A stretch of 64,000 nucleotides of DNA from Buchananella sp. 14KM1171 (GTDB lineage: Bacteria; Actinomycetota; Actinomycetes; Actinomycetales; Actinomycetaceae): assembly GCF_041380365.1 (NCBI RefSeq), contig NZ_CP159981.1:930001-994000 (forward strand), read 5' to 3'. A program made the translations under genes and the position numbers. The number at the start of each line of letters is the position of its first letter. The first letter of the stretch is position 1. Shown here in pieces: positions 1 to 64,000 of the stretch. The notes under the pieces were generated by a model. It worked only from the letters and a program-made list of their open reading frames with translations. It was not told where the DNA came from and made no database searches.

Positions 1-257
1 GTCCTCTCCGGGAGGCGGGCCTTGCGCCCGCCCAGGCGCCTGGGCGGGCGCCGCCTCGCGGCCCGCTTGCCCGGTGCCTGACCGGCCTGCGCAGCAGGGC
101 TTTGGGTGGCCGGGACCTGGGAAGCCGCGCCCTGAACGGCCGCGCCCTGCGCGCCCGCACCGAGGGTCGCGGCGCGCGCCGCCGCCCCCTGCGCTCCCGT
201 GCCCCGTGCCCCCTGTGCTCCCGCACCGCTGGCGGGGAAGGCTGCTTGCTTGGTCAT
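1..257 (-). CDS. N-terminus of a probable transglutaminase-like membrane protein (partial, runs off window)
   Basis: An open frame of 85 codons starts at an ATG whose last two bases form the TGA of the DUF58 gene (ATGA overlap) and stays open to the window edge. The visible part is rich in Ala, Gly and Gln, with repeated GAQGA-type words, and becomes Arg-rich near residue 70. That would fit a cytoplasmic tail before a first membrane helix. No catalytic domain is visible. In many actinobacteria the gene after MoxR and DUF58 encodes a TgpA-like transglutaminase-domain membrane protein, so this is the best guess, resting on order alone. The tight coupling and uninterrupted frame support a real gene. 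Confidence 0.55.
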   Translation of the reverse strand, partial: MTKQAAFPASGAGAQGARGTGAQGAAARAATLGAGAQGAAVQGAASQVPATQSPAAQAGQAPGKRAARRRPPRRLGGRKARLPER

Positions 258-1579
258 TGCAGTGCTCGCTTCAACGCGCGTGGCAGCTCGTCGCGGTCGG
301 GGAAGGTGACCACGGGGAAGCCGTCCACGGTGCGAACGCTCAGCGCGGAGTTGGCATCCACCCGCAGCGCCGCCTTGGCGACGTTCAGGGGCAGGGTGGC
401 CAGGGCGCGGTGGACCACGTCGATCGGGTTGTTGGCCCCGGTGATCGCCACGACCACGGAGGCCTCGGGCGCCTCCAGCAGGGCGTCCTTCGTCACCGCC
501 ACCAGGTCCGCCACCCCCTCGGCCTGCTCCAGCGCCGCGAAGTAGTCCATCGCGCGCATCGCGGAACTCGGAAAACAGCTGGAGTCCTGGCACACCACCG
601 TGGCCTCCTTGCCGTCCCGCAGGGAGGCAGCGGCCAGGGAGGCGGCGGCGCTCAGCCCCACCTCGAAGTCCTCCTCGTCCTCCCACGCCTCCACGCTGCG
701 GTCCAGCACCACTAGGAGGTGGGCGCGGCGCGTCTCCTCGAACTGGCGCACCATCAGCTTGCCCACGCGGATCGTCGTAGGCCAATGGATGTTGCGCCGG
801 TCATCACCCAGCGTGAAATCACGCAGGGCGTGGAAGGAGACATCTGAGGAGGAGAGCTGGTTGACCGTGGCACCCTCCACGTCCCGGATGAACCCGACCG
901 CCTTGGAGGACAGCGGCACGATCTGGGGGTGGATGTAGAGCTCGATCGTCTCGTCCCACACCGTGGTGCGGCGCACCAGCCCCAGCGGGTCGCCGCGCAC
1001 GGCCTCGGCTGGGCCGATCGTGATCACGCCGCGCCGCTCGGTGGGCAGCTCGAATCCCTCGATGTGCTGGCCTCCGCTGGAGAGCCCGGGCACGCGGAAG
1101 GAGGCGATTCCCTGTCCAAACGGCAGGTCCATCAGGGAGGAGCGCACCGCCCGTCCAGAACGGTTGATGACCTGCAGCGTGCCGGTGGCGCGCGAACCGA
1201 CGGTGACTCGGTCCTTCAGCAGGCGCAGCCGCACCTCGTAGCTGGCCCGCCCCACGGCCAGCAACAGCGCCAGCACCATGCAGGCCAGCGCCAGGATGCC
1301 CAGGATCAGCAGCTCCAGCCAGCCCAGCCACCAGCCGGCGGGCGCGGCCAGGGCACCGAAGCAGGCCACTGCCCACCCGAGCCTGGTCACCCCCTCCACG
1401 AACGACCATGCCCGCCCCAGCACCGGCAGGGACTCCACGCGCCCGCTGGCGGCCTCGCGCCACGCGGACAGTGCCTGCCTGGCCTTTTCGGCGCGCCCAA
1501 CCGGCCCCGGCTGCTGCGCGGGCAGCGCTCGGGGCGGCACTCGGGGCGCCGAGGCGCGCGGATCGGGCTGGACGGCCAC
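254..1579 (-). CDS. DUF58 domain-containing membrane protein
   Basis: 441 aa, GTG start 7 bp after the MoxR stop. Residues 1-50 are Pro/Ala/Arg-rich. Two hydrophobic helices lie at about 68-85 and 88-110. The DUF58 signature HALRDFTLGDDRRNIHW is at residues 250-266, followed by a VRQFEE segment. DUF58 proteins have a vWA-like fold and are encoded beside MoxR ATPases, which are thought to act on them as chaperones. Their exact substrate is unknown. The ATGA overlap with the next gene and the short spacing from moxR indicate one operon. Family assignment is firm; function is inferred from the family. Confidence 0.9.
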   Translation of the reverse strand: MAVQPDPRASAPRVPPRALPAQQPGPVGRAEKARQALSAWREAASGRVESLPVLGRAWSFVEGVTRLGWAVACFGALAAPAGWWLGWLELLILGILALACMVLALLLAVGRASYEVRLRLLKDRVTVGSRATGTLQVINRSGRAVRSSLMDLPFGQGIASFRVPGLSSGGQHIEGFELPTERRGVITIGPAEAVRGDPLGLVRRTTVWDETIELYIHPQIVPLSSKAVGFIRDVEGATVNQLSSSDVSFHALRDFTLGDDRRNIHWPTTIRVGKLMVRQFEETRRAHLLVVLDRSVEAWEDEEDFEVGLSAAASLAAASLRDGKEATVVCQDSSCFPSSAMRAMDYFAALEQAEGVADLVAVTKDALLEAPEASVVVAITGANNPIDVVHRALATLPLNVAKAALRVDANSALSVRTVDGFPVVTFPDRDELPRALKRALQ

Positions 1580-1586
1580 GAGTTTC

Positions 1587-2543
1587 CTAGGCGGTCGGGG
1601 CGGGCACGGCCGCCAGGGAGTCCGCCACCACCTGCTGGGCGGTGGCGCCGGAGAACTCGGCGTCGGGGTCCATCACGATGCGGTGTGCCCACACCTGCTC
1701 GGCCAGCGCAGTGATGTCCTCGGGGACCACGTAGTGGCGGCCCTGCGCCATCGCCCACACTCGGGCGGCGCGCATCATCGAGATGCCGCCACGGGTGGAG
1801 ACGCCCAGGCGCACGGCCGGGTGGGCGCGGGTCTGCTCCACCAGCTGCTGCACAAACAGGGCCACCGGCTCGCTCACGTGCGTCTGCTTGGCCAGGTCGC
1901 TCATGTCCGCCACCGCCCGGCCGTTGAGCACCGGGGAGAGGCTCTGGGAGCGGTCCGGGTTGCCGGAGCCCAGCAGGATCTCCACGCCCGCAGCCCGGGC
2001 CGGGTAGCCCAGCGAGCACTTCATCATGAAGCGATCCAGCTGCGCCTCGGGCAGGCGGTAGGTGCCGGCCTGCTCAATCGGGTTCTGGGTGGCGATCACC
2101 AGGAAGGGCCGGCCCACGTCGTGGCGCACGTTGTCGTTGGTGACCTTGGCCTCCTCCATCACCTCCAGGAGGGCGGACTGCGTCTTGGGCGAGGCGCGGT
2201 TGATCTCGTCGGCCAGGACGATGGAGGCGAAGATCGGGCCCTTGCGGAACTCCCACCGCCCGGACTTGTCCGGCATGGTGGTGCCGGTGATGTCCAGCGG
2301 CAACAGGTCTGGCGTGAACTGGATGCGCGAGTGGCTGCAGTCCACAGTCGCCGCGATCGCGCGCGCCAGCGCGGTCTTACCGGTACCGGGGGCGTCCTCC
2401 AGCAGCAGGTGCCCCTCGGCGAGCATGCACGTCACCGCCAGGCGCACCACGTCCTGCTTGCCCAGCAGGGCCCGCCCGATGTTGTCGACAATCGTGTTGA
2501 AGGCCTCCGCGAACCAGCGGGCCTTTTCTACCGTGACTGCCAC
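1587..2543 (-). CDS. MoxR-family AAA+ ATPase
   Basis: 318 aa, GTG start preceded by GGAGAG. The Walker A motif APGTGKT is at about residues 51-57 and the Walker B segment LADEINR at 110-116. They are followed by the MoxR-typical SPKTQSALLEVMEE segment, then the sensor segment ATQNPIEQAGTYRLPEAQLDRF. The length is normal for the family (300-330). MoxR ATPases remodel or mature vWA/DUF58-type partners; here the partner is encoded immediately downstream. The giant Ig/FN3 protein gene ends 37 bp upstream, so the ATPase, DUF58 protein and exported protein are probably co-transcribed. Soluble, cytoplasmic. Confidence 0.93.
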   Translation of the reverse strand: MAVTVEKARWFAEAFNTIVDNIGRALLGKQDVVRLAVTCMLAEGHLLLEDAPGTGKTALARAIAATVDCSHSRIQFTPDLLPLDITGTTMPDKSGRWEFRKGPIFASIVLADEINRASPKTQSALLEVMEEAKVTNDNVRHDVGRPFLVIATQNPIEQAGTYRLPEAQLDRFMMKCSLGYPARAAGVEILLGSGNPDRSQSLSPVLNGRAVADMSDLAKQTHVSEPVALFVQQLVEQTRAHPAVRLGVSTRGGISMMRAARVWAMAQGRHYVVPEDITALAEQVWAHRIVMDPDAEFSGATAQQVVADSLAAVPAPTA

Positions 2544-2580
2544 AATCTCTCCTTCATGTCCATCCCACGCTTTGCCGTTC

Positions 2581-5500
2581 CTACGGTTGGAATACTCCGC
2601 CCTCGCAGGTGAGCCACGGGGTGGTGAATATCTCCGGGTTTGCGGTGATCAGCTGGAGGCTGGGCCACCCAATGAATTCCGGAGTGAGCTTAACGTCAGT
2701 GTTTCCACCCATCTGCACGTAGGTTTCCACATCGACGCCCTCGAAATTGCCAAAGCACCGCACCGTGGCGTCGTCGGGCCAACCGATCAGGTGCAGGTCT
2801 ACGCGGTGGTATTCGCCTTCGCCGCAGCCGTCCCAGTTGCAGTCGGCCTTCTGTCCCTTTACGACGTCGTACTTGCGCAGGAATTCCTGGATGGTGCCGC
2901 TGGCGCAGTTACGCGGGCCGACGTTGCCGCCGGCCTGGACCGCCTGGATGCAGGCGACCTTGAGGCTGTGGGCGGCCCCCTTCAGCGTGATGGAGCCGGC
3001 CGGCCCGACCTCCTGGGAGGCATCCCCGCTGAGCACGTAGCGGGTGGTCATGCCGCCGTCGGCCCCGCCGCTCCACGTGCAGCGCACCCTGCCCACCTCG
3101 GAGGCGCAGGAGATGGTGGGGCTGGTGGGCGGCCCGTACGGGGTCACCGGGGCCGGGGCCACCGCCTCCGGGGAGAACGCGGTGACGCCGCCCTTGACGC
3201 CCACCGCCCGCAGCTTGATCGTCACGGGGGTGCCGTTGGGGAGCCCGGTGAGGGTGTTGTGGTTGAGGGGGTGCCACTCTCCCCCGCCCGGGCTCCACTG
3301 GTAGGACAGCTCGCTGCCGCGCCAGCCGCGCCCGTCCGGGGAGGGGGCCCAGTTCAGGGTGGCGGTGCCGAAGTCGCCCGTGGCGGTGACCGCGCTCAGG
3401 GTGGGGGCGGGCGGCTGGCCCAGCACCCACACCTTGGCCAGCGCGGGCTCTGAGTGCACGAACCGGGCGAAGTCGTTGATGGCCACCACGGAGACTTCGA
3501 GCGCGGAGTCGGAGAAGCTGGCCTCGAAGTTCACCGAGGTCTGCTCCGGGCTGATGTTCTTGGAGATGCCGGCCAGCGAGACCGTGTACTGCTCGATCTC
3601 CCGACCGTTCTTGAAGGTGGGCGGGGTCCAGCTGACGCGCACGGTCTCGGTGAGGCCGGTGCCGGTGCCGATCGAGTCGGCCTGGACGGTGAGGTTACCC
3701 ACCGGGCCGGGCTTGCCGTAGGGCACCACGTCCCTGGAGTGGACCGAGCGCGGCCCCCAGCCCTGGTCGGCGCGCGCGGAGTTCTGGGCGCGCACGGTGA
3801 AGGAGTAGACGGTGCCGTTCTTCAGGCCGTCGATCTTCTGGGGGACGCCGGCCGTGCTCGGGGCGAAGGTGCGCGTGCCCATGCCGAGGATGGAGACCTC
3901 GTAGCCGGTGATGGCGGATCCCTCGTTGGCGGGGGCGGACCAGGTGAGCAGGGCGTGACCGTCGCCGGGCTCCGCGGCCAGGATGGAGGGGGCACCCGGC
4001 ACCACGTCCACGTAGTGGTTGCGCACCGCCGAGGGCGCGCTCCACCCGACCTCGTTCAGGGCGCTGACGGTGAAGGAGTGCTCCTGCCCGTTGCGCAGCC
4101 CGCCCAGCTTGCAGATGGTCGCCTGGGTGCAGGTCACCTCCCGGTTGCCCTCGCTGACCACGTTGACGCGGTAGAGGGAGACGATAGAGCCGTTGGGTTC
4201 GGCCGGGGACCAGGAGATCTCCACCTCACCCGAGCCGGTGGTGCGCACCGTGATCGCGGTGGGTGGGCTGGGCTTGCCCAGCACGGAGACGTTGATGACG
4301 TTGGTGTGGTGGCGGTCGGGGTCCGCCGTGGCGTCGGCCAGCGTGTAGGTGACGGTGAAGCGGCCGGAGAAGCCGGGCGCCGCGCTGATCCTCAAGACGG
4401 TGCCCTCCGCGCTCACCACGCCCCCCTCGGTGACCGCCGGGCGGCCCACCAGGGTCAGCGGGGTCTGCGGGAACGGGTTGGTGGCCAGCTGCGCCAGGTC
4501 CACGGTCTCCTCCCGGTCCCCGGCCAGGGTGAGGTTGATCGGCGCGGACTGGATGAGCGGGCGGGAGGAGGTCGCCACCGTCACGGGCAGCTGCCCGGTG
4601 ACCACGCCGCCGCGCCCGTCGTCCACGGTGATCTGGAGGTTTCCGGCCGGCCCCTTGGGGAACTTCAGGTCTGCGGCCACCCGCAGCACGGTGCCGCTGA
4701 TGGAGGCGGTGAGGCCTGGCTCCACCTCGCCGGTGAGGGTGTAGGTCATTCGGGCCGGAGAGTCCCCGTCTGGGTCGGTGACCATCTCGGCTAGATCGAT
4801 CGCCACCGCCTCCTCGCCGGCGGCCACCCGCACCGCCGTGGCGTCGAATACCGGGGGCCGGTTGTCGCCCGGGGTGACGTCGATGGGGATGGTCACCGTC
4901 GCCACGCGCCCGTCGGGGGCGTTGAGGTCCTTGCCGTCGGTGACCTCCACCACCACGTTGGTGCGCCCGGAGAAGGCCCGGTCGGTGCCGAAGGTGATGG
5001 TGGACTGGCTGGTCGCCAGCGTGGAGCCGTCGTGGCCGGGGCCGGCCCACACCTTGGAGGCGTCGGTGATCAGGACGTTGCGGCCCGGGCGGCGGATGAT
5101 CAGGTTGTTCAGGTTGATCTGTACGCTGCTGCCGGCCTTGACCACCACGGGCACCTTGGTGGTGTCCAGGATCGGGCGGGTGACCTGGGTGCCGGGCACC
5201 CGAATGAACGCGGAGGATGAGATCCCGTCGGTGTCGGTGACGGTGTAGACCAGGATCTGCGGTTCGGCCCGCAGCGCCACGGTGGCGGTGCGGTCGGGGT
5301 TGATCTTCACCCCGGGGTCGCTGGAGGCGATCTCGGCCTGCCCGATGTCCCCGTCGGGGTCCTCGTCGTTCTTGAGCACGTCCACCACCGTCGTGGCCTG
5401 GTCTGCGCTCAGGCTGGCGCGGTCGATCACGTCGTCCCGCGCGATCGGGGCCAGCAGCGGGGCGTCCTTGCGGACCGTGACCGTCAGGATGCCCGTGGCG

Positions 5501-8500
5501 CTGCCGCCGCGGCCGTCGGTGACGTCGTAGGCGGCGGTGTAGGAGCCCTCCTCGTGCGGCGCGGTGGCAACGATCCGCCCGCCCACGCCCGCGGCCCGCA
5601 GGGAGGATGCCTGCGAGACCACGGAGTCCTCCACCAGCGAGAGCTGGTCGCCGTCGGCATCCAGGTCGTTGGCGGTCACGGGGACACCGATGCGGGAGCC
5701 GGGGCGAGTGACCACGATATCCTGCACCGCCACCGGGGGCTGGTTCACGCCGCTGCGCGGGGCGATCCCGACCCGCACGGAGGCGGTGGCGTGGCGCCCC
5801 AGCTTGTCCTCGACCTCGTAGGTGAAGAAGTCGGTGCCCACTGCGTCCTTGTTGGCCGTGTAGATCAGCAGGCCCTCGCGGACCTCGACGATCCCCTGCC
5901 TGGGCGGGGAGGCGGGCCCCACCAGGGAGACGGAGTCGCCGTCCGGGTCGATCCCGTCCAGGGGGACTGGGATCCTGGTCTGCCCGCCGGCGCGGCCCCA
6001 CGCGGTGAGGTCCTTGGGGCGCGGCGCCTGGTTGCTGGCGGCGTCCAGGGGCACGACGGTCAGGTTGATCTGCGCGGAGACGGCGTTGCCGGCCGTGTCC
6101 TGGACCGTGTAGACGATCTTGCCGCTGCCGCCGCTGGCGCCTCCGCGCACCCGCACCACGTTGTCGCTCACGAACACGGTGGCCAGGTCTGCGGAGAAGT
6201 CCTGCTCCAGGGTGGGCAGCACCGTCAGCTTCAGGTTTCCGGGCGAGCGGTCGTTTGCCAGCACCTTGACGGCGCCCACGTCGCCGCTGCGCACCACCAG
6301 GGTGTCGTCGCTCAGTTCGGGCGGATCGGACAAGTCATTGCCGCTGGCCGGCATGATCGTCACCGTGCCGACGGCCGAGCCGAACTCGTTGGAGACCGTG
6401 TAGGTGAAGGTCTGGGGGGCGGCCAGCCCGCGCGGCGCGGTCACGCGCAGCAGGTGATGCTCGATCACGGCCACCTGCAGCGAGGAGGAGGGAGGGACGT
6501 GCACGCCGTTGATGGTCAGCACCCCGCCGGTCGGGTCGGTGTCGTTGACCAGCGGGCTGACCAGCACCTGCCCGGTGGAGTCCAGCACCCCCAGGTCGTC
6601 CTCCACGGAGGGCGGAGCCTGGTCGTTGCCCTCCACTACGTCCACGCGGATCGTCCCGGGCGTGGTGGCGGCGCCGTCGGCCACCAGGTAGTTCAGGTAG
6701 TAGGTGCCGGCCTTGGTGCCTTGCACTACCACCAGCTTGTCCTCCACCACCATCTTGGCGCTCAGGCCGAGCGGGGCGTCGTCCAGCTTCACCAGGCGCA
6801 GCTCGTCGCCGTTCGGGTCCGTGTCGTTGGCCAGGGGGTTGAGGGTGGCGGTGGAGCCCACGCGCACCACCAGGAAGTCGGCGTTGGTGACGGGCGGCAG
6901 GTTGGCTGCCCCCACCACGGTCACGGCCAGCGTTCCCTCACCGCTCTCGCGGCCGTCGGACACCAGCAGGGGGACGTTGTACCTGCCTGCCCCCAGGCCC
7001 GCGTCGCGCAGGTCCACGGTGCCGGCCGGCAGGGCGCGGGCGCGCAGCCCGCTCGGGGGGATGACCGCGTCGATGAAGATCGGGTCACCGTCCGGGTCCC
7101 ACCAGCCGTCCAGCCCGTTCACGGTGGCGGACTTACCCTGCCCCAGCGTGACGGCCAGCGGCACGCGCTGAACTGGCTTGTGGTTCTCCCGCTCTCCGCG
7201 CACGGTCAGGGTGACCGTGGCCCGGTCGGTCCCGCCGCGCCCGTCGCTGACCTCGTACTCGAAGGTGCTGGTACCGCTGGCGTCCCCGGGTACCTCGATC
7301 GCCAGCGCGGCACCGGCGCGCGCCACGCTCACCCGGCCTATCGAGGGCTGGGAGAGCGGCTTGGCGGTGAGGAAGTCCCCGTCCAGGTCCGTGTCGTTGG
7401 CCACGACCGGCAGCACGGTGGAGCGGCCGGGGCGCACCCCCAGGTCGTCGTCCTGCGCCACCGGCGGGTTGTTCTTCTCTGTGCGTTCGGGGGCCAGCTG
7501 CTCGCTGGTGACCACCTTGTTCTTGTTCTCCCGCTCCCGCTGTTCGATGTCCTGCAGCAGGGCGTCCCAGTCGTTGACCAGGTCCATGCCGTCCTCGGGG
7601 AGCCACACGTTGCCGGTGGTGGTGTCGTTCAACACGATCACGTCCCGGTTGGTGCGGTAGACGGCGGTCTTCGCTCCGGCCAGGCTGGGGGCGATGGCGC
7701 GCAGGTTGCGCGATGCGTCCGCGCAGTGGCGGGCGTGGGCGCCGGAGCCGGTCCAGGCGGCGTAGTAGCACTGGGCGTGCAGCACCGGGCGCACTGGGGT
7801 GCCGATGGCGGGGGTGGCGATGCGCTGCGGCTCCCCGCCGGTGATCGGGTAGATGAGCAGCTCGGTGGTGGTGGCCACGGCGACCTCGCTGGCGGCCGGC
7901 CCGGATTCCTGCAGGGTGGGCTTGGCGCCCGCCACCTCTACCTCCACCCCGCCGGGCAGGTAGAGCACGCCGGCCGCGCGGTCCAGGACCACGGTCTTGG
8001 CACCCACGCCCGCCACCTCGAGCTCGGCCAGCGCGCCGGTACCGATGGGGCGGGTGGACGACGCGTATTGCTCGCCGCTGCGCCAGATTGTCGCCGCCTG
8101 CCCGGCCGCTGCGGAGGCGGCGTGGACGCTGCCGTCGACGCCGGCGGCCACGACGGCCCCCGGCATGTTTTGCACCGTGGCGCGCGTGTCTGAGTGCCCA
8201 GCCGCCTCGGGCGAGGCGCCCGGGGTGGGCTCCAGCTCTGCTGCGGCCAGGGCACTGAGCTCCGCAGACTTCGGATTGAGCACGGCGGAGGGGACGAATG
8301 AGGAGAAGTCGGCCGCGTCCATGGACCACAGGCGCCCGCCGGCGGCGTCCACCAGGGTGACGGTGCCGCCACCCACCTGAGCGCCCAGCCCCTCCAGGGC
8401 CAGGCCCGCGCCCAGCGTCGCGGTGGACACGTCCACCCGGTTGAGGTGGGATTCCTCCGGCAGGGAGGCAAAGACGTCCTGCCCCTGCTGGAAAAGCTCC

Positions 8501-8724
8501 ACCCGCTTGGCCGCCACGCGCATGCCGCCGTCGATTCGCCGCGAGGCGGAGTTCAGGTGCCCGACCAGGCGGGCGGAGGAGTTGGTGATCCAGACCCCGC
8601 CGTCGGTCAGGCTCAGGTCAGTGGTCTCCTGCCCGGGGCTGAGGGCGGCCAAAACAGCCAAAACGCCCACCGCCAAGGTGGTCACCACGGCGACCCCTTG
8701 CTTGCGAAGGCGTTCTAATCTCAT
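2581..8724 (-). CDS. Giant membrane-anchored Ig-like/fibronectin type III protein
   Basis: 2047 aa, ATG start with a GAGG ribosome site. One N-terminal helix (about residues 8-30) acts as uncleaved signal or anchor. Residues 35-400 form a beta-rich region resembling a propeller, ending in a charged linker. From about 425 to 1475 run tandem cadherin/Ig-like domains marked by NDTDxDGD-type calcium-site motifs (for example VVANDTDLDGD, VTANDLDADGD, VLKNDEDPDGD). About five FN3 domains follow (1480-1920), each opening with a PxPP or PGxP linker. The last 120 residues are Cys-containing and unassigned. Actinobacteria often encode such a protein directly before MoxR, DUF58 and transglutaminase genes. 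I infer an extracellular structural or sensing component of that system. No LPxTG signal is present. Confidence 0.88.
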   Translation of the reverse strand: MRLERLRKQGVAVVTTLAVGVLAVLAALSPGQETTDLSLTDGGVWITNSSARLVGHLNSASRRIDGGMRVAAKRVELFQQGQDVFASLPEESHLNRVDVSTATLGAGLALEGLGAQVGGGTVTLVDAAGGRLWSMDAADFSSFVPSAVLNPKSAELSALAAAELEPTPGASPEAAGHSDTRATVQNMPGAVVAAGVDGSVHAASAAAGQAATIWRSGEQYASSTRPIGTGALAELEVAGVGAKTVVLDRAAGVLYLPGGVEVEVAGAKPTLQESGPAASEVAVATTTELLIYPITGGEPQRIATPAIGTPVRPVLHAQCYYAAWTGSGAHARHCADASRNLRAIAPSLAGAKTAVYRTNRDVIVLNDTTTGNVWLPEDGMDLVNDWDALLQDIEQRERENKNKVVTSEQLAPERTEKNNPPVAQDDDLGVRPGRSTVLPVVANDTDLDGDFLTAKPLSQPSIGRVSVARAGAALAIEVPGDASGTSTFEYEVSDGRGGTDRATVTLTVRGERENHKPVQRVPLAVTLGQGKSATVNGLDGWWDPDGDPIFIDAVIPPSGLRARALPAGTVDLRDAGLGAGRYNVPLLVSDGRESGEGTLAVTVVGAANLPPVTNADFLVVRVGSTATLNPLANDTDPNGDELRLVKLDDAPLGLSAKMVVEDKLVVVQGTKAGTYYLNYLVADGAATTPGTIRVDVVEGNDQAPPSVEDDLGVLDSTGQVLVSPLVNDTDPTGGVLTINGVHVPPSSSLQVAVIEHHLLRVTAPRGLAAPQTFTYTVSNEFGSAVGTVTIMPASGNDLSDPPELSDDTLVVRSGDVGAVKVLANDRSPGNLKLTVLPTLEQDFSADLATVFVSDNVVRVRGGASGGSGKIVYTVQDTAGNAVSAQINLTVVPLDAASNQAPRPKDLTAWGRAGGQTRIPVPLDGIDPDGDSVSLVGPASPPRQGIVEVREGLLIYTANKDAVGTDFFTYEVEDKLGRHATASVRVGIAPRSGVNQPPVAVQDIVVTRPGSRIGVPVTANDLDADGDQLSLVEDSVVSQASSLRAAGVGGRIVATAPHEEGSYTAAYDVTDGRGGSATGILTVTVRKDAPLLAPIARDDVIDRASLSADQATTVVDVLKNDEDPDGDIGQAEIASSDPGVKINPDRTATVALRAEPQILVYTVTDTDGISSSAFIRVPGTQVTRPILDTTKVPVVVKAGSSVQINLNNLIIRRPGRNVLITDASKVWAGPGHDGSTLATSQSTITFGTDRAFSGRTNVVVEVTDGKDLNAPDGRVATVTIPIDVTPGDNRPPVFDATAVRVAAGEEAVAIDLAEMVTDPDGDSPARMTYTLTGEVEPGLTASISGTVLRVAADLKFPKGPAGNLQITVDDGRGGVVTGQLPVTVATSSRPLIQSAPINLTLAGDREETVDLAQLATNPFPQTPLTLVGRPAVTEGGVVSAEGTVLRISAAPGFSGRFTVTYTLADATADPDRHHTNVINVSVLGKPSPPTAITVRTTGSGEVEISWSPAEPNGSIVSLYRVNVVSEGNREVTCTQATICKLGGLRNGQEHSFTVSALNEVGWSAPSAVRNHYVDVVPGAPSILAAEPGDGHALLTWSAPANEGSAITGYEVSILGMGTRTFAPSTAGVPQKIDGLKNGTVYSFTVRAQNSARADQGWGPRSVHSRDVVPYGKPGPVGNLTVQADSIGTGTGLTETVRVSWTPPTFKNGREIEQYTVSLAGISKNISPEQTSVNFEASFSDSALEVSVVAINDFARFVHSEPALAKVWVLGQPPAPTLSAVTATGDFGTATLNWAPSPDGRGWRGSELSYQWSPGGGEWHPLNHNTLTGLPNGTPVTIKLRAVGVKGGVTAFSPEAVAPAPVTPYGPPTSPTISCASEVGRVRCTWSGGADGGMTTRYVLSGDASQEVGPAGSITLKGAAHSLKVACIQAVQAGGNVGPRNCASGTIQEFLRKYDVVKGQKADCNWDGCGEGEYHRVDLHLIGWPDDATVRCFGNFEGVDVETYVQMGGNTDVKLTPEFIGWPSLQLITANPEIFTTPWLTCEGGVFQP

Positions 8725-8791
8725 AGTTGCGCAACCTCAATCGGCAGCTAGTTCCCGGGGCGATTTTGGGTTGGAAAATTGCAGTAATCCT

Positions 8792-8829
8792 ATTAGATAC
8801 GGGCGCTTTGGTACTTCTCAACCGGTTGA
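8792..8829 (-). promoter_or_regulatory. Candidate promoter with palindromic operator for the Ig/FN3-MoxR operon
   Basis: On the minus strand TTGAGA (8821-8816) and TCTAAT (8797-8792) match the -35 and -10 hexamers at five of six positions each, with an 18-bp spacer. The -35 box overlaps a perfect 12-bp palindrome, TCAACCGGTTGA (8818-8829), a plausible repressor site. This AT-rich 122-bp gap is the only sizeable gap between the GTPase-like gene and the Ig/FN3 gene. The downstream block may therefore have its own promoter as well as read-through. Confidence 0.45.
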
Positions 8830-8846
8830 TTAACGCCTGGGGACAG

Positions 8847-10040
8847 CTAGAAGTAGCCGCGCTCGCTCAGCTCCCAAAGCAGGGGATCTAGCACCCGGAA
8901 CGGGGAAATGCCGCGCACCGTCAGCCTGTCGGCGTGCTTGGGTGTTTCTCCCAGTGCGGAGACCGCAAAGTGACGCACGGCCCGCACGCGCTTTTCCCGC
9001 ACGGCGGTGTTCGCGATGGCCGTTATCGTCGATTCGCGCAGCGCGCGCAGCAGGGAGACGATCTCCAATTCCAACAGCCGGGACTGGCTCAGGTAGTCGG
9101 CCCGGCTTAGCAATACCTCCGGGGCGGAGGCGTCCGGGTGGGTGAAGGTGTTGTCCCGCCTCATCATCGTGGCCGGGTTGGCAAAGATGGGCGCGAAGGG
9201 AGAGTTGACCCCGGCCAGGTCCTGCACGGCGTCGAACTTGGAGATGACCAACCCGAGCTTGCACTCCCCCTCCTCGATCTGCTGCAGCAGGTAGGGCAGC
9301 ACCTCGCTGGCGGGGGAGCCGAAGCGGCCGCTGTCCGCCTCGATCCGGCCCGCCATCAGGTCCAGGAAGCCCGGCACCATGAACGGGTCGAATAGGAACA
9401 GGGTGAGGTTGGCGTTGCCGAGGTAGCGGAAGCGCGGCTCGGCCTGGTGGGCCCGCTCCAGGTCCTCGCCCGCCATGTCTCGCAGCACCAGGAACAGGTC
9501 ACGCCCGCCCGCCAGGCCGCCGAAGCGCCAGATCAGCGGCTCGCGCTGGTAGGCCTCGTTGTCCGCCAGCGGCGGGGTGGGGCGCAGCACCCCGTTGGAG
9601 TCGTACATGGGCCGCTGGTAGTTGGCCTCGTAGATCTCCTTGGTGGAGTTGTTGAACGCTGAGAAGCCCACCTGCCGGGCGGCGGCGAGGCGCTGCAGCT
9701 GGTTGACCAGCACGCCGATCCACACCGACTTGCCCACGCCCACGGCCCCCGTGACGGCCAGGGTGAGCGTCTCCCCCTCCCTCCATCCGGCCGGAATGTC
9801 GCGCAGGCACTCGATGCAGACCTCCTGGGTGCAGGTCGAGTTGCAGGAGATGCAGGGCACCGAGGTGGGGAAGGCGTGCCTGGAGGAGGCGTCCAGGATC
9901 AGCGGCGTGGTGGAGAGCAGCTGGAAGCCGGCCAGCGAGGAGGCCTCGTAGTCGATCACCTCCGGGCAGCGGCCCGAGGTGCACCGGTAGGCGACCTTCT
10001 GGGTGGAGAGCTCCGCGAAACAGTACGGGCAGGCGGTCAT
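8847..10040 (-). CDS. Zinc-ribbon P-loop GTPase-like protein
   Basis: 397 aa. The start is the ATG at 10040, preceded by GAGGAGG; longer versions of the frame run through the neighbouring gene in another frame and are rejected. The N-terminus has two Cys clusters (C4, C7, C20, C25 and C63, C66, C70, C75, C78), consistent with two zinc ribbons. The P-loop GAVGVGKS is at residues 98-105, a DMAG switch (DxxG type) at 188-191 and SKFD at 267-270 in the position of the NKxD base-recognition motif. The last suggests a TRAFAC-type GTPase with a non-standard base motif. The upstream partner resembles GTPase-associated protein 1, which supports this. No membrane segment. Function unknown. Confidence 0.75.
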   Translation of the reverse strand: MTACPYCFAELSTQKVAYRCTSGRCPEVIDYEASSLAGFQLLSTTPLILDASSRHAFPTSVPCISCNSTCTQEVCIECLRDIPAGWREGETLTLAVTGAVGVGKSVWIGVLVNQLQRLAAARQVGFSAFNNSTKEIYEANYQRPMYDSNGVLRPTPPLADNEAYQREPLIWRFGGLAGGRDLFLVLRDMAGEDLERAHQAEPRFRYLGNANLTLFLFDPFMVPGFLDLMAGRIEADSGRFGSPASEVLPYLLQQIEEGECKLGLVISKFDAVQDLAGVNSPFAPIFANPATMMRRDNTFTHPDASAPEVLLSRADYLSQSRLLELEIVSLLRALRESTITAIANTAVREKRVRAVRHFAVSALGETPKHADRLTVRGISPFRVLDPLLWELSERGYF

Positions 10041-10090
10041 TTGCGTCCTCCTCGGGCCTGGCGCGGGGCACGGCGGCGGTTGGTGTTCAT
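10037..10090 (-). other. Possible 17-codon leader ORF coupled to the GTPase-like gene
   Basis: An ATG at 10090 with GGGAGGGG about 11 bases upstream opens a 17-residue Arg/Lys-rich frame (MNTNRRRAPRQARGGRK). Its TGA overlaps the ATG of the GTPase-like gene (ATGA). It sits in the 55-bp gap after the GAP1-like gene. It could serve to couple translation between the two genes, or be chance in GC-rich DNA. Confidence 0.3.
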
Positions 10091-10095
10091 TACCG

Positions 10096-13000
10096 TCATC
10101 CCCTCCCCAGGAATCGGAACAGTTTGCGGGCCGGCCCGTTGCGCAGGGCGGTGATGGTCTTGTCCACGCGGGCATCCAGGTCAACTGAGAGCCCGCCGGC
10201 CCCGGCCGCGATGGTCTTGGCCTGCACGGCCAGCCAGTCGACCTCGTTCTCCTCGCATATGGGCAGGCACTGGCGCAGGGTGGCGTCCACCGCCTCGCTG
10301 GCGGCGGCTGCGAAGCGGTGGTCCTGCCGCACGGCCGAGCGCAGGTCGAACGCGCCCACCTCCGCCAGCGGGAGTGCCAGCCACTCCTCCGCCCCAGTGC
10401 CGGCGAACTTGCTGTTTCGCGCCGGGGCCTCGAAAAGCACGGTGGCGGCCACCGCCGCGGGGACCAGCGAGTTGGCCCGCATGGCCCCAATCGGGGGGCT
10501 GCCCTCGGGAGCGGGCGCGCCGGTGGCGGGGGTCGGGTGCAGGCGCTTTTCCGCCAGCAGCGCGGCGAGCACGCGGCGCGCGTAGTCGTCCCCAGGCAGG
10601 TAGAGGGGGCTCTGGTCCTGCCAGGTGGCGTAGGCCTGGAACACGTAGAGGCGCACCGCCTCCTCCACGCCAGCGGCCATGTGCGCGTGGATGGCCTCCT
10701 CCTTGTCGGGGGTGGCGTTGGCCAGCTCCACGGTCTGGTTGATGATGAAGGCCGCCAGCTGCAACCCTCCCTCGCAGGGGCACAGCCGGATCGGGTCGCG
10801 CTCGATCTCTCGCAGCGCCGCGCGCAACTGGAGCAGGCCCTGCACGCGCGGCTCGGGCAGCAGGGTGTGGGCGGCGGCGTTCTCTATGGCCTCGAACCAG
10901 TCCTGCGCCGCCCCGACGGGTCGGTTCCAGGCGGCCGCGAGGGCCGTGGACGGCCCGGCCTCCACCCGCCACTCCTGCGGCGTGGTGAGCTCGGCGGGGC
11001 TGAGCGAGGCAGCAATGGCCAGGTCCAGCTCGCGGCTGAGGGACCAGCCCTGCGGGGCGCGCTTGAGCAGCCCCAGGATCTCCACCCTGGCGCTCGGCTG
11101 CTGGGAGGCCACGCAGTCCAGCGCTGCCAGTTCCAGGCGCAGGGGCGCGGTCAGGGTGGGGTGGGCGGCGCGCAGCCACTCCACCACTGCGGGCTGGAGC
11201 TGCGGGAACTGCGGCTTGTCCACCGCCGCGAGCGCGTTGGACAGGCTAGCCGCCAGGGCCGCCACCACCGGGGTGCTCAGGCCGTCCAGGTGGGTGATCA
11301 CGTTCTGCCCGTCCTGCGGGTCCTTCAGGGCGCGCACCGCCGTGTTCAGCACGCCGGCCACGCGCGGATGGTGCGGCAGCAGGCAGCCTTCTACGGCGAG
11401 CCAGTCCACGGCACGCAGGCCGGCCACCGTCTGGGCCAGGTTTGCGGGCAGCCCACCGGCTACCAGCTTCTGCTGGAGCTGCTTGGCTGCCTGCGGCAGG
11501 AGCCGGTCGACCTCGGCCTGACTGGGCGGCAGCGCGGCCCACTGCGCGCCCAGGTGGGCTCGCACGCCGCTGGGCTGGGCCAGCGCCTGCTCCACCCCCG
11601 CCCCGGCCACTACTGCGCGCAGGTAGCTGGTTACTGCGGCGGCGGTGATGGGGGTCAGTTCCACCGGGCCGGTGGCCTGCAGCACGCGGTTCCAGTGGGT
11701 GGCGTCCCTGGTCTGGGCGCCGGAGAAGCGCGCGGCGAGCAGGGCGCGCACCGCCTCGTTTTCCAGCATCTGCGCCGGGCTGCGCAGCAGCAGCGCGTCA
11801 ATGGTGGCCGCCAGGCCGCCACTTTCCTGGGCCACGGTGCCGGGAGCGCCGGCCTCCACCACCGCGAGCGCCCAGCCCAGCGGCTCGGCCAGGCAGCCCG
11901 CGCCCACCTTTTCCACCGCGTGCACGGCGTCTAGCACCCGCTGGACCGCGCCCGGCAGCTGCGGGGCGGGGGCGTTCAGGGCCGCCGCGATGAGCGCGCC
12001 CCAGCTCCCGCCCGCCTCGCCCGCCTCGCCCGCGGTCGTGGTGCTGCCCGCGCCGCCCTGCGTTCCCGCACTGCCCTGCGTGCCCGCACCACTCTGCGTT
12101 CCCGCGGCGCCCTGCGTTCCCGCACTGCTCTGCGTCCCCGTGCCACCCTGCGTCCCCGTGCCGCCCTGCGCATGGGCGGCGCCGGGCTGCCCCTGGGCGG
12201 CGCTGGTGAGGACGTGGGCGTCTATCGCCACCACGGCGGGGCTGGCCTGGGCGGTGGGCAGGTCCGCCCTGGGCACGAAGGCCAGGTCGAGGCCGGACTT
12301 GCGCAGCCCCTCGGCCTGGCTGGAAGAGCGGGCGCGCTCCCAGGAGGAGTAGTTGATCGCCCGGGAGGCGGCCGGGGTGGCCAGGTAGGCCAGCGCGCAC
12401 AGCCAACCGGCGGCCTCGTCGCAGCTTTCCACGCCCACCACGACGGTGCGCCGCTCCTTGCCCGCACCTGCCAGCTGGCGTTCCTGGTCCAGGGCGGCGG
12501 CGATGCTGGCGGTCATCTGCATGCGGCTGGGGTGGGCCAGCCAGCGCTGGGCGTAGGCGCGCCCCACCTCGGGGGTGGCACGCACTTCGGCCTCGTTGGG
12601 CAGGGCGGTGGCGCGGGCAGCGTCGGCCCCGAAGGGTCGGCGCCAGAAGGGGGCGCGCCACGCGTTAATCGAGCGCCAGTGCGCAAGGGCCGGCGCCTCG
12701 GTTGGTTTCACTGCGGCCGCCGACGTCCCACCGACCGCCGCGCCTGCCCACTCGCCCGGAGCGGCGGCCAGTTGGAGGCTCTGGGCCGCCACGCGCCCCA
12801 GTTCGGGGGCGGCCACCCCCAGCGGGGCGCCGGTCTCGGCCTCGTCTAGCAGGATCGCGTGGGTGAAGGTGCTGGGCCGGCCCAGGGAGTCGTAGCCGGA
12901 TTCGGCGGTGTGGATCAGCACGGTGCCGGCGGCGGTGGCGAACTGGTAGAAGCGGATCTCCGCCTTGGCCAGCTGCTCGGTGGTGGGGAAACCCGGCAGC

Positions 13001-13152
13001 GGGTTGAGCGGCTCCATCTGGGAGCGGATCAGGCCCACCAGCAGCTCCTCCACCTGCGGCGGCATCTCTGCGCTCTTTTCGATCACGTGCCAGCCGGAGT
13101 GGCGCACACCGGCCACCTCGTGGTCCAGGGAGGCGTAGGTCAGTTGGTACAT
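10096..13152 (-). CDS. Large protein resembling GTPase-associated protein 1 (GAP1)
   Basis: 1018 aa. The ATG at 13152 lies 2 bp after the stop of the upstream gene, with GGTGGAG just before it. The N-terminal 115 residues (YASLDHEVAGVRHSGWHV, then YDSLGRPSTFTHAILL) match my recollection of GAP1 N-terminal domains found beside GTPases in bacterial conflict systems. The rest is mainly alpha-helical and Ala-rich, consistent with GAP1 middle and C-terminal regions. Residues 326-369 are a run of six-residue units (xxAGTQ) encoded by an 18-bp tandem repeat. No transmembrane helix is seen. The GTPase-like protein encoded next is the presumed partner. The family call needs a profile search; the gene itself is clear. 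Confidence 0.7.
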   Translation of the reverse strand: MYQLTYASLDHEVAGVRHSGWHVIEKSAEMPPQVEELLVGLIRSQMEPLNPLPGFPTTEQLAKAEIRFYQFATAAGTVLIHTAESGYDSLGRPSTFTHAILLDEAETGAPLGVAAPELGRVAAQSLQLAAAPGEWAGAAVGGTSAAAVKPTEAPALAHWRSINAWRAPFWRRPFGADAARATALPNEAEVRATPEVGRAYAQRWLAHPSRMQMTASIAAALDQERQLAGAGKERRTVVVGVESCDEAAGWLCALAYLATPAASRAINYSSWERARSSSQAEGLRKSGLDLAFVPRADLPTAQASPAVVAIDAHVLTSAAQGQPGAAHAQGGTGTQGGTGTQSSAGTQGAAGTQSGAGTQGSAGTQGGAGSTTTAGEAGEAGGSWGALIAAALNAPAPQLPGAVQRVLDAVHAVEKVGAGCLAEPLGWALAVVEAGAPGTVAQESGGLAATIDALLLRSPAQMLENEAVRALLAARFSGAQTRDATHWNRVLQATGPVELTPITAAAVTSYLRAVVAGAGVEQALAQPSGVRAHLGAQWAALPPSQAEVDRLLPQAAKQLQQKLVAGGLPANLAQTVAGLRAVDWLAVEGCLLPHHPRVAGVLNTAVRALKDPQDGQNVITHLDGLSTPVVAALAASLSNALAAVDKPQFPQLQPAVVEWLRAAHPTLTAPLRLELAALDCVASQQPSARVEILGLLKRAPQGWSLSRELDLAIAASLSPAELTTPQEWRVEAGPSTALAAAWNRPVGAAQDWFEAIENAAAHTLLPEPRVQGLLQLRAALREIERDPIRLCPCEGGLQLAAFIINQTVELANATPDKEEAIHAHMAAGVEEAVRLYVFQAYATWQDQSPLYLPGDDYARRVLAALLAEKRLHPTPATGAPAPEGSPPIGAMRANSLVPAAVAATVLFEAPARNSKFAGTGAEEWLALPLAEVGAFDLRSAVRQDHRFAAAASEAVDATLRQCLPICEENEVDWLAVQAKTIAAGAGGLSVDLDARVDKTITALRNGPARKLFRFLGRG
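12058..12175. repeat. 18-bp tandem repeat (VNTR) inside the GAP1-like gene
   Basis: The word CTGCG recurs at 12058, 12076, 12094, 12112, 12130, 12148 and 12166, exactly 18 bp apart, giving seven degenerate units. Each encodes six residues on the minus strand (AGTQGx/AGTQSx). Unit-number changes would keep the reading frame, so the linker length could vary between strains. Confidence 0.85.
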
Positions 13153-13154
13153 GC

Positions 13155-16100
13155 TCAGCGCTCCACCTGCAGGCTCTCGGCGTCGGGGTCCGTCAGGGCG
13201 TAACGCTCTGCGGCGTACGCCCAGGCCGCCGTGTTGGCGCGGCCGTGCACCGCCTCCGGTTCGGCGCACACCATGAGCCGCACGTAACCGCCCTGCAGGT
13301 CGTCGGCGGGGAAGTACACGTCCACCTCGCCACCGGGGGCGGGGAAGGCGGTGACCTGCGGGGCCTGCTCGCGTCCGTCCGGGCTGGGGCTGACCGCCAC
13401 GGGGGTGCCGTCGCGCCAGTGCAGCGGCAGGTATTGGGGGTTGTGCACCAGCATGAGGTGCGGCAGCAGCTCGGGCGGGCAGGGCGTGCCGGCTGCCGCC
13501 CTGACGGTGACGCGCACCAGGTTCTTGGACTTGCCGAGCAGCTTGAATACCGCCCGCGCCGCGCTGGGCCACTCGATGCTGTACTCGAAGCGGTAGAGCG
13601 GATCCAGGTCCACCAGCGCGGGGCGGCCGTAGATCGGCTGGCCGTCGTAGTAGCTGACCGCGTTGAGCTGGACCTGGCTGCCCCAGGTGTCCCCGCCGCC
13701 GCTGATGACGAATCCGCCCTGGCGGCTGTACTCCTGCCGCGTGCAGGTCAGGTCCGCCGGGGCGCACTGGGCGCCCTCCACCGGCACCGGGCCGTTACCG
13801 CCGGTGCGGCGCAGCTGAACGGAGGCGGCCTCGCCGGGCCAGGCGAAGGTGAGCAGCTGCCAGTCGAGTCGCTGCACCAAGCGCACGTCCGCGATCTCGC
13901 CGGAGCGCACCAGCACCTGGGTGCGCCCCACGCTGGCCAGGCCATCGCGGGTCGCCACCGGGGTGAAGTAGAGGCGGTCGTACTCGGCGCCGTCGGGCCA
14001 TTCGACGCCCGTCAGCTGCACCAGGCCGCGCCCCTCCTGCCCCGGGCAGGGGGTGGGGGTGCCGTGCAGTTCGTCCTCGGGGCGCAGGCCGGCGTCCACC
14101 AGCTGCTCCACCCCCACGGTGGGCTGCTCCGCCGCAGCGCTGTGGGGGCTGCGGGTGGTGCGAAACACCCGCACCCGGGTGCCCGGCACGGCCTGCCAGG
14201 TGAGGGTGCAGACGTTGCCGCCGGCAGAGACGTCCGCGTTCACGCTGAAGTGCTGCGGCTTGGCCAGGGGCGCCTGCTGCAGGTCGGCGCGGAACACCAC
14301 CGGCCGGCCCATCTCGAAGCGGTTGCCCACGCGCACCTTTACCGCCGCCAGGTAGACGTAGCGCTGGCCGGGGGTGCCGGTGGAGTCGTCGATCCCGTCC
14401 AGGCAGTTGTACATGTTGGAGGCCAGCGTGTGGTTGAGCCAGGACTCGGTCTGAATCTCCATCCCCACGTTGGCGTCTCCGGGCAGGCGGGCCACCACCA
14501 CCTCGGTGTCCGTCTGGGAGCCCACCGGGGCGCCAGGCACCTCCCACTGGGCGCGCACGGAGGGGCCGGCCACCTCCACTCGCAGGTTCTCCACCTGGGC
14601 AATGTTCACGCCGGCGGCCACCCGCCTGCACTGGCCCAGTTCTCCGTCACCCAAGTCCTCGTAGCCCCACACGGTGATGAACCGGCAGGGCGAGTCCGCA
14701 GGCTGCGGGTCGATCGCGTGGGAGCGCTTGGTCCAGCACACGGTGCGCCCCAGCTCCACGTCGGTGGAGAAGCCGCCGGTCTCCACCACCACCCGGTAGA
14801 CCTCGCCGTCGCCGGCGTCCCGCCACGTGTAACGCAGGCCCTCCCGGGTGCGTTCCGAGCGCACCGAGACCAGCGGCTCCAGGTCGGGGCGGGAGAAGTC
14901 GTACTCCGGGAAGTTCCACTCCTGGCCGTCCTCGCCGCGCCCGGGCGCGGGGGCGGGTGTCGCGGCGCGCAGGGCAGCGCCCGCGGCGTCCTGCCCCGTG
15001 GCGGCGGCGATGGCCGCCTCCTGGGTCGGGTCCAGGCGCGGCGCGGCGGGCGCGGGGTGGGCGGCGGTGGCGGGGGCGTCCGGGCCGGCGGCTGCGGCGG
15101 TTTCCGGGCCGGCGGCTGCGGGGTTATCCGACCCGGCGGCTGCGGGGGCAGTGCCGCGCTCCGGGCTCACCTGGGCGGTCGAGGCTCCGGCCGCAACCAG
15201 GTTACCTCCCGAGTCCAGTTCCATCTCCACGGTGTCCTCAAGCGGCAGCCGTGGGCCCGCGAGCGCGACGGGAGCGGGGTGGGCCGCCGGGTCCGGGGCC
15301 GCCTGCGTCTCCGACGCAACCCTGGGCTCAACCGACCTTGGCTCCGCCGGCTCGACAGGCTCGGCCTCCGCAGGTTCAGTGGGCTCCGCCACCGTGGGCT
15401 CGACTGGCTCCGGCTCCACGGGCTCGGTCACCGTGGGTTCGACCGTCTCGACGGGAGCGTCCGCGCCGCCGACCGCCGCCACGGCGTCCACCTCGACGGC
15501 CTCACCAGCCACCGCCACGAACGGCTCTGCCGGCTCTGCCGCCGGATACTCGGCCTCGGTGGCCTGGGCGATCTCGCTGTGCGGCGCCGCGACCTGACCG
15601 GCGGGCTCCACCGCCTCACCGGGCTGGCCAGGCTCACCGGGCTCGCCCGCTTCAACCGGAACCACCGCCTCATCACGCTGGCCAGGCTCACCGGGCTCGC
15701 CCGCTTCAACCGGAACCACCGGTCCTGACGGCACTGCCGTCGGCTCTTGCGTGCCGGCATGCTGCTCGGCCTCGGCAGGGGCGTCCGCGCCGCCGACCTC
15801 TGCCGGCGCGTCGTCCACCCAGGGCATGTCGTAGGGGGAGAGCATGGCCAGCGGATTTGGACCGAAGGCCGCCCCGCCACCGGGCGCGTACCCGGGGAAC
15901 ACCACGCCGGCAGCGTCGTCCGTTCCCTCATCTACCGGGCCGCCCGCGTCGCCCGCTCCGGCTGCCCCCTCACCGCCGCCGACGCCTTGCCCCGCTCCCC
16001 CACCCTGCGGGGACGCCCCCTGCGCCGGCACCGCCGGGGGGTTGTGCCCGAAGGCGGCGTTCAGGTGGGCACACAGCGGCTCGACCAGGCTCGTGCGCAG

Positions 16101-16292
16101 GCTCTGGTCGCCGTCGAGCATCGAGTGGAGCATTTCCTCGGCGTCGAAGAAGGGTATTTCGCGGCCCTTGGAGCCGAGGCGAAATAGGCTGCGCCACCTA
16201 TTCATCGGGAAGGCGGCCTGCAGTTCAATTGGCTGCGCCTCAAACCAAGCGATGATCGCGATCTGGTACCGCTGCCAATTCAATCGATTCAT
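13155..16292 (-). CDS. FN3-like protein with a long acidic Pro/Ala/Glu linker; first gene of the GTPase cassette
   Basis: 1045 aa, ATG start with GAGGAG eight bases upstream. Residues 1-85 form a compact region starting MNRLNWQRYQIAIIAWFEAQ. Residues 90-450 are low complexity (Glu, Pro, Ala, Val), with repeats of the type VEAGEPGEPGQ and VEPTVxEPxE. Residues 455-1045 are beta-rich with FN3-like strands and many Trp/Tyr positions (for example RYTWRDAGDGEVYRVVVE). There is no signal peptide or membrane helix, so these FN3-like domains are probably cytoplasmic. The GAP1-like gene follows after 2 bp, implying a shared complex. I do not recognise a named family. Confidence 0.75.
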   Translation of the reverse strand: MNRLNWQRYQIAIIAWFEAQPIELQAAFPMNRWRSLFRLGSKGREIPFFDAEEMLHSMLDGDQSLRTSLVEPLCAHLNAAFGHNPPAVPAQGASPQGGGAGQGVGGGEGAAGAGDAGGPVDEGTDDAAGVVFPGYAPGGGAAFGPNPLAMLSPYDMPWVDDAPAEVGGADAPAEAEQHAGTQEPTAVPSGPVVPVEAGEPGEPGQRDEAVVPVEAGEPGEPGQPGEAVEPAGQVAAPHSEIAQATEAEYPAAEPAEPFVAVAGEAVEVDAVAAVGGADAPVETVEPTVTEPVEPEPVEPTVAEPTEPAEAEPVEPAEPRSVEPRVASETQAAPDPAAHPAPVALAGPRLPLEDTVEMELDSGGNLVAAGASTAQVSPERGTAPAAAGSDNPAAAGPETAAAAGPDAPATAAHPAPAAPRLDPTQEAAIAAATGQDAAGAALRAATPAPAPGRGEDGQEWNFPEYDFSRPDLEPLVSVRSERTREGLRYTWRDAGDGEVYRVVVETGGFSTDVELGRTVCWTKRSHAIDPQPADSPCRFITVWGYEDLGDGELGQCRRVAAGVNIAQVENLRVEVAGPSVRAQWEVPGAPVGSQTDTEVVVARLPGDANVGMEIQTESWLNHTLASNMYNCLDGIDDSTGTPGQRYVYLAAVKVRVGNRFEMGRPVVFRADLQQAPLAKPQHFSVNADVSAGGNVCTLTWQAVPGTRVRVFRTTRSPHSAAAEQPTVGVEQLVDAGLRPEDELHGTPTPCPGQEGRGLVQLTGVEWPDGAEYDRLYFTPVATRDGLASVGRTQVLVRSGEIADVRLVQRLDWQLLTFAWPGEAASVQLRRTGGNGPVPVEGAQCAPADLTCTRQEYSRQGGFVISGGGDTWGSQVQLNAVSYYDGQPIYGRPALVDLDPLYRFEYSIEWPSAARAVFKLLGKSKNLVRVTVRAAAGTPCPPELLPHLMLVHNPQYLPLHWRDGTPVAVSPSPDGREQAPQVTAFPAPGGEVDVYFPADDLQGGYVRLMVCAEPEAVHGRANTAAWAYAAERYALTDPDAESLQVER

Positions 16293-16803
16293 CGGGTCAT
16301 CTCCTCACGGAACGAACGGCCGGTGCCCGATTCCCTTCCGCGCGGCTGGGACCTGCGGGCCAAACGCGTTCGCCGCCCTGGCTGGGCAAGCTCCACATTG
16401 GGACAGCTTACTTCTCCCCTTCTGCCGGTGGGAAACCTACACTCGCCCCGCCATTCGCAGGGGCATTTTGGCCGACGTTCCACCCGCCACCCCACTAAAT
16501 CCGCCTCGCGCGTTTAGTGGCGCTTTCGAATTGTGGGTTTCCCGCGCGCCGGGGCCTGGCGCTTCAACCCGACGTTGCCGCCCCAATCTCGACGTTCGCA
16601 GTTCAATCTCGACGTTCGCATCCCAATCTCGACGTTCGCAGCCCAATCTCGACGTTAGCCTGGGGCAAATCGTCGAGTCGAAGCCCTAAACGTCGAGTCG
16701 AAGCCCCGAACGTCGAGCTGAGCTCCGGCGCGGGGAGCCTCCCTCTCCCTGGGCCCGCCGATCACCTCGCCGACGGCCCGCACCCAGCGCTGGGAGTTTC
16801 CCT
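16293..16803. other. 511-bp intergenic region with promoter zone and repeat array
   Basis: It lies between two minus-strand genes. The half near 16300-16500 should contain the promoter of the 1045-aa protein gene; no convincing -35/-10 pair is seen. It holds an inverted repeat CCACTAAA/TTTAGTGG (16492-16499 and 16513-16520) with a 13-base loop, a possible operator. It also holds one copy of the dispersed TGGCCGACGTT motif (near 16468-16481). The other half carries phased array A. Confidence 0.6.
16567..16716. repeat. Phased 20-bp array A (TCGACGTT elements, diverged)
   Basis: TCGACGTT occurs at 16589, 16609, 16629 and 16649, with a CCGACGTT variant at 16569. After an AGCCTGGGGCAA centre the element is inverted: CGTCGA at 16671 (AT instead of AA before it) and AACGTCGA at 16689 and 16709. 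All eight elements keep an exact 20-bp phase, across the strand switch. The layout is the same as arrays B and C at 35 kb, but the 12-bp spacers differ. Function unknown. Confidence 0.85.
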
Positions 16804-17991
16804 TTAGCGCCCCTCGCCGAGGGAGTATTTCTGCTCGGAGAGCTCAAAGCCCACGCCGGTGCGCTGATTCCAGCAGGAGACGGACTCGTCCAGATAGGTG
16901 CAGGCGAACTCGCCCCAGTAGACCTGCTCTCCGGGCTGCAGCACGTAGACGTAGGTACCCTCGGCGGGGCGGAAGTCCTGTCCACAGGCCAGGTTCGTGC
17001 CGGTGGGGTCCACGGCCAGGGAGAAGACGGACTGGGCGCAGTCCTGCAGCCCGGCTGCGGCGAAGGACCTCTCCGCCATACTGCACCCGGCCTGGAGGTC
17101 CTGCAGGTGGCAGATCACCTTCCCGTCCGGGGATGAGACGAGTCCCTGCTGGGAGGCGTTGAAGTCCACCGGGCGGGCCCAGTCGTCCTCGTCGCGGCTC
17201 GGGGTCGGGGTCGGGGACGCTGTGGGCTGCGCGCTCACCGCTGGCGCGGCGTCCAGTACCGGTTGCGGCGCGGACTTCTCCAGCGCCACCAGGTAGGTGA
17301 CGTAGACGGCCAATGCCAGGGCGGCGAGGACGCCTAGCGCGATGGCGACGGGCTTGAGCACGCGCTTGCGCACGCGCACCCGGGTGATGTCGCGCTTCTT
17401 CTGGGCCAGCAGTGCGGCCCGTTTGGCCGCAGTGGCGGCCTGGTTTTCCCGGTCGCGCTGGAACTGGCGCGCCTGCTCAGCCTGCTCGCGGGCCTGCTCG
17501 GCCAGGGTTTCCTTCACCCAGGTCTGGTAGGCCACGGGGTCCTCACGCTGAATCCACTGGCGCACCCGCTCGCTGCAGTTGGGGTGGGACAGGATACGGC
17601 GGCGCAGCTGCGGGTAGACGCCGGCCAGCTCGGCCAACTGGGCGGCGGACATCTGCGCCTGGCTCTCGGGACAGACCGCGCCTTGACCGGCGGCAAGGAA
17701 GGGGTTGGAGGGCTTTTCCCGCTCCTCCTGCCCGCACGCGCCCAGCAGCAGGTTGATGAGCTCCTCCGAGATGGGCGGGAAGCCGGGGGGAGTCTGCCCC
17801 TGCTGGCCGGCCCCGGCACTCTGGGCTTGACCTGCCCCGGCACTCTGCCCCTGGCTGGTCCGGTCGGCGGCCCTCGTCCCGGCCCGGTCGGTGGCCCTCG
17901 TCCCGGCCCGGTCGGCGGCCCTCGTCCCGGCCCCGTCGCCGGCACCCGTCCCGGCGCCTGCGGGCTTCGCTGCGTCGGGTTCCTTGCGCAT
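16804..17991 (-). CDS. Membrane protein: LRV-like cytoplasmic region, one TM helix, DUF6636-like exterior domain
   Basis: 395 aa from the ATG at 17991, preceded by GAGGGGAGCG; the longer frame lacks this site. Residues 1-75 are Ala/Gly/Arg/Gln-rich repeats (AGTRAADR words). Residues 110-150 (AQLAELAGVYPQLRRRILSH) resemble variant leucine-rich repeats. A charged helix follows, and a TM helix lies at about 217-240. After a Pro/Thr linker there is a Cys-rich domain with an SPDGKVIC start and a CTYLDESVSCWN end. That end matches the pattern of DUF6636 and of the lipoprotein at 44.2 kb. It lies upstream of the GTPase cassette, same strand, but 511 bp away, so co-function is only possible. Confidence 0.75.
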   Translation of the reverse strand: MRKEPDAAKPAGAGTGAGDGAGTRAADRAGTRATDRAGTRAADRTSQGQSAGAGQAQSAGAGQQGQTPPGFPPISEELINLLLGACGQEEREKPSNPFLAAGQGAVCPESQAQMSAAQLAELAGVYPQLRRRILSHPNCSERVRQWIQREDPVAYQTWVKETLAEQAREQAEQARQFQRDRENQAATAAKRAALLAQKKRDITRVRVRKRVLKPVAIALGVLAALALAVYVTYLVALEKSAPQPVLDAAPAVSAQPTASPTPTPSRDEDDWARPVDFNASQQGLVSSPDGKVICHLQDLQAGCSMAERSFAAAGLQDCAQSVFSLAVDPTGTNLACGQDFRPAEGTYVYVLQPGEQVYWGEFACTYLDESVSCWNQRTGVGFELSEQKYSLGEGR

Positions 17992-18310
17992 CGCTCCCCT
18001 CTCACTGCCGGCGCACCAATGTCGTAAAGAGGTTACGCGCAGGGCCGGGCTTTGGCTGCCTCCCGCCGGTTGCCCTGTGGGAAAGCGAAGCCGCCGGCCA
18101 CGCGGCACTCGCCGCGCGCACCTTTCCCTCCGCGCCACCGCGCCGCCGCGCGCACCTTCCCCACCGCGCCGCTGCGCCCCGCTCCATCGCCCCGCCGCCC
18201 GCCGCTACCGGAATCGGCGCCGGGGGCAACGTCGTCCAACCAAGACCACCAAACACGCCCGCCGCTGACGAGGCGCGGCCGGAGCGCGGGCCAGGTCAGG
18301 CCGGGTCAGG
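17992..18310. other. Intergenic region, GC-rich, no gene seen
   Basis: It lies between the end of arcA and the start of the LRV-like gene. It contains two 34-bp-spaced copies of a CGCCGCGCGCACCTT word near 18110-18160 and one copy of the dispersed GGTTGGACGACGTTGCC motif (minus strand, 18220-18241). No open frame with a ribosome site and no clear promoter. Confidence 0.5.
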
Positions 18311-18321
18311 TCAGGCCGGGT
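18292..18321. repeat. 15-bp tandem duplication across the arcA stop codon
   Basis: CAGGTCAGGCCGGGT occurs at 18292-18306 and again at 18307-18321. The second copy contains the arcA stop codon (18311-18313) and its last codons, so the first copy duplicates the 3' end of the gene. Confidence 0.8.
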
Positions 18322-19591
18322 CGCGGCGGGTGGGGCAGCTCATGCAGTGCGCCCCACCACGGCCACGGCCCAGCTCGTTACCGGGGATGGCGATGACCTC
18401 CACGCCGTTGTCCGCCAAGTACTTGTTGGTGGCGGTGTTGCGCTCGTAGGCCACCACCACGCCGGGGGCCAGGGCCAGGAGGTTGCAGGCGTCATCCCAC
18501 TGCTCGCGCTCGGCAGCCAGGCCGTCCTGCGGGGTGGTCAAAATGCGCAGCCCGTCCACTCCCAGGGTGTCGGCGATGACGTGGTGCATGCGCTCGGCCG
18601 GGTGGGAGACGATGTGCAGGCCGCTGCCGGAGGAGCCGTTGCCGGCCCCGGCGGGGGTGAGGGTGAAGCTCGGCAGCATGCCCAGGCCGGCGAACTTGGT
18701 CCAGGTGCGCTGGTCGATCATGGTCATGACCGTGTCCAGGTGCATGTAGGCGCGGGCGTGGGGCATGGCCAGGGCGACGATCCGGTCTGCCTTCCCACTT
18801 TCGAAGACGCGCTGGGCAAAACGCTCCATGCCCTGCGGGGTGGTGCGCTCGCTCAATCCCACGATCAGGGCGCCGCCTCCGACCACGTGCACGTCCCCGC
18901 CCTCGATGGCTGCGGTGCCGTGCTCGGACTCCTCGGTCCAAACGGGGGTGACGGCATCGGCAAAGTCGGGGTGGTAGCGGTAGATGGCCTCGTAGTGCAG
19001 GGTCTCGCGCCAGCGGGCCACCTTGCGCATGGAAGAGATGGACACCCCGCCGTAGGCCCAGGTGGAGGTGTCGCGAGTGAAATAGTGGTTCGGCAGGGGG
19101 GCCAGCACGAAGTCGTCGATGTGCCACAGCCGGAAGGAGGCCGAGCGCGGCTCGTCGATGCGTTCCAGGATCTCGCGCTTGGTGATGCCGGCGATGAGCA
19201 GCTGGGTGAGCTCGGCCAGGTCCATGGAGCGCGCCAGGTCGCGCAGCGGCTCGTAGGCCATGGGGCCGTAGGTGTGCTCGTCGAAGGTGCGGTTGATGAC
19301 CATCTCGCGCGCCTCGGCGACCGTGAGGGACTCGCGCAGCAGGTCGGCCATATATAGGACGTGTGCGCCGTTGTCCTGGAGGACTTGGGCGAAGCGGTCG
19401 TGTTCCTCCTGGGCGCGCTCCAGCCACAGGATGTCGTCGAAGAGCAGGTCGTCCTTGTTGGACGGGGTCAGGCGGGTCATCTCCAGGCCGGGCCGGTGCA
19501 GGATGACCTCACGCAGTTGCCCCACCTCGCTTTCCACGCGACGCGGCAGCTCCGCAGGTGTGGAGTAGGCATTTGGGGCGGTTTCACTCAT
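18311..19591 (-). CDS. arcA: Arginine deiminase
   Basis: 426 aa from the ATG at 19591 (GGAAG upstream); a longer frame has no support. It hydrolyses arginine to citrulline and ammonia, the first step of the arginine deiminase pathway, in the cytoplasm. Conserved segments include [23 protein letters not shown] and a MHLDTVMTM segment. The C-terminal [11 protein letters not shown] carries the catalytic Cys416. Length and motifs are full. It is divergent from menB across 69 bp. No ornithine carbamoyltransferase, carbamate kinase or antiporter gene lies nearby, so it may supply acid resistance or act with genes elsewhere. Confidence 0.96.
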
Positions 19592-19660
19592 GGCTTCCAG
19601 AGTAGCGGGGCGGACTGCGCGCTGCGTGCCTCTGCGCCGCCGGTGGCTAGGCTGGGGGCT

Positions 19661-20737
19661 ATGAGCAGCCTTCCTTTCGTTTCTGACACCTTCGATCCGG
19701 CCCGGTGGCGCGACATCGGTCAGGGGCTGACGGATGTCACCTACCACCGGGGCGTGGACGGCCACGGCCGGGCGCTGCCGGTGGTGCGCGTGGCGATCGA
19801 CCGCCCGGAGGTGCGCAACGCCTTCCGCCCGCACACCGTGGACGAGCTCTACCGGGTCCTAGACGACGCCCGCTGCAGCCCCGACGTCGCTGCGGTGATC
19901 CTGACGGGCAATGGCCCCTCTCCCAAGGACGGCGGCTATTCCTTCTGCTCCGGCGGGGACCAGCGCGTGCGCGGCAAGGACGGCTACCGCTACGAGCGCC
20001 CGGAGGAGGCGGCAGCTTCTTCTGTTGGCGGGGTGGCCGACGTCGCCCCCGGCGCCCCGCAGGGTGAGGGCGCTGTTTGGGCCGGCGGGGCTTTGGCCGG
20101 CGCCGCACAGGAGGAGGCCGACGCGCAGGCCGCCCACTTGGCCGACGTCGCCGCCACGCGGGCCCGCTTGGACGCCGCCCGGGCGGGGCGATTGCACATC
20201 CTGGAGGTGCAGCGCCTGATCAGGACCATGCCGAAGGTGGTGATCGCGGCAGTTTCCGGTTGGGCGGCCGGGGGTGGACACTCACTGAACGTGGTGTGCG
20301 ACCTCTCGTTGGCCTCTCTGGAGCACGCGCGCTTCATGCAGACGGACGCGAACGTGGGTTCCTTCGACGCCGGCTACGGCTCGGCACTGCTGGCCCGCCA
20401 GGTGGGCGACAAGCGGGCGCGGGAGATCTTCTTCCTGGCGCGGGAGTACGACGCGACGGAGGCCGAGCGTTGGGGCGTGGTGAACGAGGCCGTGCCGCAC
20501 GCGCTGCTGGAGGAGCGGGCGCTGGAGTACGCGCGGATCGTGGCCACCAAGTCCCCGCAGGCGATCCGGATGCTGAAGTTCGCCTTCAACCTGGCCGACG
20601 ACGGCCTGGCCGGGCAGCAGGTGTTCGCGGGCGAGGCCACCAGGCTGGCCTATATGACCGCCGAGGCGCAGGAAGGCCGCGACGCATTCCTGGAGCGCCG
20701 AGCTCCGGATTGGTCGGCCTTCCCTTATTACTTCTGA
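19661..20737 (+). CDS. menB: 1,4-dihydroxy-2-naphthoyl-CoA synthase
   Basis: 358 aa of the crotonase fold, closing the second ring of the menaquinone headgroup from o-succinylbenzoyl-CoA. Typical segments are [66 protein letters not shown] and a C-terminal WSAFPYYF. Family members are near 300 aa; the excess is an Ala/Gly-rich insertion at about residues 118-165, between the SGGDQ loop and the LHILEVQ helix. It lies in a loop that is often disordered, so activity is probably kept. ATG start at 19661 has no strong ribosome site. The menE and menA genes lie 15 kb downstream, beyond the adhesins. Confidence 0.95.
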
Positions 20738-21435
20738 GGTTAATCAAAACGGGCGTTATGGGCGGGGGATAAGAATCCCCCGCCCACCAATTTCTTTCGA
20801 GCGGGATATTGTCGGCCCAGAAATCACCCCCTCCGGAAACGCAATGGCGGCCCATTACGCGGCGGGGCGGAGCTGCGGCGCCGGGGGTGGAGCTGTGGTG
20901 CGGGGTGTGGCGGCGCTGCGAAACGGGGTGTAGCGGCGCTCGTCGCCGGGGTGCGGCGTCTGCCGTTACGCGGGCGCGGGGGTGGCGCGACTCCCCCTCT
21001 CACGCCCGCCCCAACAGGCGCGCAAGCGCCCCTGTTGGGGCACGCACCCGGGCGGCGCTTCGACCCGTGCGGCGCACTACCGCAAGCTAAACCGGTTTCT
21101 GCGCCCCTTTATCACTTTTGTGACTGACGCCACCTTTGTACAGGGGCGGCCCGCAAAGTGCCGGAAATGAGCCAATGCGCTCGGCGTTCCATTGCCGCAC
21201 CTATCCACAAGGCTCCACCAACTCCTACCGAACCACAGCCGAGGCGGTTACGCTTGCCGGGAGAAGGTTTATCTACACCTCCGCGCAGGTGCGCCCCGGC
21301 GTGCCGAGGCGAAGGGCAAGGCGCCCCATTTACTTGGCGGCGTAGCGGGCAACCGACCCCCAGTCGGCGGCCCAACCTCCCCACGCCATCCCGGCACCCC
21401 CTGGCGCAAAGTCGCCGCTCTTTGGAAGGAAACAC
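20738..21435. other. 698-bp leader region of adhesin 1, no gene seen
   Basis: After the menB terminator the DNA is GC-rich without a supported frame. A strong stem-loop lies at 21009-21040 (CCCCAACAGG/CCTGTTGGGG plus an inner CGC/GCG helix). The segment 21090-21290 is AT-richer and probably holds the adhesin promoter, though no clear hexamer pair is seen. GGAAGGAAACAC precedes the adhesin ATG. Confidence 0.5.
20760..20785 (+). terminator. Rho-independent terminator after menB
   Basis: A perfect 11-bp stem GGGCGGGGGAT/ATCCCCCGCCC with an AAGA loop lies 22 bp after the stop, followed by a T-rich ACCAATTTCTTT tract. Confidence 0.8.
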
Positions 21436-24400
21436 ATGCAGGGCAAAGTCAAGGCCAAATGGCTGAGCTTGCTTTCTGTTCTGGCGGTCCTCCTGACCTC
21501 AATAGGCTTAGTGACGCTGTTCAACGGCGACGCTGAGGCAGGAGAGCCCGGACAGAACGAAGCTGTCACGATCACAAACATCACTGTCAAGAAGCTCACC
21601 GGTGGCGTCGAAACCGACGATGTGGCCCACAAGTGGAGCCGAGTTAACGTCAAGTGGGACTGGGACGCCCGCAACGCTAACCCCCAGGTGGGCCAGCACT
21701 TCACCCTCGGCTTCCCCTTCGAGCCCGTGTCCTACAAGTTCGTAGACACCAAGGAGTTCGAGCTGAAGCTGGACCAGGGCTCGAAGCCGACCATCGCGGT
21801 CTGCTACCCGAACCGTGGCCCCGGCGAAGCCAAGCCCTTCATCAAGTGTGTGTTCACCGACGGCCTGACCACCGCCGTTCAGGAGCAGGGACTATCCAAC
21901 CTGCGCGGAAACGCCTGGATCGAGTCCGTAGCGCACGAGTCCAACGGCAAGACGGAACTTGAGTTCAACGCCAACGGCACCAAGATCATGGTTCCCACCC
22001 CGGGTGGCGAGCCCATCACGGCTCCGATCGGCAACTACTGGATCCAGCCGCCGGACAAGTCCAACTGGGGTGTTACCTCAGAGACGGCCCGCATCGTCTG
22101 GCACGTGCAGTTCTCCGGCAAGGTGCTGCGCGAGATGATGAACAAGAGCCAGATTCCGGACGAGATCGTCATTCACGACTCCCTGAGCCAGGGCCAGGTT
22201 TACGAGGGCAGCTACGGTTTCGTTGCGACCGCAGTGGACCTGCCGACCGAGGGCGACATTGAGGACCTGTGCATCTTCGACCACGCCGGCATCTGCAGCG
22301 TGGAGACATTCCCCTACCCCAAGCGCCCCGGCCACTCCCTGGGCAATCTGGGCGAGGTGACGGTGCAGGCCGAGTTCAGCAACGGCAACCGCGCAGCTAA
22401 GTTCACGATCCGCCGGACCGGTGCGCCGCTGCGTGACGACGTCAACTACCGCCTGACCTACCGCACCAAGCCGACCACCCCGAACGAGAAGATCGACATC
22501 AACACGACCTACTCCAACGAGGCTCGTATCGAGGGCGTTAACAAGAAGCTCTACTCCAGCGCCCGCTACCGCGTCACCGCCGGTGGTACCGCGCAAATGG
22601 ACCCGGGCTACGGCACCTTTGCCATCAGCAAGATCGCCAAGGGCGAGGCCAAGACTGCTCTGCCCGACGGCGAGCGCGTCCGCTTCCTGGTGGATTGGCA
22701 GCTGCCGGCTAACAAGCCGAACGCATCCGACCACCCGGGCTGGGTGGAGCCAAACCGCCCGCTCTACGTCGAGGTCCCCCTTGACCGGGTCGTAACCTAC
22801 CTCCCGGAAACCAACACCCGCATGCCGTTCCCGGCAGGCACCACCATCACGCTGACCGAGGACACCAACTGGACCTCCTCTGGTCTGCCCGGTGGCATCA
22901 AGTTTGAGACCCCCTCTGTCACGATCGATGGCGGGCAAGCATCCAGCACCCCCGTTGCGACCTTCGTGATCGTGTCCAACAAGGTGATTGAGGCCGAGTA
23001 CACCAACACCTTCTCCTTCAAGGCCGTCAGCGTGGGTGACTACGTGTGGTTCGACAAGAACAAGGACGGTCTGCAGGACGACAGCGACGAGCCGCTAAAC
23101 GGCGTCACGCTGACCATCTCCCGCACGGACGGCAAGCCGGTCAAGGACGTCAACGGTGCCCCGGTTACCACGACGACCACCAATTCCCAGGGCAAGTACC
23201 TGTTCGACAACCTGGAGATCCTCCCGGCCGGCCAGAAGTACAAGGTGACGGTGACTCCACCGAGTGGCTACCTACCCACCAAGCCTGAGCAGGGCACCGA
23301 CCGCAGCAAGGACTCCTCCACGGGGAGCGCCACGGCCCGCGAACTTCCCAACGGCGGCGACAGCGACCTGACCTTGGACTTCGGCTTCGTGAAGACCGTT
23401 CCGGGTATTGACATCGAGAAGTACGACGGCAACTGGGCCGGCGTTAAGTTCAACGGCGACACCCCGGAGATGAACAACGGCCAGCCCGCCACGCTGCCTG
23501 CGGGTGACCGCGACAGTGCGGACACCGCCCTGGTGCTTTCCGGCCTGGAGGCGCAGCCGGTGAAGTTCACCGTCACCAACACTGGTACCGACGGCCTGAA
23601 GAACATCGTGGTCACCGACCGCACCAGCGCCGGTCCGGCGCTGACCAACCTGAAGTGCCGCATCAACAACCAGGACGTGGCTGCGGTTGGCGGCGTCGTC
23701 ACCGCCCCCGCCGACTGGGTGCTGCCGGTCAAGGGCTCCTTCGAGTGCACCGGCACCCTGCCCAAGCTCTCGGAGGCTGACACTTCCGGCGCCTACCACA
23801 CCACGCACGCCAACTCCGCGACCGTCGAGGCAACCCCGGTGGCCGGTGGCGACAAGGTTTCCGACTCTGACGAGTGGCACGCCAAGCGCGGCAAGGTCAG
23901 CGTGGGTGACTACGTGTGGTTTGACAAGAACAAGGACGGCCTGCAGGACAACACCGACGTCCCGCTGGGCGAGGTCACCCTGACCCTGTCCCGCACCGAC
24001 AACCAGCCGGCCAAGAAGATCGACGGCAGCGTGGTAACCACCACCAAGACCGCCGCCAACGGCAAGTACCTCTTCCCCGACCTGGAGATCCTGCCGGCAG
24101 GCGTGAACTACAAGGTCACCGTCACCGCTCCGGCTGGTTACAAGCCGACCGTTGAGGGTCCCCAGAACGGCTCCGGAGCCAACGACTCCTCCACCGACAA
24201 CGCCACCGCCAAGGACCTTCCGAACGACGGCAACAGCGACCTGACGTTGGACTTTGGTTTTGTGAAGACTGCGCCGGGTATTGATATTGAGAAGTACGAC
24301 GGTGTTTGGGCTGGTGTTCAGTTCAATGGCGATAAGCCGGTGTTGAGTAATGGTCAGCCTGCGGTGTTGCCTGCTGGTGACCGTGATGGTGCTGACCAGG

Positions 24401-27400
24401 CTTTGGTGCTTTCTGGCCTGGAGGCCCAGCCGGTGAAGTTCACTGTGACTAACACTGGTGAGGACGCGTTGAAGAACGTGGTGGTCACCGACCGTACTAA
24501 TGGTGGCCCGGCCCTGACCGACTTCAAGTGCCGCATCGACAACAAGGACGTGGCTGGGGTTAATGGTGTGGTCACTGCTCCGGCTGATTGGGTGTTTGCT
24601 GCCAAGGCCTCGTTTGAGTGCACCGGTACGCTGCCCAAGCTGGCCGAGGCTGACGCCACTGGCGCCTACCACACCAGCCACGCCAACACCGCCACGGTTG
24701 AGGCTGTCCCGGTTGCTGGTGGTGACAAGGTCACTGATAGCGATGAGTGGCACGCCAAGCGCGGCAAGGTGAGTGTGGGTGACTACGTCTGGTTCGACGC
24801 GAACAAGGACGGCCTGCAGGACAACTCTGATGTGCCGCTGAAGGACGTCACCCTGACCATCTCGCGCACCGACAACAAGCCGGCCAAGAAGATCGACGGC
24901 AGCGTGGTGACCACCACGACCACTGACGCTGCGGGTAAGTACCTCTTCGCCGACCTGGAAATCCTCCCGGCAGGCGTGAAGTACAAGGTTGCTGTTACCA
25001 CCCCGGATAACTACGAGCCCACCACTGCTGGTGCTGGTAGCGACCGCGCCAAGGACTCCTCCACTGGTAGCGAGACCGCGGTAGAGCTGCCCACTGATGG
25101 CGGCAAGGACCTGAGCCTGGACTTTGGTTTTGTTAAGAAGCCCACGGGTATCGACATCGAGAAGTACGACGGTGCCTGGAGCGGGGTGACCTTCGACCAG
25201 GACGGTAACGCCGAACTGGTTAACGGCCAGCCCAAGGTCCTGCCCGCTGGTGACCGTGACACCGAGGACGCGGCCCTGGTCCTTTCTGGCCTGGCTGCCC
25301 AGCCGGTGAAGTTCACCGTTACCAACACTGGTAAGGGCGAGCTGAACAACGTCAAGGTCACCGACCAGACTCTGGCCGGCCCGGCCCTGACCGATCTGAA
25401 GTGCCACATCAACGGCACCGACATTGCTGCTGTTAACGGCGTGGTCACTGCTCCGGCCGACTGGATCTTCGCACCCCAGGCCTCCTTTGACTGCACCGCT
25501 ACCCTGCCGGCCATCACGGACGCTGCCAAGCACGCCAACAAGGCCACCGTTGAGGCCACCCCGGTTGCTGGTGGTGACAAGGTCAGCGACAACGACGACT
25601 GGCACGCCAAGCGCGGCAAGGTGAGTGTGGGTGACTACGTCTGGTTCGACGCGAACAAGGACGGCCTGCAAGACACCAGCGACGTGCCGCTGCAGGACGT
25701 CACCCTGGCCCTGTCCCGCACGGACGACAAGCCGGCCAAGAAGATCGACGGCAGCGTGGTTACCACCACCAAGACCGACGCGGCCGGTAAGTACCTCTTC
25801 GCCGACCTGGAAATCCTCCCGGCAGGCGTGAAGTACAAGGTCACCGTCGCACCCCCGGTCAACTACGAGCCCACCACTGCTGGTGTCGGGACCGACCGCG
25901 CCAAGGACTCCTCCACCGACAGCGAGACTGCGGTAGAGCTGCCCAACGATGGGGACAAGGACCTCACGCTGGACTTTGGTTTTGTTAAGAAGCCCACGGG
26001 TATCGACATTGAGAAGTACGACGGTGCTTGGAGTGGGGTGGTCTTTGACCAGGCGGGTAACGCTGAGCTGGTTGATGGTCAGCCCAAGGTCTTGCCCGCT
26101 GGTGACCGTGACACCGAGGATGCGGCCCTGGTGCTTTCTGGTCTGGCTGCCCAGCCGGTGAAGTTCACCGTGACTAACACGGGTAAGGGCGAGTTGAACA
26201 ATGTCAAGGTTTCTGACACCACGATTGTTGGCCCGGCCCTGACCGACTTCAAGTGCCGTATTGATGGCGCTGATGTGGTGGCTGTTGATGGTGTGGTTAG
26301 TGCTCCGGCGGCTTGGGTGTTTGCGCCCAAGGCTTCGTTTGAGTGCACCGCTACCCTGGCGGCCATGACGGATGCGGCCAAGCACGCTAACACCGCCCGG
26401 GTGGAGGCCACCCCGGTGGCTGGTGGTGACAAGCTCACCGATAGCGATAACTGGCACGCCAAGCGCGGCAAGGTGAGTGTGGGTGACTACGTCTGGTACG
26501 ACGCCAACAAGGACGGTCTGCAAGACGCCAGCGACGTGGCGTTGGAGGATGTGACCTTGACCCTGTCTCGCACGGACGGCAAGCCGGCCAAGAAGGTCGA
26601 CGGCAGCGTGGTTACCACCACCACGACCGACGCGACCGGTAAGTACTTGTTTGCTGACCTGGAGATCTTGCCGGCAGGCGCGAAGTACGTGGTGACGGTT
26701 ACCAACCCGCGTGGTTTTGTTCCCACCACTCCTGGGGCTGGCAGTGACCGGGCCAAGGACTCCTCTACTGGTAGCGAGACCGCGGTCGTGTTGCCTAATG
26801 ATGGGGACAAGGACCTGAGTTTGGACTTTGGTTTTGTTAAGGCCAAGGTGAGTGTGGGTGACTACGTCTGGTTCGACGCGAACAAGGACGGCCTGCAAGA
26901 CGATGACGAAAAGGGCATCAAGGACGTGGTTTTGACCATCTCGCGTACGGACGGCAAGCCCGTTAAGGACGCTGATGGCAACCCGGTTACCACCACCACT
27001 ACCGACGCTAGCGGCATGTACCTGTTTAAGGACTTGGAGATGCTGCCAGCGGGTGAGAAGTACGTGGTTACTGTCACCGACCCGGCCGGCTACGTACCCA
27101 CCAAGGCCGAGGCGGGCAGCGACCGGGCCAAGGACTCCTCTACTGGTAGTGCTACCGCCCAGGAACTGACCCAGGACGGGGCTAAGGACCTCACCCTTGA
27201 CTTTGGTTTCTTCTTCCCCGAGGTCAGCGTGGGTGACTACGTCTGGTACGACGTCAACAAGGACGGCCTGCAAGACGGCACCGATGTGCCACTCAAGGAC
27301 GTCACCCTGACCATCTCCCGTAGCGACGGTAAGCCGGTCAACAACGCTGACCACACCGCCCGCACCGAGCTGACCACCACCACCGACGAGCACGGCAAGT

Positions 27401-28488
27401 ACGCCTTTACTGGTCTGGAAGTCCTCACCGGTGAGGTGAAGTACATCGTTACCGTTACCGCCCCGTTCGGTTACGTGCCGACCAAGGCCGGCATGAACAA
27501 CGGTGCTGGTAGTGATGACTCTTCTACCCAGACCTCGGCCAGCGTGGCAGACCTGTCCACCGACGGGGCCAACGACCCCACCTTGGACTTTGGTTTCATC
27601 AAGGCCAAGGTGTCCGTGGGTGACTACGTCTGGTTCGACAAGAACAAGGACGGCCTCCAAGACACCGGCGAGCCCGGTATCAAGGACGTCACCCTGACCC
27701 TGACCGGCCCGGACGGTAAGAGCGTCACCGACGTCAACGGCAACCCCGTTGGCCCGGTCAAGACCGACGAGCACGGCAAGTACCTCTTTGAGAACCTGCC
27801 CGTGCTACCCCAGGGTGAGTCCTACACCGTCACGGTCAGCGACCCGGCCGGCTACCTGCCCACCAAGGCCGGTACCAACAACGGCCAGGGAGCCAACGAC
27901 TCTTCCACCACGACCTCGGTCAGCCTGGCAGACCTGTCCACCGACAGCGCTAGCGACCTGACCTTGGACTTTGGCTACTACAAGCCCTCAGTTACCGTGG
28001 GTGACTACGTCTTTGAAGACCTCAACGACAACGGAATCCAGGACAACACCGACAAGCCCATCGCTGGTGTGACCCTGAAGATCACCGGACCCGACGGCAA
28101 GGACGTCACCGACGTCAACGGCAACCCCGTTGGCCCGGTCAAGACCGACGAGAACGGCAAGTACCTTTTCGACAACCTGCCCGTCCTGAAGGACAACCAG
28201 TCCTACACCGTCACCATCACCCCGCCCGCGGGCTACCAGCCGGCCAAGACCGGCCAGGGCACCCGGGAAACCGACTCCTCTACCGACAAGGCCACCACCA
28301 TCGGCCTGACCAAGGACGGGGACAAGGACCTCTCCCTGGACTTCGGCTTCAAAAAGCCCACCACCAAGGGCGGCAAGGGAGGCAAGCTGGCCAAGACCGG
28401 CACCAACGCCCTCACCCTAGCCCCCTACGCCCTAACCCTGCTGGCAGCCGGAGGCACACTCCTCCTCCTACGCCGCAAGAAGAACTAG
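21436..28488 (+). CDS. Giant LAxTG-anchored adhesin 1 with SdrD_B-like and DUF11-like repeats
   Basis: 2350 aa. A signal peptide (residues 1-35) ends in GDAEA. Residues 36-528 are a non-repetitive adhesin-like head. From 530 there are nine SdrD_B-like domains opening VSVGDYVWFDxNKDGLQD; the DxNxDGxxD loop is a calcium-site type. They are interleaved with four DUF11-like domains opening GIDIEKYDG, each with a Cys pair. The sorting signal LAKTG (2318-2322), a hydrophobic stretch and RRKKN end the protein, so it should be sortase-linked to peptidoglycan; LAxTG suits a class E sortase, none of which lies in the window. Residues 935-2350 appear identical to the C-terminal part of adhesin 2. Ligand unknown. 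Confidence 0.93.
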   Translation: MQGKVKAKWLSLLSVLAVLLTSIGLVTLFNGDAEAGEPGQNEAVTITNITVKKLTGGVETDDVAHKWSRVNVKWDWDARNANPQVGQHFTLGFPFEPVSYKFVDTKEFELKLDQGSKPTIAVCYPNRGPGEAKPFIKCVFTDGLTTAVQEQGLSNLRGNAWIESVAHESNGKTELEFNANGTKIMVPTPGGEPITAPIGNYWIQPPDKSNWGVTSETARIVWHVQFSGKVLREMMNKSQIPDEIVIHDSLSQGQVYEGSYGFVATAVDLPTEGDIEDLCIFDHAGICSVETFPYPKRPGHSLGNLGEVTVQAEFSNGNRAAKFTIRRTGAPLRDDVNYRLTYRTKPTTPNEKIDINTTYSNEARIEGVNKKLYSSARYRVTAGGTAQMDPGYGTFAISKIAKGEAKTALPDGERVRFLVDWQLPANKPNASDHPGWVEPNRPLYVEVPLDRVVTYLPETNTRMPFPAGTTITLTEDTNWTSSGLPGGIKFETPSVTIDGGQASSTPVATFVIVSNKVIEAEYTNTFSFKAVSVGDYVWFDKNKDGLQDDSDEPLNGVTLTISRTDGKPVKDVNGAPVTTTTTNSQGKYLFDNLEILPAGQKYKVTVTPPSGYLPTKPEQGTDRSKDSSTGSATARELPNGGDSDLTLDFGFVKTVPGIDIEKYDGNWAGVKFNGDTPEMNNGQPATLPAGDRDSADTALVLSGLEAQPVKFTVTNTGTDGLKNIVVTDRTSAGPALTNLKCRINNQDVAAVGGVVTAPADWVLPVKGSFECTGTLPKLSEADTSGAYHTTHANSATVEATPVAGGDKVSDSDEWHAKRGKVSVGDYVWFDKNKDGLQDNTDVPLGEVTLTLSRTDNQPAKKIDGSVVTTTKTAANGKYLFPDLEILPAGVNYKVTVTAPAGYKPTVEGPQNGSGANDSSTDNATAKDLPNDGNSDLTLDFGFVKTAPGIDIEKYDGVWAGVQFNGDKPVLSNGQPAVLPAGDRDGADQALVLSGLEAQPVKFTVTNTGEDALKNVVVTDRTNGGPALTDFKCRIDNKDVAGVNGVVTAPADWVFAAKASFECTGTLPKLAEADATGAYHTSHANTATVEAVPVAGGDKVTDSDEWHAKRGKVSVGDYVWFDANKDGLQDNSDVPLKDVTLTISRTDNKPAKKIDGSVVTTTTTDAAGKYLFADLEILPAGVKYKVAVTTPDNYEPTTAGAGSDRAKDSSTGSETAVELPTDGGKDLSLDFGFVKKPTGIDIEKYDGAWSGVTFDQDGNAELVNGQPKVLPAGDRDTEDAALVLSGLAAQPVKFTVTNTGKGELNNVKVTDQTLAGPALTDLKCHINGTDIAAVNGVVTAPADWIFAPQASFDCTATLPAITDAAKHANKATVEATPVAGGDKVSDNDDWHAKRGKVSVGDYVWFDANKDGLQDTSDVPLQDVTLALSRTDDKPAKKIDGSVVTTTKTDAAGKYLFADLEILPAGVKYKVTVAPPVNYEPTTAGVGTDRAKDSSTDSETAVELPNDGDKDLTLDFGFVKKPTGIDIEKYDGAWSGVVFDQAGNAELVDGQPKVLPAGDRDTEDAALVLSGLAAQPVKFTVTNTGKGELNNVKVSDTTIVGPALTDFKCRIDGADVVAVDGVVSAPAAWVFAPKASFECTATLAAMTDAAKHANTARVEATPVAGGDKLTDSDNWHAKRGKVSVGDYVWYDANKDGLQDASDVALEDVTLTLSRTDGKPAKKVDGSVVTTTTTDATGKYLFADLEILPAGAKYVVTVTNPRGFVPTTPGAGSDRAKDSSTGSETAVVLPNDGDKDLSLDFGFVKAKVSVGDYVWFDANKDGLQDDDEKGIKDVVLTISRTDGKPVKDADGNPVTTTTTDASGMYLFKDLEMLPAGEKYVVTVTDPAGYVPTKAEAGSDRAKDSSTGSATAQELTQDGAKDLTLDFGFFFPEVSVGDYVWYDVNKDGLQDGTDVPLKDVTLTISRSDGKPVNNADHTARTELTTTTDEHGKYAFTGLEVLTGEVKYIVTVTAPFGYVPTKAGMNNGAGSDDSSTQTSASVADLSTDGANDPTLDFGFIKAKVSVGDYVWFDKNKDGLQDTGEPGIKDVTLTLTGPDGKSVTDVNGNPVGPVKTDEHGKYLFENLPVLPQGESYTVTVSDPAGYLPTKAGTNNGQGANDSSTTTSVSLADLSTDSASDLTLDFGYYKPSVTVGDYVFEDLNDNGIQDNTDKPIAGVTLKITGPDGKDVTDVNGNPVGPVKTDENGKYLFDNLPVLKDNQSYTVTITPPAGYQPAKTGQGTRETDSSTDKATTIGLTKDGDKDLSLDFGFKKPTTKGGKGGKLAKTGTNALTLAPYALTLLAAGGTLLLLRRKKN

Positions 28489-28593
28489 CCCACAACGCTA
28501 GAACCAGGAGACCAAACCCCTAAAACAGGCAAACTCTCCTAAACCCCCAGGGCCCGGACTGGACCACCAACAAACGGACCAGCCCGGGCCCTG
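24238..28593 (+). repeat. 4356-bp near-identical block, copy 1
   Basis: Matches 30848-35203 at a constant offset of 6610 bp without indels. Only two differences were noticed, both silent Gly codon changes (28089 a versus 34699 c; 28320 g versus 34930 a). It begins mid-gene at the end of an SdrD_B-like domain and runs through the stop codon to the last base of the downstream hairpin. It indicates recent duplication or gene conversion. Confidence 0.95.
28548..28593 (+). terminator. Terminator-like hairpin after adhesin 1
   Basis: A 15-bp stem (CAGGGCCCGGACTGG with CCAGCCCGGGCCCTG, one mismatch) around a 16-base loop, 60 bp after the stop codon. No T tract follows, so termination may be weak or Rho-assisted. 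The near-identical block ends at its last base. Confidence 0.6.
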
Positions 28594-28942
28594 GCATTTG
28601 CGAATGCTTTTCAATAGCGAGGAGCGCCGCGCCCGCACCGTCATGCATTCGCATATTCGCAAGTTTGCACTCTTTGGCGACTTCTGCAATTGCCACCCCT
28701 CACACCTGCACCAAGGGGGCAGAACTGGCGGAATATCAGCTCAAAACGAGTGTTACGACACAGACAACAAGTTCACTAAACAACTAAATCGCCCCTTGTG
28801 GCTTGCGGGCCCATACTGCTAGCTCGAAACTCGAACTGAATAGGTCTAGTCAATATAGAGTGATCGCTAAGCGGCCTCTCTCAGCCTTCCAAGTTGGCAG
28901 CCCACGTGGTCTGCCTACGTCCTTACTCGGAATCGAGGCACC
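28594..28942. other. Intergenic region upstream of adhesin 2, AT-richer, no gene seen
   Basis: About 350 bp of lower-GC DNA unlike the leader of adhesin 1. It holds an inverted repeat TGCGAATGC (28599-28607) and GCATTCGCA (28645-28653). It presumably contains a separate promoter for adhesin 2, but I cannot place hexamers with confidence. GAGGCACC precedes the ATG. Confidence 0.5.
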
Positions 28943-31900
28943 ATGCATAGTTCAACGAGGAATCGAGCAATATCGTTCGCCACCGCGCTAAGCCTTTTGC
29001 TGGCAGCTATCGCGGTGGTGCTGTCAATCTCTCCCGGCGCGTCAGCGACCACCAACACGGACATCGTCGTCCACAGCGTGAAGGTGCAGCGCTACGTCGG
29101 CGCCGGAGCACCGCCCACCTGCGATGACCGGCCGGTCACGCACGGCGCTCGCGTCTGCATCACCTGGAAGTGGGACGCCTCTCAGGCCAACCCCAAGGCC
29201 GGGGACAGCTTCTACCTGGGCCTGCCGCAGAACTTCACGCTCAACGACGTAGCCCCCTACGACCTTGAGACCCCGATCGTGAACGTGCAGTCCGGCGAGA
29301 CCACGATGCAGAAGATCGGCAGCTGCGTGCTACGCCAGCAGACCAACCAGGCTCCGGCCCGCGTCACCTGTACTTTCGACGAGGGGCTTACCCACGCCCA
29401 GGAGCTCGGCAACGAGCACCTCACTGGCGACGGCTGGATCGCAGCTCGCGTACACCACGTAGATGACTCCGTCTCCGGCAATTTCGACCTCAACGGCAAG
29501 GTCGAGAGCGAGAACTACCCGGGCGGCAATCCAATCCCCGCCCCCGGCCCTGGCACTTACTGGGAGCGCCCCATCGATAAGGGTTCCGATGGCGTTCGCC
29601 ACGACACTAAGCGCATCTGGTGGCACATTCGCTTCAACTCCAACGTGCTTGCCCGCCGCCTCAACGGCTCCATCCCCAACCCGCTCCTCATTAGCGACGT
29701 CACTAGCGCGGGCCACAAGTTCCAGACCGACAGCCCTCTGACCATCCGCGTGCTGAACTCTCAGAGCCAGCCGTCTCCGGGCAAGACGATCCGGGTTGGT
29801 ACCACCGACCCGAACCGCGCCCCGATCATCAACGCCGAGGGCCGCACCACCTTCTCCATCGAGCGGACATTCTCTGAGGGCGACAGCAAGATGTCCCTGG
29901 CTATCCGCCCGAACGACGGAGCGGACTGGGAGCCCAACACCAACTACATGATCTCCTACGCCACCCTGCCAAAGACGGACAGCGGCGTGGCCGACCCCGG
30001 CATCATCTACTCCAACAAGGTCGAGATTGTCGGACTGGGCGAGACGATCACCAACAACCAGAACTACGTGGCCGCTGCGGGCGGTAGCGCCACGATGACC
30101 GCCGGCTACGGCTCGTTCTCCGTGGTCAAGCTGGTCGATGGCCCCGCCGCAAATCTGGTCGACCCCAACACCCGAGTGGTCGTCAACGTGAAGTGGACCC
30201 TGCCGGGCGGGAAGACCGCAGCCGACTACCCGGGCTGGACTGCCCCGCCCAGCAACCCGTTCCCGCTTACTCTGCCCATCGGCCAGATCACGAGCTACCT
30301 GCCCAACCCGCTGCCGTTCCCCGCGGACACCACGATTGAAATCAGCGAGGCTTCGGCAGCTCCCGGTGGACCCGAGATCATCTGGAGTAACCCCCGCTTC
30401 CAGATCGGCGCAAACAGCAATACCACCTCCACCGCTACGTTCGACATCGCGGGCGGAAGCGTCACTCCCGTTCAGCTCACGAACTCCGCCAGCTTCAAGC
30501 AGGTGCGTGTGGGTGACTACGTGTGGTTTGACAAGAACAAGGACGGCCTGCAGGACAACACCGACGAACCGTTGCAGAACGTCACCCTGACGATCTCGCG
30601 TTCAGACAACGCCACGGTCAACAGCGCAGACGGCTCGGCCTACCCGAACACCTCCACGCAGACCAACGCCAGCGGCGCCTACAGCTTCGACAACCTGGAG
30701 GTGCTGCCTGCCGGTACCCACTACGTCGTCACCGTCACTAATCCTTCCGGCTACAAGCCGACCAAGGCCAACGTCGGCACCAACCCGGCTCTCGACTCCT
30801 CTACCGGTAGCGCCGAGTCCGGCGACCTAGTCAACGACGGGGATGCAGACCTGACGTTGGACTTTGGTTTTGTGAAGACTGCGCCGGGTATTGATATTGA
30901 GAAGTACGACGGTGTTTGGGCTGGTGTTCAGTTCAATGGCGATAAGCCGGTGTTGAGTAATGGTCAGCCTGCGGTGTTGCCTGCTGGTGACCGTGATGGT
31001 GCTGACCAGGCTTTGGTGCTTTCTGGCCTGGAGGCCCAGCCGGTGAAGTTCACTGTGACTAACACTGGTGAGGACGCGTTGAAGAACGTGGTGGTCACCG
31101 ACCGTACTAATGGTGGCCCGGCCCTGACCGACTTCAAGTGCCGCATCGACAACAAGGACGTGGCTGGGGTTAATGGTGTGGTCACTGCTCCGGCTGATTG
31201 GGTGTTTGCTGCCAAGGCCTCGTTTGAGTGCACCGGTACGCTGCCCAAGCTGGCCGAGGCTGACGCCACTGGCGCCTACCACACCAGCCACGCCAACACC
31301 GCCACGGTTGAGGCTGTCCCGGTTGCTGGTGGTGACAAGGTCACTGATAGCGATGAGTGGCACGCCAAGCGCGGCAAGGTGAGTGTGGGTGACTACGTCT
31401 GGTTCGACGCGAACAAGGACGGCCTGCAGGACAACTCTGATGTGCCGCTGAAGGACGTCACCCTGACCATCTCGCGCACCGACAACAAGCCGGCCAAGAA
31501 GATCGACGGCAGCGTGGTGACCACCACGACCACTGACGCTGCGGGTAAGTACCTCTTCGCCGACCTGGAAATCCTCCCGGCAGGCGTGAAGTACAAGGTT
31601 GCTGTTACCACCCCGGATAACTACGAGCCCACCACTGCTGGTGCTGGTAGCGACCGCGCCAAGGACTCCTCCACTGGTAGCGAGACCGCGGTAGAGCTGC
31701 CCACTGATGGCGGCAAGGACCTGAGCCTGGACTTTGGTTTTGTTAAGAAGCCCACGGGTATCGACATCGAGAAGTACGACGGTGCCTGGAGCGGGGTGAC
31801 CTTCGACCAGGACGGTAACGCCGAACTGGTTAACGGCCAGCCCAAGGTCCTGCCCGCTGGTGACCGTGACACCGAGGACGCGGCCCTGGTCCTTTCTGGC

Positions 31901-34900
31901 CTGGCTGCCCAGCCGGTGAAGTTCACCGTTACCAACACTGGTAAGGGCGAGCTGAACAACGTCAAGGTCACCGACCAGACTCTGGCCGGCCCGGCCCTGA
32001 CCGATCTGAAGTGCCACATCAACGGCACCGACATTGCTGCTGTTAACGGCGTGGTCACTGCTCCGGCCGACTGGATCTTCGCACCCCAGGCCTCCTTTGA
32101 CTGCACCGCTACCCTGCCGGCCATCACGGACGCTGCCAAGCACGCCAACAAGGCCACCGTTGAGGCCACCCCGGTTGCTGGTGGTGACAAGGTCAGCGAC
32201 AACGACGACTGGCACGCCAAGCGCGGCAAGGTGAGTGTGGGTGACTACGTCTGGTTCGACGCGAACAAGGACGGCCTGCAAGACACCAGCGACGTGCCGC
32301 TGCAGGACGTCACCCTGGCCCTGTCCCGCACGGACGACAAGCCGGCCAAGAAGATCGACGGCAGCGTGGTTACCACCACCAAGACCGACGCGGCCGGTAA
32401 GTACCTCTTCGCCGACCTGGAAATCCTCCCGGCAGGCGTGAAGTACAAGGTCACCGTCGCACCCCCGGTCAACTACGAGCCCACCACTGCTGGTGTCGGG
32501 ACCGACCGCGCCAAGGACTCCTCCACCGACAGCGAGACTGCGGTAGAGCTGCCCAACGATGGGGACAAGGACCTCACGCTGGACTTTGGTTTTGTTAAGA
32601 AGCCCACGGGTATCGACATTGAGAAGTACGACGGTGCTTGGAGTGGGGTGGTCTTTGACCAGGCGGGTAACGCTGAGCTGGTTGATGGTCAGCCCAAGGT
32701 CTTGCCCGCTGGTGACCGTGACACCGAGGATGCGGCCCTGGTGCTTTCTGGTCTGGCTGCCCAGCCGGTGAAGTTCACCGTGACTAACACGGGTAAGGGC
32801 GAGTTGAACAATGTCAAGGTTTCTGACACCACGATTGTTGGCCCGGCCCTGACCGACTTCAAGTGCCGTATTGATGGCGCTGATGTGGTGGCTGTTGATG
32901 GTGTGGTTAGTGCTCCGGCGGCTTGGGTGTTTGCGCCCAAGGCTTCGTTTGAGTGCACCGCTACCCTGGCGGCCATGACGGATGCGGCCAAGCACGCTAA
33001 CACCGCCCGGGTGGAGGCCACCCCGGTGGCTGGTGGTGACAAGCTCACCGATAGCGATAACTGGCACGCCAAGCGCGGCAAGGTGAGTGTGGGTGACTAC
33101 GTCTGGTACGACGCCAACAAGGACGGTCTGCAAGACGCCAGCGACGTGGCGTTGGAGGATGTGACCTTGACCCTGTCTCGCACGGACGGCAAGCCGGCCA
33201 AGAAGGTCGACGGCAGCGTGGTTACCACCACCACGACCGACGCGACCGGTAAGTACTTGTTTGCTGACCTGGAGATCTTGCCGGCAGGCGCGAAGTACGT
33301 GGTGACGGTTACCAACCCGCGTGGTTTTGTTCCCACCACTCCTGGGGCTGGCAGTGACCGGGCCAAGGACTCCTCTACTGGTAGCGAGACCGCGGTCGTG
33401 TTGCCTAATGATGGGGACAAGGACCTGAGTTTGGACTTTGGTTTTGTTAAGGCCAAGGTGAGTGTGGGTGACTACGTCTGGTTCGACGCGAACAAGGACG
33501 GCCTGCAAGACGATGACGAAAAGGGCATCAAGGACGTGGTTTTGACCATCTCGCGTACGGACGGCAAGCCCGTTAAGGACGCTGATGGCAACCCGGTTAC
33601 CACCACCACTACCGACGCTAGCGGCATGTACCTGTTTAAGGACTTGGAGATGCTGCCAGCGGGTGAGAAGTACGTGGTTACTGTCACCGACCCGGCCGGC
33701 TACGTACCCACCAAGGCCGAGGCGGGCAGCGACCGGGCCAAGGACTCCTCTACTGGTAGTGCTACCGCCCAGGAACTGACCCAGGACGGGGCTAAGGACC
33801 TCACCCTTGACTTTGGTTTCTTCTTCCCCGAGGTCAGCGTGGGTGACTACGTCTGGTACGACGTCAACAAGGACGGCCTGCAAGACGGCACCGATGTGCC
33901 ACTCAAGGACGTCACCCTGACCATCTCCCGTAGCGACGGTAAGCCGGTCAACAACGCTGACCACACCGCCCGCACCGAGCTGACCACCACCACCGACGAG
34001 CACGGCAAGTACGCCTTTACTGGTCTGGAAGTCCTCACCGGTGAGGTGAAGTACATCGTTACCGTTACCGCCCCGTTCGGTTACGTGCCGACCAAGGCCG
34101 GCATGAACAACGGTGCTGGTAGTGATGACTCTTCTACCCAGACCTCGGCCAGCGTGGCAGACCTGTCCACCGACGGGGCCAACGACCCCACCTTGGACTT
34201 TGGTTTCATCAAGGCCAAGGTGTCCGTGGGTGACTACGTCTGGTTCGACAAGAACAAGGACGGCCTCCAAGACACCGGCGAGCCCGGTATCAAGGACGTC
34301 ACCCTGACCCTGACCGGCCCGGACGGTAAGAGCGTCACCGACGTCAACGGCAACCCCGTTGGCCCGGTCAAGACCGACGAGCACGGCAAGTACCTCTTTG
34401 AGAACCTGCCCGTGCTACCCCAGGGTGAGTCCTACACCGTCACGGTCAGCGACCCGGCCGGCTACCTGCCCACCAAGGCCGGTACCAACAACGGCCAGGG
34501 AGCCAACGACTCTTCCACCACGACCTCGGTCAGCCTGGCAGACCTGTCCACCGACAGCGCTAGCGACCTGACCTTGGACTTTGGCTACTACAAGCCCTCA
34601 GTTACCGTGGGTGACTACGTCTTTGAAGACCTCAACGACAACGGAATCCAGGACAACACCGACAAGCCCATCGCTGGTGTGACCCTGAAGATCACCGGCC
34701 CCGACGGCAAGGACGTCACCGACGTCAACGGCAACCCCGTTGGCCCGGTCAAGACCGACGAGAACGGCAAGTACCTTTTCGACAACCTGCCCGTCCTGAA
34801 GGACAACCAGTCCTACACCGTCACCATCACCCCGCCCGCGGGCTACCAGCCGGCCAAGACCGGCCAGGGCACCCGGGAAACCGACTCCTCTACCGACAAG

Positions 34901-35098
34901 GCCACCACCATCGGCCTGACCAAGGACGGAGACAAGGACCTCTCCCTGGACTTCGGCTTCAAAAAGCCCACCACCAAGGGCGGCAAGGGAGGCAAGCTGG
35001 CCAAGACCGGCACCAACGCCCTCACCCTAGCCCCCTACGCCCTAACCCTGCTGGCAGCCGGAGGCACACTCCTCCTCCTACGCCGCAAGAAGAACTAG
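28943..35098 (+). CDS. Giant LAxTG-anchored adhesin 2 with SdrD_B-like and DUF11-like repeats
   Basis: 2051 aa. A signal peptide (1-35) ends in SPGASA. The head (36-518) has the same plan as adhesin 1 (signal peptide, KWDASQANPKAGDSFYLGLP-like early motif, a YGSFSVVK segment) but clearly different sequence. Then come eight SdrD_B-like and three DUF11-like domains, and LAKTG at 2019-2023 with a hydrophobic stretch and RRKKN. From residue 636 on it appears identical to adhesin 1, while the head and first SdrD_B-like domain are distinct. The pair thus displays two different heads on the same stalk. Sortase-anchored surface protein; ligand unknown. Confidence 0.93.
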   Translation: MHSSTRNRAISFATALSLLLAAIAVVLSISPGASATTNTDIVVHSVKVQRYVGAGAPPTCDDRPVTHGARVCITWKWDASQANPKAGDSFYLGLPQNFTLNDVAPYDLETPIVNVQSGETTMQKIGSCVLRQQTNQAPARVTCTFDEGLTHAQELGNEHLTGDGWIAARVHHVDDSVSGNFDLNGKVESENYPGGNPIPAPGPGTYWERPIDKGSDGVRHDTKRIWWHIRFNSNVLARRLNGSIPNPLLISDVTSAGHKFQTDSPLTIRVLNSQSQPSPGKTIRVGTTDPNRAPIINAEGRTTFSIERTFSEGDSKMSLAIRPNDGADWEPNTNYMISYATLPKTDSGVADPGIIYSNKVEIVGLGETITNNQNYVAAAGGSATMTAGYGSFSVVKLVDGPAANLVDPNTRVVVNVKWTLPGGKTAADYPGWTAPPSNPFPLTLPIGQITSYLPNPLPFPADTTIEISEASAAPGGPEIIWSNPRFQIGANSNTTSTATFDIAGGSVTPVQLTNSASFKQVRVGDYVWFDKNKDGLQDNTDEPLQNVTLTISRSDNATVNSADGSAYPNTSTQTNASGAYSFDNLEVLPAGTHYVVTVTNPSGYKPTKANVGTNPALDSSTGSAESGDLVNDGDADLTLDFGFVKTAPGIDIEKYDGVWAGVQFNGDKPVLSNGQPAVLPAGDRDGADQALVLSGLEAQPVKFTVTNTGEDALKNVVVTDRTNGGPALTDFKCRIDNKDVAGVNGVVTAPADWVFAAKASFECTGTLPKLAEADATGAYHTSHANTATVEAVPVAGGDKVTDSDEWHAKRGKVSVGDYVWFDANKDGLQDNSDVPLKDVTLTISRTDNKPAKKIDGSVVTTTTTDAAGKYLFADLEILPAGVKYKVAVTTPDNYEPTTAGAGSDRAKDSSTGSETAVELPTDGGKDLSLDFGFVKKPTGIDIEKYDGAWSGVTFDQDGNAELVNGQPKVLPAGDRDTEDAALVLSGLAAQPVKFTVTNTGKGELNNVKVTDQTLAGPALTDLKCHINGTDIAAVNGVVTAPADWIFAPQASFDCTATLPAITDAAKHANKATVEATPVAGGDKVSDNDDWHAKRGKVSVGDYVWFDANKDGLQDTSDVPLQDVTLALSRTDDKPAKKIDGSVVTTTKTDAAGKYLFADLEILPAGVKYKVTVAPPVNYEPTTAGVGTDRAKDSSTDSETAVELPNDGDKDLTLDFGFVKKPTGIDIEKYDGAWSGVVFDQAGNAELVDGQPKVLPAGDRDTEDAALVLSGLAAQPVKFTVTNTGKGELNNVKVSDTTIVGPALTDFKCRIDGADVVAVDGVVSAPAAWVFAPKASFECTATLAAMTDAAKHANTARVEATPVAGGDKLTDSDNWHAKRGKVSVGDYVWYDANKDGLQDASDVALEDVTLTLSRTDGKPAKKVDGSVVTTTTTDATGKYLFADLEILPAGAKYVVTVTNPRGFVPTTPGAGSDRAKDSSTGSETAVVLPNDGDKDLSLDFGFVKAKVSVGDYVWFDANKDGLQDDDEKGIKDVVLTISRTDGKPVKDADGNPVTTTTTDASGMYLFKDLEMLPAGEKYVVTVTDPAGYVPTKAEAGSDRAKDSSTGSATAQELTQDGAKDLTLDFGFFFPEVSVGDYVWYDVNKDGLQDGTDVPLKDVTLTISRSDGKPVNNADHTARTELTTTTDEHGKYAFTGLEVLTGEVKYIVTVTAPFGYVPTKAGMNNGAGSDDSSTQTSASVADLSTDGANDPTLDFGFIKAKVSVGDYVWFDKNKDGLQDTGEPGIKDVTLTLTGPDGKSVTDVNGNPVGPVKTDEHGKYLFENLPVLPQGESYTVTVSDPAGYLPTKAGTNNGQGANDSSTTTSVSLADLSTDSASDLTLDFGYYKPSVTVGDYVFEDLNDNGIQDNTDKPIAGVTLKITGPDGKDVTDVNGNPVGPVKTDENGKYLFDNLPVLKDNQSYTVTITPPAGYQPAKTGQGTRETDSSTDKATTIGLTKDGDKDLSLDFGFKKPTTKGGKGGKLAKTGTNALTLAPYALTLLAAGGTLLLLRRKKN

Positions 35099-35203
35099 CC
35101 CACAACGCTAGAACCAGGAGACCAAACCCCTAAAACAGGCAAACTCTCCTAAACCCCCAGGGCCCGGACTGGACCACCAACAAACGGACCAGCCCGGGCC
35201 CTG
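30848..35203 (+). repeat. 4356-bp near-identical block, copy 2
   Basis: Partner of 24238-28593; it covers the 3' two thirds of adhesin 2, its stop codon and the following hairpin. Sequence before and after the block is unrelated between the two loci. Confidence 0.95.
35158..35203 (+). terminator. Terminator-like hairpin after adhesin 2
   Basis: Second copy of the 15-bp stem with one mismatch found after adhesin 1, 59 bp after the stop codon, again without a T tract. Confidence 0.6.
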
Positions 35204-35250
35204 CCACACCCACAAGCCTCGGCCACTAACCCAAACCCGACACTCAGGGC

Positions 35251-35430
35251 CCCAGCTCGACGTTTGGTGTTCCAGCTCGACGTTTGACGCCCCAGCTCGA
35301 CGTTTGGTGCCCCAGCTCGACGTTTGGTGTTCCAGCTCGACGTTTGGAGCTTCAACTCGACGTTAACCAGGGGCAGAACGTCGAGTTGAAGACCCCAACG
35401 TCGAGTCCAAGCCACGAACGTCGAGTCCCA
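35251..35430. repeat. Phased 20-bp array B (6 forward + 3 inverted TCGACGTT elements)
   Basis: TCGACGTT starts at 35257, 35277, 35297, 35317, 35337 and 35357; the reverse complement AACGTCGA starts at 35377, 35397 and 35417. Every step is exactly 20 bp, including across the switch. Spacers are 12 bp and variable. The central pair forms a perfect 15-bp stem (35350-35364 with 35377-35391) around the loop AACCAGGGGCAG. It lies just downstream of adhesin 2. Confidence 0.92.
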
Positions 35431-35440
35431 ACAACCCAGT

Positions 35441-35580
35441 CGCCCGCCAATGGCGGAGGGGCTGGTGGTGGAGTCTGGGTGGCGAGTCGCGGCGGTGCGC
35501 CCGCCAACGGCGCAGGGGCTGGTGGTGGAGTCTGGGCGGCGGGTCGCGGCGGTGCGCCCGCCAACGGCGCAGGGGCTGGT
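35441..35580. repeat. 57-bp tandem repeat between arrays B and C
   Basis: The word AGGGGCTGGTGGTGG starts at 35457 and 35514, and AGGGGCTGGTG at 35571, spaced exactly 57 bp. That gives two full units plus partial flanking ones. The period is a multiple of three, but no start codon with a ribosome site makes a credible gene here. Confidence 0.85.
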
Positions 35581-35600
35581 GTCACCAGGGGCCGGGCCCT

Positions 35601-35730
35601 TGACGCCCCAACTCGACGTTTGGTGTTCCAGCTCGACGTTTGGAGCTTCAACTCGACGTTAACCAGGGGCAGAACGTCGAGTTGAACACCCCAACGTCGA
35701 GTCCAAGCCACGAACGTCGAGTCCCAACAA
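35601..35730. repeat. Phased 20-bp array C (3 forward + 3 inverted elements)
   Basis: TCGACGTT starts at 35613, 35633 and 35653 and AACGTCGA at 35673, 35693 and 35713, again every 20 bp. The central stem is 14 bp (35647-35660 with 35673-35686) with the same AACCAGGGGCAG loop as array B. From about 35622 on it is nearly identical to the second half of array B, so B and C are a local duplication around the 57-bp repeats. Confidence 0.92.
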
Positions 35731-35755
35731 CCCCAGCGCCGTCGGACACAAAAAG

Positions 35756-35791
35756 GTGCCGGGCAGGAGCCCTCCAACTCCTGCCCGGCAC
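35756..35791 (-). terminator. Rho-independent terminator of the small membrane protein gene
   Basis: A perfect 14-bp stem (35756-35769 with 35778-35791) with an 8-base loop. On the minus strand it is followed by CTTTTTGTG. It sits 4 bp after the stop of the 74-aa gene. Confidence 0.85.
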
Positions 35792-35795
35792 ACAT

Positions 35796-36020
35796 TCAGA
35801 GGCTGCCAACTAGCCCTGTGACAGCCAAGAGCAGTTTGCCCACCAGCCGGGTGATCCCGTATACGAGTGCGATCAGCGACGTGGCTGATAACGCCAACGC
35901 GAACCACGAGATCGGCTCCCTCAAACCGTCTAGCATTCGCGTTTTCCGTTCGGTCTCTTTCCCTGACTGGCCGGGCTCGCTTGAGAGGTGATCTCGCGGC
36001 GAAACCTGGGGCCTGCTCAT
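35796..36020 (-). CDS. Small single-pass membrane protein
   Basis: 74 aa (ATG at 36020), or 46 aa if an internal ATG at 35936 is used; neither has a strong ribosome site. The first 40 residues are polar. A hydrophobic segment (ISWFALALSATSLIALVYGI) is followed by a Lys and a second hydrophobic stretch to the C-terminus. The strong terminator directly behind it on the same strand is the main evidence that it is expressed. It is divergent from menE. No family recognised. Confidence 0.55.
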   Translation of the reverse strand: MSRPQVSPRDHLSSEPGQSGKETERKTRMLDGLREPISWFALALSATSLIALVYGITRLVGKLLLAVTGLVGSL

Positions 36021-36152
36021 GAATTAATTCTGGCCCCGACCCGTTCGGCGCGTGATCCACCCGATGGCCCTTTCTGTGGCGCGCGTAACTAGCCCGTTTG
36101 GGCTACGGGGGTCGTCCCACGGGATGAGTTTCGCGCTGGATATGCTGTCGGC

Positions 36153-38024
36153 ATGTCTTGCCGCCCCCTCCTGGTGCTGCCCGGCCGGTGCAGTGTGGAC
36201 GACGTTGCCTCCCTTACCACCGCGCTGCTGCCGCTGGTTCGCGCCGGGGTGGACGACGTTGCCTCCCGCCCGGTGCTAGGAGCGGACCGGCGGCGCACCG
36301 GCGAGTTGCCGGTGGTGTTCGTGCACGATCCTGCTCTTTCGTCCCGGGAGGTTGTCGGCCTGCGCGAGCGGATCGAGTCCGGGTTGCCCGGGTTGCCCGG
36401 TACGGACGTAGTGGTGGCGACTTCGGGTTCCACCGGTGTGCCTCGCCTGGTGGGGCTATCTGCACGTGCGCTGACCCTGTCCTGTCTGGCGACGCTGGAG
36501 CATCTGGGTGCTCGGCCCTCGCCGACGCTGCGGCGAGGGCCGAGCCACGCCGAGGGATTCGGCGGGCCGGGCCTGCCCGGCGGGCCGGGAACGGACCCGA
36601 CCTGCGGCCTTCTCCCCACGCCCACCGGCACGCCTGTGGCGCCGATTGGCTCGGCTCTGGTCAGGACGGGTTCGGGCAGGACGGGGTCAGACAGCTCGCC
36701 TTCAGGGAGCCCTGTGGCGGCAGCCTCCGCCACTGCCGCCTCGCTAGCGGACGACATCACCGCCGGCGACGGCGAGGCTGGCGCCGGCTACCGGCAGGTC
36801 GGCGCGGGTGACGGGAAGGCTGGCGCCGGCGATGGCTCATTGCACTGGGTGCTCGCGCTGCCCACGTTCCACGTGGCCGGGCTGCTGGTTCTCTGGCGCG
36901 CCTTGCTCCAGGGCGCGCGCCCGGCGGTGGTGGACCTGACGGGGGGATTCTCCCCGGCGCTCCTCAGCGCCTGCCTGGGGGCCCTGCCTACGGCCACTGC
37001 CGTGGTGTCCCTGGTGCCCACCCAGTTGCAGCGGGTGCTGGAGTCCCGGACGGATTCCTCCGCGCTGTCCAGGGCCAGGACTGTCCTGGTGGGCGGAGCG
37101 TCCCTAGCCCCCTCCCTGGCCGCGGCGGCCGCCGCGGCCAGCATCAGCGTCACGACCACCTACGGCATGACGGAGACCTGCGGCGGCTGTGTCTACGGCT
37201 CCGTCCCGCTGCCCGGAACCCTGGTGTACGTGGAACCCACCGGCCCGGTCAGCGCCAAAGGCCCGGGCTCCCGGGTCCCGCTGGCCATCGCCCCGGACTC
37301 CCCGGCCCCGCCGACCATCACCCCGGCCCCCTCGACTACCCCGGGCGCGGCCGGTAGCGAGCCGGGAGCGCCCGCAGCTGGCGCCGACCACGACGACGCC
37401 GTGGTCGGCCGCATCTACCTGCGGCCGCCCGCGTTGGCGGAGGGCTACCTGGGGGAGGCCAAGCTGACCGAGGCGGCCTTTCCCGTCGTCGTCCCCGTGA
37501 GTCCGGGCGCCCCCGGGCCGCTGCCGACCAGCCCAGCTACTCCGCCCGCCCCAACCGCACCCGCCTCCGACCGGTGGCACCGCACCGGCGACCTGGGCAG
37601 CTGGGACGGCCACCGCCTGCGCGTGCTGGGGCGCGCGGACGGCCTCATAAACACCGGCGGGGAGAAGGTTGCCCCCGCTGCGGTGGAGGAAGCCCTGCTG
37701 GCCACTGGGCTAGTTGCCGGCGCCTGCGTGGTGGGCGTGCCGGACGAGCGCTGGGGCCAGGCGGTGGTCGCCCTCGTCTCACCAGCGGCCCCGACCCCCA
37801 CCGCAGCCCCTCTGCCCGCAGACCAAGCTGCCGCCCTAGAGCGGCAACTGGTGGCCGCCGCGCGATCGTGGCCGGCGGCTTGGCGGCCCAAGCGCATCGT
37901 CGTCCGGCCGGAGCTACCCCTGCTGCCCGGCGGGAAGACGGACAGGGCGGCCTGCAGGGAACTGGCCGCCGCGCAGGGACGCGCCGCCCCGCCCAGCGCG
38001 ACTCGGGACGGCGGCGGGCAATAG
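36153..38024 (+). CDS. menE: o-Succinylbenzoate-CoA ligase (AMP-binding)
   Basis: 623 aa adenylate-forming enzyme activating o-succinylbenzoate for MenB. Visible motifs are ATSGSTGVP (about 88-96), TTYGMTETCGG (near 334), HRTGDLG (near 475), GRADGLINTGGEKV and LPGGKTDR near the C-terminus. MenE enzymes are usually 350-500 aa; the excess lies in three low-complexity insertions (about 119-228, 370-412, 447-472) rich in Gly, Ala, Pro and Ser. The word GTGGACGACGTTGCCTCCC occurs twice in the first 110 bp, giving a VDDVAS duplication. The ATG has no clear ribosome site. Context with menA and menB supports MenE over other acyl-CoA ligases. Confidence 0.88.
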   Translation: MSCRPLLVLPGRCSVDDVASLTTALLPLVRAGVDDVASRPVLGADRRRTGELPVVFVHDPALSSREVVGLRERIESGLPGLPGTDVVVATSGSTGVPRLVGLSARALTLSCLATLEHLGARPSPTLRRGPSHAEGFGGPGLPGGPGTDPTCGLLPTPTGTPVAPIGSALVRTGSGRTGSDSSPSGSPVAAASATAASLADDITAGDGEAGAGYRQVGAGDGKAGAGDGSLHWVLALPTFHVAGLLVLWRALLQGARPAVVDLTGGFSPALLSACLGALPTATAVVSLVPTQLQRVLESRTDSSALSRARTVLVGGASLAPSLAAAAAAASISVTTTYGMTETCGGCVYGSVPLPGTLVYVEPTGPVSAKGPGSRVPLAIAPDSPAPPTITPAPSTTPGAAGSEPGAPAAGADHDDAVVGRIYLRPPALAEGYLGEAKLTEAAFPVVVPVSPGAPGPLPTSPATPPAPTAPASDRWHRTGDLGSWDGHRLRVLGRADGLINTGGEKVAPAAVEEALLATGLVAGACVVGVPDERWGQAVVALVSPAAPTPTAAPLPADQAAALERQLVAAARSWPAAWRPKRIVVRPELPLLPGGKTDRAACRELAAAQGRAAPPSATRDGGGQ

Positions 38025-38355
38025 CCGCCGCACGCCCGCGAGGGCATCTGAGTCCGGCGCGCTGCTGCTCGGCGGAAGGAGAGCCCGCCTGGCGTCTCGG
38101 TGGAGGGATAGACCGCCTGCCGCCCCGGCGGAAAGATAGCCCCCTCGCCGCCAGGGGAGGCAAGCAGCACCGGGGGCGCGAGCCACTCGCGCAGAGGGTG
38201 TCGGCGACCGATCGAACGCCGCGCGCCGCCCACGTCCTCGCCACCCGCGTCCTCGCCGACCATGTCCCCGCCGCGCCCCGCCCAGGTCCCCGCCGCCCAA
38301 GTCCTCGCCACCGCGGCCGAGCGGCCTAGACTGGCCCGGTCAATGAGGAGGAGAG
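38025..38355. other. Intergenic region between menE and menA, no gene seen
   Basis: 331 bp of GC-rich DNA holding the 28-bp repeats at 38068-38151. A run of degenerate GTCCTCGCC/GTCCCCGCC words follows at 38230-38320. GAGGAGGAG directly precedes the menA ATG. Confidence 0.5.
38068..38151. repeat. Degenerate 28-bp tandem repeat, three units
   Basis: Units at 38068-38095, 38096-38123 and 38124-38151 share the pattern CYCGGYGGARRGAKAG followed by a CC-rich end. They are in phase but diverged. Non-coding on present evidence. Confidence 0.65.
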
Positions 38356-39351
38356 ATGGCTAACCTTGGGCTCTGGATTCAGGGCGCCCGGCTTCGCACC
38401 CTGCCGCTGGCGTTGGCCCCGGCCCTGCTTGCAAACGGAGCGGCCTACTTCAGCACGCTGAGCACCGCGTACATCGAGGGCCACGGTGCGCCCGCCAACA
38501 GGCTCACCCCCGCCCTGGCCCCCTCCGCGCCCGGGCTGCCCGGCCCCGCAGCGCCCGGCCAGGACTACAGCCAGCCCTACTTTTGGGCCGTGGCCGCGCT
38601 GACCACGCTGGTGGCCCTGGCCCTCACCGTGGGCGTGAACTTCGCCAACGACTACAGCGACGGCGTGCGCGGCACCGACGACGTGCGCCTTGGCCCCGCC
38701 CGCCTCACCGGCGGCGGGCTGGCCCGCCCCGAAAAGGTCAGGGCCGCCGCCTTCGTCTCCTTCGGCGTGGCGGCGGCTGCGGGCCTGGCGGTAGTGGCGC
38801 TCTCCGGGCACTGGTGGCTGCTGTCCCTGGGCGTGGCCGCGATCGCTGCAGCCTGGTTCTACACGGGCGGCAAGCGCCCCTACGGCTACGCCGGCCTGGG
38901 CGAGGTGGCCGTCTTCATCTTCTTCGGTCTGGTGGCCGTGCTGGGCATCCTCTACGTGCAGCGCGACTACCTGGTGGCCGGTGACCTGTGGCTCGCCCTG
39001 CCGATGGGCGCCTACGCCTGCGCGGTGCTGATGGTGAACAACATCCGCGACATCGCCACGGACACCACCGCCGGCAAGCACACCCTGGCCGTCCGCCTCG
39101 GCACGCGCGGTGCCCGCTGGGCCTTCACCGCCCTGCTGGCCGTCCCGCCCCTTGCCGCCGTCATGACCGCGCCGTTCAGCACCGCCTTCCCTTTCGCGGT
39201 CCTGCTGGCCCTGGCGGCCGCCGTCATCGCCCTGCCCGTGCTGCGAGGCGCGCAGGGACGCGACCTGATCACCGCCCTGCAGCGCGCCTCCGCCCTCACC
39301 CTGGCCTACTCCGCCACATGGGTGCTCCTGTGGGTGTTCGCCGCGCTGTAA
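38356..39351 (+). CDS. menA: 1,4-dihydroxy-2-naphthoate polyprenyltransferase
   Basis: 331 aa integral membrane protein of the UbiA family, attaching the polyprenyl tail in menaquinone synthesis. The two Asp-rich motifs are seen: NFANDYSDGVRGTDD (about 95-109) and NNIRDIATDTTAGKHTLA (about 229-246). About eight hydrophobic helices follow. The first extracellular loop carries a Pro/Ala-rich stretch (residues 45-70) that is longer than usual. Strong ribosome site GAGGAGGAG before the ATG. Downstream, 27 bp away, is the PLDc_N gene, a common neighbour of menA in actinobacteria. Confidence 0.95.
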   Translation: MANLGLWIQGARLRTLPLALAPALLANGAAYFSTLSTAYIEGHGAPANRLTPALAPSAPGLPGPAAPGQDYSQPYFWAVAALTTLVALALTVGVNFANDYSDGVRGTDDVRLGPARLTGGGLARPEKVRAAAFVSFGVAAAAGLAVVALSGHWWLLSLGVAAIAAAWFYTGGKRPYGYAGLGEVAVFIFFGLVAVLGILYVQRDYLVAGDLWLALPMGAYACAVLMVNNIRDIATDTTAGKHTLAVRLGTRGARWAFTALLAVPPLAAVMTAPFSTAFPFAVLLALAAAVIALPVLRGAQGRDLITALQRASALTLAYSATWVLLWVFAAL

Positions 39352-39378
39352 CGGCGCCTTAACGCCTAGGCTTGGGCC

Positions 39379-39921
39379 ATGCCTCGCATCGTGCTTTACC
39401 TGCTTCCCCTGGTCCTGACCATCTACGCCCTGGTAGACGTGGCCCGCACCGAGGACGAACGCGTAGGTGGCATCCCCCGCCTGGTCTGGTTCATCGTGGT
39501 GGCCCTAGTGCAGCCGGCCATCGGTGCGATCGTCTGGCTGGTGGTCACCAAGGCGATGCCGCGCATCCAAGCCGAGCGCGACTCCCGCGACCGCAGCGGC
39601 TCCCCCGCCGGCGCCTCCCTGGGCGCGCTGGTGGGCTTCCAGCGCCGCCACGAGGACGAGGCGCCCGCACAGCTCGCCCCCGACGACGACCCCGAGTTCC
39701 TCTTCCGCCTCAAGGCCGAGGAGCTGCGCCGCCGCCGCGCCGCCCAGGACGCCGCCAAGAAGGAGCAGGCCCGCCGCGACCTGCTGCGCCCGCGCGGTCA
39801 GGCCGGGACGGACGACGCTGCCGCCGGCCCCACCCATCAGGATCCCGCTGCGAGCGGCGGCCACAACGAAGCCGGCGCCCCCGACGACCAGGACGGTCAG
39901 GGGGGCGCCGACAAGAGCTAG
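39379..39921 (+). CDS. PLDc_N domain membrane protein
   Basis: 180 aa. Two hydrophobic helices (residues 3-18 and 34-55) contain the phospholipase D-nuclease N-terminal pattern: YLLPLVLTIYALVDV, an IPRLVWFIVV segment, then GAIVWLV. The remaining 120 residues are charged and helical (QRRHEDE, EELRRRRAAQDAAKKEQARRD), ending in a polar tail. No phosphodiesterase domain is present. Function unknown; it probably belongs to the menA transcript. Confidence 0.82.
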   Translation: MPRIVLYLLPLVLTIYALVDVARTEDERVGGIPRLVWFIVVALVQPAIGAIVWLVVTKAMPRIQAERDSRDRSGSPAGASLGALVGFQRRHEDEAPAQLAPDDDPEFLFRLKAEELRRRRAAQDAAKKEQARRDLLRPRGQAGTDDAAAGPTHQDPAASGGHNEAGAPDDQDGQGGADKS

Positions 39922-39951
39922 GAGGCGGGAGGAACGTCGTCCCCCTAGCCC

Positions 39952-40632
39952 TTACCCGGACTGGCCGGTGTTCAACGCCGCACCGGAACGGCCCGGCACC
40001 ATGTCGCTGGCCTGCGCCACCAGCTCGGCGGCCGGCTCCCAATAAGACAGCCCCACCAGGCGCCTGCCCTCGAACGTCAAAGAGGTGAGCGAGGCCAGCG
40101 CGCACTGCCGCTTGCGCGGATCGTGGGCAAGCCAGCGCTTCTCCAGGAACAGGCGCGTGGCCCAAATCGGCAGCTGGTGGGAGACCAGCAGGGCCTCACC
40201 GCCCTCCACCTGCCCCAGCACGTCCCGCACCACTGCGGTCACGCGCTGCGCCTGCTCCCGGTAGCTCTCCCCCCAGGAAGGCTTGAACGGGTTGCGGTAG
40301 TACCACCAGTAGCGGGGGTTGGCCAACACCGCGCGGGACCGATTGACCGGCAGCCCCTCCAACAGGTTTCCCGCCTCAATCAGGCGCGGATCGGCCTGCA
40401 AAGGCACCCCGAAAGCGTGGGCCGTGGGGGTGGCCGTCTCCTCGGCCCGCTCCAACGGCGAGTGAATCACGGCGCGAATGTCGTGGCCGCCGGCCACAAG
40501 GACGTCGGCCACCTGCTGCGCCATCGCCTCCCCCCGCTGGGACAGGTGGTAGCCCGGCGCCCGGCCGTACAGCACACCCTCCGGGTTAAACACCTCGCCG
40601 TGACGCATCAAATGAACAACAGTGCGGGCCAT
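39952..40632 (-). CDS. Histidine phosphatase family protein
   Basis: 226 aa of the phosphoglycerate mutase-like fold. The LMRHGE motif (8-13) holds the nucleophilic His. Further residues are the Arg of SPLERAEETA (about 58-67), the Glu of RLIEAGNLLEG, and the second His in LLVSHQLPIW. The substrate cannot be told from sequence. Strong ribosome site AGGAGG before the ATG at 40632, only 9 bp after the MarR gene, so the two are co-transcribed. Convergent with the PLDc_N gene. Confidence 0.9.
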   Translation of the reverse strand: MARTVVHLMRHGEVFNPEGVLYGRAPGYHLSQRGEAMAQQVADVLVAGGHDIRAVIHSPLERAEETATPTAHAFGVPLQADPRLIEAGNLLEGLPVNRSRAVLANPRYWWYYRNPFKPSWGESYREQAQRVTAVVRDVLGQVEGGEALLVSHQLPIWATRLFLEKRWLAHDPRKRQCALASLTSLTFEGRRLVGLSYWEPAAELVAQASDMVPGRSGAALNTGQSG

Positions 40633-40641
40633 GACCGCCTC

Positions 40642-41244
40642 CTAACTCCGCTTCGGGGCGCACACGCCCGGCACCAAGGCCTCCATGATCTGCGCCAACT
40701 GCACCAGCTGCTCCGCAGTGAGCCGCTCCACCAGGCGCTCGTGCACCGCGCGCAGGTGCACCGGCGCCACCTCCGTCAGGTACTCCGCGCCCCGCCGCGT
40801 CAACACCGCGATCACCCCGCGCCCGTCGTTCTTGCAAGACACGCGCGTCACCAGTCCCCGCGCCTCCAGGCGATTGACCGTGTTCGTCAGGCGCGAGCGA
40901 GAAAAAGACACCAGGTCGGCCAGCTCCGCCATCCGGCGCCGGTGCCCCTCGGCATCCACCAAGGTCACCAGCACCTCGTACTCGCCCAGCGTGATGCCGC
41001 AGTTGGCCTCCAGGTTCCTGTTCAGATCGTCGTAGAGCGCCAGGGAGCCGTGCAGCAGCCCACGCCAGGCCGTGTACTCGGCCTCAGAGAAGTGCCAGTG
41101 TCCCTCCACCGCGCTCGGATCCAGACCGAAAGCAACCTGGTGGGCCTGGCACTGCTCCTCCGTGTGCTCCCACGGCAGCAGGTCGGCAGCGTCCAGCCCC
41201 TCGCCAGAAACACCGCGTGAAACGTTCCTAGTCCCCACCGGCAC
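40642..41244 (-). CDS. MarR-family transcriptional regulator
   Basis: 200 aa, GTG start with GGAAGCGGGG upstream. After a 50-residue N-terminal segment comes the winged-helix region: ITLGEYEVLVTL, RMAELADLVSFSRSRLTNTVNRLEARGLVTR (recognition helix SRSRLTNTVNRLE), and a wing with CKNDGRGVIAVLT. These are typical of MarR dimers. A cytosolic DNA-binding protein, it likely controls its own two-gene operon with the phosphatase. Ligand unknown. Confidence 0.92.
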   Translation of the reverse strand: MPVGTRNVSRGVSGEGLDAADLLPWEHTEEQCQAHQVAFGLDPSAVEGHWHFSEAEYTAWRGLLHGSLALYDDLNRNLEANCGITLGEYEVLVTLVDAEGHRRRMAELADLVSFSRSRLTNTVNRLEARGLVTRVSCKNDGRGVIAVLTRRGAEYLTEVAPVHLRAVHERLVERLTAEQLVQLAQIMEALVPGVCAPKRS

Positions 41245-41313
41245 ACCCCGCTTCCATCACACCCTTGGCAGTCTATCCCGTAGACCTACCCCACCAACTG
41301 GGACAAAAGCAAA

Positions 41314-41336
41314 GGGCCCGGCAAAATGCCGGGCCC
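41314..41336 (-). terminator. Rho-independent terminator of the bS22 gene
   Basis: Perfect 10-bp stem GGGCCCGGCA/TGCCGGGCCC with a 3-base loop. On the minus strand it is followed by TTTGCTTTTGT. It lies 7 bp after the bS22 stop. Confidence 0.88.
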
Positions 41337-41343
41337 TAAGAGC

Positions 41344-41442
41344 TCACTTCTTGTTGCGACGCTGGTGACGGGTCTTGCGAAGCAGCTTGCGGTGCTTCTT
41401 CTTCGCCATGCGCTTGCGGCGCTTCTTAATGACGGATCCCAT
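41344..41442 (-). CDS. 30S ribosomal protein bS22 (AURKAIP1/COX24-type)
   Basis: 32 aa, extremely basic: [20 protein letters not shown] followed by [12 protein letters not shown]. The [24 protein letters not shown] pattern, read across that join, is the AURKAIP1/COX24 signature of the small actinobacterial ribosomal protein bS22. It is well supported by AAGGAGGG seven bases before the ATG and by its own strong terminator. It is a separate unit between marR (same strand) and the potassium uptake genes (opposite strand). Confidence 0.93.
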
Positions 41443-41725
41443 TCGTACCCTCCTTCGATAGGCCAGGTGGCAAGTCGCGCGCAGCGATGCCACACGCCTG
41501 ATGCGCGATCATACCGGGAAACACCCACCCGAAGCCAAAATTAGCGGCGTTGCGTCAAGCACTTAGCGCCACTGCCCCCTAACGTCGAAGACGAGTATGC
41601 TCACGCGTGCCCCGGCTCTCGCCCCCAAAACCGCAAAATGGCGGCGCGGCAGCGCACGGGGCGGCAGTGCGGCAACGTCGGCCCCTCAGCCGGCCCGCCC
41701 GCACAACGGCGGAAAGGAGGTATCG

Positions 41726-43102
41726 GTGCGCAAAAGAATCAAGACGCTGACCAGGCGCACCCGCGATTTCATCGACGACGTCGCGCGCACCTCCCCCGCC
41801 CGCATGACCCTGGGCGTCTTCGCCACCGTCATCACCATCTCCACCCTGCTGCTGTGGACCCCCTGGGCCACCCGGCACGGGCACCGCCCGCCCTTCATCG
41901 ACGCGCTCTTCGTGTCCACCTCCGCCGTCTCCGTCACCGGCCTCACTACCGTCGACACGGTGGAGTACTGGTCGCGCTTTGGCCAAACCGTCATCATGCT
42001 CTCCATGATGGTGGGCGGCCTGGGAGTCATCACACTGTCCTCCATCCTCAGCCTGGCGGTCTCCCGCCACATCGGCCTCACCCAGCGGCTCCTGTTTGCC
42101 TCCGAGGCCAGCTCCAGCCGCTTGGGGGAAGTGGGAGCCTTGGTCAGGGTGGTACTGATTGCCTCCTTGGCAGTGCAGTCGATCTGGTTCGTCTCCCTGT
42201 TCATACACTTCCAGGCGCTAGGCCACCCCACTGGCGATTCCGCGTTCTTCGCCGCATTCATGGCCGCGTCCTTCTTCAACAACGCGGGATTCTCCATCCT
42301 GCCGGAGGGATTAGAGGCCTACGTGGGAGACTGGGGAATGACCATCCCGCTGGTGCTAGGCACCAGCATGGGAGCCATCGGATTCCCCGTCCTCCTGGAC
42401 GTGCTTCCCCGCTGGCGCACCCCCCGGAAGTGGGCCCTGCACTCCAAAATCACCATCACCTTCTTCCTCAGCCTCAGTGCGCTGGGAGGATTGGGCGTCT
42501 GGTTCCTGGAGCGCGACAACCCGGCCTCGTTTGGCAATCTGACCTGGAACGAGGCAATCCAGGCCGCCCTGGTCTCCGGCTTCAACGCACACACGCTAGG
42601 ACTTTCCACCGTGCCGGTGGAGGACATGGATTCCGCCACCTGGCTGCTGCAAGACGCCATCATGTTCGTGGGAGGTGGCTCTGCCTCCACCGCCGGCGGT
42701 ATCAAGGTCACCACGCTGGCGGTCCTCATCTTCGCTATCGTGGCCGAAGCGCGAGGAGACAGGGACATAGAGGCATTTGGGCGCCGCATTCCGCCCTCCA
42801 CCGTCCGCCTGGCCGTGTCCGTGGCCCTCATGGGCGCCCTCCTGGTGGGCACCGCCACCCTGACCCTGCTCATCCTCACTCCATTCAGCATGGACATGAT
42901 GCTCTACGAGGCCATCTCTGCCTTCTCCACCACCGGTCTGTCCACCGGTCGCACCGGGCAACTGCCCACCTCCGGTAAGGCGGTGCTTGTAGCCCTCATG
43001 TATCTGGGCCGTACGGGCACCATGACCTTGGCTGCGGCATTGGCAATGCGTCAACGCCGCCGCGTGGTGCGGATGCCAGAGGAAGCCCCGCTCATCGGTT
43101 AA
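41726..43102 (+). CDS. Potassium uptake channel subunit, TrkH/KtrB family
   Basis: 458 aa from the GTG at 41726, preceded by AAAGGAGG with five bases spacing. A longer in-frame ATG at 41597 gives a GC-rich extension without a ribosome site. Eight to ten hydrophobic helices are seen. The four selectivity-loop motifs are VTGLT, NNAGFS, NAHTLGLS and STTGLS, the mark of the superfamily of K+ transporters. GGGSASTAGGIKVTT is the conserved gating-loop region. It works with the RCK regulator encoded 166 bp downstream. KtrB is more likely than TrkH on length. Confidence 0.93.
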   Translation: MRKRIKTLTRRTRDFIDDVARTSPARMTLGVFATVITISTLLLWTPWATRHGHRPPFIDALFVSTSAVSVTGLTTVDTVEYWSRFGQTVIMLSMMVGGLGVITLSSILSLAVSRHIGLTQRLLFASEASSSRLGEVGALVRVVLIASLAVQSIWFVSLFIHFQALGHPTGDSAFFAAFMAASFFNNAGFSILPEGLEAYVGDWGMTIPLVLGTSMGAIGFPVLLDVLPRWRTPRKWALHSKITITFFLSLSALGGLGVWFLERDNPASFGNLTWNEAIQAALVSGFNAHTLGLSTVPVEDMDSATWLLQDAIMFVGGGSASTAGGIKVTTLAVLIFAIVAEARGDRDIEAFGRRIPPSTVRLAVSVALMGALLVGTATLTLLILTPFSMDMMLYEAISAFSTTGLSTGRTGQLPTSGKAVLVALMYLGRTGTMTLAAALAMRQRRRVVRMPEEAPLIG

Positions 43103-43268
43103 TGCGCGCCCGGAGGCGGACTACTGGGCTTGGCGGCGTCCGCTCTGCGGCTTGCCGCTTTCGCCGCCCACTGGTGCAGGTAACTTTCGCCGCGCCGCGC
43201 CGTGCGCCACAATTGCAGCGTGACCCGCGCTGCGGGCTCACCCCACCACTCTAGGAAGGCAGGCAGCC

Positions 43269-43934
43269 GTGGCAGACAAGGCACCCGGCTCGGGCACCCT
43301 CGTAATCGGACTGGGCCGTTTTGGCTCCGCCGTGGCCGTGACACTTGACCGCCTGGGGCGGGAGGTGTTCGCGGTGGAGCGCGACCCCGCCAAGGTGCAG
43401 AAGTGGTCGGGGCGCCTGGCCCTTGCCGAGGCCGACGCCACCAACCTGGAGGCCCTGGAACAGCTGGGTGCCCGTGAGTTCGCCTCAGCCGTGGTCGGGG
43501 TGGGGTCGTCGCTGGAGGCCTCCGTGCTCACCACCGCCAACCTGGTGGACCTGGGCATCGGCTCGATCTGGGCCAAGGCAACCAGCCGGGAACACGGCCG
43601 GATCCTCAAGCGCATCGGCGCCCACCACGTGGTCTACCCCGAGTACGACGCCGGCCAGCGCGCCGCCCACCTGGTCTCCGGGCGCATGCTGGACTACATC
43701 GAGATGCAGCGCGAGGGCTTCTCCATCGTCAAGATGCGCCCACCGCGTGAAACGCACGGTTTCACGCTCGCGCAGTCGCAGATTCGCACCAAGTACGGCG
43801 TGACCGTGCTGGGCGTGATGAGCCCCGGCGAGCCCTTCGAGTACGCCTCCAAGGACACGATGATCCAGCCCAACGACGTCATCATCGTCTCCGGGGACGC
43901 CTCTCTCCTGGAGGCTTTCGCGGCCCGCCCGTGA
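43269..43934 (+). CDS. Potassium uptake regulatory subunit, TrkA/KtrA family
   Basis: 221 aa, GTG start. The RCK N-terminal nucleotide fold has GLGRFG at 14-19, the acidic end VERD after the second strand, and the ADATN segment. The C-terminal TrkA_C part starts about residue 140 and includes GVMSPGEPF and NDVIIVSGD. It should form a cytosolic ring gating the channel encoded upstream in response to nucleotides. Length is normal for KtrA. Confidence 0.94.
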   Translation: MADKAPGSGTLVIGLGRFGSAVAVTLDRLGREVFAVERDPAKVQKWSGRLALAEADATNLEALEQLGAREFASAVVGVGSSLEASVLTTANLVDLGIGSIWAKATSREHGRILKRIGAHHVVYPEYDAGQRAAHLVSGRMLDYIEMQREGFSIVKMRPPRETHGFTLAQSQIRTKYGVTVLGVMSPGEPFEYASKDTMIQPNDVIIVSGDASLLEAFAARP

Positions 43935-43973
43935 GCGTACCCTCGGGCTGGGTCAATCCGCCCGGCCGGTAGC

Positions 43974-44011
43974 AAGCCCCTGCCTGCGCCCCATCCGCGC
44001 GGCAGGGGTTT
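43974..44011 (+). terminator. Possible terminator of the potassium uptake operon
   Basis: 11-bp stem AAGCCCCTGCC/GGCAGGGGTTT (one G-T pair) with a 16-base GC-rich loop, 39 bp after the stop. The T residues are inside the stem, so it is a weak intrinsic terminator. Confidence 0.45.
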
Positions 44012-44038
44012 GCCTGCGGCCCCTCGCCCGGCGCCGTA

Positions 44039-44116
44039 ACCCCGAGCGCACAAGAGCGAGTTCGGGGTACATCCGACCGACCGGTGCCATGGCACCAAGC
44101 GGTCACATGTACCCCG
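44039..44116 (+). promoter_or_regulatory. Structured leader with mutually exclusive hairpins
   Basis: Two alternative stems share the bases 44063-44068. Stem 1 pairs ACCCCGA (44039-44045) with TCGGGGT (44062-44068). Stem 2 is a 54-base imperfect palindrome: CGGGGTACAT (44063-44072) with ATGTACCCCG (44107-44116), GACCG with CGGTC, and the perfect palindrome GGTGCCATGGCACC (44083-44096), separated by symmetric 2- and 3-base mismatches. It sits 131 bp before the lipoprotein start. The layout would suit an attenuator or a DNA cruciform site; no known riboswitch class is recognised. Confidence 0.5.
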
Positions 44117-44247
44117 TTGCAGCATTTGCGAGCCTGGGGGCCAGGGCCGTGCGACCGTCATCCACGACGAGCCACATTCGCCGCCCGGAGTTCCAATCTC
44201 CCCTTCCCTTCCTCCGATAACCTGGAAGATGAAGGGAGGTAGCTCAC

Positions 44248-44961
44248 ATGTTCCGCTCGCACAATTCGAGACGAGTTCTTACCGGCATAGCGCTCCTGGC
44301 GCTTGTCCCCCTCTCGCTTTCCTCCTGTGGCAAGGGCTCCGAGGCCCGGCCCGACGGGGAAGGCCACACCACCCCACCCGCTGCTTCCGCTGCGGCTCCC
44401 ACACAGACCGACAGCCCAGCAGCCACCGCTCCCGGTGAGGAGAGTCCTGCCCCACCGGCACCAACCGACCATGCGCCACCGGCCCTCACGCGAACACCTG
44501 AGGCACCACCGGCTCCGCAGCCCACAGCGGCGCCCGCGCCTGTGTTCGACATTCCCCCGGCCGCCCAGCCGCCCCAGTCGATCCACAACCCTGACGGTGT
44601 AGCCGTGGCGATCATCGTTTCCCCGTCCGGGAACATCTGCTGCGACATGTTTAAGGACTCCGCCCTCTACTGCGTCGTCAGCTCTTGGAGCACGGACAAG
44701 CCCTACGGACTGGATGACCTGGGACGTCCCGTCATGCAGGTGTCGCTAGAGGAGGACGGCTCGCTCTACGCCTCCGGGCGCGGCGACGCGCCCGCCTGCG
44801 CCGGCCTCTACGGCACCGCACCACAGGTGCTCGGCTACGGGCAGAGCGTCAGGTACGGCGACAGCGTCTGCCGCTCCGCAGAGACCGGCATGTCCTGCTG
44901 GAACACGGTGTACAAGAAGGGCTTCACCGTGAACCGGGACGGCTGGACTGAGATCAAGTAA
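44248..44961 (+). CDS. Lipoprotein with DUF6636-like domain
   Basis: 237 aa, ATG with GGGAGGT eight bases upstream. The signal peptide ends in a lipobox, LSSC (Cys27), so the protein is predicted to be lipid-anchored outside the membrane. Residues 30-110 are a Pro/Ala/Thr linker. The C-terminal domain runs from SPSGNICC through a CxxG and YGQSV segment to GMSCWN and a NRDGW end. It has six or more Cys and the pattern I associate with DUF6636. The membrane protein at 16.8-18.0 kb ends in a related domain. Function unknown. Convergent with disA, 17 bp apart. Confidence 0.8.
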   Translation: MFRSHNSRRVLTGIALLALVPLSLSSCGKGSEARPDGEGHTTPPAASAAAPTQTDSPAATAPGEESPAPPAPTDHAPPALTRTPEAPPAPQPTAAPAPVFDIPPAAQPPQSIHNPDGVAVAIIVSPSGNICCDMFKDSALYCVVSSWSTDKPYGLDDLGRPVMQVSLEEDGSLYASGRGDAPACAGLYGTAPQVLGYGQSVRYGDSVCRSAETGMSCWNTVYKKGFTVNRDGWTEIK

Positions 44962-44978
44962 CCGGCCCCTGGCCCGGG

Positions 44979-46052
44979 TCACACGAAGCGGTCAATGACC
45001 GTGACCTGGGCCAGGCGGTCTAGGCCGTCGTGCACCGCCCGGGCGCGCAGCGGCCCCACCCCGTCCACCGTGAGCAGGTCCTCCTCGCTGGCCGCGAGGA
45101 TGGCGGGCAGCGGCCCGAGCTGGGCGATGATGGAGTCCGCGACCACCGACGGCACCCGCGGGATGCGGGCCAGCATGCGGTGACCGCGCGGGGTGACCGG
45201 CAGGTCCAGCCCGAGCCCCTGCGGGTCCTTCCACCCGAGCGCCCGCGCGACGATGCTGAAGTCCACCAGCTCGGAGGAGTTCAGCCAAGTCAGGTGGGAC
45301 TCGGCGGCACCCAGCTCGCTCGGGTAGGCGACGTAGTCGCGCAGCACCAGGGAGCGGTCCCTGGAGACGCCCCGGTTGAGCTCGTCGAGCTGCAGGGCGA
45401 CCAGGCGGCCGTCCGTGCCGAGCTCCGCCACGTAGTCGTCGATCTCCGCAGCGATTCGACGCACCATCTCCAGGCGCTGCAGCACCACGGCCACGTCGCG
45501 GATGGTGACCATGTCCGTGAACTCCAGGGCGGTCAGGGCCCTGGAGACCTCCTCCAGGCGGGTGGTGTAGCGCTCCAGGGTGGCGATCGCCTGGTTGGCG
45601 CGCCCCAGGATGGCGGTGGAGGATTCCAGCACGTGCCGTTCGGCGCCCAGGAACAGGGCGACCACCTCCATGGACTTGGAGACCGTGATGACCGGCAGGC
45701 CGGTCTGGCGCGCCACGCGGGCGGCGGTGCGGTGGCGCATGCCCGTCTCGGTGGTGGGGATGGCGGTGTCAGGCGTGAGCTGCACGTTGGCTCGCACGAT
45801 CCGCCCGCGGGAGTGGTCCACCACCACGGCACCGTCCATCTTGGCCAACTCGCGCAGGCGGGTGGCGGAGAACTCCACGTCCAGCTCGATGCCGTCGGAG
45901 CACAGCTGCGCCACCTGCTCGTTCCAGCCCAGGACGATCAGCGCGCCCGTCCGGCCGCGCAGGATGCGCTCCAAGCCGTCCCTGACCTCGGTGCCAGGCG
46001 CGACGGCGCGCAGCGCCTCCTTCATGATCAGTGCACCCGCGTGCTCGCTCAC
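44979..46052 (-). CDS. disA: Diadenylate cyclase / DNA integrity scanning protein
   Basis: 357 aa from the GTG at 46052, which follows GGGAAGGGGGCAGG; an upstream GTG at 46079 would add nine residues without a ribosome site. The DAC domain makes cyclic di-AMP from two ATP. Its motifs are seen as KMDGAVVVD and GMRHRTAARVA. A helical spine follows (about 150-300), and a C-terminal helix-hairpin-helix region (LLTVDGVGPLRARAV) binds branched DNA. RadA, encoded just upstream, is the usual partner. Length is normal. Confidence 0.95.
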   Translation of the reverse strand: MSEHAGALIMKEALRAVAPGTEVRDGLERILRGRTGALIVLGWNEQVAQLCSDGIELDVEFSATRLRELAKMDGAVVVDHSRGRIVRANVQLTPDTAIPTTETGMRHRTAARVARQTGLPVITVSKSMEVVALFLGAERHVLESSTAILGRANQAIATLERYTTRLEEVSRALTALEFTDMVTIRDVAVVLQRLEMVRRIAAEIDDYVAELGTDGRLVALQLDELNRGVSRDRSLVLRDYVAYPSELGAAESHLTWLNSSELVDFSIVARALGWKDPQGLGLDLPVTPRGHRMLARIPRVPSVVADSIIAQLGPLPAILAASEEDLLTVDGVGPLRARAVHDGLDRLAQVTVIDRFV

Positions 46053-46179
46053 CCTCTGCCTGCCCCCTTCCCAAAACACTGCGGTAAAGCCTATGGCCGA
46101 CGCCCCGCCGGCCGCCCTTCGGCACGGTTACGATTCCGCATCCACCGCCCCAAACCCCTCGTCACATTCCCTGCGGGAC

Positions 46180-46254
46180 CTGCCGACTAGGCCCCGGACC
46201 GGCCCTGCCGACTAGGCCCCGCACCGGCCCTGCCGACTAGGCCCCGGACCGGTC
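46180..46254. repeat. 25-bp tandem repeat, three copies, touching the radA stop codon
   Basis: Units start with CTGCCGACTAGG at 46180, 46205 and 46230, exactly 25 bp apart and nearly identical. The last unit enters the stop codon of radA (46253-46255). The repeats occupy part of the radA-disA spacer. Confidence 0.9.
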
Positions 46255-47647
46255 AGCGCGCGCGGGCCAGCCCCACCTGCGCGGCGGCGTCGGCCAGGGT
46301 GCCCACCTCCACCACGTGGCGCTGGTGGGCACGGGCCACCTTGGCGGCGGTGCCGGCGGGCACCAGGATGCGCTGCTGCCCCAGCCGCACGCCCTCGGCC
46401 ACCCGCTGGGCGATCATGGGCACGGGGCGCACCTCCCCGGCGAGCGTGACCTCGCCGATCGCCCCGGTGCCGGCGGGCAGGGCGACCTCCCGGGCGGCGG
46501 ACATCACGGCCAGGCAGACGGCCAGATCCGCCGCCGGGTCGCGCAGGCTGATCCCACCCACGGTGGCCAGGAACAGGTCCTTGTCTCCCAGCCGCAGCCG
46601 GCCGGTGCGTTCGGAGACGGCCACGAGCATCGCGCAGCGGGAGGAGTCCAGCCCGGAGACTCCCCGGCGCGGGTTGGGGACGGTGGAGGCCACCGTGAGT
46701 GCCTGCACCTCCGCCAGCAGCGGGCGGCGGCCCTCCACGGTGACGGTGAGGCACACCCCCGGCCCGGCCTGCCCGTTCTGGGACCTGAAGAGCGCGGAGG
46801 GATCGGGCACCTCCTCCAGCCCCGCGTCGGTCTGCTCGAAGCAGGCCACCTCGTCGGCCGGACCGTAGCGGTTCTTCACGGTGCGCAGCAGGCGCAGGGA
46901 GGTGTGCCGGTCCCCGTCCAGGGAGAGCGTGGTGTCCACGACGTGCTCCAACGCGCGCGGCCCGGCCACCACCGATTCCTTGGTTACTTGCCCCACCAGG
47001 CAAAGCGGTACCCCGAGTTCCTTGGCCACCCGGGTGAGGGATTGGGCCACGGCCATCACCTGAGCCACTCCCCCGGCGCGGCCTTCCACCTGCGCCGAGG
47101 CGATGGTCTGCACCGAGTCCACGATCACCAGTTCCAGGCCCGCAGTGTCCGTGATGAGACCGATCACGGCACCGAGCTCGGTCTCGTCGCTGAGCAGCAG
47201 CCCCGGGCAGTTCGCGCCTATCCGGCGGGCGCGCACGGCGATCTGCTCCACCGATTCCTCGCCGCTGACGTAGAGGACGCTGCCGCCGGAGGTGGCGCAC
47301 ACGGAGTTGGCCACCGTGAGCAGCAGGGTGGACTTGCCCGCGCCAGGTTCGCCGCTGAGCAGCAGAACCTGGCCGGGCACCAGGCCCCCGCCCACCACGC
47401 GGTCGAACTCCGGGCAGTCGGTGCTGAGCCTGGTGGCGGGTCCGGCCAGGATCACCTCCGTGACCGGCTTGGCGGGTTGGCGTGGGGCGCTGACCTTGAC
47501 GGGCGCCTGCCCGCCTGCGGAGAGCGCCGCTGGGGCGGCCTCCTGCGCGATGGTGCCGAACTCGCCGCACCGGGCGCACCGCCCGGTCCACTTGACGGGC
47601 TTGGCGCCGCAGGCGGAGCACCGGTACTGCGTAGCGTTTCTTGCCAT
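46253..47647 (-). CDS. radA: DNA repair protein RadA
   Basis: 464 aa. An N-terminal zinc finger has C10, C13, C24 and C27. The RecA-like ATPase has its P-loop GEPGAGKST at 99-107, and the RadA-specific KNRYG motif sits in the middle. The C-terminal Lon-like domain includes GGISLRDPAADLAV. RadA helps process recombination intermediates and promotes branch migration. It precedes disA on the same strand with 200 bp between; DisA-RadA pairing is established in other bacteria. The frame, start and length are typical. Confidence 0.96.
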   Translation of the reverse strand: MARNATQYRCSACGAKPVKWTGRCARCGEFGTIAQEAAPAALSAGGQAPVKVSAPRQPAKPVTEVILAGPATRLSTDCPEFDRVVGGGLVPGQVLLLSGEPGAGKSTLLLTVANSVCATSGGSVLYVSGEESVEQIAVRARRIGANCPGLLLSDETELGAVIGLITDTAGLELVIVDSVQTIASAQVEGRAGGVAQVMAVAQSLTRVAKELGVPLCLVGQVTKESVVAGPRALEHVVDTTLSLDGDRHTSLRLLRTVKNRYGPADEVACFEQTDAGLEEVPDPSALFRSQNGQAGPGVCLTVTVEGRRPLLAEVQALTVASTVPNPRRGVSGLDSSRCAMLVAVSERTGRLRLGDKDLFLATVGGISLRDPAADLAVCLAVMSAAREVALPAGTGAIGEVTLAGEVRPVPMIAQRVAEGVRLGQQRILVPAGTAAKVARAHQRHVVEVGTLADAAAQVGLARAR

Positions 47648-47793
47648 GCCCTCACGTTAGCGCCCGCCACCAACATTGGTTGCTCGCCTCCGCTCGGGCC
47701 GGTTCCTGCCTGGGATAGCCGACCCGCCGGCCTTGCACCGGCGCCACCGCCCAACGCGCGCTGCCCGCACTGGTACCGGCAGCCGCGCCGGCG

Positions 47794-48804
47794 CTACTCC
47801 AGTACCAGCACGTGCTGGCCGCCGATCTTCTCTCCGCCCAGCATGAGCTGGACCACGTAGGTGCCGGGCCGGGACTCGCCCGCCGGGGCGCAGCCCTCTG
47901 CCCGCACCACGCCGTCCCAGGACAGGCTGCCCTTCCAGCTATCCCCGGCCTTGAGCAGCAGCTGCTTGGTGGGGGGCTGCTCCCCGGCGCACACCAGCGT
48001 GTTGATGATCGTCTCTTGCCCGGAGGTGATCACCATGCCCAGCGTGCCGGGGCCGGCCTGCACCAGGCAGGGCAGCGCGGAGGTGGTGGAGACCGCCAGT
48101 TCAACGGTGATCGGCTTGCCGGCCGCAGCGGTGGCGGGGATGGCCGGTTCTATCCGCACCTCCTGCGCGGGGCAGGCGACCGGCGTGGGGATGGTCGAGG
48201 GCTTGGGTAGGGGATCGCCCTGGAGCTGCTTGACCAGCATGGGCACCGCTAGGAGGGCGATCAGCAGGATCAGCACGATGACGGTGAGCACCGAGGCGAG
48301 CCGCCTCCAGTTGGTGGCAAACCACTGGCCTAGAGCCGAGGCGAACGGAGTTGCCCGCCGCAGCGTGGGCTGCACGGCTGGACGACGCCCCGCCGGCCGC
48401 CCCGAGCCCTCGCCCGCCCCGCGTTGGTGGCCGCGAGACTGGACGCTCGGGCGAGCGGCGGGGGTAGGCCGCCTGGCGGCCTGGCCCGTGCCGGCCGCAC
48501 CGGCCGGTGGGCGCGCCGGCGCCTGCCGGCCGGGAGTCGCGCCCCGCTGGGCTGCGCCGGTCGAGCCTGCGCGCTCACCGTGGGCGTGCGCAGGGCCCCT
48601 GCCCGCGGCACCTGCCGCCCCGCGTGGGAAAGCCGCCTGCCCGGTACCCGTCCGGCCGGCCCACTGGCCGCCTGCGGCCGGGCGCGGTGGGCGGCCGGCC
48701 CGCCCCGCCGCGCCGCTGGCCCAACTGCCGTCGCTGTTGGGCCGGCGCGGGCCGCGCCCGCCGGGCTTGCCGAACGGGGAACGTGGTGGGGTGGGCTCCT
48801 GCAT
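47794..48804 (-). CDS. Membrane protein with disordered basic N-terminus and exterior beta domain
   Basis: 336 aa, ATG at 48804. Residues 1-160 are rich in Gly, Ala, Pro and Arg (PGGRGPRRPNSDG and similar) and probably disordered in the cytoplasm. One helix (SVLTVIVLILLIALLAVPML, about 168-190) is followed by an exterior domain with three Cys and beta-strand pattern (PITVELAVSTTSALPCLV, WKGSLSWDG, PGTYVVQLML). No family recognised. It ends the folate/dacB gene run. Confidence 0.75.
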   Translation of the reverse strand: MQEPTPPRSPFGKPGGRGPRRPNSDGSWASGAAGRAGRPPRPAAGGQWAGRTGTGQAAFPRGAAGAAGRGPAHAHGERAGSTGAAQRGATPGRQAPARPPAGAAGTGQAARRPTPAARPSVQSRGHQRGAGEGSGRPAGRRPAVQPTLRRATPFASALGQWFATNWRRLASVLTVIVLILLIALLAVPMLVKQLQGDPLPKPSTIPTPVACPAQEVRIEPAIPATAAAGKPITVELAVSTTSALPCLVQAGPGTLGMVITSGQETIINTLVCAGEQPPTKQLLLKAGDSWKGSLSWDGVVRAEGCAPAGESRPGTYVVQLMLGGEKIGGQHVLVLE

Positions 48805-48857
48805 ACCCTCGACGTTACGGGTTGGCCCCGAGGGAGGGCGGCTAGACGCGCCGGGAC

Positions 48858-49343
48858 TTAGCTGGGAGCCGAGGCCGCCGGGTCTGCGCCCCGGCTGGAG
48901 TCGGTGCCCTCGTCATCGTCGTCCAGGAGGCACCAGCGTTCCACCACCAGCCCGCTCACCACCAGGAACACGGACGCGGCGGCGCAGGCGGCCGCGTAGA
49001 GCGCCTGCTCGCGCGGGTAGGGGGCGGACAGGTGCGGTAGGGCGGCCACCAGGTGCGCCGCGAAGTAGCCCAGCAGGCCGCTGCCCAGGTAGGCGCAGGC
49101 GAAGGCCAACGCCACCACCCGGGCCGCCGCCACGCCGGTCAGGGCGCGCTTGCCGTCCCGGCGGCGCACCTGCCGCCCGACGCCCAGGGTCACCACCCCG
49201 GTGATGAACAACGGCACCGCCGTCACCCACAGCACGGGCGGGGCAAGCACCCCCATGCGGTCTGCGGCCAGCAGCATCGCCAGGGCGACGATGAACACTG
49301 CCCCCGCCACCTGCAGGAGGGTGACCAGTCTTAGCCTCTGCAT
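48858..49343 (-). CDS. DUF3180 family membrane protein
   Basis: 161 aa with four hydrophobic helices (about 7-25, 35-55, 73-95, 110-130) and an acidic C-terminal tail (LLDDDDEGTDSS). Size and position directly after folK fit DUF3180, found at this place in many actinobacterial genomes. Starts 12 bp after the FolB-FolK stop. Function unknown. Confidence 0.85.
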   Translation of the reverse strand: MQRLRLVTLLQVAGAVFIVALAMLLAADRMGVLAPPVLWVTAVPLFITGVVTLGVGRQVRRRDGKRALTGVAAARVVALAFACAYLGSGLLGYFAAHLVAALPHLSAPYPREQALYAAACAAASVFLVVSGLVVERWCLLDDDDEGTDSSRGADPAASAPS

Positions 49344-49355
49344 GGCGCCGAGCCG

Positions 49356-51839
49356 CTACTGCCCCAGCACCTGGTCCCAGGAGGGCTTGGCCTCCCAGTC
49401 ATCGTTACCCGCCTCGGCGCCGTCAGCGCCTAACAGCGGGGGCGCCGGCGGGGCCGGCGGCAGCGGCGCGATGTCCCCCACCTCCGGCGGCGGAGCCGGG
49501 GCGGGAACCGGCGGCACGTCTGCCTGTTGGGCGGCAGCGTCGTTGGCCAGTTCCAGGTCGGCGGCCGCGCCGTAGCCCGCCTTCTCCGCCAGGGTCTGGG
49601 TGACCTCAGCTGTGCGCCCGGTGGGCGCGAAGGAGGGCGGCATGGTGGCCGGGGCGTCCACGTACTCGGCCTCCCCCAGCAGGAAGGCGGGATCGAAGGG
49701 GTGCGCCCCATCCGCCTGCTCGCCGGGCTCGGGGACCGGGGCGGGGGCAACGTCGGCGGCGGCTTCGCCCGCCCCTGCGGGGAGCTCAGCGTCCCGCTCC
49801 TGCCCGGCGGGCGCCGGGGTGGGCCAGCCGGACTCGTCGATCCGCACCGGTGTCTCCAGCGCCGGCACGTCGCTCGGGTCGGGGGCCGGCACCTCCCAGC
49901 TCGCCTGGGGCGGCGCGGGCGCCTCCTCCTGGGGCTCGGGGGCGGTGACGGGAACGAAGATCGGCTCGAAGGGGTGGGCGTCCAGCGGGCCAGGCTCGTG
50001 CGCGGCCTCCTGGCCGCCCTCCTCTTGCGCGGACGCGAGCACGGGCTGCCCGGCCGGGGCGGCCAGCGCGGACAGGTCCACCACCGGCGCGAAGGCCGGC
50101 AGTTCGGCTCCGAATCCTGCCTGGTCCTCGCCCTCGGCCTGCCACTGCTCCGCGTCACCGGCCTCGCCAGCCTGGTCTCCGGTCGGCTCCTCCTGGCCGG
50201 GCCAGGCTTCCTGCGCGCCCTCGCCCTGTTCGCCTGCCACCACGGGCTCGAACACCACGGCAGCGCCAGGCTCGCCCTCCTCGCCGCCAGCCGTCTCCTC
50301 CCCCACGGCCTCGGCGGCGCCGAAGGGCGACTCGGTGATGGGGAAGTCTGCTACGGGGGTGTGGGCGAGCTCGGCCTGCTCCGGCTCGAAGCCGGCCGCC
50401 TCTGCGGCGGGGGCCTGGTCGGTGTGCTCGGCGGGCGCCTGGTGGGCCGGCTCGACCGGTGCCCAGCCGGCGGCTTCCTCCACCTCGGGCTCGACCGGCG
50501 CGCCGCCCTGCTCCGTGCCCGGTTCGGCGGCCGGTTCGGCGGCCGGCGCGGCGAGGGTGGGCCACTCCTCGATCACCTGCAGGATCTGGGCGTGCCCGGC
50601 CCGCTCGCTCAACTCGGCTGCGGTGAGGGCCTGGTCGGCCAGACGGCCCTGCGGGGCGATGAGCGCCCACGGGTAGAGCACGAAGGCGCGCTCGGCGGCG
50701 CGCGGGTGGGGCAGCGTCAGCTCAGGGTCTGCGCTGACCACGCCCTGGTAGTCCACCAGGTCCAGGTCCAGCGTGCGCGCACCCCAGCGCTCCTGGCGCA
50801 CCCGCCCGAACTCGTCCTCCACCGCGTGGAGGGCCGCCAGCAGGGCGGCCGGGGCGAGCGTGGTGGCACCCGTGAGCACGGCGTTGTAGTAGTTGGGCTG
50901 GTCCTCCTGGCCGGGCGCCAGCGCGGGGGCGGTGACCACCAGCGGGGAGACCTGCTCCACGCTCAGCCCCTCCAGGCCGCGCAGCCTGTCCACGGCGCGA
51001 GCCAGCGTGCCGGCCGGGTCACCCAGGTTGGCGCCCAGGGCGATGACCACCGCCGCCTGGCCCTGCGGCGCGGCGTGCAGGTCCGCCGCCGGGGCGGCCT
51101 CCTCCGGTTCTGCCGCCTGGACCTCGCCGGGCGCCGGCCACCGCAGGTCGGCCTCCCCCTCCGGCGCGAACACCGAGGCGCTCGCGGGGGCCAGGTCGCC
51201 GCCCGCAGCGGCAGCCCCGGCAGCCCCGGTGGCTGCGGCTGCGCCGGCCAGTATGGCGCCCGCGCCGGCGGTGAGGCCTGCGGAGACGTCGGCCGACTCG
51301 CCGCCCGACTCGCCCAGCGTCTGGCCGCCGCCTGAACCCGCCTCGTCGCCCTCGGCGCCCTCGACGCCACCCTGGGGGGCGGCCTCGGGGGCGAAGCGGC
51401 CGGCGGGCACGTCGGCCACCGCGTCGATAGCGGCGGGCAGACTCGCCTCCTCCTGCTCGGCGGGGGCGGAGAGGTTGCGGCGGTAGATGGTGACGGCCAC
51501 GTCGTCGAAGGGCACGCTCAGGGGCGCCTCGGGCTTGTGGATGGTCACCTCGACGGCGTGGACGCGCTCGTCGCGCAGGGCCACGGCGGCCACGCGGGAG
51601 GCCAGCGTCTCGATCAGGTTGACCGGCTGGCCGGCCAGGATGGCCACGACCGCCTCGCTGACGGCGCCGTAGTCCACCGTCTCGGCGAGCTCGTCGGAGC
51701 GGGCGGCGGCGCGGGTGTCCACCTCCAGCACCAGGTCGGCCACGAACAGCTGGCCCTCCTCGCGCTCCTGCTCGAACACGCCGTGGAAGCCCCGGGCACT
51801 GATGCCCTTAAGAGTGATGCGATCGGACCTGCGCTGCAT
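49356..51839 (-). CDS. folB-folK: Bifunctional dihydroneopterin aldolase / HPPK with a 400-residue acidic tail
   Basis: 827 aa, ATG with GGAGGGG upstream. Residues 1-122 are FolB (LKGISARGFHGVFEQEREEG, VNLIETLASRVA, VTIHKPEAPL). A low-complexity linker leads to FolK at about 265-425 (VIALGANLGDP, YYNAVLTG, RWGARTLDLDLVDY, LPHPRAAERAFVLYPW). These are consecutive steps in folate synthesis. From about 430 to 827 the protein is Glu/Ala/Pro-rich with no recognisable domain, ending in a different, Trp-containing segment (DDWEAKPSWDQVLGQ). Fusions of FolB and FolK are known; the long tail is unusual for a cytoplasmic enzyme. Confidence 0.93.
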   Translation of the reverse strand: MQRRSDRITLKGISARGFHGVFEQEREEGQLFVADLVLEVDTRAAARSDELAETVDYGAVSEAVVAILAGQPVNLIETLASRVAAVALRDERVHAVEVTIHKPEAPLSVPFDDVAVTIYRRNLSAPAEQEEASLPAAIDAVADVPAGRFAPEAAPQGGVEGAEGDEAGSGGGQTLGESGGESADVSAGLTAGAGAILAGAAAATGAAGAAAAGGDLAPASASVFAPEGEADLRWPAPGEVQAAEPEEAAPAADLHAAPQGQAAVVIALGANLGDPAGTLARAVDRLRGLEGLSVEQVSPLVVTAPALAPGQEDQPNYYNAVLTGATTLAPAALLAALHAVEDEFGRVRQERWGARTLDLDLVDYQGVVSADPELTLPHPRAAERAFVLYPWALIAPQGRLADQALTAAELSERAGHAQILQVIEEWPTLAAPAAEPAAEPGTEQGGAPVEPEVEEAAGWAPVEPAHQAPAEHTDQAPAAEAAGFEPEQAELAHTPVADFPITESPFGAAEAVGEETAGGEEGEPGAAVVFEPVVAGEQGEGAQEAWPGQEEPTGDQAGEAGDAEQWQAEGEDQAGFGAELPAFAPVVDLSALAAPAGQPVLASAQEEGGQEAAHEPGPLDAHPFEPIFVPVTAPEPQEEAPAPPQASWEVPAPDPSDVPALETPVRIDESGWPTPAPAGQERDAELPAGAGEAAADVAPAPVPEPGEQADGAHPFDPAFLLGEAEYVDAPATMPPSFAPTGRTAEVTQTLAEKAGYGAAADLELANDAAAQQADVPPVPAPAPPPEVGDIAPLPPAPPAPPLLGADGAEAGNDDWEAKPSWDQVLGQ

Positions 51840-51928
51840 TTGCCCCTCCTTTTCCCTTACCGATTATTCCTGCCAGCAAACGTGCGCGGAGGTCTTTGCC
51901 GGCCCGCGCGCCCTATTTGTCTTGTGTT

Positions 51929-52933
51929 TCAGCCGCCCGGTGGGTGTGGTTGGACGACGCTGCCGCCCGCCGCCACCCACGCTGCGGCCACCGCGCGCGC
52001 GTCGCGGGAGTATGCGACATTGTGCACGCGCACCGCCCAGGCGCCGGCCAGTGCGGCCAGGGCGGTGGTGGTGGCGGTGGCCACGTCCCGCCCGGTGGGC
52101 CCCTGGTCGGCCTCTCCCAGTGCGGCGGCCAGGAGGCGCTTGCGGGAGGTGCCGATCAGGAGCGGGTAGCCCAGCTCCAGCAGGGTGGGGGTGTGGGCCA
52201 GGAGCGTCCAGGACTGCGCCGCGTCCTTGGCGAAGCCGATGCCGGGGTCCAGGACCAGGCGGTCGGCCTGCCCGCCCGCGGCCAGGTAGCGCTCGACGGC
52301 GGCGGCCAGCTCTCCCCTCACGTCTGCTACCACGTCGGTGTAGGTGGCCTGCGAGTCCATGGTCTGCGGGGTGCCGCGCATGTGCTGGCACAGGTAGATC
52401 GGGGCCGCCCCGGTGGGCAGGCGCAGCGCCGCCACCGTGGCGTGCATGCGCGGGTCGGCGCCGCCGGTGACGTCGTTGACCATGACCGCGCCGGCCGCGA
52501 CCGCAGCGGCGGCGACCTCGGCGCGGAAGGTGTCCACGCTGACGGGCACGCCGGGCAGCTCGCGGGCCAGCGCCGCGATAACGGGCACCACGCGCTCGGC
52601 CTCCTCGGCGGCAGCCACCGGGGCGGCACCGGGCCGGGTCGAGTAGCCGCCCACGTCCAGGATCTGCGCGCCCTGGTCCACCAGGGCGCGCGAGTGCGCC
52701 ACGGCGGCGGCCACGCTCGTGAAGCGCCCGCCGTCCGAGAACGAATCGGGGGTCACGTTGACCACCCCCATCAGCAGGGGAAGCTGGGCCGCTCCGGGTG
52801 CGCCGCCGAGGAGCTCGGCGGCGAGGCTGGCGCCGCGGCGGGCCGCCGCCGCGGCGCCGCTCGGGCCGGGGCCGGCCTGTGCGCCGGCCGGCTCCGGGAG
52901 CGCTGCTGTGGGGAGCCCTAGCGGGTCGGTCAC
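51929..52933 (-). CDS. folP: Dihydropteroate synthase
   Basis: 334 aa from a GTG overlapping the folE stop (GTGA). The first 50 residues are an Ala/Gly-rich extension. The DHPS signatures follow: [16 protein letters not shown] (about 53-68), [16 protein letters not shown] and the DPGIGFAKD segment. A TSRKR segment near residue 260 completes the TIM barrel. It joins pterin pyrophosphate and p-aminobenzoate; it is the sulfonamide target. The C-terminal codons contain one copy of the dispersed GGACGACG motif. Confidence 0.95.
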
Positions 52934-53706
52934 GCCCGCCCGCCCTGGATCAGGCTCATCGCCTCGGCGCGGGTGGCGGCGTTGCGCAGCTGCCCGCGCA
53001 CGGCGGAGGTGATGGTGCGCGCCCCGGGCTTGGCCACGCCGCGCATGGACATGCACATGTGCTCGGCCTCGAGCACCACGATCACGCCCTGGGCGCCCAG
53101 GCGTTCCACCAGGGCGTCTGCCACCTGGGAGGTGATGCGCTCTTGCACCTGCGGGCGGCGGGCGAAGCCCTCCACGACGCGCGCCAGCTTGGACAGGCCG
53201 GTCACGCGACCGTCCGGGCCGGGGATGTAGCCCACGTGCGCCTGCCCGTGGAAGGGCAGCAGGTGGTGCTCGCAGGTGGAGTAGAACGGGATGTCCCGCA
53301 CGATCACGAGCTCCTCGTGGCCGATGTCGAACACCGCCTCCAGGTGGCGGGCCGGGTCCTGCTCCAGCCCGCCGAACAGCTCCCGGTAGGCCCGGGCCAT
53401 CCGGGCCGGGGTGTCCCGCAGCCCCTCGCGGTCCGGGTCCTCCCCCACCGCGACCAGCAGGTCGCGGATCGCCCGCTCCACCGCGGCGGCGTCGTACTGA
53501 CCGGAGTGCTTGGCCCGCCTTGCCTTGCGGCCGGTGGACTGCGCCGCCTGCTGGGCGTGCTCGGTCGCGCGCGCCTCGACGGCCCGGGCGCCGCGCGGCT
53601 TCTTCTCGCCGCCCTCGCCCGCCGCGCGGGACGTGGACTGGCCGGGGCCGGTCACCTGGGACTGGGCGGCCTCCTGCGCCGCCTGGCGCAACTGCCGCCG
53701 CGTCAC
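52930..53706 (-). CDS. folE: GTP cyclohydrolase I
   Basis: 258 aa, GTG start overlapping the ftsH stop (GTGA). The catalytic core (about 70-255) shows [20 protein letters not shown] with zinc-binding Cys and His. Also seen are [20 protein letters not shown] and a Cys in [11 protein letters not shown]. It opens GTP to dihydroneopterin triphosphate, the first step of folate synthesis. The 65-residue Ala/Arg/Gln-rich N-terminal extension is longer than usual. Core family call is certain. Confidence 0.96.
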
Positions 53707-55883
53707 CGGGCCACCTCGCCATTGCCGACGCCGTCGGCGCCCGTACCGGCGCCGGCCGCGCCCGTACCCGGGCCGTCGCTACCCGCGCCGTCAGTACCCG
53801 CACCGTCGGCGGCAGGGGCGGGCTGAAGCGGTATCTCCGCCGTCACGGCCTCCCCGGAGTCGGCGTAACCGCCGCCCGGCACCGCCGGCCCCTGCGGGGC
53901 GGCCGGCTCGCTCGCTGCGGCCAGGGCGGCAGCGTCGGCCACCTTGCCCAGGCGCTCACCGGGCGAGGCAACCGCAGGCCCGCTCGGCACGCGGTCGGCG
54001 GCGATAGACCACTGCTCGCGCGGGGCGCGCTTGACCACCGGCGCGAACACCTCGCGCAGGTCGCCCTCCAGCAGCGTCTCGCGCTCCAACAGGGCCGCCG
54101 CCAGGGCGTCCAGCACGTCGCGGTACTGGGTGAGGATCTCCCAGGCCTCGGCGTGGGCCGCGTCCATGAGGGCGCGCACCTCGGCGTCCACCTGGGCGGC
54201 CACCGCATCGCTGTAGTCGCGCCCCTGCCCGCCAAAGAACCTCGCGTTCTGCTCCGGCTCGCCCAGCTTCACCAGGCCCACCGAGGCGGACATGCCGTAG
54301 TGGGTGACCATCTTGCGGGCCGTGGCCGTGGCCTTCTCCAGGTCGTTGGAGGCGCCGGTGGTCGGGTCGTGGAACACCAGCTCCTCCGCCACGCGCCCAC
54401 CCAGGGCGTAAACCAGCTTGTCCAGCAGCTCGTTGCGGGTGGTGGAGTAGCGGTCCTCGGTGGGCAGCACCATCGTGTAGCCCAGCGCCCGGCCGCGCGG
54501 CAGGATCGTCACCTTCGTCACCGGGTCCGTGTAGCGCAGGGCCGCGGCCGCCAGGGCGTGGCCGGCCTCGTGATAGGCGGTGATCCGCTTCTCCACGTCG
54601 TTCATCACGCGGGTGCGCTTCTGCGGGCCCGCCATGACCCGGTCGATGGCCTCGTCCAGGGCCCGGTTGTCGATCAGCTGCGCGTTGGAGCGGGCGGTCA
54701 GCAAGGCGGCCTCGTTGAGCACGTTGGCCAGGTCCGCGCCCGTGAAGCCCGGGGTGCGCTTGGCCAGCGCCTTCAGGTCCACGTCCGGGGTGAGCGGCTT
54801 GCCCTTGGCGTGCACCGCCAAGATCGCCTCGCGGCCCTTGAGCTCCGGGGCCTCCACCGCGATCTGGCGATCGAAGCGGCCCGGGCGCAGCAGTGCCGGG
54901 TCCAGCACCTCGGGCCGGTTGGTCGCTGCGATGACGATCACGTTGGCGTTGTCGTCGAAGCCGTCCATCTCCACCAGCAGCTGGTTGAGGGTCTGGTCGT
55001 GCTCCTCGCCGCTGCCGGACAGGCCGGAACCGCGCGAGCGCCCGATCGCATCGATCTCGTCAACGAAGATGATCGCCGGGGCGTTGTCCTTGGCCTGCTC
55101 GAACAGGTCGCGCATGCGGGAGGCGCCCACGCCCACGTAGAGCTCCACGAACTCCGAACCGCTCATGGAGTAGAAGGGGGCGCCCACCTCTCCGGCCACG
55201 GCGCGCGCCAGCAGGGTCTTACCGGTACCGGGCGGACCGTAGAGCAGCACGCCCTTGGGGATGCGCGCGCCCACGGCCTGGAACTTGCGCGGGTCGGCCA
55301 GGAACTCGCGGATCTCCTGCAGCTCCTCGATGGCCTCGTCCACGCCCGCCACATCAGTGAACCGGACCGGCGGGTTTTCCTTGTTGTACTTCTTCGCCTT
55401 GGACTTGCCAAAGCCGCCCATCCGCCCGGACTGCATCCGGGTGGACAGGAACCAGAAGGCGCCCACCAGCAGCAAGATCGGCAGGAAGATGGACAGCAGG
55501 CTGAGGTACCACGGGGAGGTGGGGACCACGGAGTTGTAGCCGTACTTACCGACGTTCTTCAGCAGCCCCGCCACCTGGTCGGCCTGCGCGTCCACGTACG
55601 TGAACTGCACCTGCTTGCCGACGTTCTTCTCCTTGGTGGCCTTGGAGGAGGGCGGCGCCGTGAAGTCCTCGGTCAGGTCCAGCCGCACGGTCTGGATGCC
55701 CTCGGTGACCACGGCACGCTCCACGGTCTTGCCAGCCATCAGCTCCAGGCCGGAGGAGGTGTCGATCTCCTTGTACGGGCTACCAAAGACGTAGGCAACC
55801 GAACCGAACATCACAACACCCGCCACCACAATCATTAACAGGCGGGCGTTGAAGAACTGCGCGGGCTTCTTCTTTTCGGACAT
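53703..55883 (-). CDS. ftsH: ATP-dependent zinc metalloprotease FtsH
   Basis: 726 aa from the ATG at 55883 (MSEKKKP). Two TM helices lie at about 12-34 and 122-145, with an exterior domain between. The AAA module has GPPGTGKT (about 214-221), the pore motif and [11 protein letters not shown]. The second region of homology is [20 protein letters not shown]. The zinc site HEAGH is near 438. It degrades membrane and soluble proteins at the inner face of the membrane. The C-terminal tail is Gly/Ala/Asp-rich repeats ([13 protein letters not shown]). Heads the fol genes in an overlap. Confidence 0.97.
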
Positions 55884-56063
55884 ATACCTGGGCTTCCCTC
55901 TAGTTACAGGTATCAGCACCGTAGCCGATAGTGCTGGGGGGCGCCTGAGAGTTTCGCGTAGGGCAGTGGCGGCGCCCGGCCGGTGCCACTGCCCGCAGTC
56001 GGGCAACGGGAAAGGGCGGCGGGGCGGTGTTCCCGCCGCGCCGCCCCTGCCCGGTTTTCCGGG

Positions 56064-56624
56064 TTAGCCCTCTGCGCCGTAGACGTGAGGGGCCAGGGTG
56101 CCGATGAACGGCAGGGTGCGGTACTTCTCCGCGTAGTCCAGGCCGTAGCCGACCACGAACTCGGTGGGGATGTCGAAGCCCACGTACTTGGCGTCCACCT
56201 CCACCTTGGCGGCCTCGGGCTTGCGCACCATGGTGGCGATCTCCACGGTGGCGGCGCCGCGGGTGCGCAGGTTGGCCTGCAGCCAGGACAGGGTCAGGCC
56301 GGAGTCGATGATGTCCTCCACGATCAGGACGTGCTTGCCCGTGATGTCGGAGTCCAGGTCCTTCAGGATGCGCACCACACCGGAGGACTTGGTGCCCGAG
56401 CCGTAGGAGGACACCGCCATCCAGTCCATCTGCACGGGGGTGTGGAGCTTGCGGGAGAGGTCCGCCATCACCATGATGGCGCCGCGCAGCACGCCCACCA
56501 GCAGGATCTCGCGGCCCGCGTAGTCCGCGTCGATCTGCGCGGCCATCTCGGTCAGTCGTTCCTGGATCTGCTCTTCCGTGACCAGGATGCTCTTCAGGTC
56601 ATTGCCCATGTCGCTGCTGTCCAA
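56064..56624 (-). CDS. hpt: Hypoxanthine phosphoribosyltransferase
   Basis: 186 aa. A TTG start at 56624 is chosen because GGAGGG lies five bases before it; the ATG at 56609 has none. The PRPP-binding loop VLIVEDIIDSGLTL, the LVGVLRGA segment and the DYAEKYRTLPFIGTL end are typical. It salvages hypoxanthine and guanine. The tilS-hpt-ftsH order is conserved widely in bacteria. Confidence 0.95.
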   Translation of the reverse strand: MDSSDMGNDLKSILVTEEQIQERLTEMAAQIDADYAGREILLVGVLRGAIMVMADLSRKLHTPVQMDWMAVSSYGSGTKSSGVVRILKDLDSDITGKHVLIVEDIIDSGLTLSWLQANLRTRGAATVEIATMVRKPEAAKVEVDAKYVGFDIPTEFVVGYGLDYAEKYRTLPFIGTLAPHVYGAEG

Positions 56625-56698
56625 CTTGCCCTCCGTGGTTGCGCGGTGCCGTCAAGGAAATCTTGCCACGATTGCGCACCGGTCAGGCCCGCCCGGCG

Positions 56699-57889
56699 TT
56701 ACGGCCCGTTTTTCCGCCAGATTCTGAGCGCGGGCCCGCTGCGGTGGGCGCGCACGTTTGCTGGCAGGTGTGTTTCCTTTTGCCCCCGGTAGCTGGTGAC
56801 GAGCGCGTCGAGGGCGTCGATGTGGCTGGCGTTGATGGCGCTGGGCTCCCACCCCGCCTCCTGCCCGGCCAGGTGGAGCGCGCGGGTGCGCAGCGCCCGT
56901 GGCGCGCCGGCCAGGATGGCGCAGTCCAGGCGGATTTCGCCGCCCTGGTTGGCCGACGCTCCGCCCGCCGCCTCGCCACCCCGGCCGCCCTCCCGGTGGG
57001 CGTTGGTGGCCGACGTCGCCGCCGCGCCGCCCCCTGCCTGCGAGGCCAGCGCCGGCCCGCCGCCGGGGAGGAGGGCCTCCCGGTAGAGGCGGGCGGCCAG
57101 CAGGTCCAGGGCCTCCAGGTCCGCCCGGGCCTGGGCGGCGGTGCGGGCCAGCGCGGGGATCGGGTCCGTCCCCAGCGCCGCGGCCAGGGCCGGCAGGGCG
57201 CGCTCGCGCACGGCCGCGCGACGCAGGGCGCTGCCGTCGGCGGCCCGCCAGGGCCCGTCGGCCCGGTTGGAGGGGTCGCGCACGTAGTGCGTGCCGAAGG
57301 CCGCGCAGGCGGCCTCCGTCTGGGCCCGGCGCAGCCCCAGCAGTGGGCGCAGGATGACCGCGCCGGCCAGCTCGGCGCGCGGGGAGATGCCGGCCACCGC
57401 CCGCAGCCCGGCGCCCCGGGCCAGGGCCAGGAGCACCTGCTCGGCCTGGTCGTCCGCGGTGTGCCCCAGCAGCAGGAAGTCGCCCGCCTCCAGGTGGCGC
57501 GCGTATGCCTCGCGCCGCGCCGCGCGCGCCCCGGCCTCCGGTCCGCCCGGCCGGCGCCGGCCATCCCGGCCCACCCGGGCGTCCACGCCCACCCGCAGCA
57601 GCGGCAGTCCCAGCTGCTCGCACACCCCAGCCACGAAGTCACCCTCCGCGCCCGACTCGGGCCGCAGCCCGTGATCCACGTGCAGCGCGCGGGCCGCGCC
57701 GCGCAGGTCCTCACGCGCCCCGCCCGGGCGCACCAGCTCCCCCACCGCGAGCAGCAGCGCCAGGGAATCGGCGCCCCCGGAGCAGGCCACCAGGATCCGG
57801 GCGCCGGGCGGAACGTCGTCCAGGCATCGCCTCACCGCGCCCAGGGCGGGCAGCGCGCCGGGGCCGGGAGGGCTGCAAAGGGCCGGCAC
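56699..57889 (-). CDS. tilS: tRNA(Ile)-lysidine synthetase
   Basis: 396 aa, GTG start 6 bp after dacB. The PP-loop motif SGGADSLALL (about 35-44) binds ATP; LHVDHGLRPESGAEGDFV and GHTADDQAEQVLLAL follow. It modifies the CAU anticodon of one isoleucine tRNA. At about residues 281-318 there is an Ala/Gly/Asn-rich insertion (AAATSATNAHREGGRGG) in the C-terminal region, coded by DNA holding two copies of the dispersed GGCCGACG motif. The core is intact. Confidence 0.94.
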   Translation of the reverse strand: MPALCSPPGPGALPALGAVRRCLDDVPPGARILVACSGGADSLALLLAVGELVRPGGAREDLRGAARALHVDHGLRPESGAEGDFVAGVCEQLGLPLLRVGVDARVGRDGRRRPGGPEAGARAARREAYARHLEAGDFLLLGHTADDQAEQVLLALARGAGLRAVAGISPRAELAGAVILRPLLGLRRAQTEAACAAFGTHYVRDPSNRADGPWRAADGSALRRAAVRERALPALAAALGTDPIPALARTAAQARADLEALDLLAARLYREALLPGGGPALASQAGGGAAATSATNAHREGGRGGEAAGGASANQGGEIRLDCAILAGAPRALRTRALHLAGQEAGWEPSAINASHIDALDALVTSYRGQKETHLPANVRAHRSGPALRIWRKNGP

Positions 57890-57895
57890 GGGCGG

Positions 57896-59347
57896 CTACT
57901 GCTCGGAGATGGCGTAGATGAGCGCGTCGATCTCCAGGCGCGCCCCCCACAGGCCGCCCTCGGCGAAGCCGTCAGAGATGATCGCGAAATCGAGCGGGCG
58001 GCCCGACTTGGTCACCAGCGTGCCGGACAGCGAGGCCACGTTGGATAGCGAACCGGTCTTGCCGCGCAGCAGCGGCGTGTCCTCCAGGTAGCGCCGCCCC
58101 AGCGTGCCGTCCACCGAGGCGAAGGCCAGGGCGGAGTCGAAGAGCTGCAGCTGCGGGTAGCGCTGCGAGCCGCGCGCCACCTGCAACACGCTCACCAGCG
58201 TGCGCGGGGAGACCTTGGAGACGTCGGACAGGCCGGAGCAGTCGTTCATCACCAGGCCCTCGGTGTCCACCCCGACTTCGGTGAGGAACTCCCGCACCGC
58301 CTCCGTGGCCCCCTGGAACGTGGCAGGCTTGCCGGCCGCCACCGCCACCAGACGGCACTCCACCTCGGTGGAGGTGTTGTTGGACTCCTTCAGGGACCGG
58401 CTGACCAGCTCGTAGACGGGGGCGGACTCCACCGCCGCCAGGCCCACGGCCTCCTGCGGGGTGGCCGCCCGCTCCAGCTCCCCCTCGACCGCGATACCGG
58501 CCGCCTCCAGGTGCCCCCGGAAGGTCTGGGCCGCCGCGAGCGCCGGGTCGTCGTAGTAGCCCACCTCGGGCTCGAAGGTGCCGTTCATGGCGATCGGCAC
58601 CACCTTGCCCACGTAGTCCTCGCTGCCCTCCCAGTTCGGGTTGAAGGCGTCGGAGGCGGGAAAGAGCGTGTCGTCCAGCGCCAGGTGCACCGAGGAGAGG
58701 CCCTTGGCCTTTAGCGCCGCAGCGGTGGAACGGGCCAGGTCGCCCAGGCCGGCGCGCCCGCTGACCCCGTACGGGTTGCCGGCGTCCGGGGCCAGGTAGA
58801 TGTCGCCGCCGCCGCGCAGGTAGACGGTCTGCCCCTCGATGAGGGTGGCGGTCTCCAGGCGCTTGCCGCCACCCACGCGGCCCAGCACGGCGATGCCCGC
58901 CAGGGTCTTCATGGTGGAGGCCGGGGTGAGGGCCTGGCCCGCGTTGTGCTGCGCCACCACCTCCCCGGTGACGGCGTCAGAGATCAGGACCGCGGTGGCG
59001 GCGGGCGGCACCACGCGCACTGTGGGGGCCGGGGTGGCCCCGCCCTCCGCCGCCGGCTCCTCGGTGACCTCCTGGCGCGCGAACAGCTGCGCGCCCGCGA
59101 AGTCGGCCACCGCGGACTCGATCGCGGCCACGGAATCGGCGCCCAGGGGCGGGCCGATCTCCTGGCCCCGCGCGTTGACCCCCACCGCGAGGGAGGGCAA
59201 CGTAGGCGGCGGCGCGGCGGCCGCGCGCGGCTCCTGCGTGGTCAGCATTCCGGGCGCCACGTCCAAGACGTCCAACACCACGTATCCCACCGACGCTGAG
59301 ACCAACGCCGCCGTCAAGCCTGCGGCAACCCAAGCGGATTTCTCCAA
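57896..59347 (-). CDS. dacB: D-alanyl-D-alanine carboxypeptidase/endopeptidase (PBP4-type, S13)
   Basis: 483 aa, TTG start preceded by GAGGCG. An N-terminal helix (7-28) is a signal or anchor. Active-site motifs of the penicillin-binding S13 family are STMK (about 143-146, nucleophile Ser), SNN (about 321-323) and KTG (about 430-432, in LRGKTGSL). It trims or cleaves peptidoglycan peptides outside the membrane. First gene of a long minus-strand run, divergent from ppa across 96 bp, which must hold the promoters. Confidence 0.94.
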   Translation of the reverse strand: MEKSAWVAAGLTAALVSASVGYVVLDVLDVAPGMLTTQEPRAAAAPPPTLPSLAVGVNARGQEIGPPLGADSVAAIESAVADFAGAQLFARQEVTEEPAAEGGATPAPTVRVVPPAATAVLISDAVTGEVVAQHNAGQALTPASTMKTLAGIAVLGRVGGGKRLETATLIEGQTVYLRGGGDIYLAPDAGNPYGVSGRAGLGDLARSTAAALKAKGLSSVHLALDDTLFPASDAFNPNWEGSEDYVGKVVPIAMNGTFEPEVGYYDDPALAAAQTFRGHLEAAGIAVEGELERAATPQEAVGLAAVESAPVYELVSRSLKESNNTSTEVECRLVAVAAGKPATFQGATEAVREFLTEVGVDTEGLVMNDCSGLSDVSKVSPRTLVSVLQVARGSQRYPQLQLFDSALAFASVDGTLGRRYLEDTPLLRGKTGSLSNVASLSGTLVTKSGRPLDFAIISDGFAEGGLWGARLEIDALIYAISEQ

Positions 59348-59443
59348 AGCTCACGCCTCTCTTTATGCTGAGCTGTTCTGCCCTCCGTGTAAGGATAGGA
59401 CAATAGTTGTAGTCCGCTTCGTAGCCAGAGAAGGGAAGCAGCA

Positions 59444-59944
59444 ATGCTCGAGTTCGACGTCACCATCGAGATTCCCAAGGGCAACCGCAACAAGTACGAG
59501 GTTGACCACGAGACCGGTCGCATCCGCCTGGACCGCATGCTGTTCACCTCCACGCGCTACCCGGACGACTACGGATTCATCGACAACACCCTGGGCGAGG
59601 ACGGCGACCCGCTGGACGCCCTGGTGCTGCTGGAGGAGCCCACCTTCCCCGGCTGCCTGATCCGTTGCCGCGCCCTGGGCATGTTCCGCATGCGCGACGA
59701 GGCCGGCGGTGACGACAAGGTGCTGTGCGTCCCGGCCTCCGACCAGCGCGCCTCCTGGCGCACCGACATCGAGGACGTCTCTGAGTTCCACCGCCTGGAG
59801 ATCCAGCACTTCTTCGAGGTCTACAAGGACCTGGAGCCCGGCAAGTCCGTGGAGGGCGCCTACTGGACGGGCCGCGAGGAGACCGAGGCGGAGATCCTGC
59901 GCTCCTACGAGCGCTTCCGCGAGGCCGGCCACCAGGCCCACTGA
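59444..59944 (+). CDS. ppa: Inorganic pyrophosphatase
   Basis: 166 aa family I soluble enzyme hydrolysing pyrophosphate. The metal-binding signature DGDPLDAL is at residues 53-60; further marks are [12 protein letters not shown] and the YKDLEPGK segment. Full length. GAGAAGGGAAGCAGCA precedes the ATG. It is followed directly by a very strong hairpin. Confidence 0.97.
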
Positions 59945-59949
59945 GCTAA

Positions 59950-60001
59950 CGCAAACGCCTTGGGGCGGGAGGATGATTCCTCCCGCCCCAAGGCGTTTGC
60001 G
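59950..60001. terminator. Strong bidirectional terminator between ppa and the NlpC/P60 gene
   Basis: Perfect 24-bp stem (59950-59973 with 59978-60001) and a TGAT loop. The outer part has AAACGCC/GGCGTTT, giving short T runs in both directions. It lies 6 bp after ppa and 35 bp after the convergent hydrolase gene. Confidence 0.85.
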
Positions 60002-60036
60002 CGCTTAGTACCGGCGTCGGCGCCGGCCGGGGGCTG

Positions 60037-61404
60037 CTAACCGACCCTGCCGCCGTAGGGCATGATGCCGCCGGAGTAGTACAGCGGGATCTCGGTGACG
60101 TAGGCGCCCGGCTGGGGGGCGTGGATGATCATGCCGTTGCCGGAGTAGATGGCCACGTGGTAGACGCCGGAGCGGGTGCCGTTGGAGGACCAGAACACCA
60201 GGTCCCCGGGCTCCAGCGCGCTCAGCGGGACGCGCGTGGTCTCCGCGTACTGCATCCGGGAGGAGTGCGAGAGCCAGTAGCCCTGGGAGCCCCAGGCGGC
60301 CTGCACCAGGCCGGAGCAGTCGTAGCCGGCCATGGAGTCTCCGCCCCACACGTAGGGCACACCGATGGCGTTGCGGGCGAACTGCACCGCACCCCAACCG
60401 TTGCCGTTGGACACCGGCGGAGGGGGCGGCGGGGGCGGCGCGGGCTCGGCCGGCGGAGGCGGGGCCCACGTGGAGCCGCCGCCGTCGGAGCTGCCACCGG
60501 AGCCGCCGTCGGAACCGGAGTTCTGCTCGTTCTCGCGCCGCTCGGCCTCCTCGCGCTCCTGCCGCTCACGCTCCTCGCGCTCCAGGCGTTCGCGCTCCTG
60601 CCGCTCGGCCTCCTCGGCCTCCGCCTGGCGGCGGGCCTCAGCCTCGGCCTGCTCGCGGCGGATGCGCTCGTTTTCCTCGTCGCGCTGGCGCTCCAGCTCT
60701 GCGGTGGTGCCGCGCTGGGTGGCCAACTGGTTGAGAACGTTGGTCTTCTCCTCGTCCAGGGCGGCTTCCTGCGCCGTCAGGTCGCTGGACTTGGCCTGCG
60801 CCTGCTGGAAGCGGGTCTCCACCTCGGCGGTGGCCAGGCTCTGGGCCTCCTCCGCCTCCACGGCGCGGCGTTCCAGGGTGGTGGCCGCCTGCTCCAGGGC
60901 GTTGTAGCTCTGCACCTCGGACTCGGCGCGCGTACCCAGGCGGTCCACAGCGGCCGCCTTCAGGTCGATCTCCGTCAGGCCCCCCTCGGTGAGGTAGGGC
61001 TCGAAGGCGGTCAGCGAGCCGCCGCCGTTGCGGTAGGCGTTGGCGGCCACCTGCGCCAGGCGGGAGCGGGCGGTCTGCTCCTGCTCGCGGGCGGCGGAGG
61101 CGGAGTTGCGGGCCTCCTCGGCCACCCTCGTGGCCGCGTCCAGCTGGTCGCGGGCGAACTGGTAGTCCTCTGAGGCGATCTGCACCTCCAGCTGCGCGGC
61201 GTCGCGGCGCGCGGAGATGTCGATCAGCTGCAGTTCCAGGGAGGCGACGGAGCCCGCCAGGGTTGCCTCCTTCTGGCGGGATTCTTCAATATCGGAGTCG
61301 CTGGGGGCGGATTGCGCCACCGTGGCCAGGCCACCGATCGCAAGGACCGCAGCGATTACGGACGCCGCAACGCGTCGCGGTCGCCGAGCCAGCATTTGCC
61401 TCAT
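60037..61404 (-). CDS. NlpC/P60 peptidoglycan endopeptidase with coiled coil
   Basis: 455 aa, ATG with AGAGGAAC upstream. The signal peptide (1-33) ends in VAQSA. Residues 35-290 are coiled coil, with a Glu/Arg-rich repeat (RQERERLEREERERQ) in its last part. A Ser/Gly stretch and a Pro run (about 318-332) lead to the NlpC/P60 domain: YDCSGL with catalytic Cys near 363, and YHVAIYSGNG with His near 415. It resembles RipA-type cell-separation hydrolases, whose coiled coil restrains the enzyme. Acts in the cell wall. Confidence 0.94.
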   Translation of the reverse strand: MRQMLARRPRRVAASVIAAVLAIGGLATVAQSAPSDSDIEESRQKEATLAGSVASLELQLIDISARRDAAQLEVQIASEDYQFARDQLDAATRVAEEARNSASAAREQEQTARSRLAQVAANAYRNGGGSLTAFEPYLTEGGLTEIDLKAAAVDRLGTRAESEVQSYNALEQAATTLERRAVEAEEAQSLATAEVETRFQQAQAKSSDLTAQEAALDEEKTNVLNQLATQRGTTAELERQRDEENERIRREQAEAEARRQAEAEEAERQERERLEREERERQEREEAERRENEQNSGSDGGSGGSSDGGGSTWAPPPPAEPAPPPPPPPPVSNGNGWGAVQFARNAIGVPYVWGGDSMAGYDCSGLVQAAWGSQGYWLSHSSRMQYAETTRVPLSALEPGDLVFWSSNGTRSGVYHVAIYSGNGMIIHAPQPGAYVTEIPLYYSGGIMPYGGRVG

Positions 61405-61616
61405 CGAGTTCCTCTAACGTGAATCAGAAAACACCCCGGGGCACAAAACCCTCTCCCTCAGGTCGAGGTTCAGGTTAGCGCAGTGTGGACGCTCCGCGCC
61501 CGAACGAGACTCGAATCACGGCGATTGCGGGGTGAAAACGTAGGCGCGCCGCCCCGCCCTTCCAAGCCCCGAACACGGTATAGAGCGGCGCGCCCCGGGG
61601 CATTACCCTGGGCGGC

Positions 61617-62972
61617 GTGACTCCCACTGCGCAAGACCCCCAGGGCTGGGGCTTTACCACTCGTCAGATTCACGCCGGGCAGGAGCCCGCCCCTGGTAGC
61701 GGCGCGTGCGCGCTGCCGATCTACCAGAGCGCCGCTTTTGTCTTTGACTCAGCGGAACAGGCCGCCGCCCGCTTCCGGCTGGAGGACGGCGGCCCCATCT
61801 ACACGCGGATCGGCAACCCCACCCTGGACGTGGTGGAGAAGCGCATCGCGAACCTGGAGGGGGGCGTGGGCGCCCTGCTGACCTCCTCCGGGCAGGCGGC
61901 GGAGAGCCTGGCCATCTTGAACCTGGCGCGCGCCGGGAAGAACGTGGTGGTCTCCCGCTCCATCTACGGCGGCACCCGCAACCTCTTCACCAACGTGCTC
62001 CCGCAGTACGGCATCACCGCGCACTGGGTGGAGGACTCCCAGGACCCCGACTCCTGGCGGGCCGCGGCCGATGAGAACACGGTGGCCTTCTACGGCGAGA
62101 CCGTGCCCAACCCGACCGGCGACGTCTTCGACATCGAGGCCGTGGCGAACGCCGCCCACGCGGTGGGCGTGCCGCTCATCATGGACAACACGGTGGGCAC
62201 CCCCTACCTGATCCGGCCCTTCGAGTACGGCGCGGACATCGTGGTGCACTCCGCCACCAAGTACCTGGGCGGCCACGGCTCCACTATCGCGGGCGCGATC
62301 GTGGACTCCGGCAACTTCGACTACTCCGCCTCCCCGGAGCGCTTCCCCGGCTTCAACGAGCCCGACGCCAGCTACCACGGCCTGGTCTACGCCCGCGACC
62401 TGGGCGTGGGCAGCCCGCTGGGAGCCAACCTGGCGTTCATCCTGAAGGCCCGCGTGCAGCTGCAGCGCGACCTGGGCATGGCGCTGTCCCCGTTCTCCGC
62501 GTTCCTGCTGGCCCAGGGCATCGAGACCCTCTCGCTGCGCATGGACCGCCACGTCGCCAACACCCACGTGCTGGCGCAGTTCCTGGAGAACCACCCGGCG
62601 GTGGAGGCGGTGCACTGGGCCTCCCTGCCTTCCTCCCCCTACTACGAGGTGGCCCAGCGCTACTACCCGCGCGGCGCCTCCGCGCTGTTCTCCTTCGACA
62701 TCAAGGGCGGCCTGGAGGCCGGGCGCGCGTTCGTCAACGCCACCAAGCTGTTCTTGCACCTGGTCAACATCGGTGACGTGCGCTCCCTGGTGAGCCACCC
62801 CGCCTCCACCACGCACTCCCAGCTCACCGAGGAGCAGCTGCGCGCCGCCGGCATCGGCCCGGGTACGCTGCGCCTGTCGGTCGGTTTGGAGGACCCGGAG
62901 GACCTGATCGCGGACCTGGAGCAGGCGCTCGCCGCCGGGCAGGCCGCAGCTAAGGCCGCTGGCACCCTCTAG
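61617..62972 (+). CDS. metY: O-acetylhomoserine sulfhydrylase
   Basis: 451 aa PLP enzyme making homocysteine from O-acetylhomoserine and sulfide. Marks are [47 protein letters not shown], and the [12 protein letters not shown] segment with the PLP Lys215. The C-terminal [14 protein letters not shown] is also typical. Length near 430-450 separates it from shorter cystathionine synthases. GTG start with a weak ribosome site. metX follows after 38 bp, as an operon. No SAM riboswitch is recognised in the 212 bp upstream. Confidence 0.95.
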
Positions 62973-63010
62973 GCCGCCCTCCCGTCACATCCCAGGAGCG
63001 AGGTGGAGCG

Positions 63011-64000
63011 ATGAGCAGGCCCGGCCACGACCCCAGCCAGCTGCGCGCGAGCGGCGGCTGGCTGGAGGGCGACCCAGTGGGCAACCGCCAGTTCGCCGAG
63101 CTGGGCTGGCTGCGCACCGAGTCCGGCGAGGAGCTGCCCATCCGCCTGGCGTTCGAGACCTTCGGGGAGCTCAACGCGCAGCGCTCCAACGCGGTGCTGG
63201 TGCTGCACGCCCTGACCGGGGACTCGCACGTGGCCGGCCAGGCCGGGCCGGGGCACCCGAACGGGCCGTGGTGGCCGCAGCTGGTGGGGCCGGGCCAGGC
63301 GATCGACACCGACCGCTACTTCGTGGTGGCCGCCAATATCCTGGGCGGCTGCCAGGGCTCCACGGGCCCGTCCTCGCTGGCCCCGGACGGGCGGCCGTGG
63401 GGCTCGCGCTTCCCGCAGTTAACCCCGCGCGACCAGGTGGCGGCGGAGATGCGCCTGGCCGACCACCTGGGCATCTCCCGCTTCCACCTGGTGATCGGCG
63501 CGTCCATGGGCGGGCACCGGGCGCTGGAGTGGGCGCTCATGTCCCCCGACCGCGTGGAGAACCTGGTGGTGATCGCCTCCGGGGCGCGCACCACGGCGGA
63601 CCAGATCAGCTGGGCCTACCCGCAGCTGGCGGCCCTGGAGCTGGACCCGGCCTTCAAAGACGGCGACTACTACGACGCCCCGCCCGGCCAGGGCCCCTAC
63701 CGCGGTCTGGGGATCGCGCGGGCGATCGCGCACGCCACCTACCGCACTGCCGACGAGCTCAACGCCCGCTTCGGCCGCGTGCCGCAGAAGACGGAGGAGC
63801 CGCTCACGGGCGGCCGCTTCGCCGTGCAGTCCTACCTGGAGTACCACGCCACCAAGTTGGCGGTGCGCTTCGACGCCGGCTCCTACCGCACCCTGACCCA
63901 CGCGATGATTAGGCACGACGTGGGCCGCCGCCGGGGCGGTTACGTGCGCGCCCTGCAGCAGATCGCGGCGCGCACCCTGGTGGTGGCGGTGGATTCCGAC
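63011..64000 (+). CDS. metX: Homoserine O-acetyltransferase (partial, cut by window end)
   Basis: 330 codons open to the end of the window; the family is usually 360-390 aa, so a few dozen residues are missing. ATG preceded by AGGTGGAGCG. Alpha/beta-hydrolase fold: LHALTGDSHVAG, NILGGCQGSTGP and the nucleophile elbow GASMGGHRALEW (Ser165). The Asp of the triad should be in VAVDSD at the cut end. It activates homoserine for MetY, encoded just upstream. Confidence 0.95.
   Translation, partial: MSRPGHDPSQLRASGGWLEGDPVGNRQFAELGWLRTESGEELPIRLAFETFGELNAQRSNAVLVLHALTGDSHVAGQAGPGHPNGPWWPQLVGPGQAIDTDRYFVVAANILGGCQGSTGPSSLAPDGRPWGSRFPQLTPRDQVAAEMRLADHLGISRFHLVIGASMGGHRALEWALMSPDRVENLVVIASGARTTADQISWAYPQLAALELDPAFKDGDYYDAPPGQGPYRGLGIARAIAHATYRTADELNARFGRVPQKTEEPLTGGRFAVQSYLEYHATKLAVRFDAGSYRTLTHAMIRHDVGRRRGGYVRALQQIAARTLVVAVDSD

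Follow-up and report, generated by a model that had tools for sequence, protein, structure and literature searches.

Intergenic DNA of Buchananella sp. 14KM1171 (G000, a 2.36-Mb genome in a single contig) contains at least 56 copies, at no fewer than 30 places, of a module in which a short site is repeated in 20-bp register, first in forward and then in reverse orientation. Our preferred reading, to which we give a probability of about 0.4, is that the modules are a BIME-like but non-palindromic platform for a candidate DNA-wrapping protein at the ends of transcription units, where they would serve in handling supercoils or in insulation. On this reading the arrays are not genes, CRISPRs or RNA structures, and the module does not fit the known bacterial repeat families against which it was tested.

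Three arrays (A, B and C) lie in the window, that is, the whole 64,000-nucleotide stretch that was analysed. These arrays and the features around B and C are:

16569-16716, no strand assigned: array A, five forward and three reverse sites in 20-bp phase; the first forward site is CCGACGTT and the first reverse site ATCGTCGA
28943-35098, + strand: large surface-protein-like ORF of 2051 aa, with its 3' end towards arrays B and C; by eye, its C-terminus resembles a sortase sorting signal
35159-35202, + strand: terminator-like hairpin (-28.4 kcal/mol) between the stop codon of the large ORF and array B
35257-35424, no strand assigned: array B, six forward and three reverse TCGACGTT sites at 20-bp steps
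35365-35376, no strand assigned: centre spacer of array B, 12 bp, AACCAGGGGCAG; the module axis
35431-35606, no strand assigned: spacer between B and C; by eye, an imperfect longer tandem repeat outside the 20-bp phase
35613-35720, no strand assigned: array C, a minimal module of three forward and three reverse sites, 108 bp
35756-35791, - strand: terminator-like hairpin with 16 pairs and a T-run, right of array C
35796-36020, - strand: putative 74-aa ORF, presumed coding, whose 3' end and terminator-like hairpin face B and C

The initial annotation described nine (B) and six (C) copies at 20-bp steps with an in-phase switch of strand, and these coordinates proved exact throughout. In array B, TCGACGTT lies on the + strand at 35257, 35277, 35297, 35317, 35337 and 35357 and its reverse complement at 35377, 35397 and 35417; in array C, the forward copies are at 35613, 35633 and 35653 and the reverse complements at 35673, 35693 and 35713. 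Every step in both arrays is exactly 20 bp, including the one across the strand switch. TCGACGTT occurs 23 times in the window, compared with 0.96 copies expected and a maximum of 4 in 100 shuffles, and 21 of the 23 copies belong to arrays A, B and C. The perfect centre stem described earlier is present in both B (15 bp) and C (14 bp), with AACCAGGGGCAG as the loop, but the proposed conservation of this loop did not hold. Outside the window the exact loop is found only at genome 1643 kb, in two of the three modules there (with a two-base difference in the remaining one), and it is absent from all other arrays. By eye, the G+C-rich spacer between B and C (35431-35606) is similar to sequence between the modules at 1643 kb. 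The two called ORFs that flank array A have internal 24-bp repeats (window 17860-17956 and 15086-15146).

Genome-wide, there are 130 direct pairs of the form TCGACGTT-N12-TCGACGTT (68 on the + strand and 62 on the - strand) versus 0 and 3 for the control (backwards) pattern. Besides the window we sampled 33 further stretches, 27 around matches and 6 free of arrays. A rule-based count in the 28 array stretches gave 395 units in the 56 modules; the rule tolerated a single mismatch to any of four core variants in the central sites and two in the outer ones, and it left out a forward-only run at 540.8 kb and two insert-split modules, one half of which is within the 56. A profile of the 3+3 arrangement (120 columns, built from 31 modules) had at least 156 matches in the genome, and all of those among the matches listed, with 150 of 686 candidates scored, fell in the same 30 places. 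The figure of 30 is a lower bound because the list leaves out the weakest matches and because of that scored fraction. Random spacing of the 8-mer elsewhere, which the initial annotation had named as evidence against its claim, was not seen: the six array-free 20-kb stretches (120 kb) have two solitary copies of TCGACGTT. Modules are also duplicated in tandem. The run at 540.8 kb (about 540785-540853) lacks a reverse arm and is the third repeat of a tandem set of modules. The genome has other tandem repeats as well, with periods of 18, 22 and 16 bp (L021 4715-4817, L024 1228-1304 and L032 7628-7683, respectively).

The geometry of the module is strict. Whether the order of orientations is constant had been raised as a question, and the answer is clear: all 56 modules have a forward run followed by a reverse run, with one switch per module, and no reverse-then-forward pair at exactly 20 bp occurs in the 56 modules and 28 stretches. 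The spacing at the centre is 20 bp in 39 modules and 19 bp in 17; the 19-bp centres are found at three rRNA operons (L016, L027 and L033) and at one other place (L029). A site of the TCGACGAA type often adjoins the centre of the rRNA modules and, together with the 19-bp spacing, sets a second class apart. Of the 56 modules, 49 have a shorter arm of exactly three sites and 2 have one of four, and in 5, including one interrupted by an insert, it has fewer than three; longer arms range from 2 to 10 sites. Since three is so common in the shorter arm, the minimal common module is 3+3, which spans 108 bp from the first core to the last.

The site itself is nearly fixed. The core reads T(C/A)GACG, which is the near-invariant part, followed by TT or AA, and among 376 units the variants are TCGACGTT (258), TAGACGTT (76), TCGACGAA (26), TAGACGAA (7) and others (9). 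The unit is laid out approximately as YTCAAC or TGAATC, the core, YG and a variable remainder. The spacers, which the initial annotation described as varying, are partly conserved. The two arms tend to differ in type, with (T/C)GAATC before the core in one and YTCAAC in the other. In eight groups of paralogous modules, 10 of 256 outer-core columns vary, compared with 75 of 576 spacer columns (Fisher p 3e-5). This comparison leaves out the pair that carries an insert, and also the two central cores because they had been used to pick the modules; with everything included, the counts are 24 of 432 versus 91 of 648 (p 7e-6). Constraint falls on the DNA sites more than on the spacers.

As far as searched, the module is restricted to one species of its family. 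The motif is absent from both congeners (G001 and G002) at up to three mismatches, and the 3+3 profile found no match in 212 other genomes of the family under stricter filters, with 17 candidates scored per genome. The same filtered search recovered 21 of the 156 matches in G000, so an array-rich genome is detectable and a weak one could be missed. The exact pair occurs once, in one of 58 other relatives. Downstream of the three 5S genes of the congener G002 there is a hairpin-like stretch and other sequence, with no such array in the bases examined. In 399 kb of the approximately 2.5 Mb of G002, no 8-mer is found three times at 20 bp, and a scan for 8-mers at this spacing scores 416 in the 339 kb of array stretches of G000 (window included) and nothing in those 399 kb; G001 was scanned for this motif and for profile R1. 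Beyond the family, the exact triple motif matches three stretches in a collection of genome contigs, which may omit records very near the genome of the window. Two of these, in a proteobacterial MAG and in Natronomonas, have three copies each at 20 bp, and the third, in Oceanobacillus limi, is a local 20/21-bp minisatellite after a gene and is present at one place in that genome by the exact pattern. The O. limi array (AACGTCGATAAC..., L010 7040-7860) lies immediately after the gene end and is either chance or a parallel case. The viral contigs gave one chance-like match to the triple motif, and the plasmids and phages gave no match to the array motif; near-relative records may be missing from these collections.

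The modules lie between genes and mostly at their ends. No called gene overlaps any of 32 array stretches (our own gene calls account for 75% of the DNA and were supplemented manually with some genes, tRNAs and rRNAs), and a coding repeat, one of the alternatives to be considered from the start, is rejected on these grounds and because a period of 20 is not a multiple of 3. The gaps that carry arrays are tandem in 22 cases, convergent in 9 and divergent in 1, the divergent one being an insert-split array. Divergent gaps are thus depleted (1 of 32, compared with 14 of 56 array-free gaps of at least 200 bp in the same stretches; p 0.008, or 0 of 30 and p 0.002 when the two split arrays are merged) and convergent gaps enriched (9 of 32 versus 5 of 56; p 0.03). 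Once the split arrays are merged, all array gaps adjoin at least one gene 3' end, and within tandem gaps the arrays show no tendency to lie nearer the 3' end than the 5' end (12 of 22). The gap that holds B and C was scored as tandem and is convergent if the 74-aa ORF on the - strand is real.

Many arrays stand beyond a terminator-like hairpin. B and C have one on both sides. Hairpins were scored in the 31 flanks where a 3' end faces the array across 50-400 bp: in 19, one between gene end and array beats all 12 mononucleotide shuffles, many of these being long G+C-rich stems by eye, and 12 have no such strong hairpin. At five flanks the array is only 19-39 bp from the stop codon, which leaves little room; one of these stops is that of an IS transposase. 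All three rRNA operons found by comparing 10 stretches with Rfam have an array that starts about 150 bp past the 5S gene; rRNA operons without arrays may exist elsewhere because the stretches had been chosen for their arrays. tRNA genes are near arrays at three places, and one array is upstream of its tRNA. The neighbouring proteins are ordinary (for example, 6-phosphogluconolactonase-like, RsfS, DNA polymerase III alpha, acetate kinase, glutamate dehydrogenase, a class II (D/K/N) tRNA synthetase and transporters); 9 of 40 examined had no Pfam match at E 0.001. The polarity of the modules matches that of the flanking genes in 10 of 13 tandem-gap places, which in this hand tally is a trend only (two-sided p 0.09). 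Of the 30 places, the tally omits 5 whose strand scores are ambiguous or mixed, 10 that are convergent and 2 with unsure genes; the place at 608 kb, with two modules of each polarity, does not enter it.

Some arrays have been disturbed by other elements. Two are interrupted by inserts, each with its own inverted repeats and an 8-bp target duplication: a 3.9-kb insert with MULE/Mutator and rve transposases at 1048474-1052341 (L021; duplication CCACCTCA) and an ISL3-type element at 1668230-1669687 (L027; duplication CGAAAACC). REPs serve as IS targets, according to PMC1525189, and by analogy the arrays may be preferred targets too. A duplicate of the final 1.5 kb of the large ORF, 99.5% identical, lies at another locus, about 1638.5-1643.2 kb (L026), and is followed by the same hairpin and by similar arrays. 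Recombination between such surface-protein-like genes may use the arrays as homology.

The modules are predicted to be bent. With a wedge table that passed a sanity check on A-tracts, the predicted ratio of end-to-end distance to contour averages 0.81 in 38 modules, compared with 0.93 in shuffles and 0.949 (sd 0.029) in 300 random 120-mers, and 37 of the 38 are predicted to be more bent than the mean of their own shuffles. Arrays B and C would bend less (0.85 and 0.86; 13% of 30 shuffles are equally bent), and in a control that permutes the unit and keeps the repeat, 3.5% of 400 are as bent. Shortening the units to 15-18 bp removes much of the predicted bend (0.90-0.96), and lengthening them to 22-23 bp keeps it (0.83 and 0.79). 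A step of 20 bp is therefore not distinguished by predicted bending. Nor does the 10-bp A/T harmonic stand out, being equalled by 23% of permuted units.

That the modules are DNA sites is well supported; the protein and its role we infer. Among the roles first offered was a landing pad on one side of the helix for a DNA-binding protein, and it gained support from the 20-bp phase, the greater conservation of cores than of spacers, the 3+3 rule and the lack of pairing covariation. A partition-type role is disfavoured, with 56 modules scattered over 30 places. We think that a protein probably binds the modules. The module usually has at least three forward and at least three reverse cores in a 20-bp register, or about two helical turns, over about 108-128 bp, and its two-fold axis falls in the central spacer. 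All sites would share one face of DNA that is predicted to be bent. This geometry (one face, a two-fold axis and about 110-130 bp) would suit a single protein complex that wraps the module. We postulate that the modules hold such a DNA-wrapping protein, with gyrase as the first candidate and a nucleoid protein as the second, past the ends of genes, where transcription would accumulate positive supercoils, and that neighbouring transcription units would thereby be insulated. We offer supercoil handling or insulation as the role tentatively, and we doubt that gyrase in particular is the binder.

We chose a BIME-like platform because the gyrase motif and its enrichment at rRNA operons and BIME-2 are the closest documented parallel. 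In E. coli, according to PMC6379681, this motif is 130 bp with arms phased at 10 bp, and gyrase accumulates both in BIME-2 and downstream of rRNA operons; the same paper states that the motif does not hard-wire the enrichment seen after operons. A core that hardly varies points to a protein that recognises a specific sequence, rather than to gyrase alone. Counting against a role in topology, the profile search of 212 genomes did not find the module in relatives, which have supercoils of their own to manage. A more specific version, a lineage-specific chromosome insulator in which a species protein or gyrase on the fixed 3+3 module seals the ends of transcription units, rRNA operons included, is a somewhat doubtful one. 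If it were true, at least 30 topological boundary sites would have arisen in one species and none elsewhere in the family as far as searched. The module also suggests that a system of this kind can spread throughout the genome of a single species in its genus.

Other explanations start from the same features. One possibility is that a dedicated DNA-binding protein makes each module a two-way roadblock, a back-up terminator or fork barrier that halts polymerases from either side. The forward-then-reverse order of all 56 modules would give one polar block per direction, and the position at gene ends (often beyond terminator-like hairpins), the three rRNA operons and the agreement of polarity with the genes are what such a block would predict. 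However, that agreement is non-significant and is not separable from replication direction, a block has no obvious need of unequal arms or extra modules, and no candidate protein was found; we consider a roadblock unlikely. The modules might instead be a non-autonomous mobile or selfish element, the fused left and right ends of a lost Mu- or Tn7-like transposon with three transposase sites each, that has spread past gene ends. Restriction to one species of the family, dispersal at unrelated gene ends, three sites per arm and two arm types with different flanking hexamers would all be expected of such an element. On the other hand, no parent with cargo lies between the arms at any of the 30 places, both inserts bring inverted repeats and 8-bp duplications of their own, and no sharply conserved outer ends were seen. 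A search for RAYT/Y1 transposases (Y1_Tnp, PF01797) found none in G000, with positive controls in 5 of 14 genomes; a search of the genome for Mu-transpos_C also found none, but its control matched nowhere. With these two families searched genome-wide, the second without a working control, no parent emerged that would make the arrays remnants of a known transposon, and we regard the mobile element as rather improbable.

A neutral satellite, whose units spread through slippage, gene conversion and segmental duplication and have no function, would fit the tandem duplication of modules, the duplicated 3' 1.5 kb of the large ORF beside its arrays and the other tandem repeats of the genome. It would not readily account for cores that are conserved over spacers, a phase that is maintained across the inversion, the 49 of 56 modules whose shorter arm counts exactly three sites or a biased location, and we think it quite unlikely. 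Lastly, the forward and reverse arms could pair as a long hairpin, either in a structured RNA, as the initial annotation had suggested, or as a cruciform. In its favour are the perfect centre stems of B and C and the 79% of cells that are pairable, compared with 25-49% when the arms are slid, although any inverted repeat would give that. In 31 modules, however, doubly changed cells number 22 against a shuffle mean of 32.9, with 500 of 500 shuffles equal or higher, and the C/A site in the central stem is unpaired in 16. Pairing of the arms shows no covariation, which makes an RNA or cruciform unlikely, and many arrays lie past terminator-like hairpins; on these two grounds we reject this explanation as highly improbable. 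At the gathering score, Rfam 15 has no family in the window and finds only rRNA and tRNA in 10 of the 27 other array stretches.

A literature search, which included the 8-mers as text and mostly covered work outside subscription journals, found no description of such an array in the text available. CRISPR arrays have a regularly spaced repeat and variable spacers. The present arrays differ in their 8-bp core, their partly conserved 12-bp spacers, the strand switch and their presence at 30 places. The ends of Mu (attL and attR) and Tn7 each have about three directly repeated transposase sites, with the two ends opposed. The module resembles these in its roughly three direct sites per arm and its opposed arms, but it has no cargo, no conserved tips were seen and it amplifies in place.

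REPs are extragenic and multi-copy, as are the 395 units in 56 modules, which overlap no called gene. The reverse-strand core contains CGTC, as in the GTAG- and CGTC-tagged REPs (Di Nocera 2013, PMC3733652). In that report, REPs are mostly downstream of coding regions, and CGTC REPs have 8-9-bp stems and 4-5-base loops and are rarely clustered. Unlike them, single units here form arrays and fold no better than shuffles. Membership among REPs is rejected, since the units are not palindromic: 123 distinct 28-base unit windows have an MFE of -3.47 compared with -3.68 in shuffles, and their longest stem averages 4.7 versus 4.5, with a slight excess of stems of at least 6 (28% versus 20%). The gyrase motif and the strong gyrase sites of Mu and of E. 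coli Topo-Seq (PMC6379681) are similar in length (about 130 bp), in helically phased arms about a centre and in a position downstream of rRNA operons; the gyrase motif is degenerate in sequence, whereas the core here is nearly fixed.

A further close likeness is to BIMEs and BIME-2 of E. coli, clusters of REPs to which gyrase and IHF bind. According to PMC2817692, PMC1525189 and PMC6379681, these too are extragenic, restricted to a species and present in many copies, with opposed units; they are near gene 3' ends and in convergent gaps and are hit by IS elements, and BIME-2 is known to bind gyrase. They are REPs in alternating orientation, however, and their units are palindromes, whereas here a non-palindromic unit of 20 bp is directly repeated in helical phase, with usually three sites in the shorter arm and a single switch per module, so the module is not a BIME; nor does this genome have a RAYT-type (Y1) transposase that the search could find. 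The module is BIME-like in its address and its opposed symmetry, yet it fails the defining test of REPs and BIMEs, palindromic units. The role of REPs and BIMEs is still disputed, and the module has a similar address but an explicit geometry: three plus three sites, one face and a fixed axis. This geometry predicts the shape of the binding complex, and therefore makes a role of extragenic repeats in topology directly testable in one organism.
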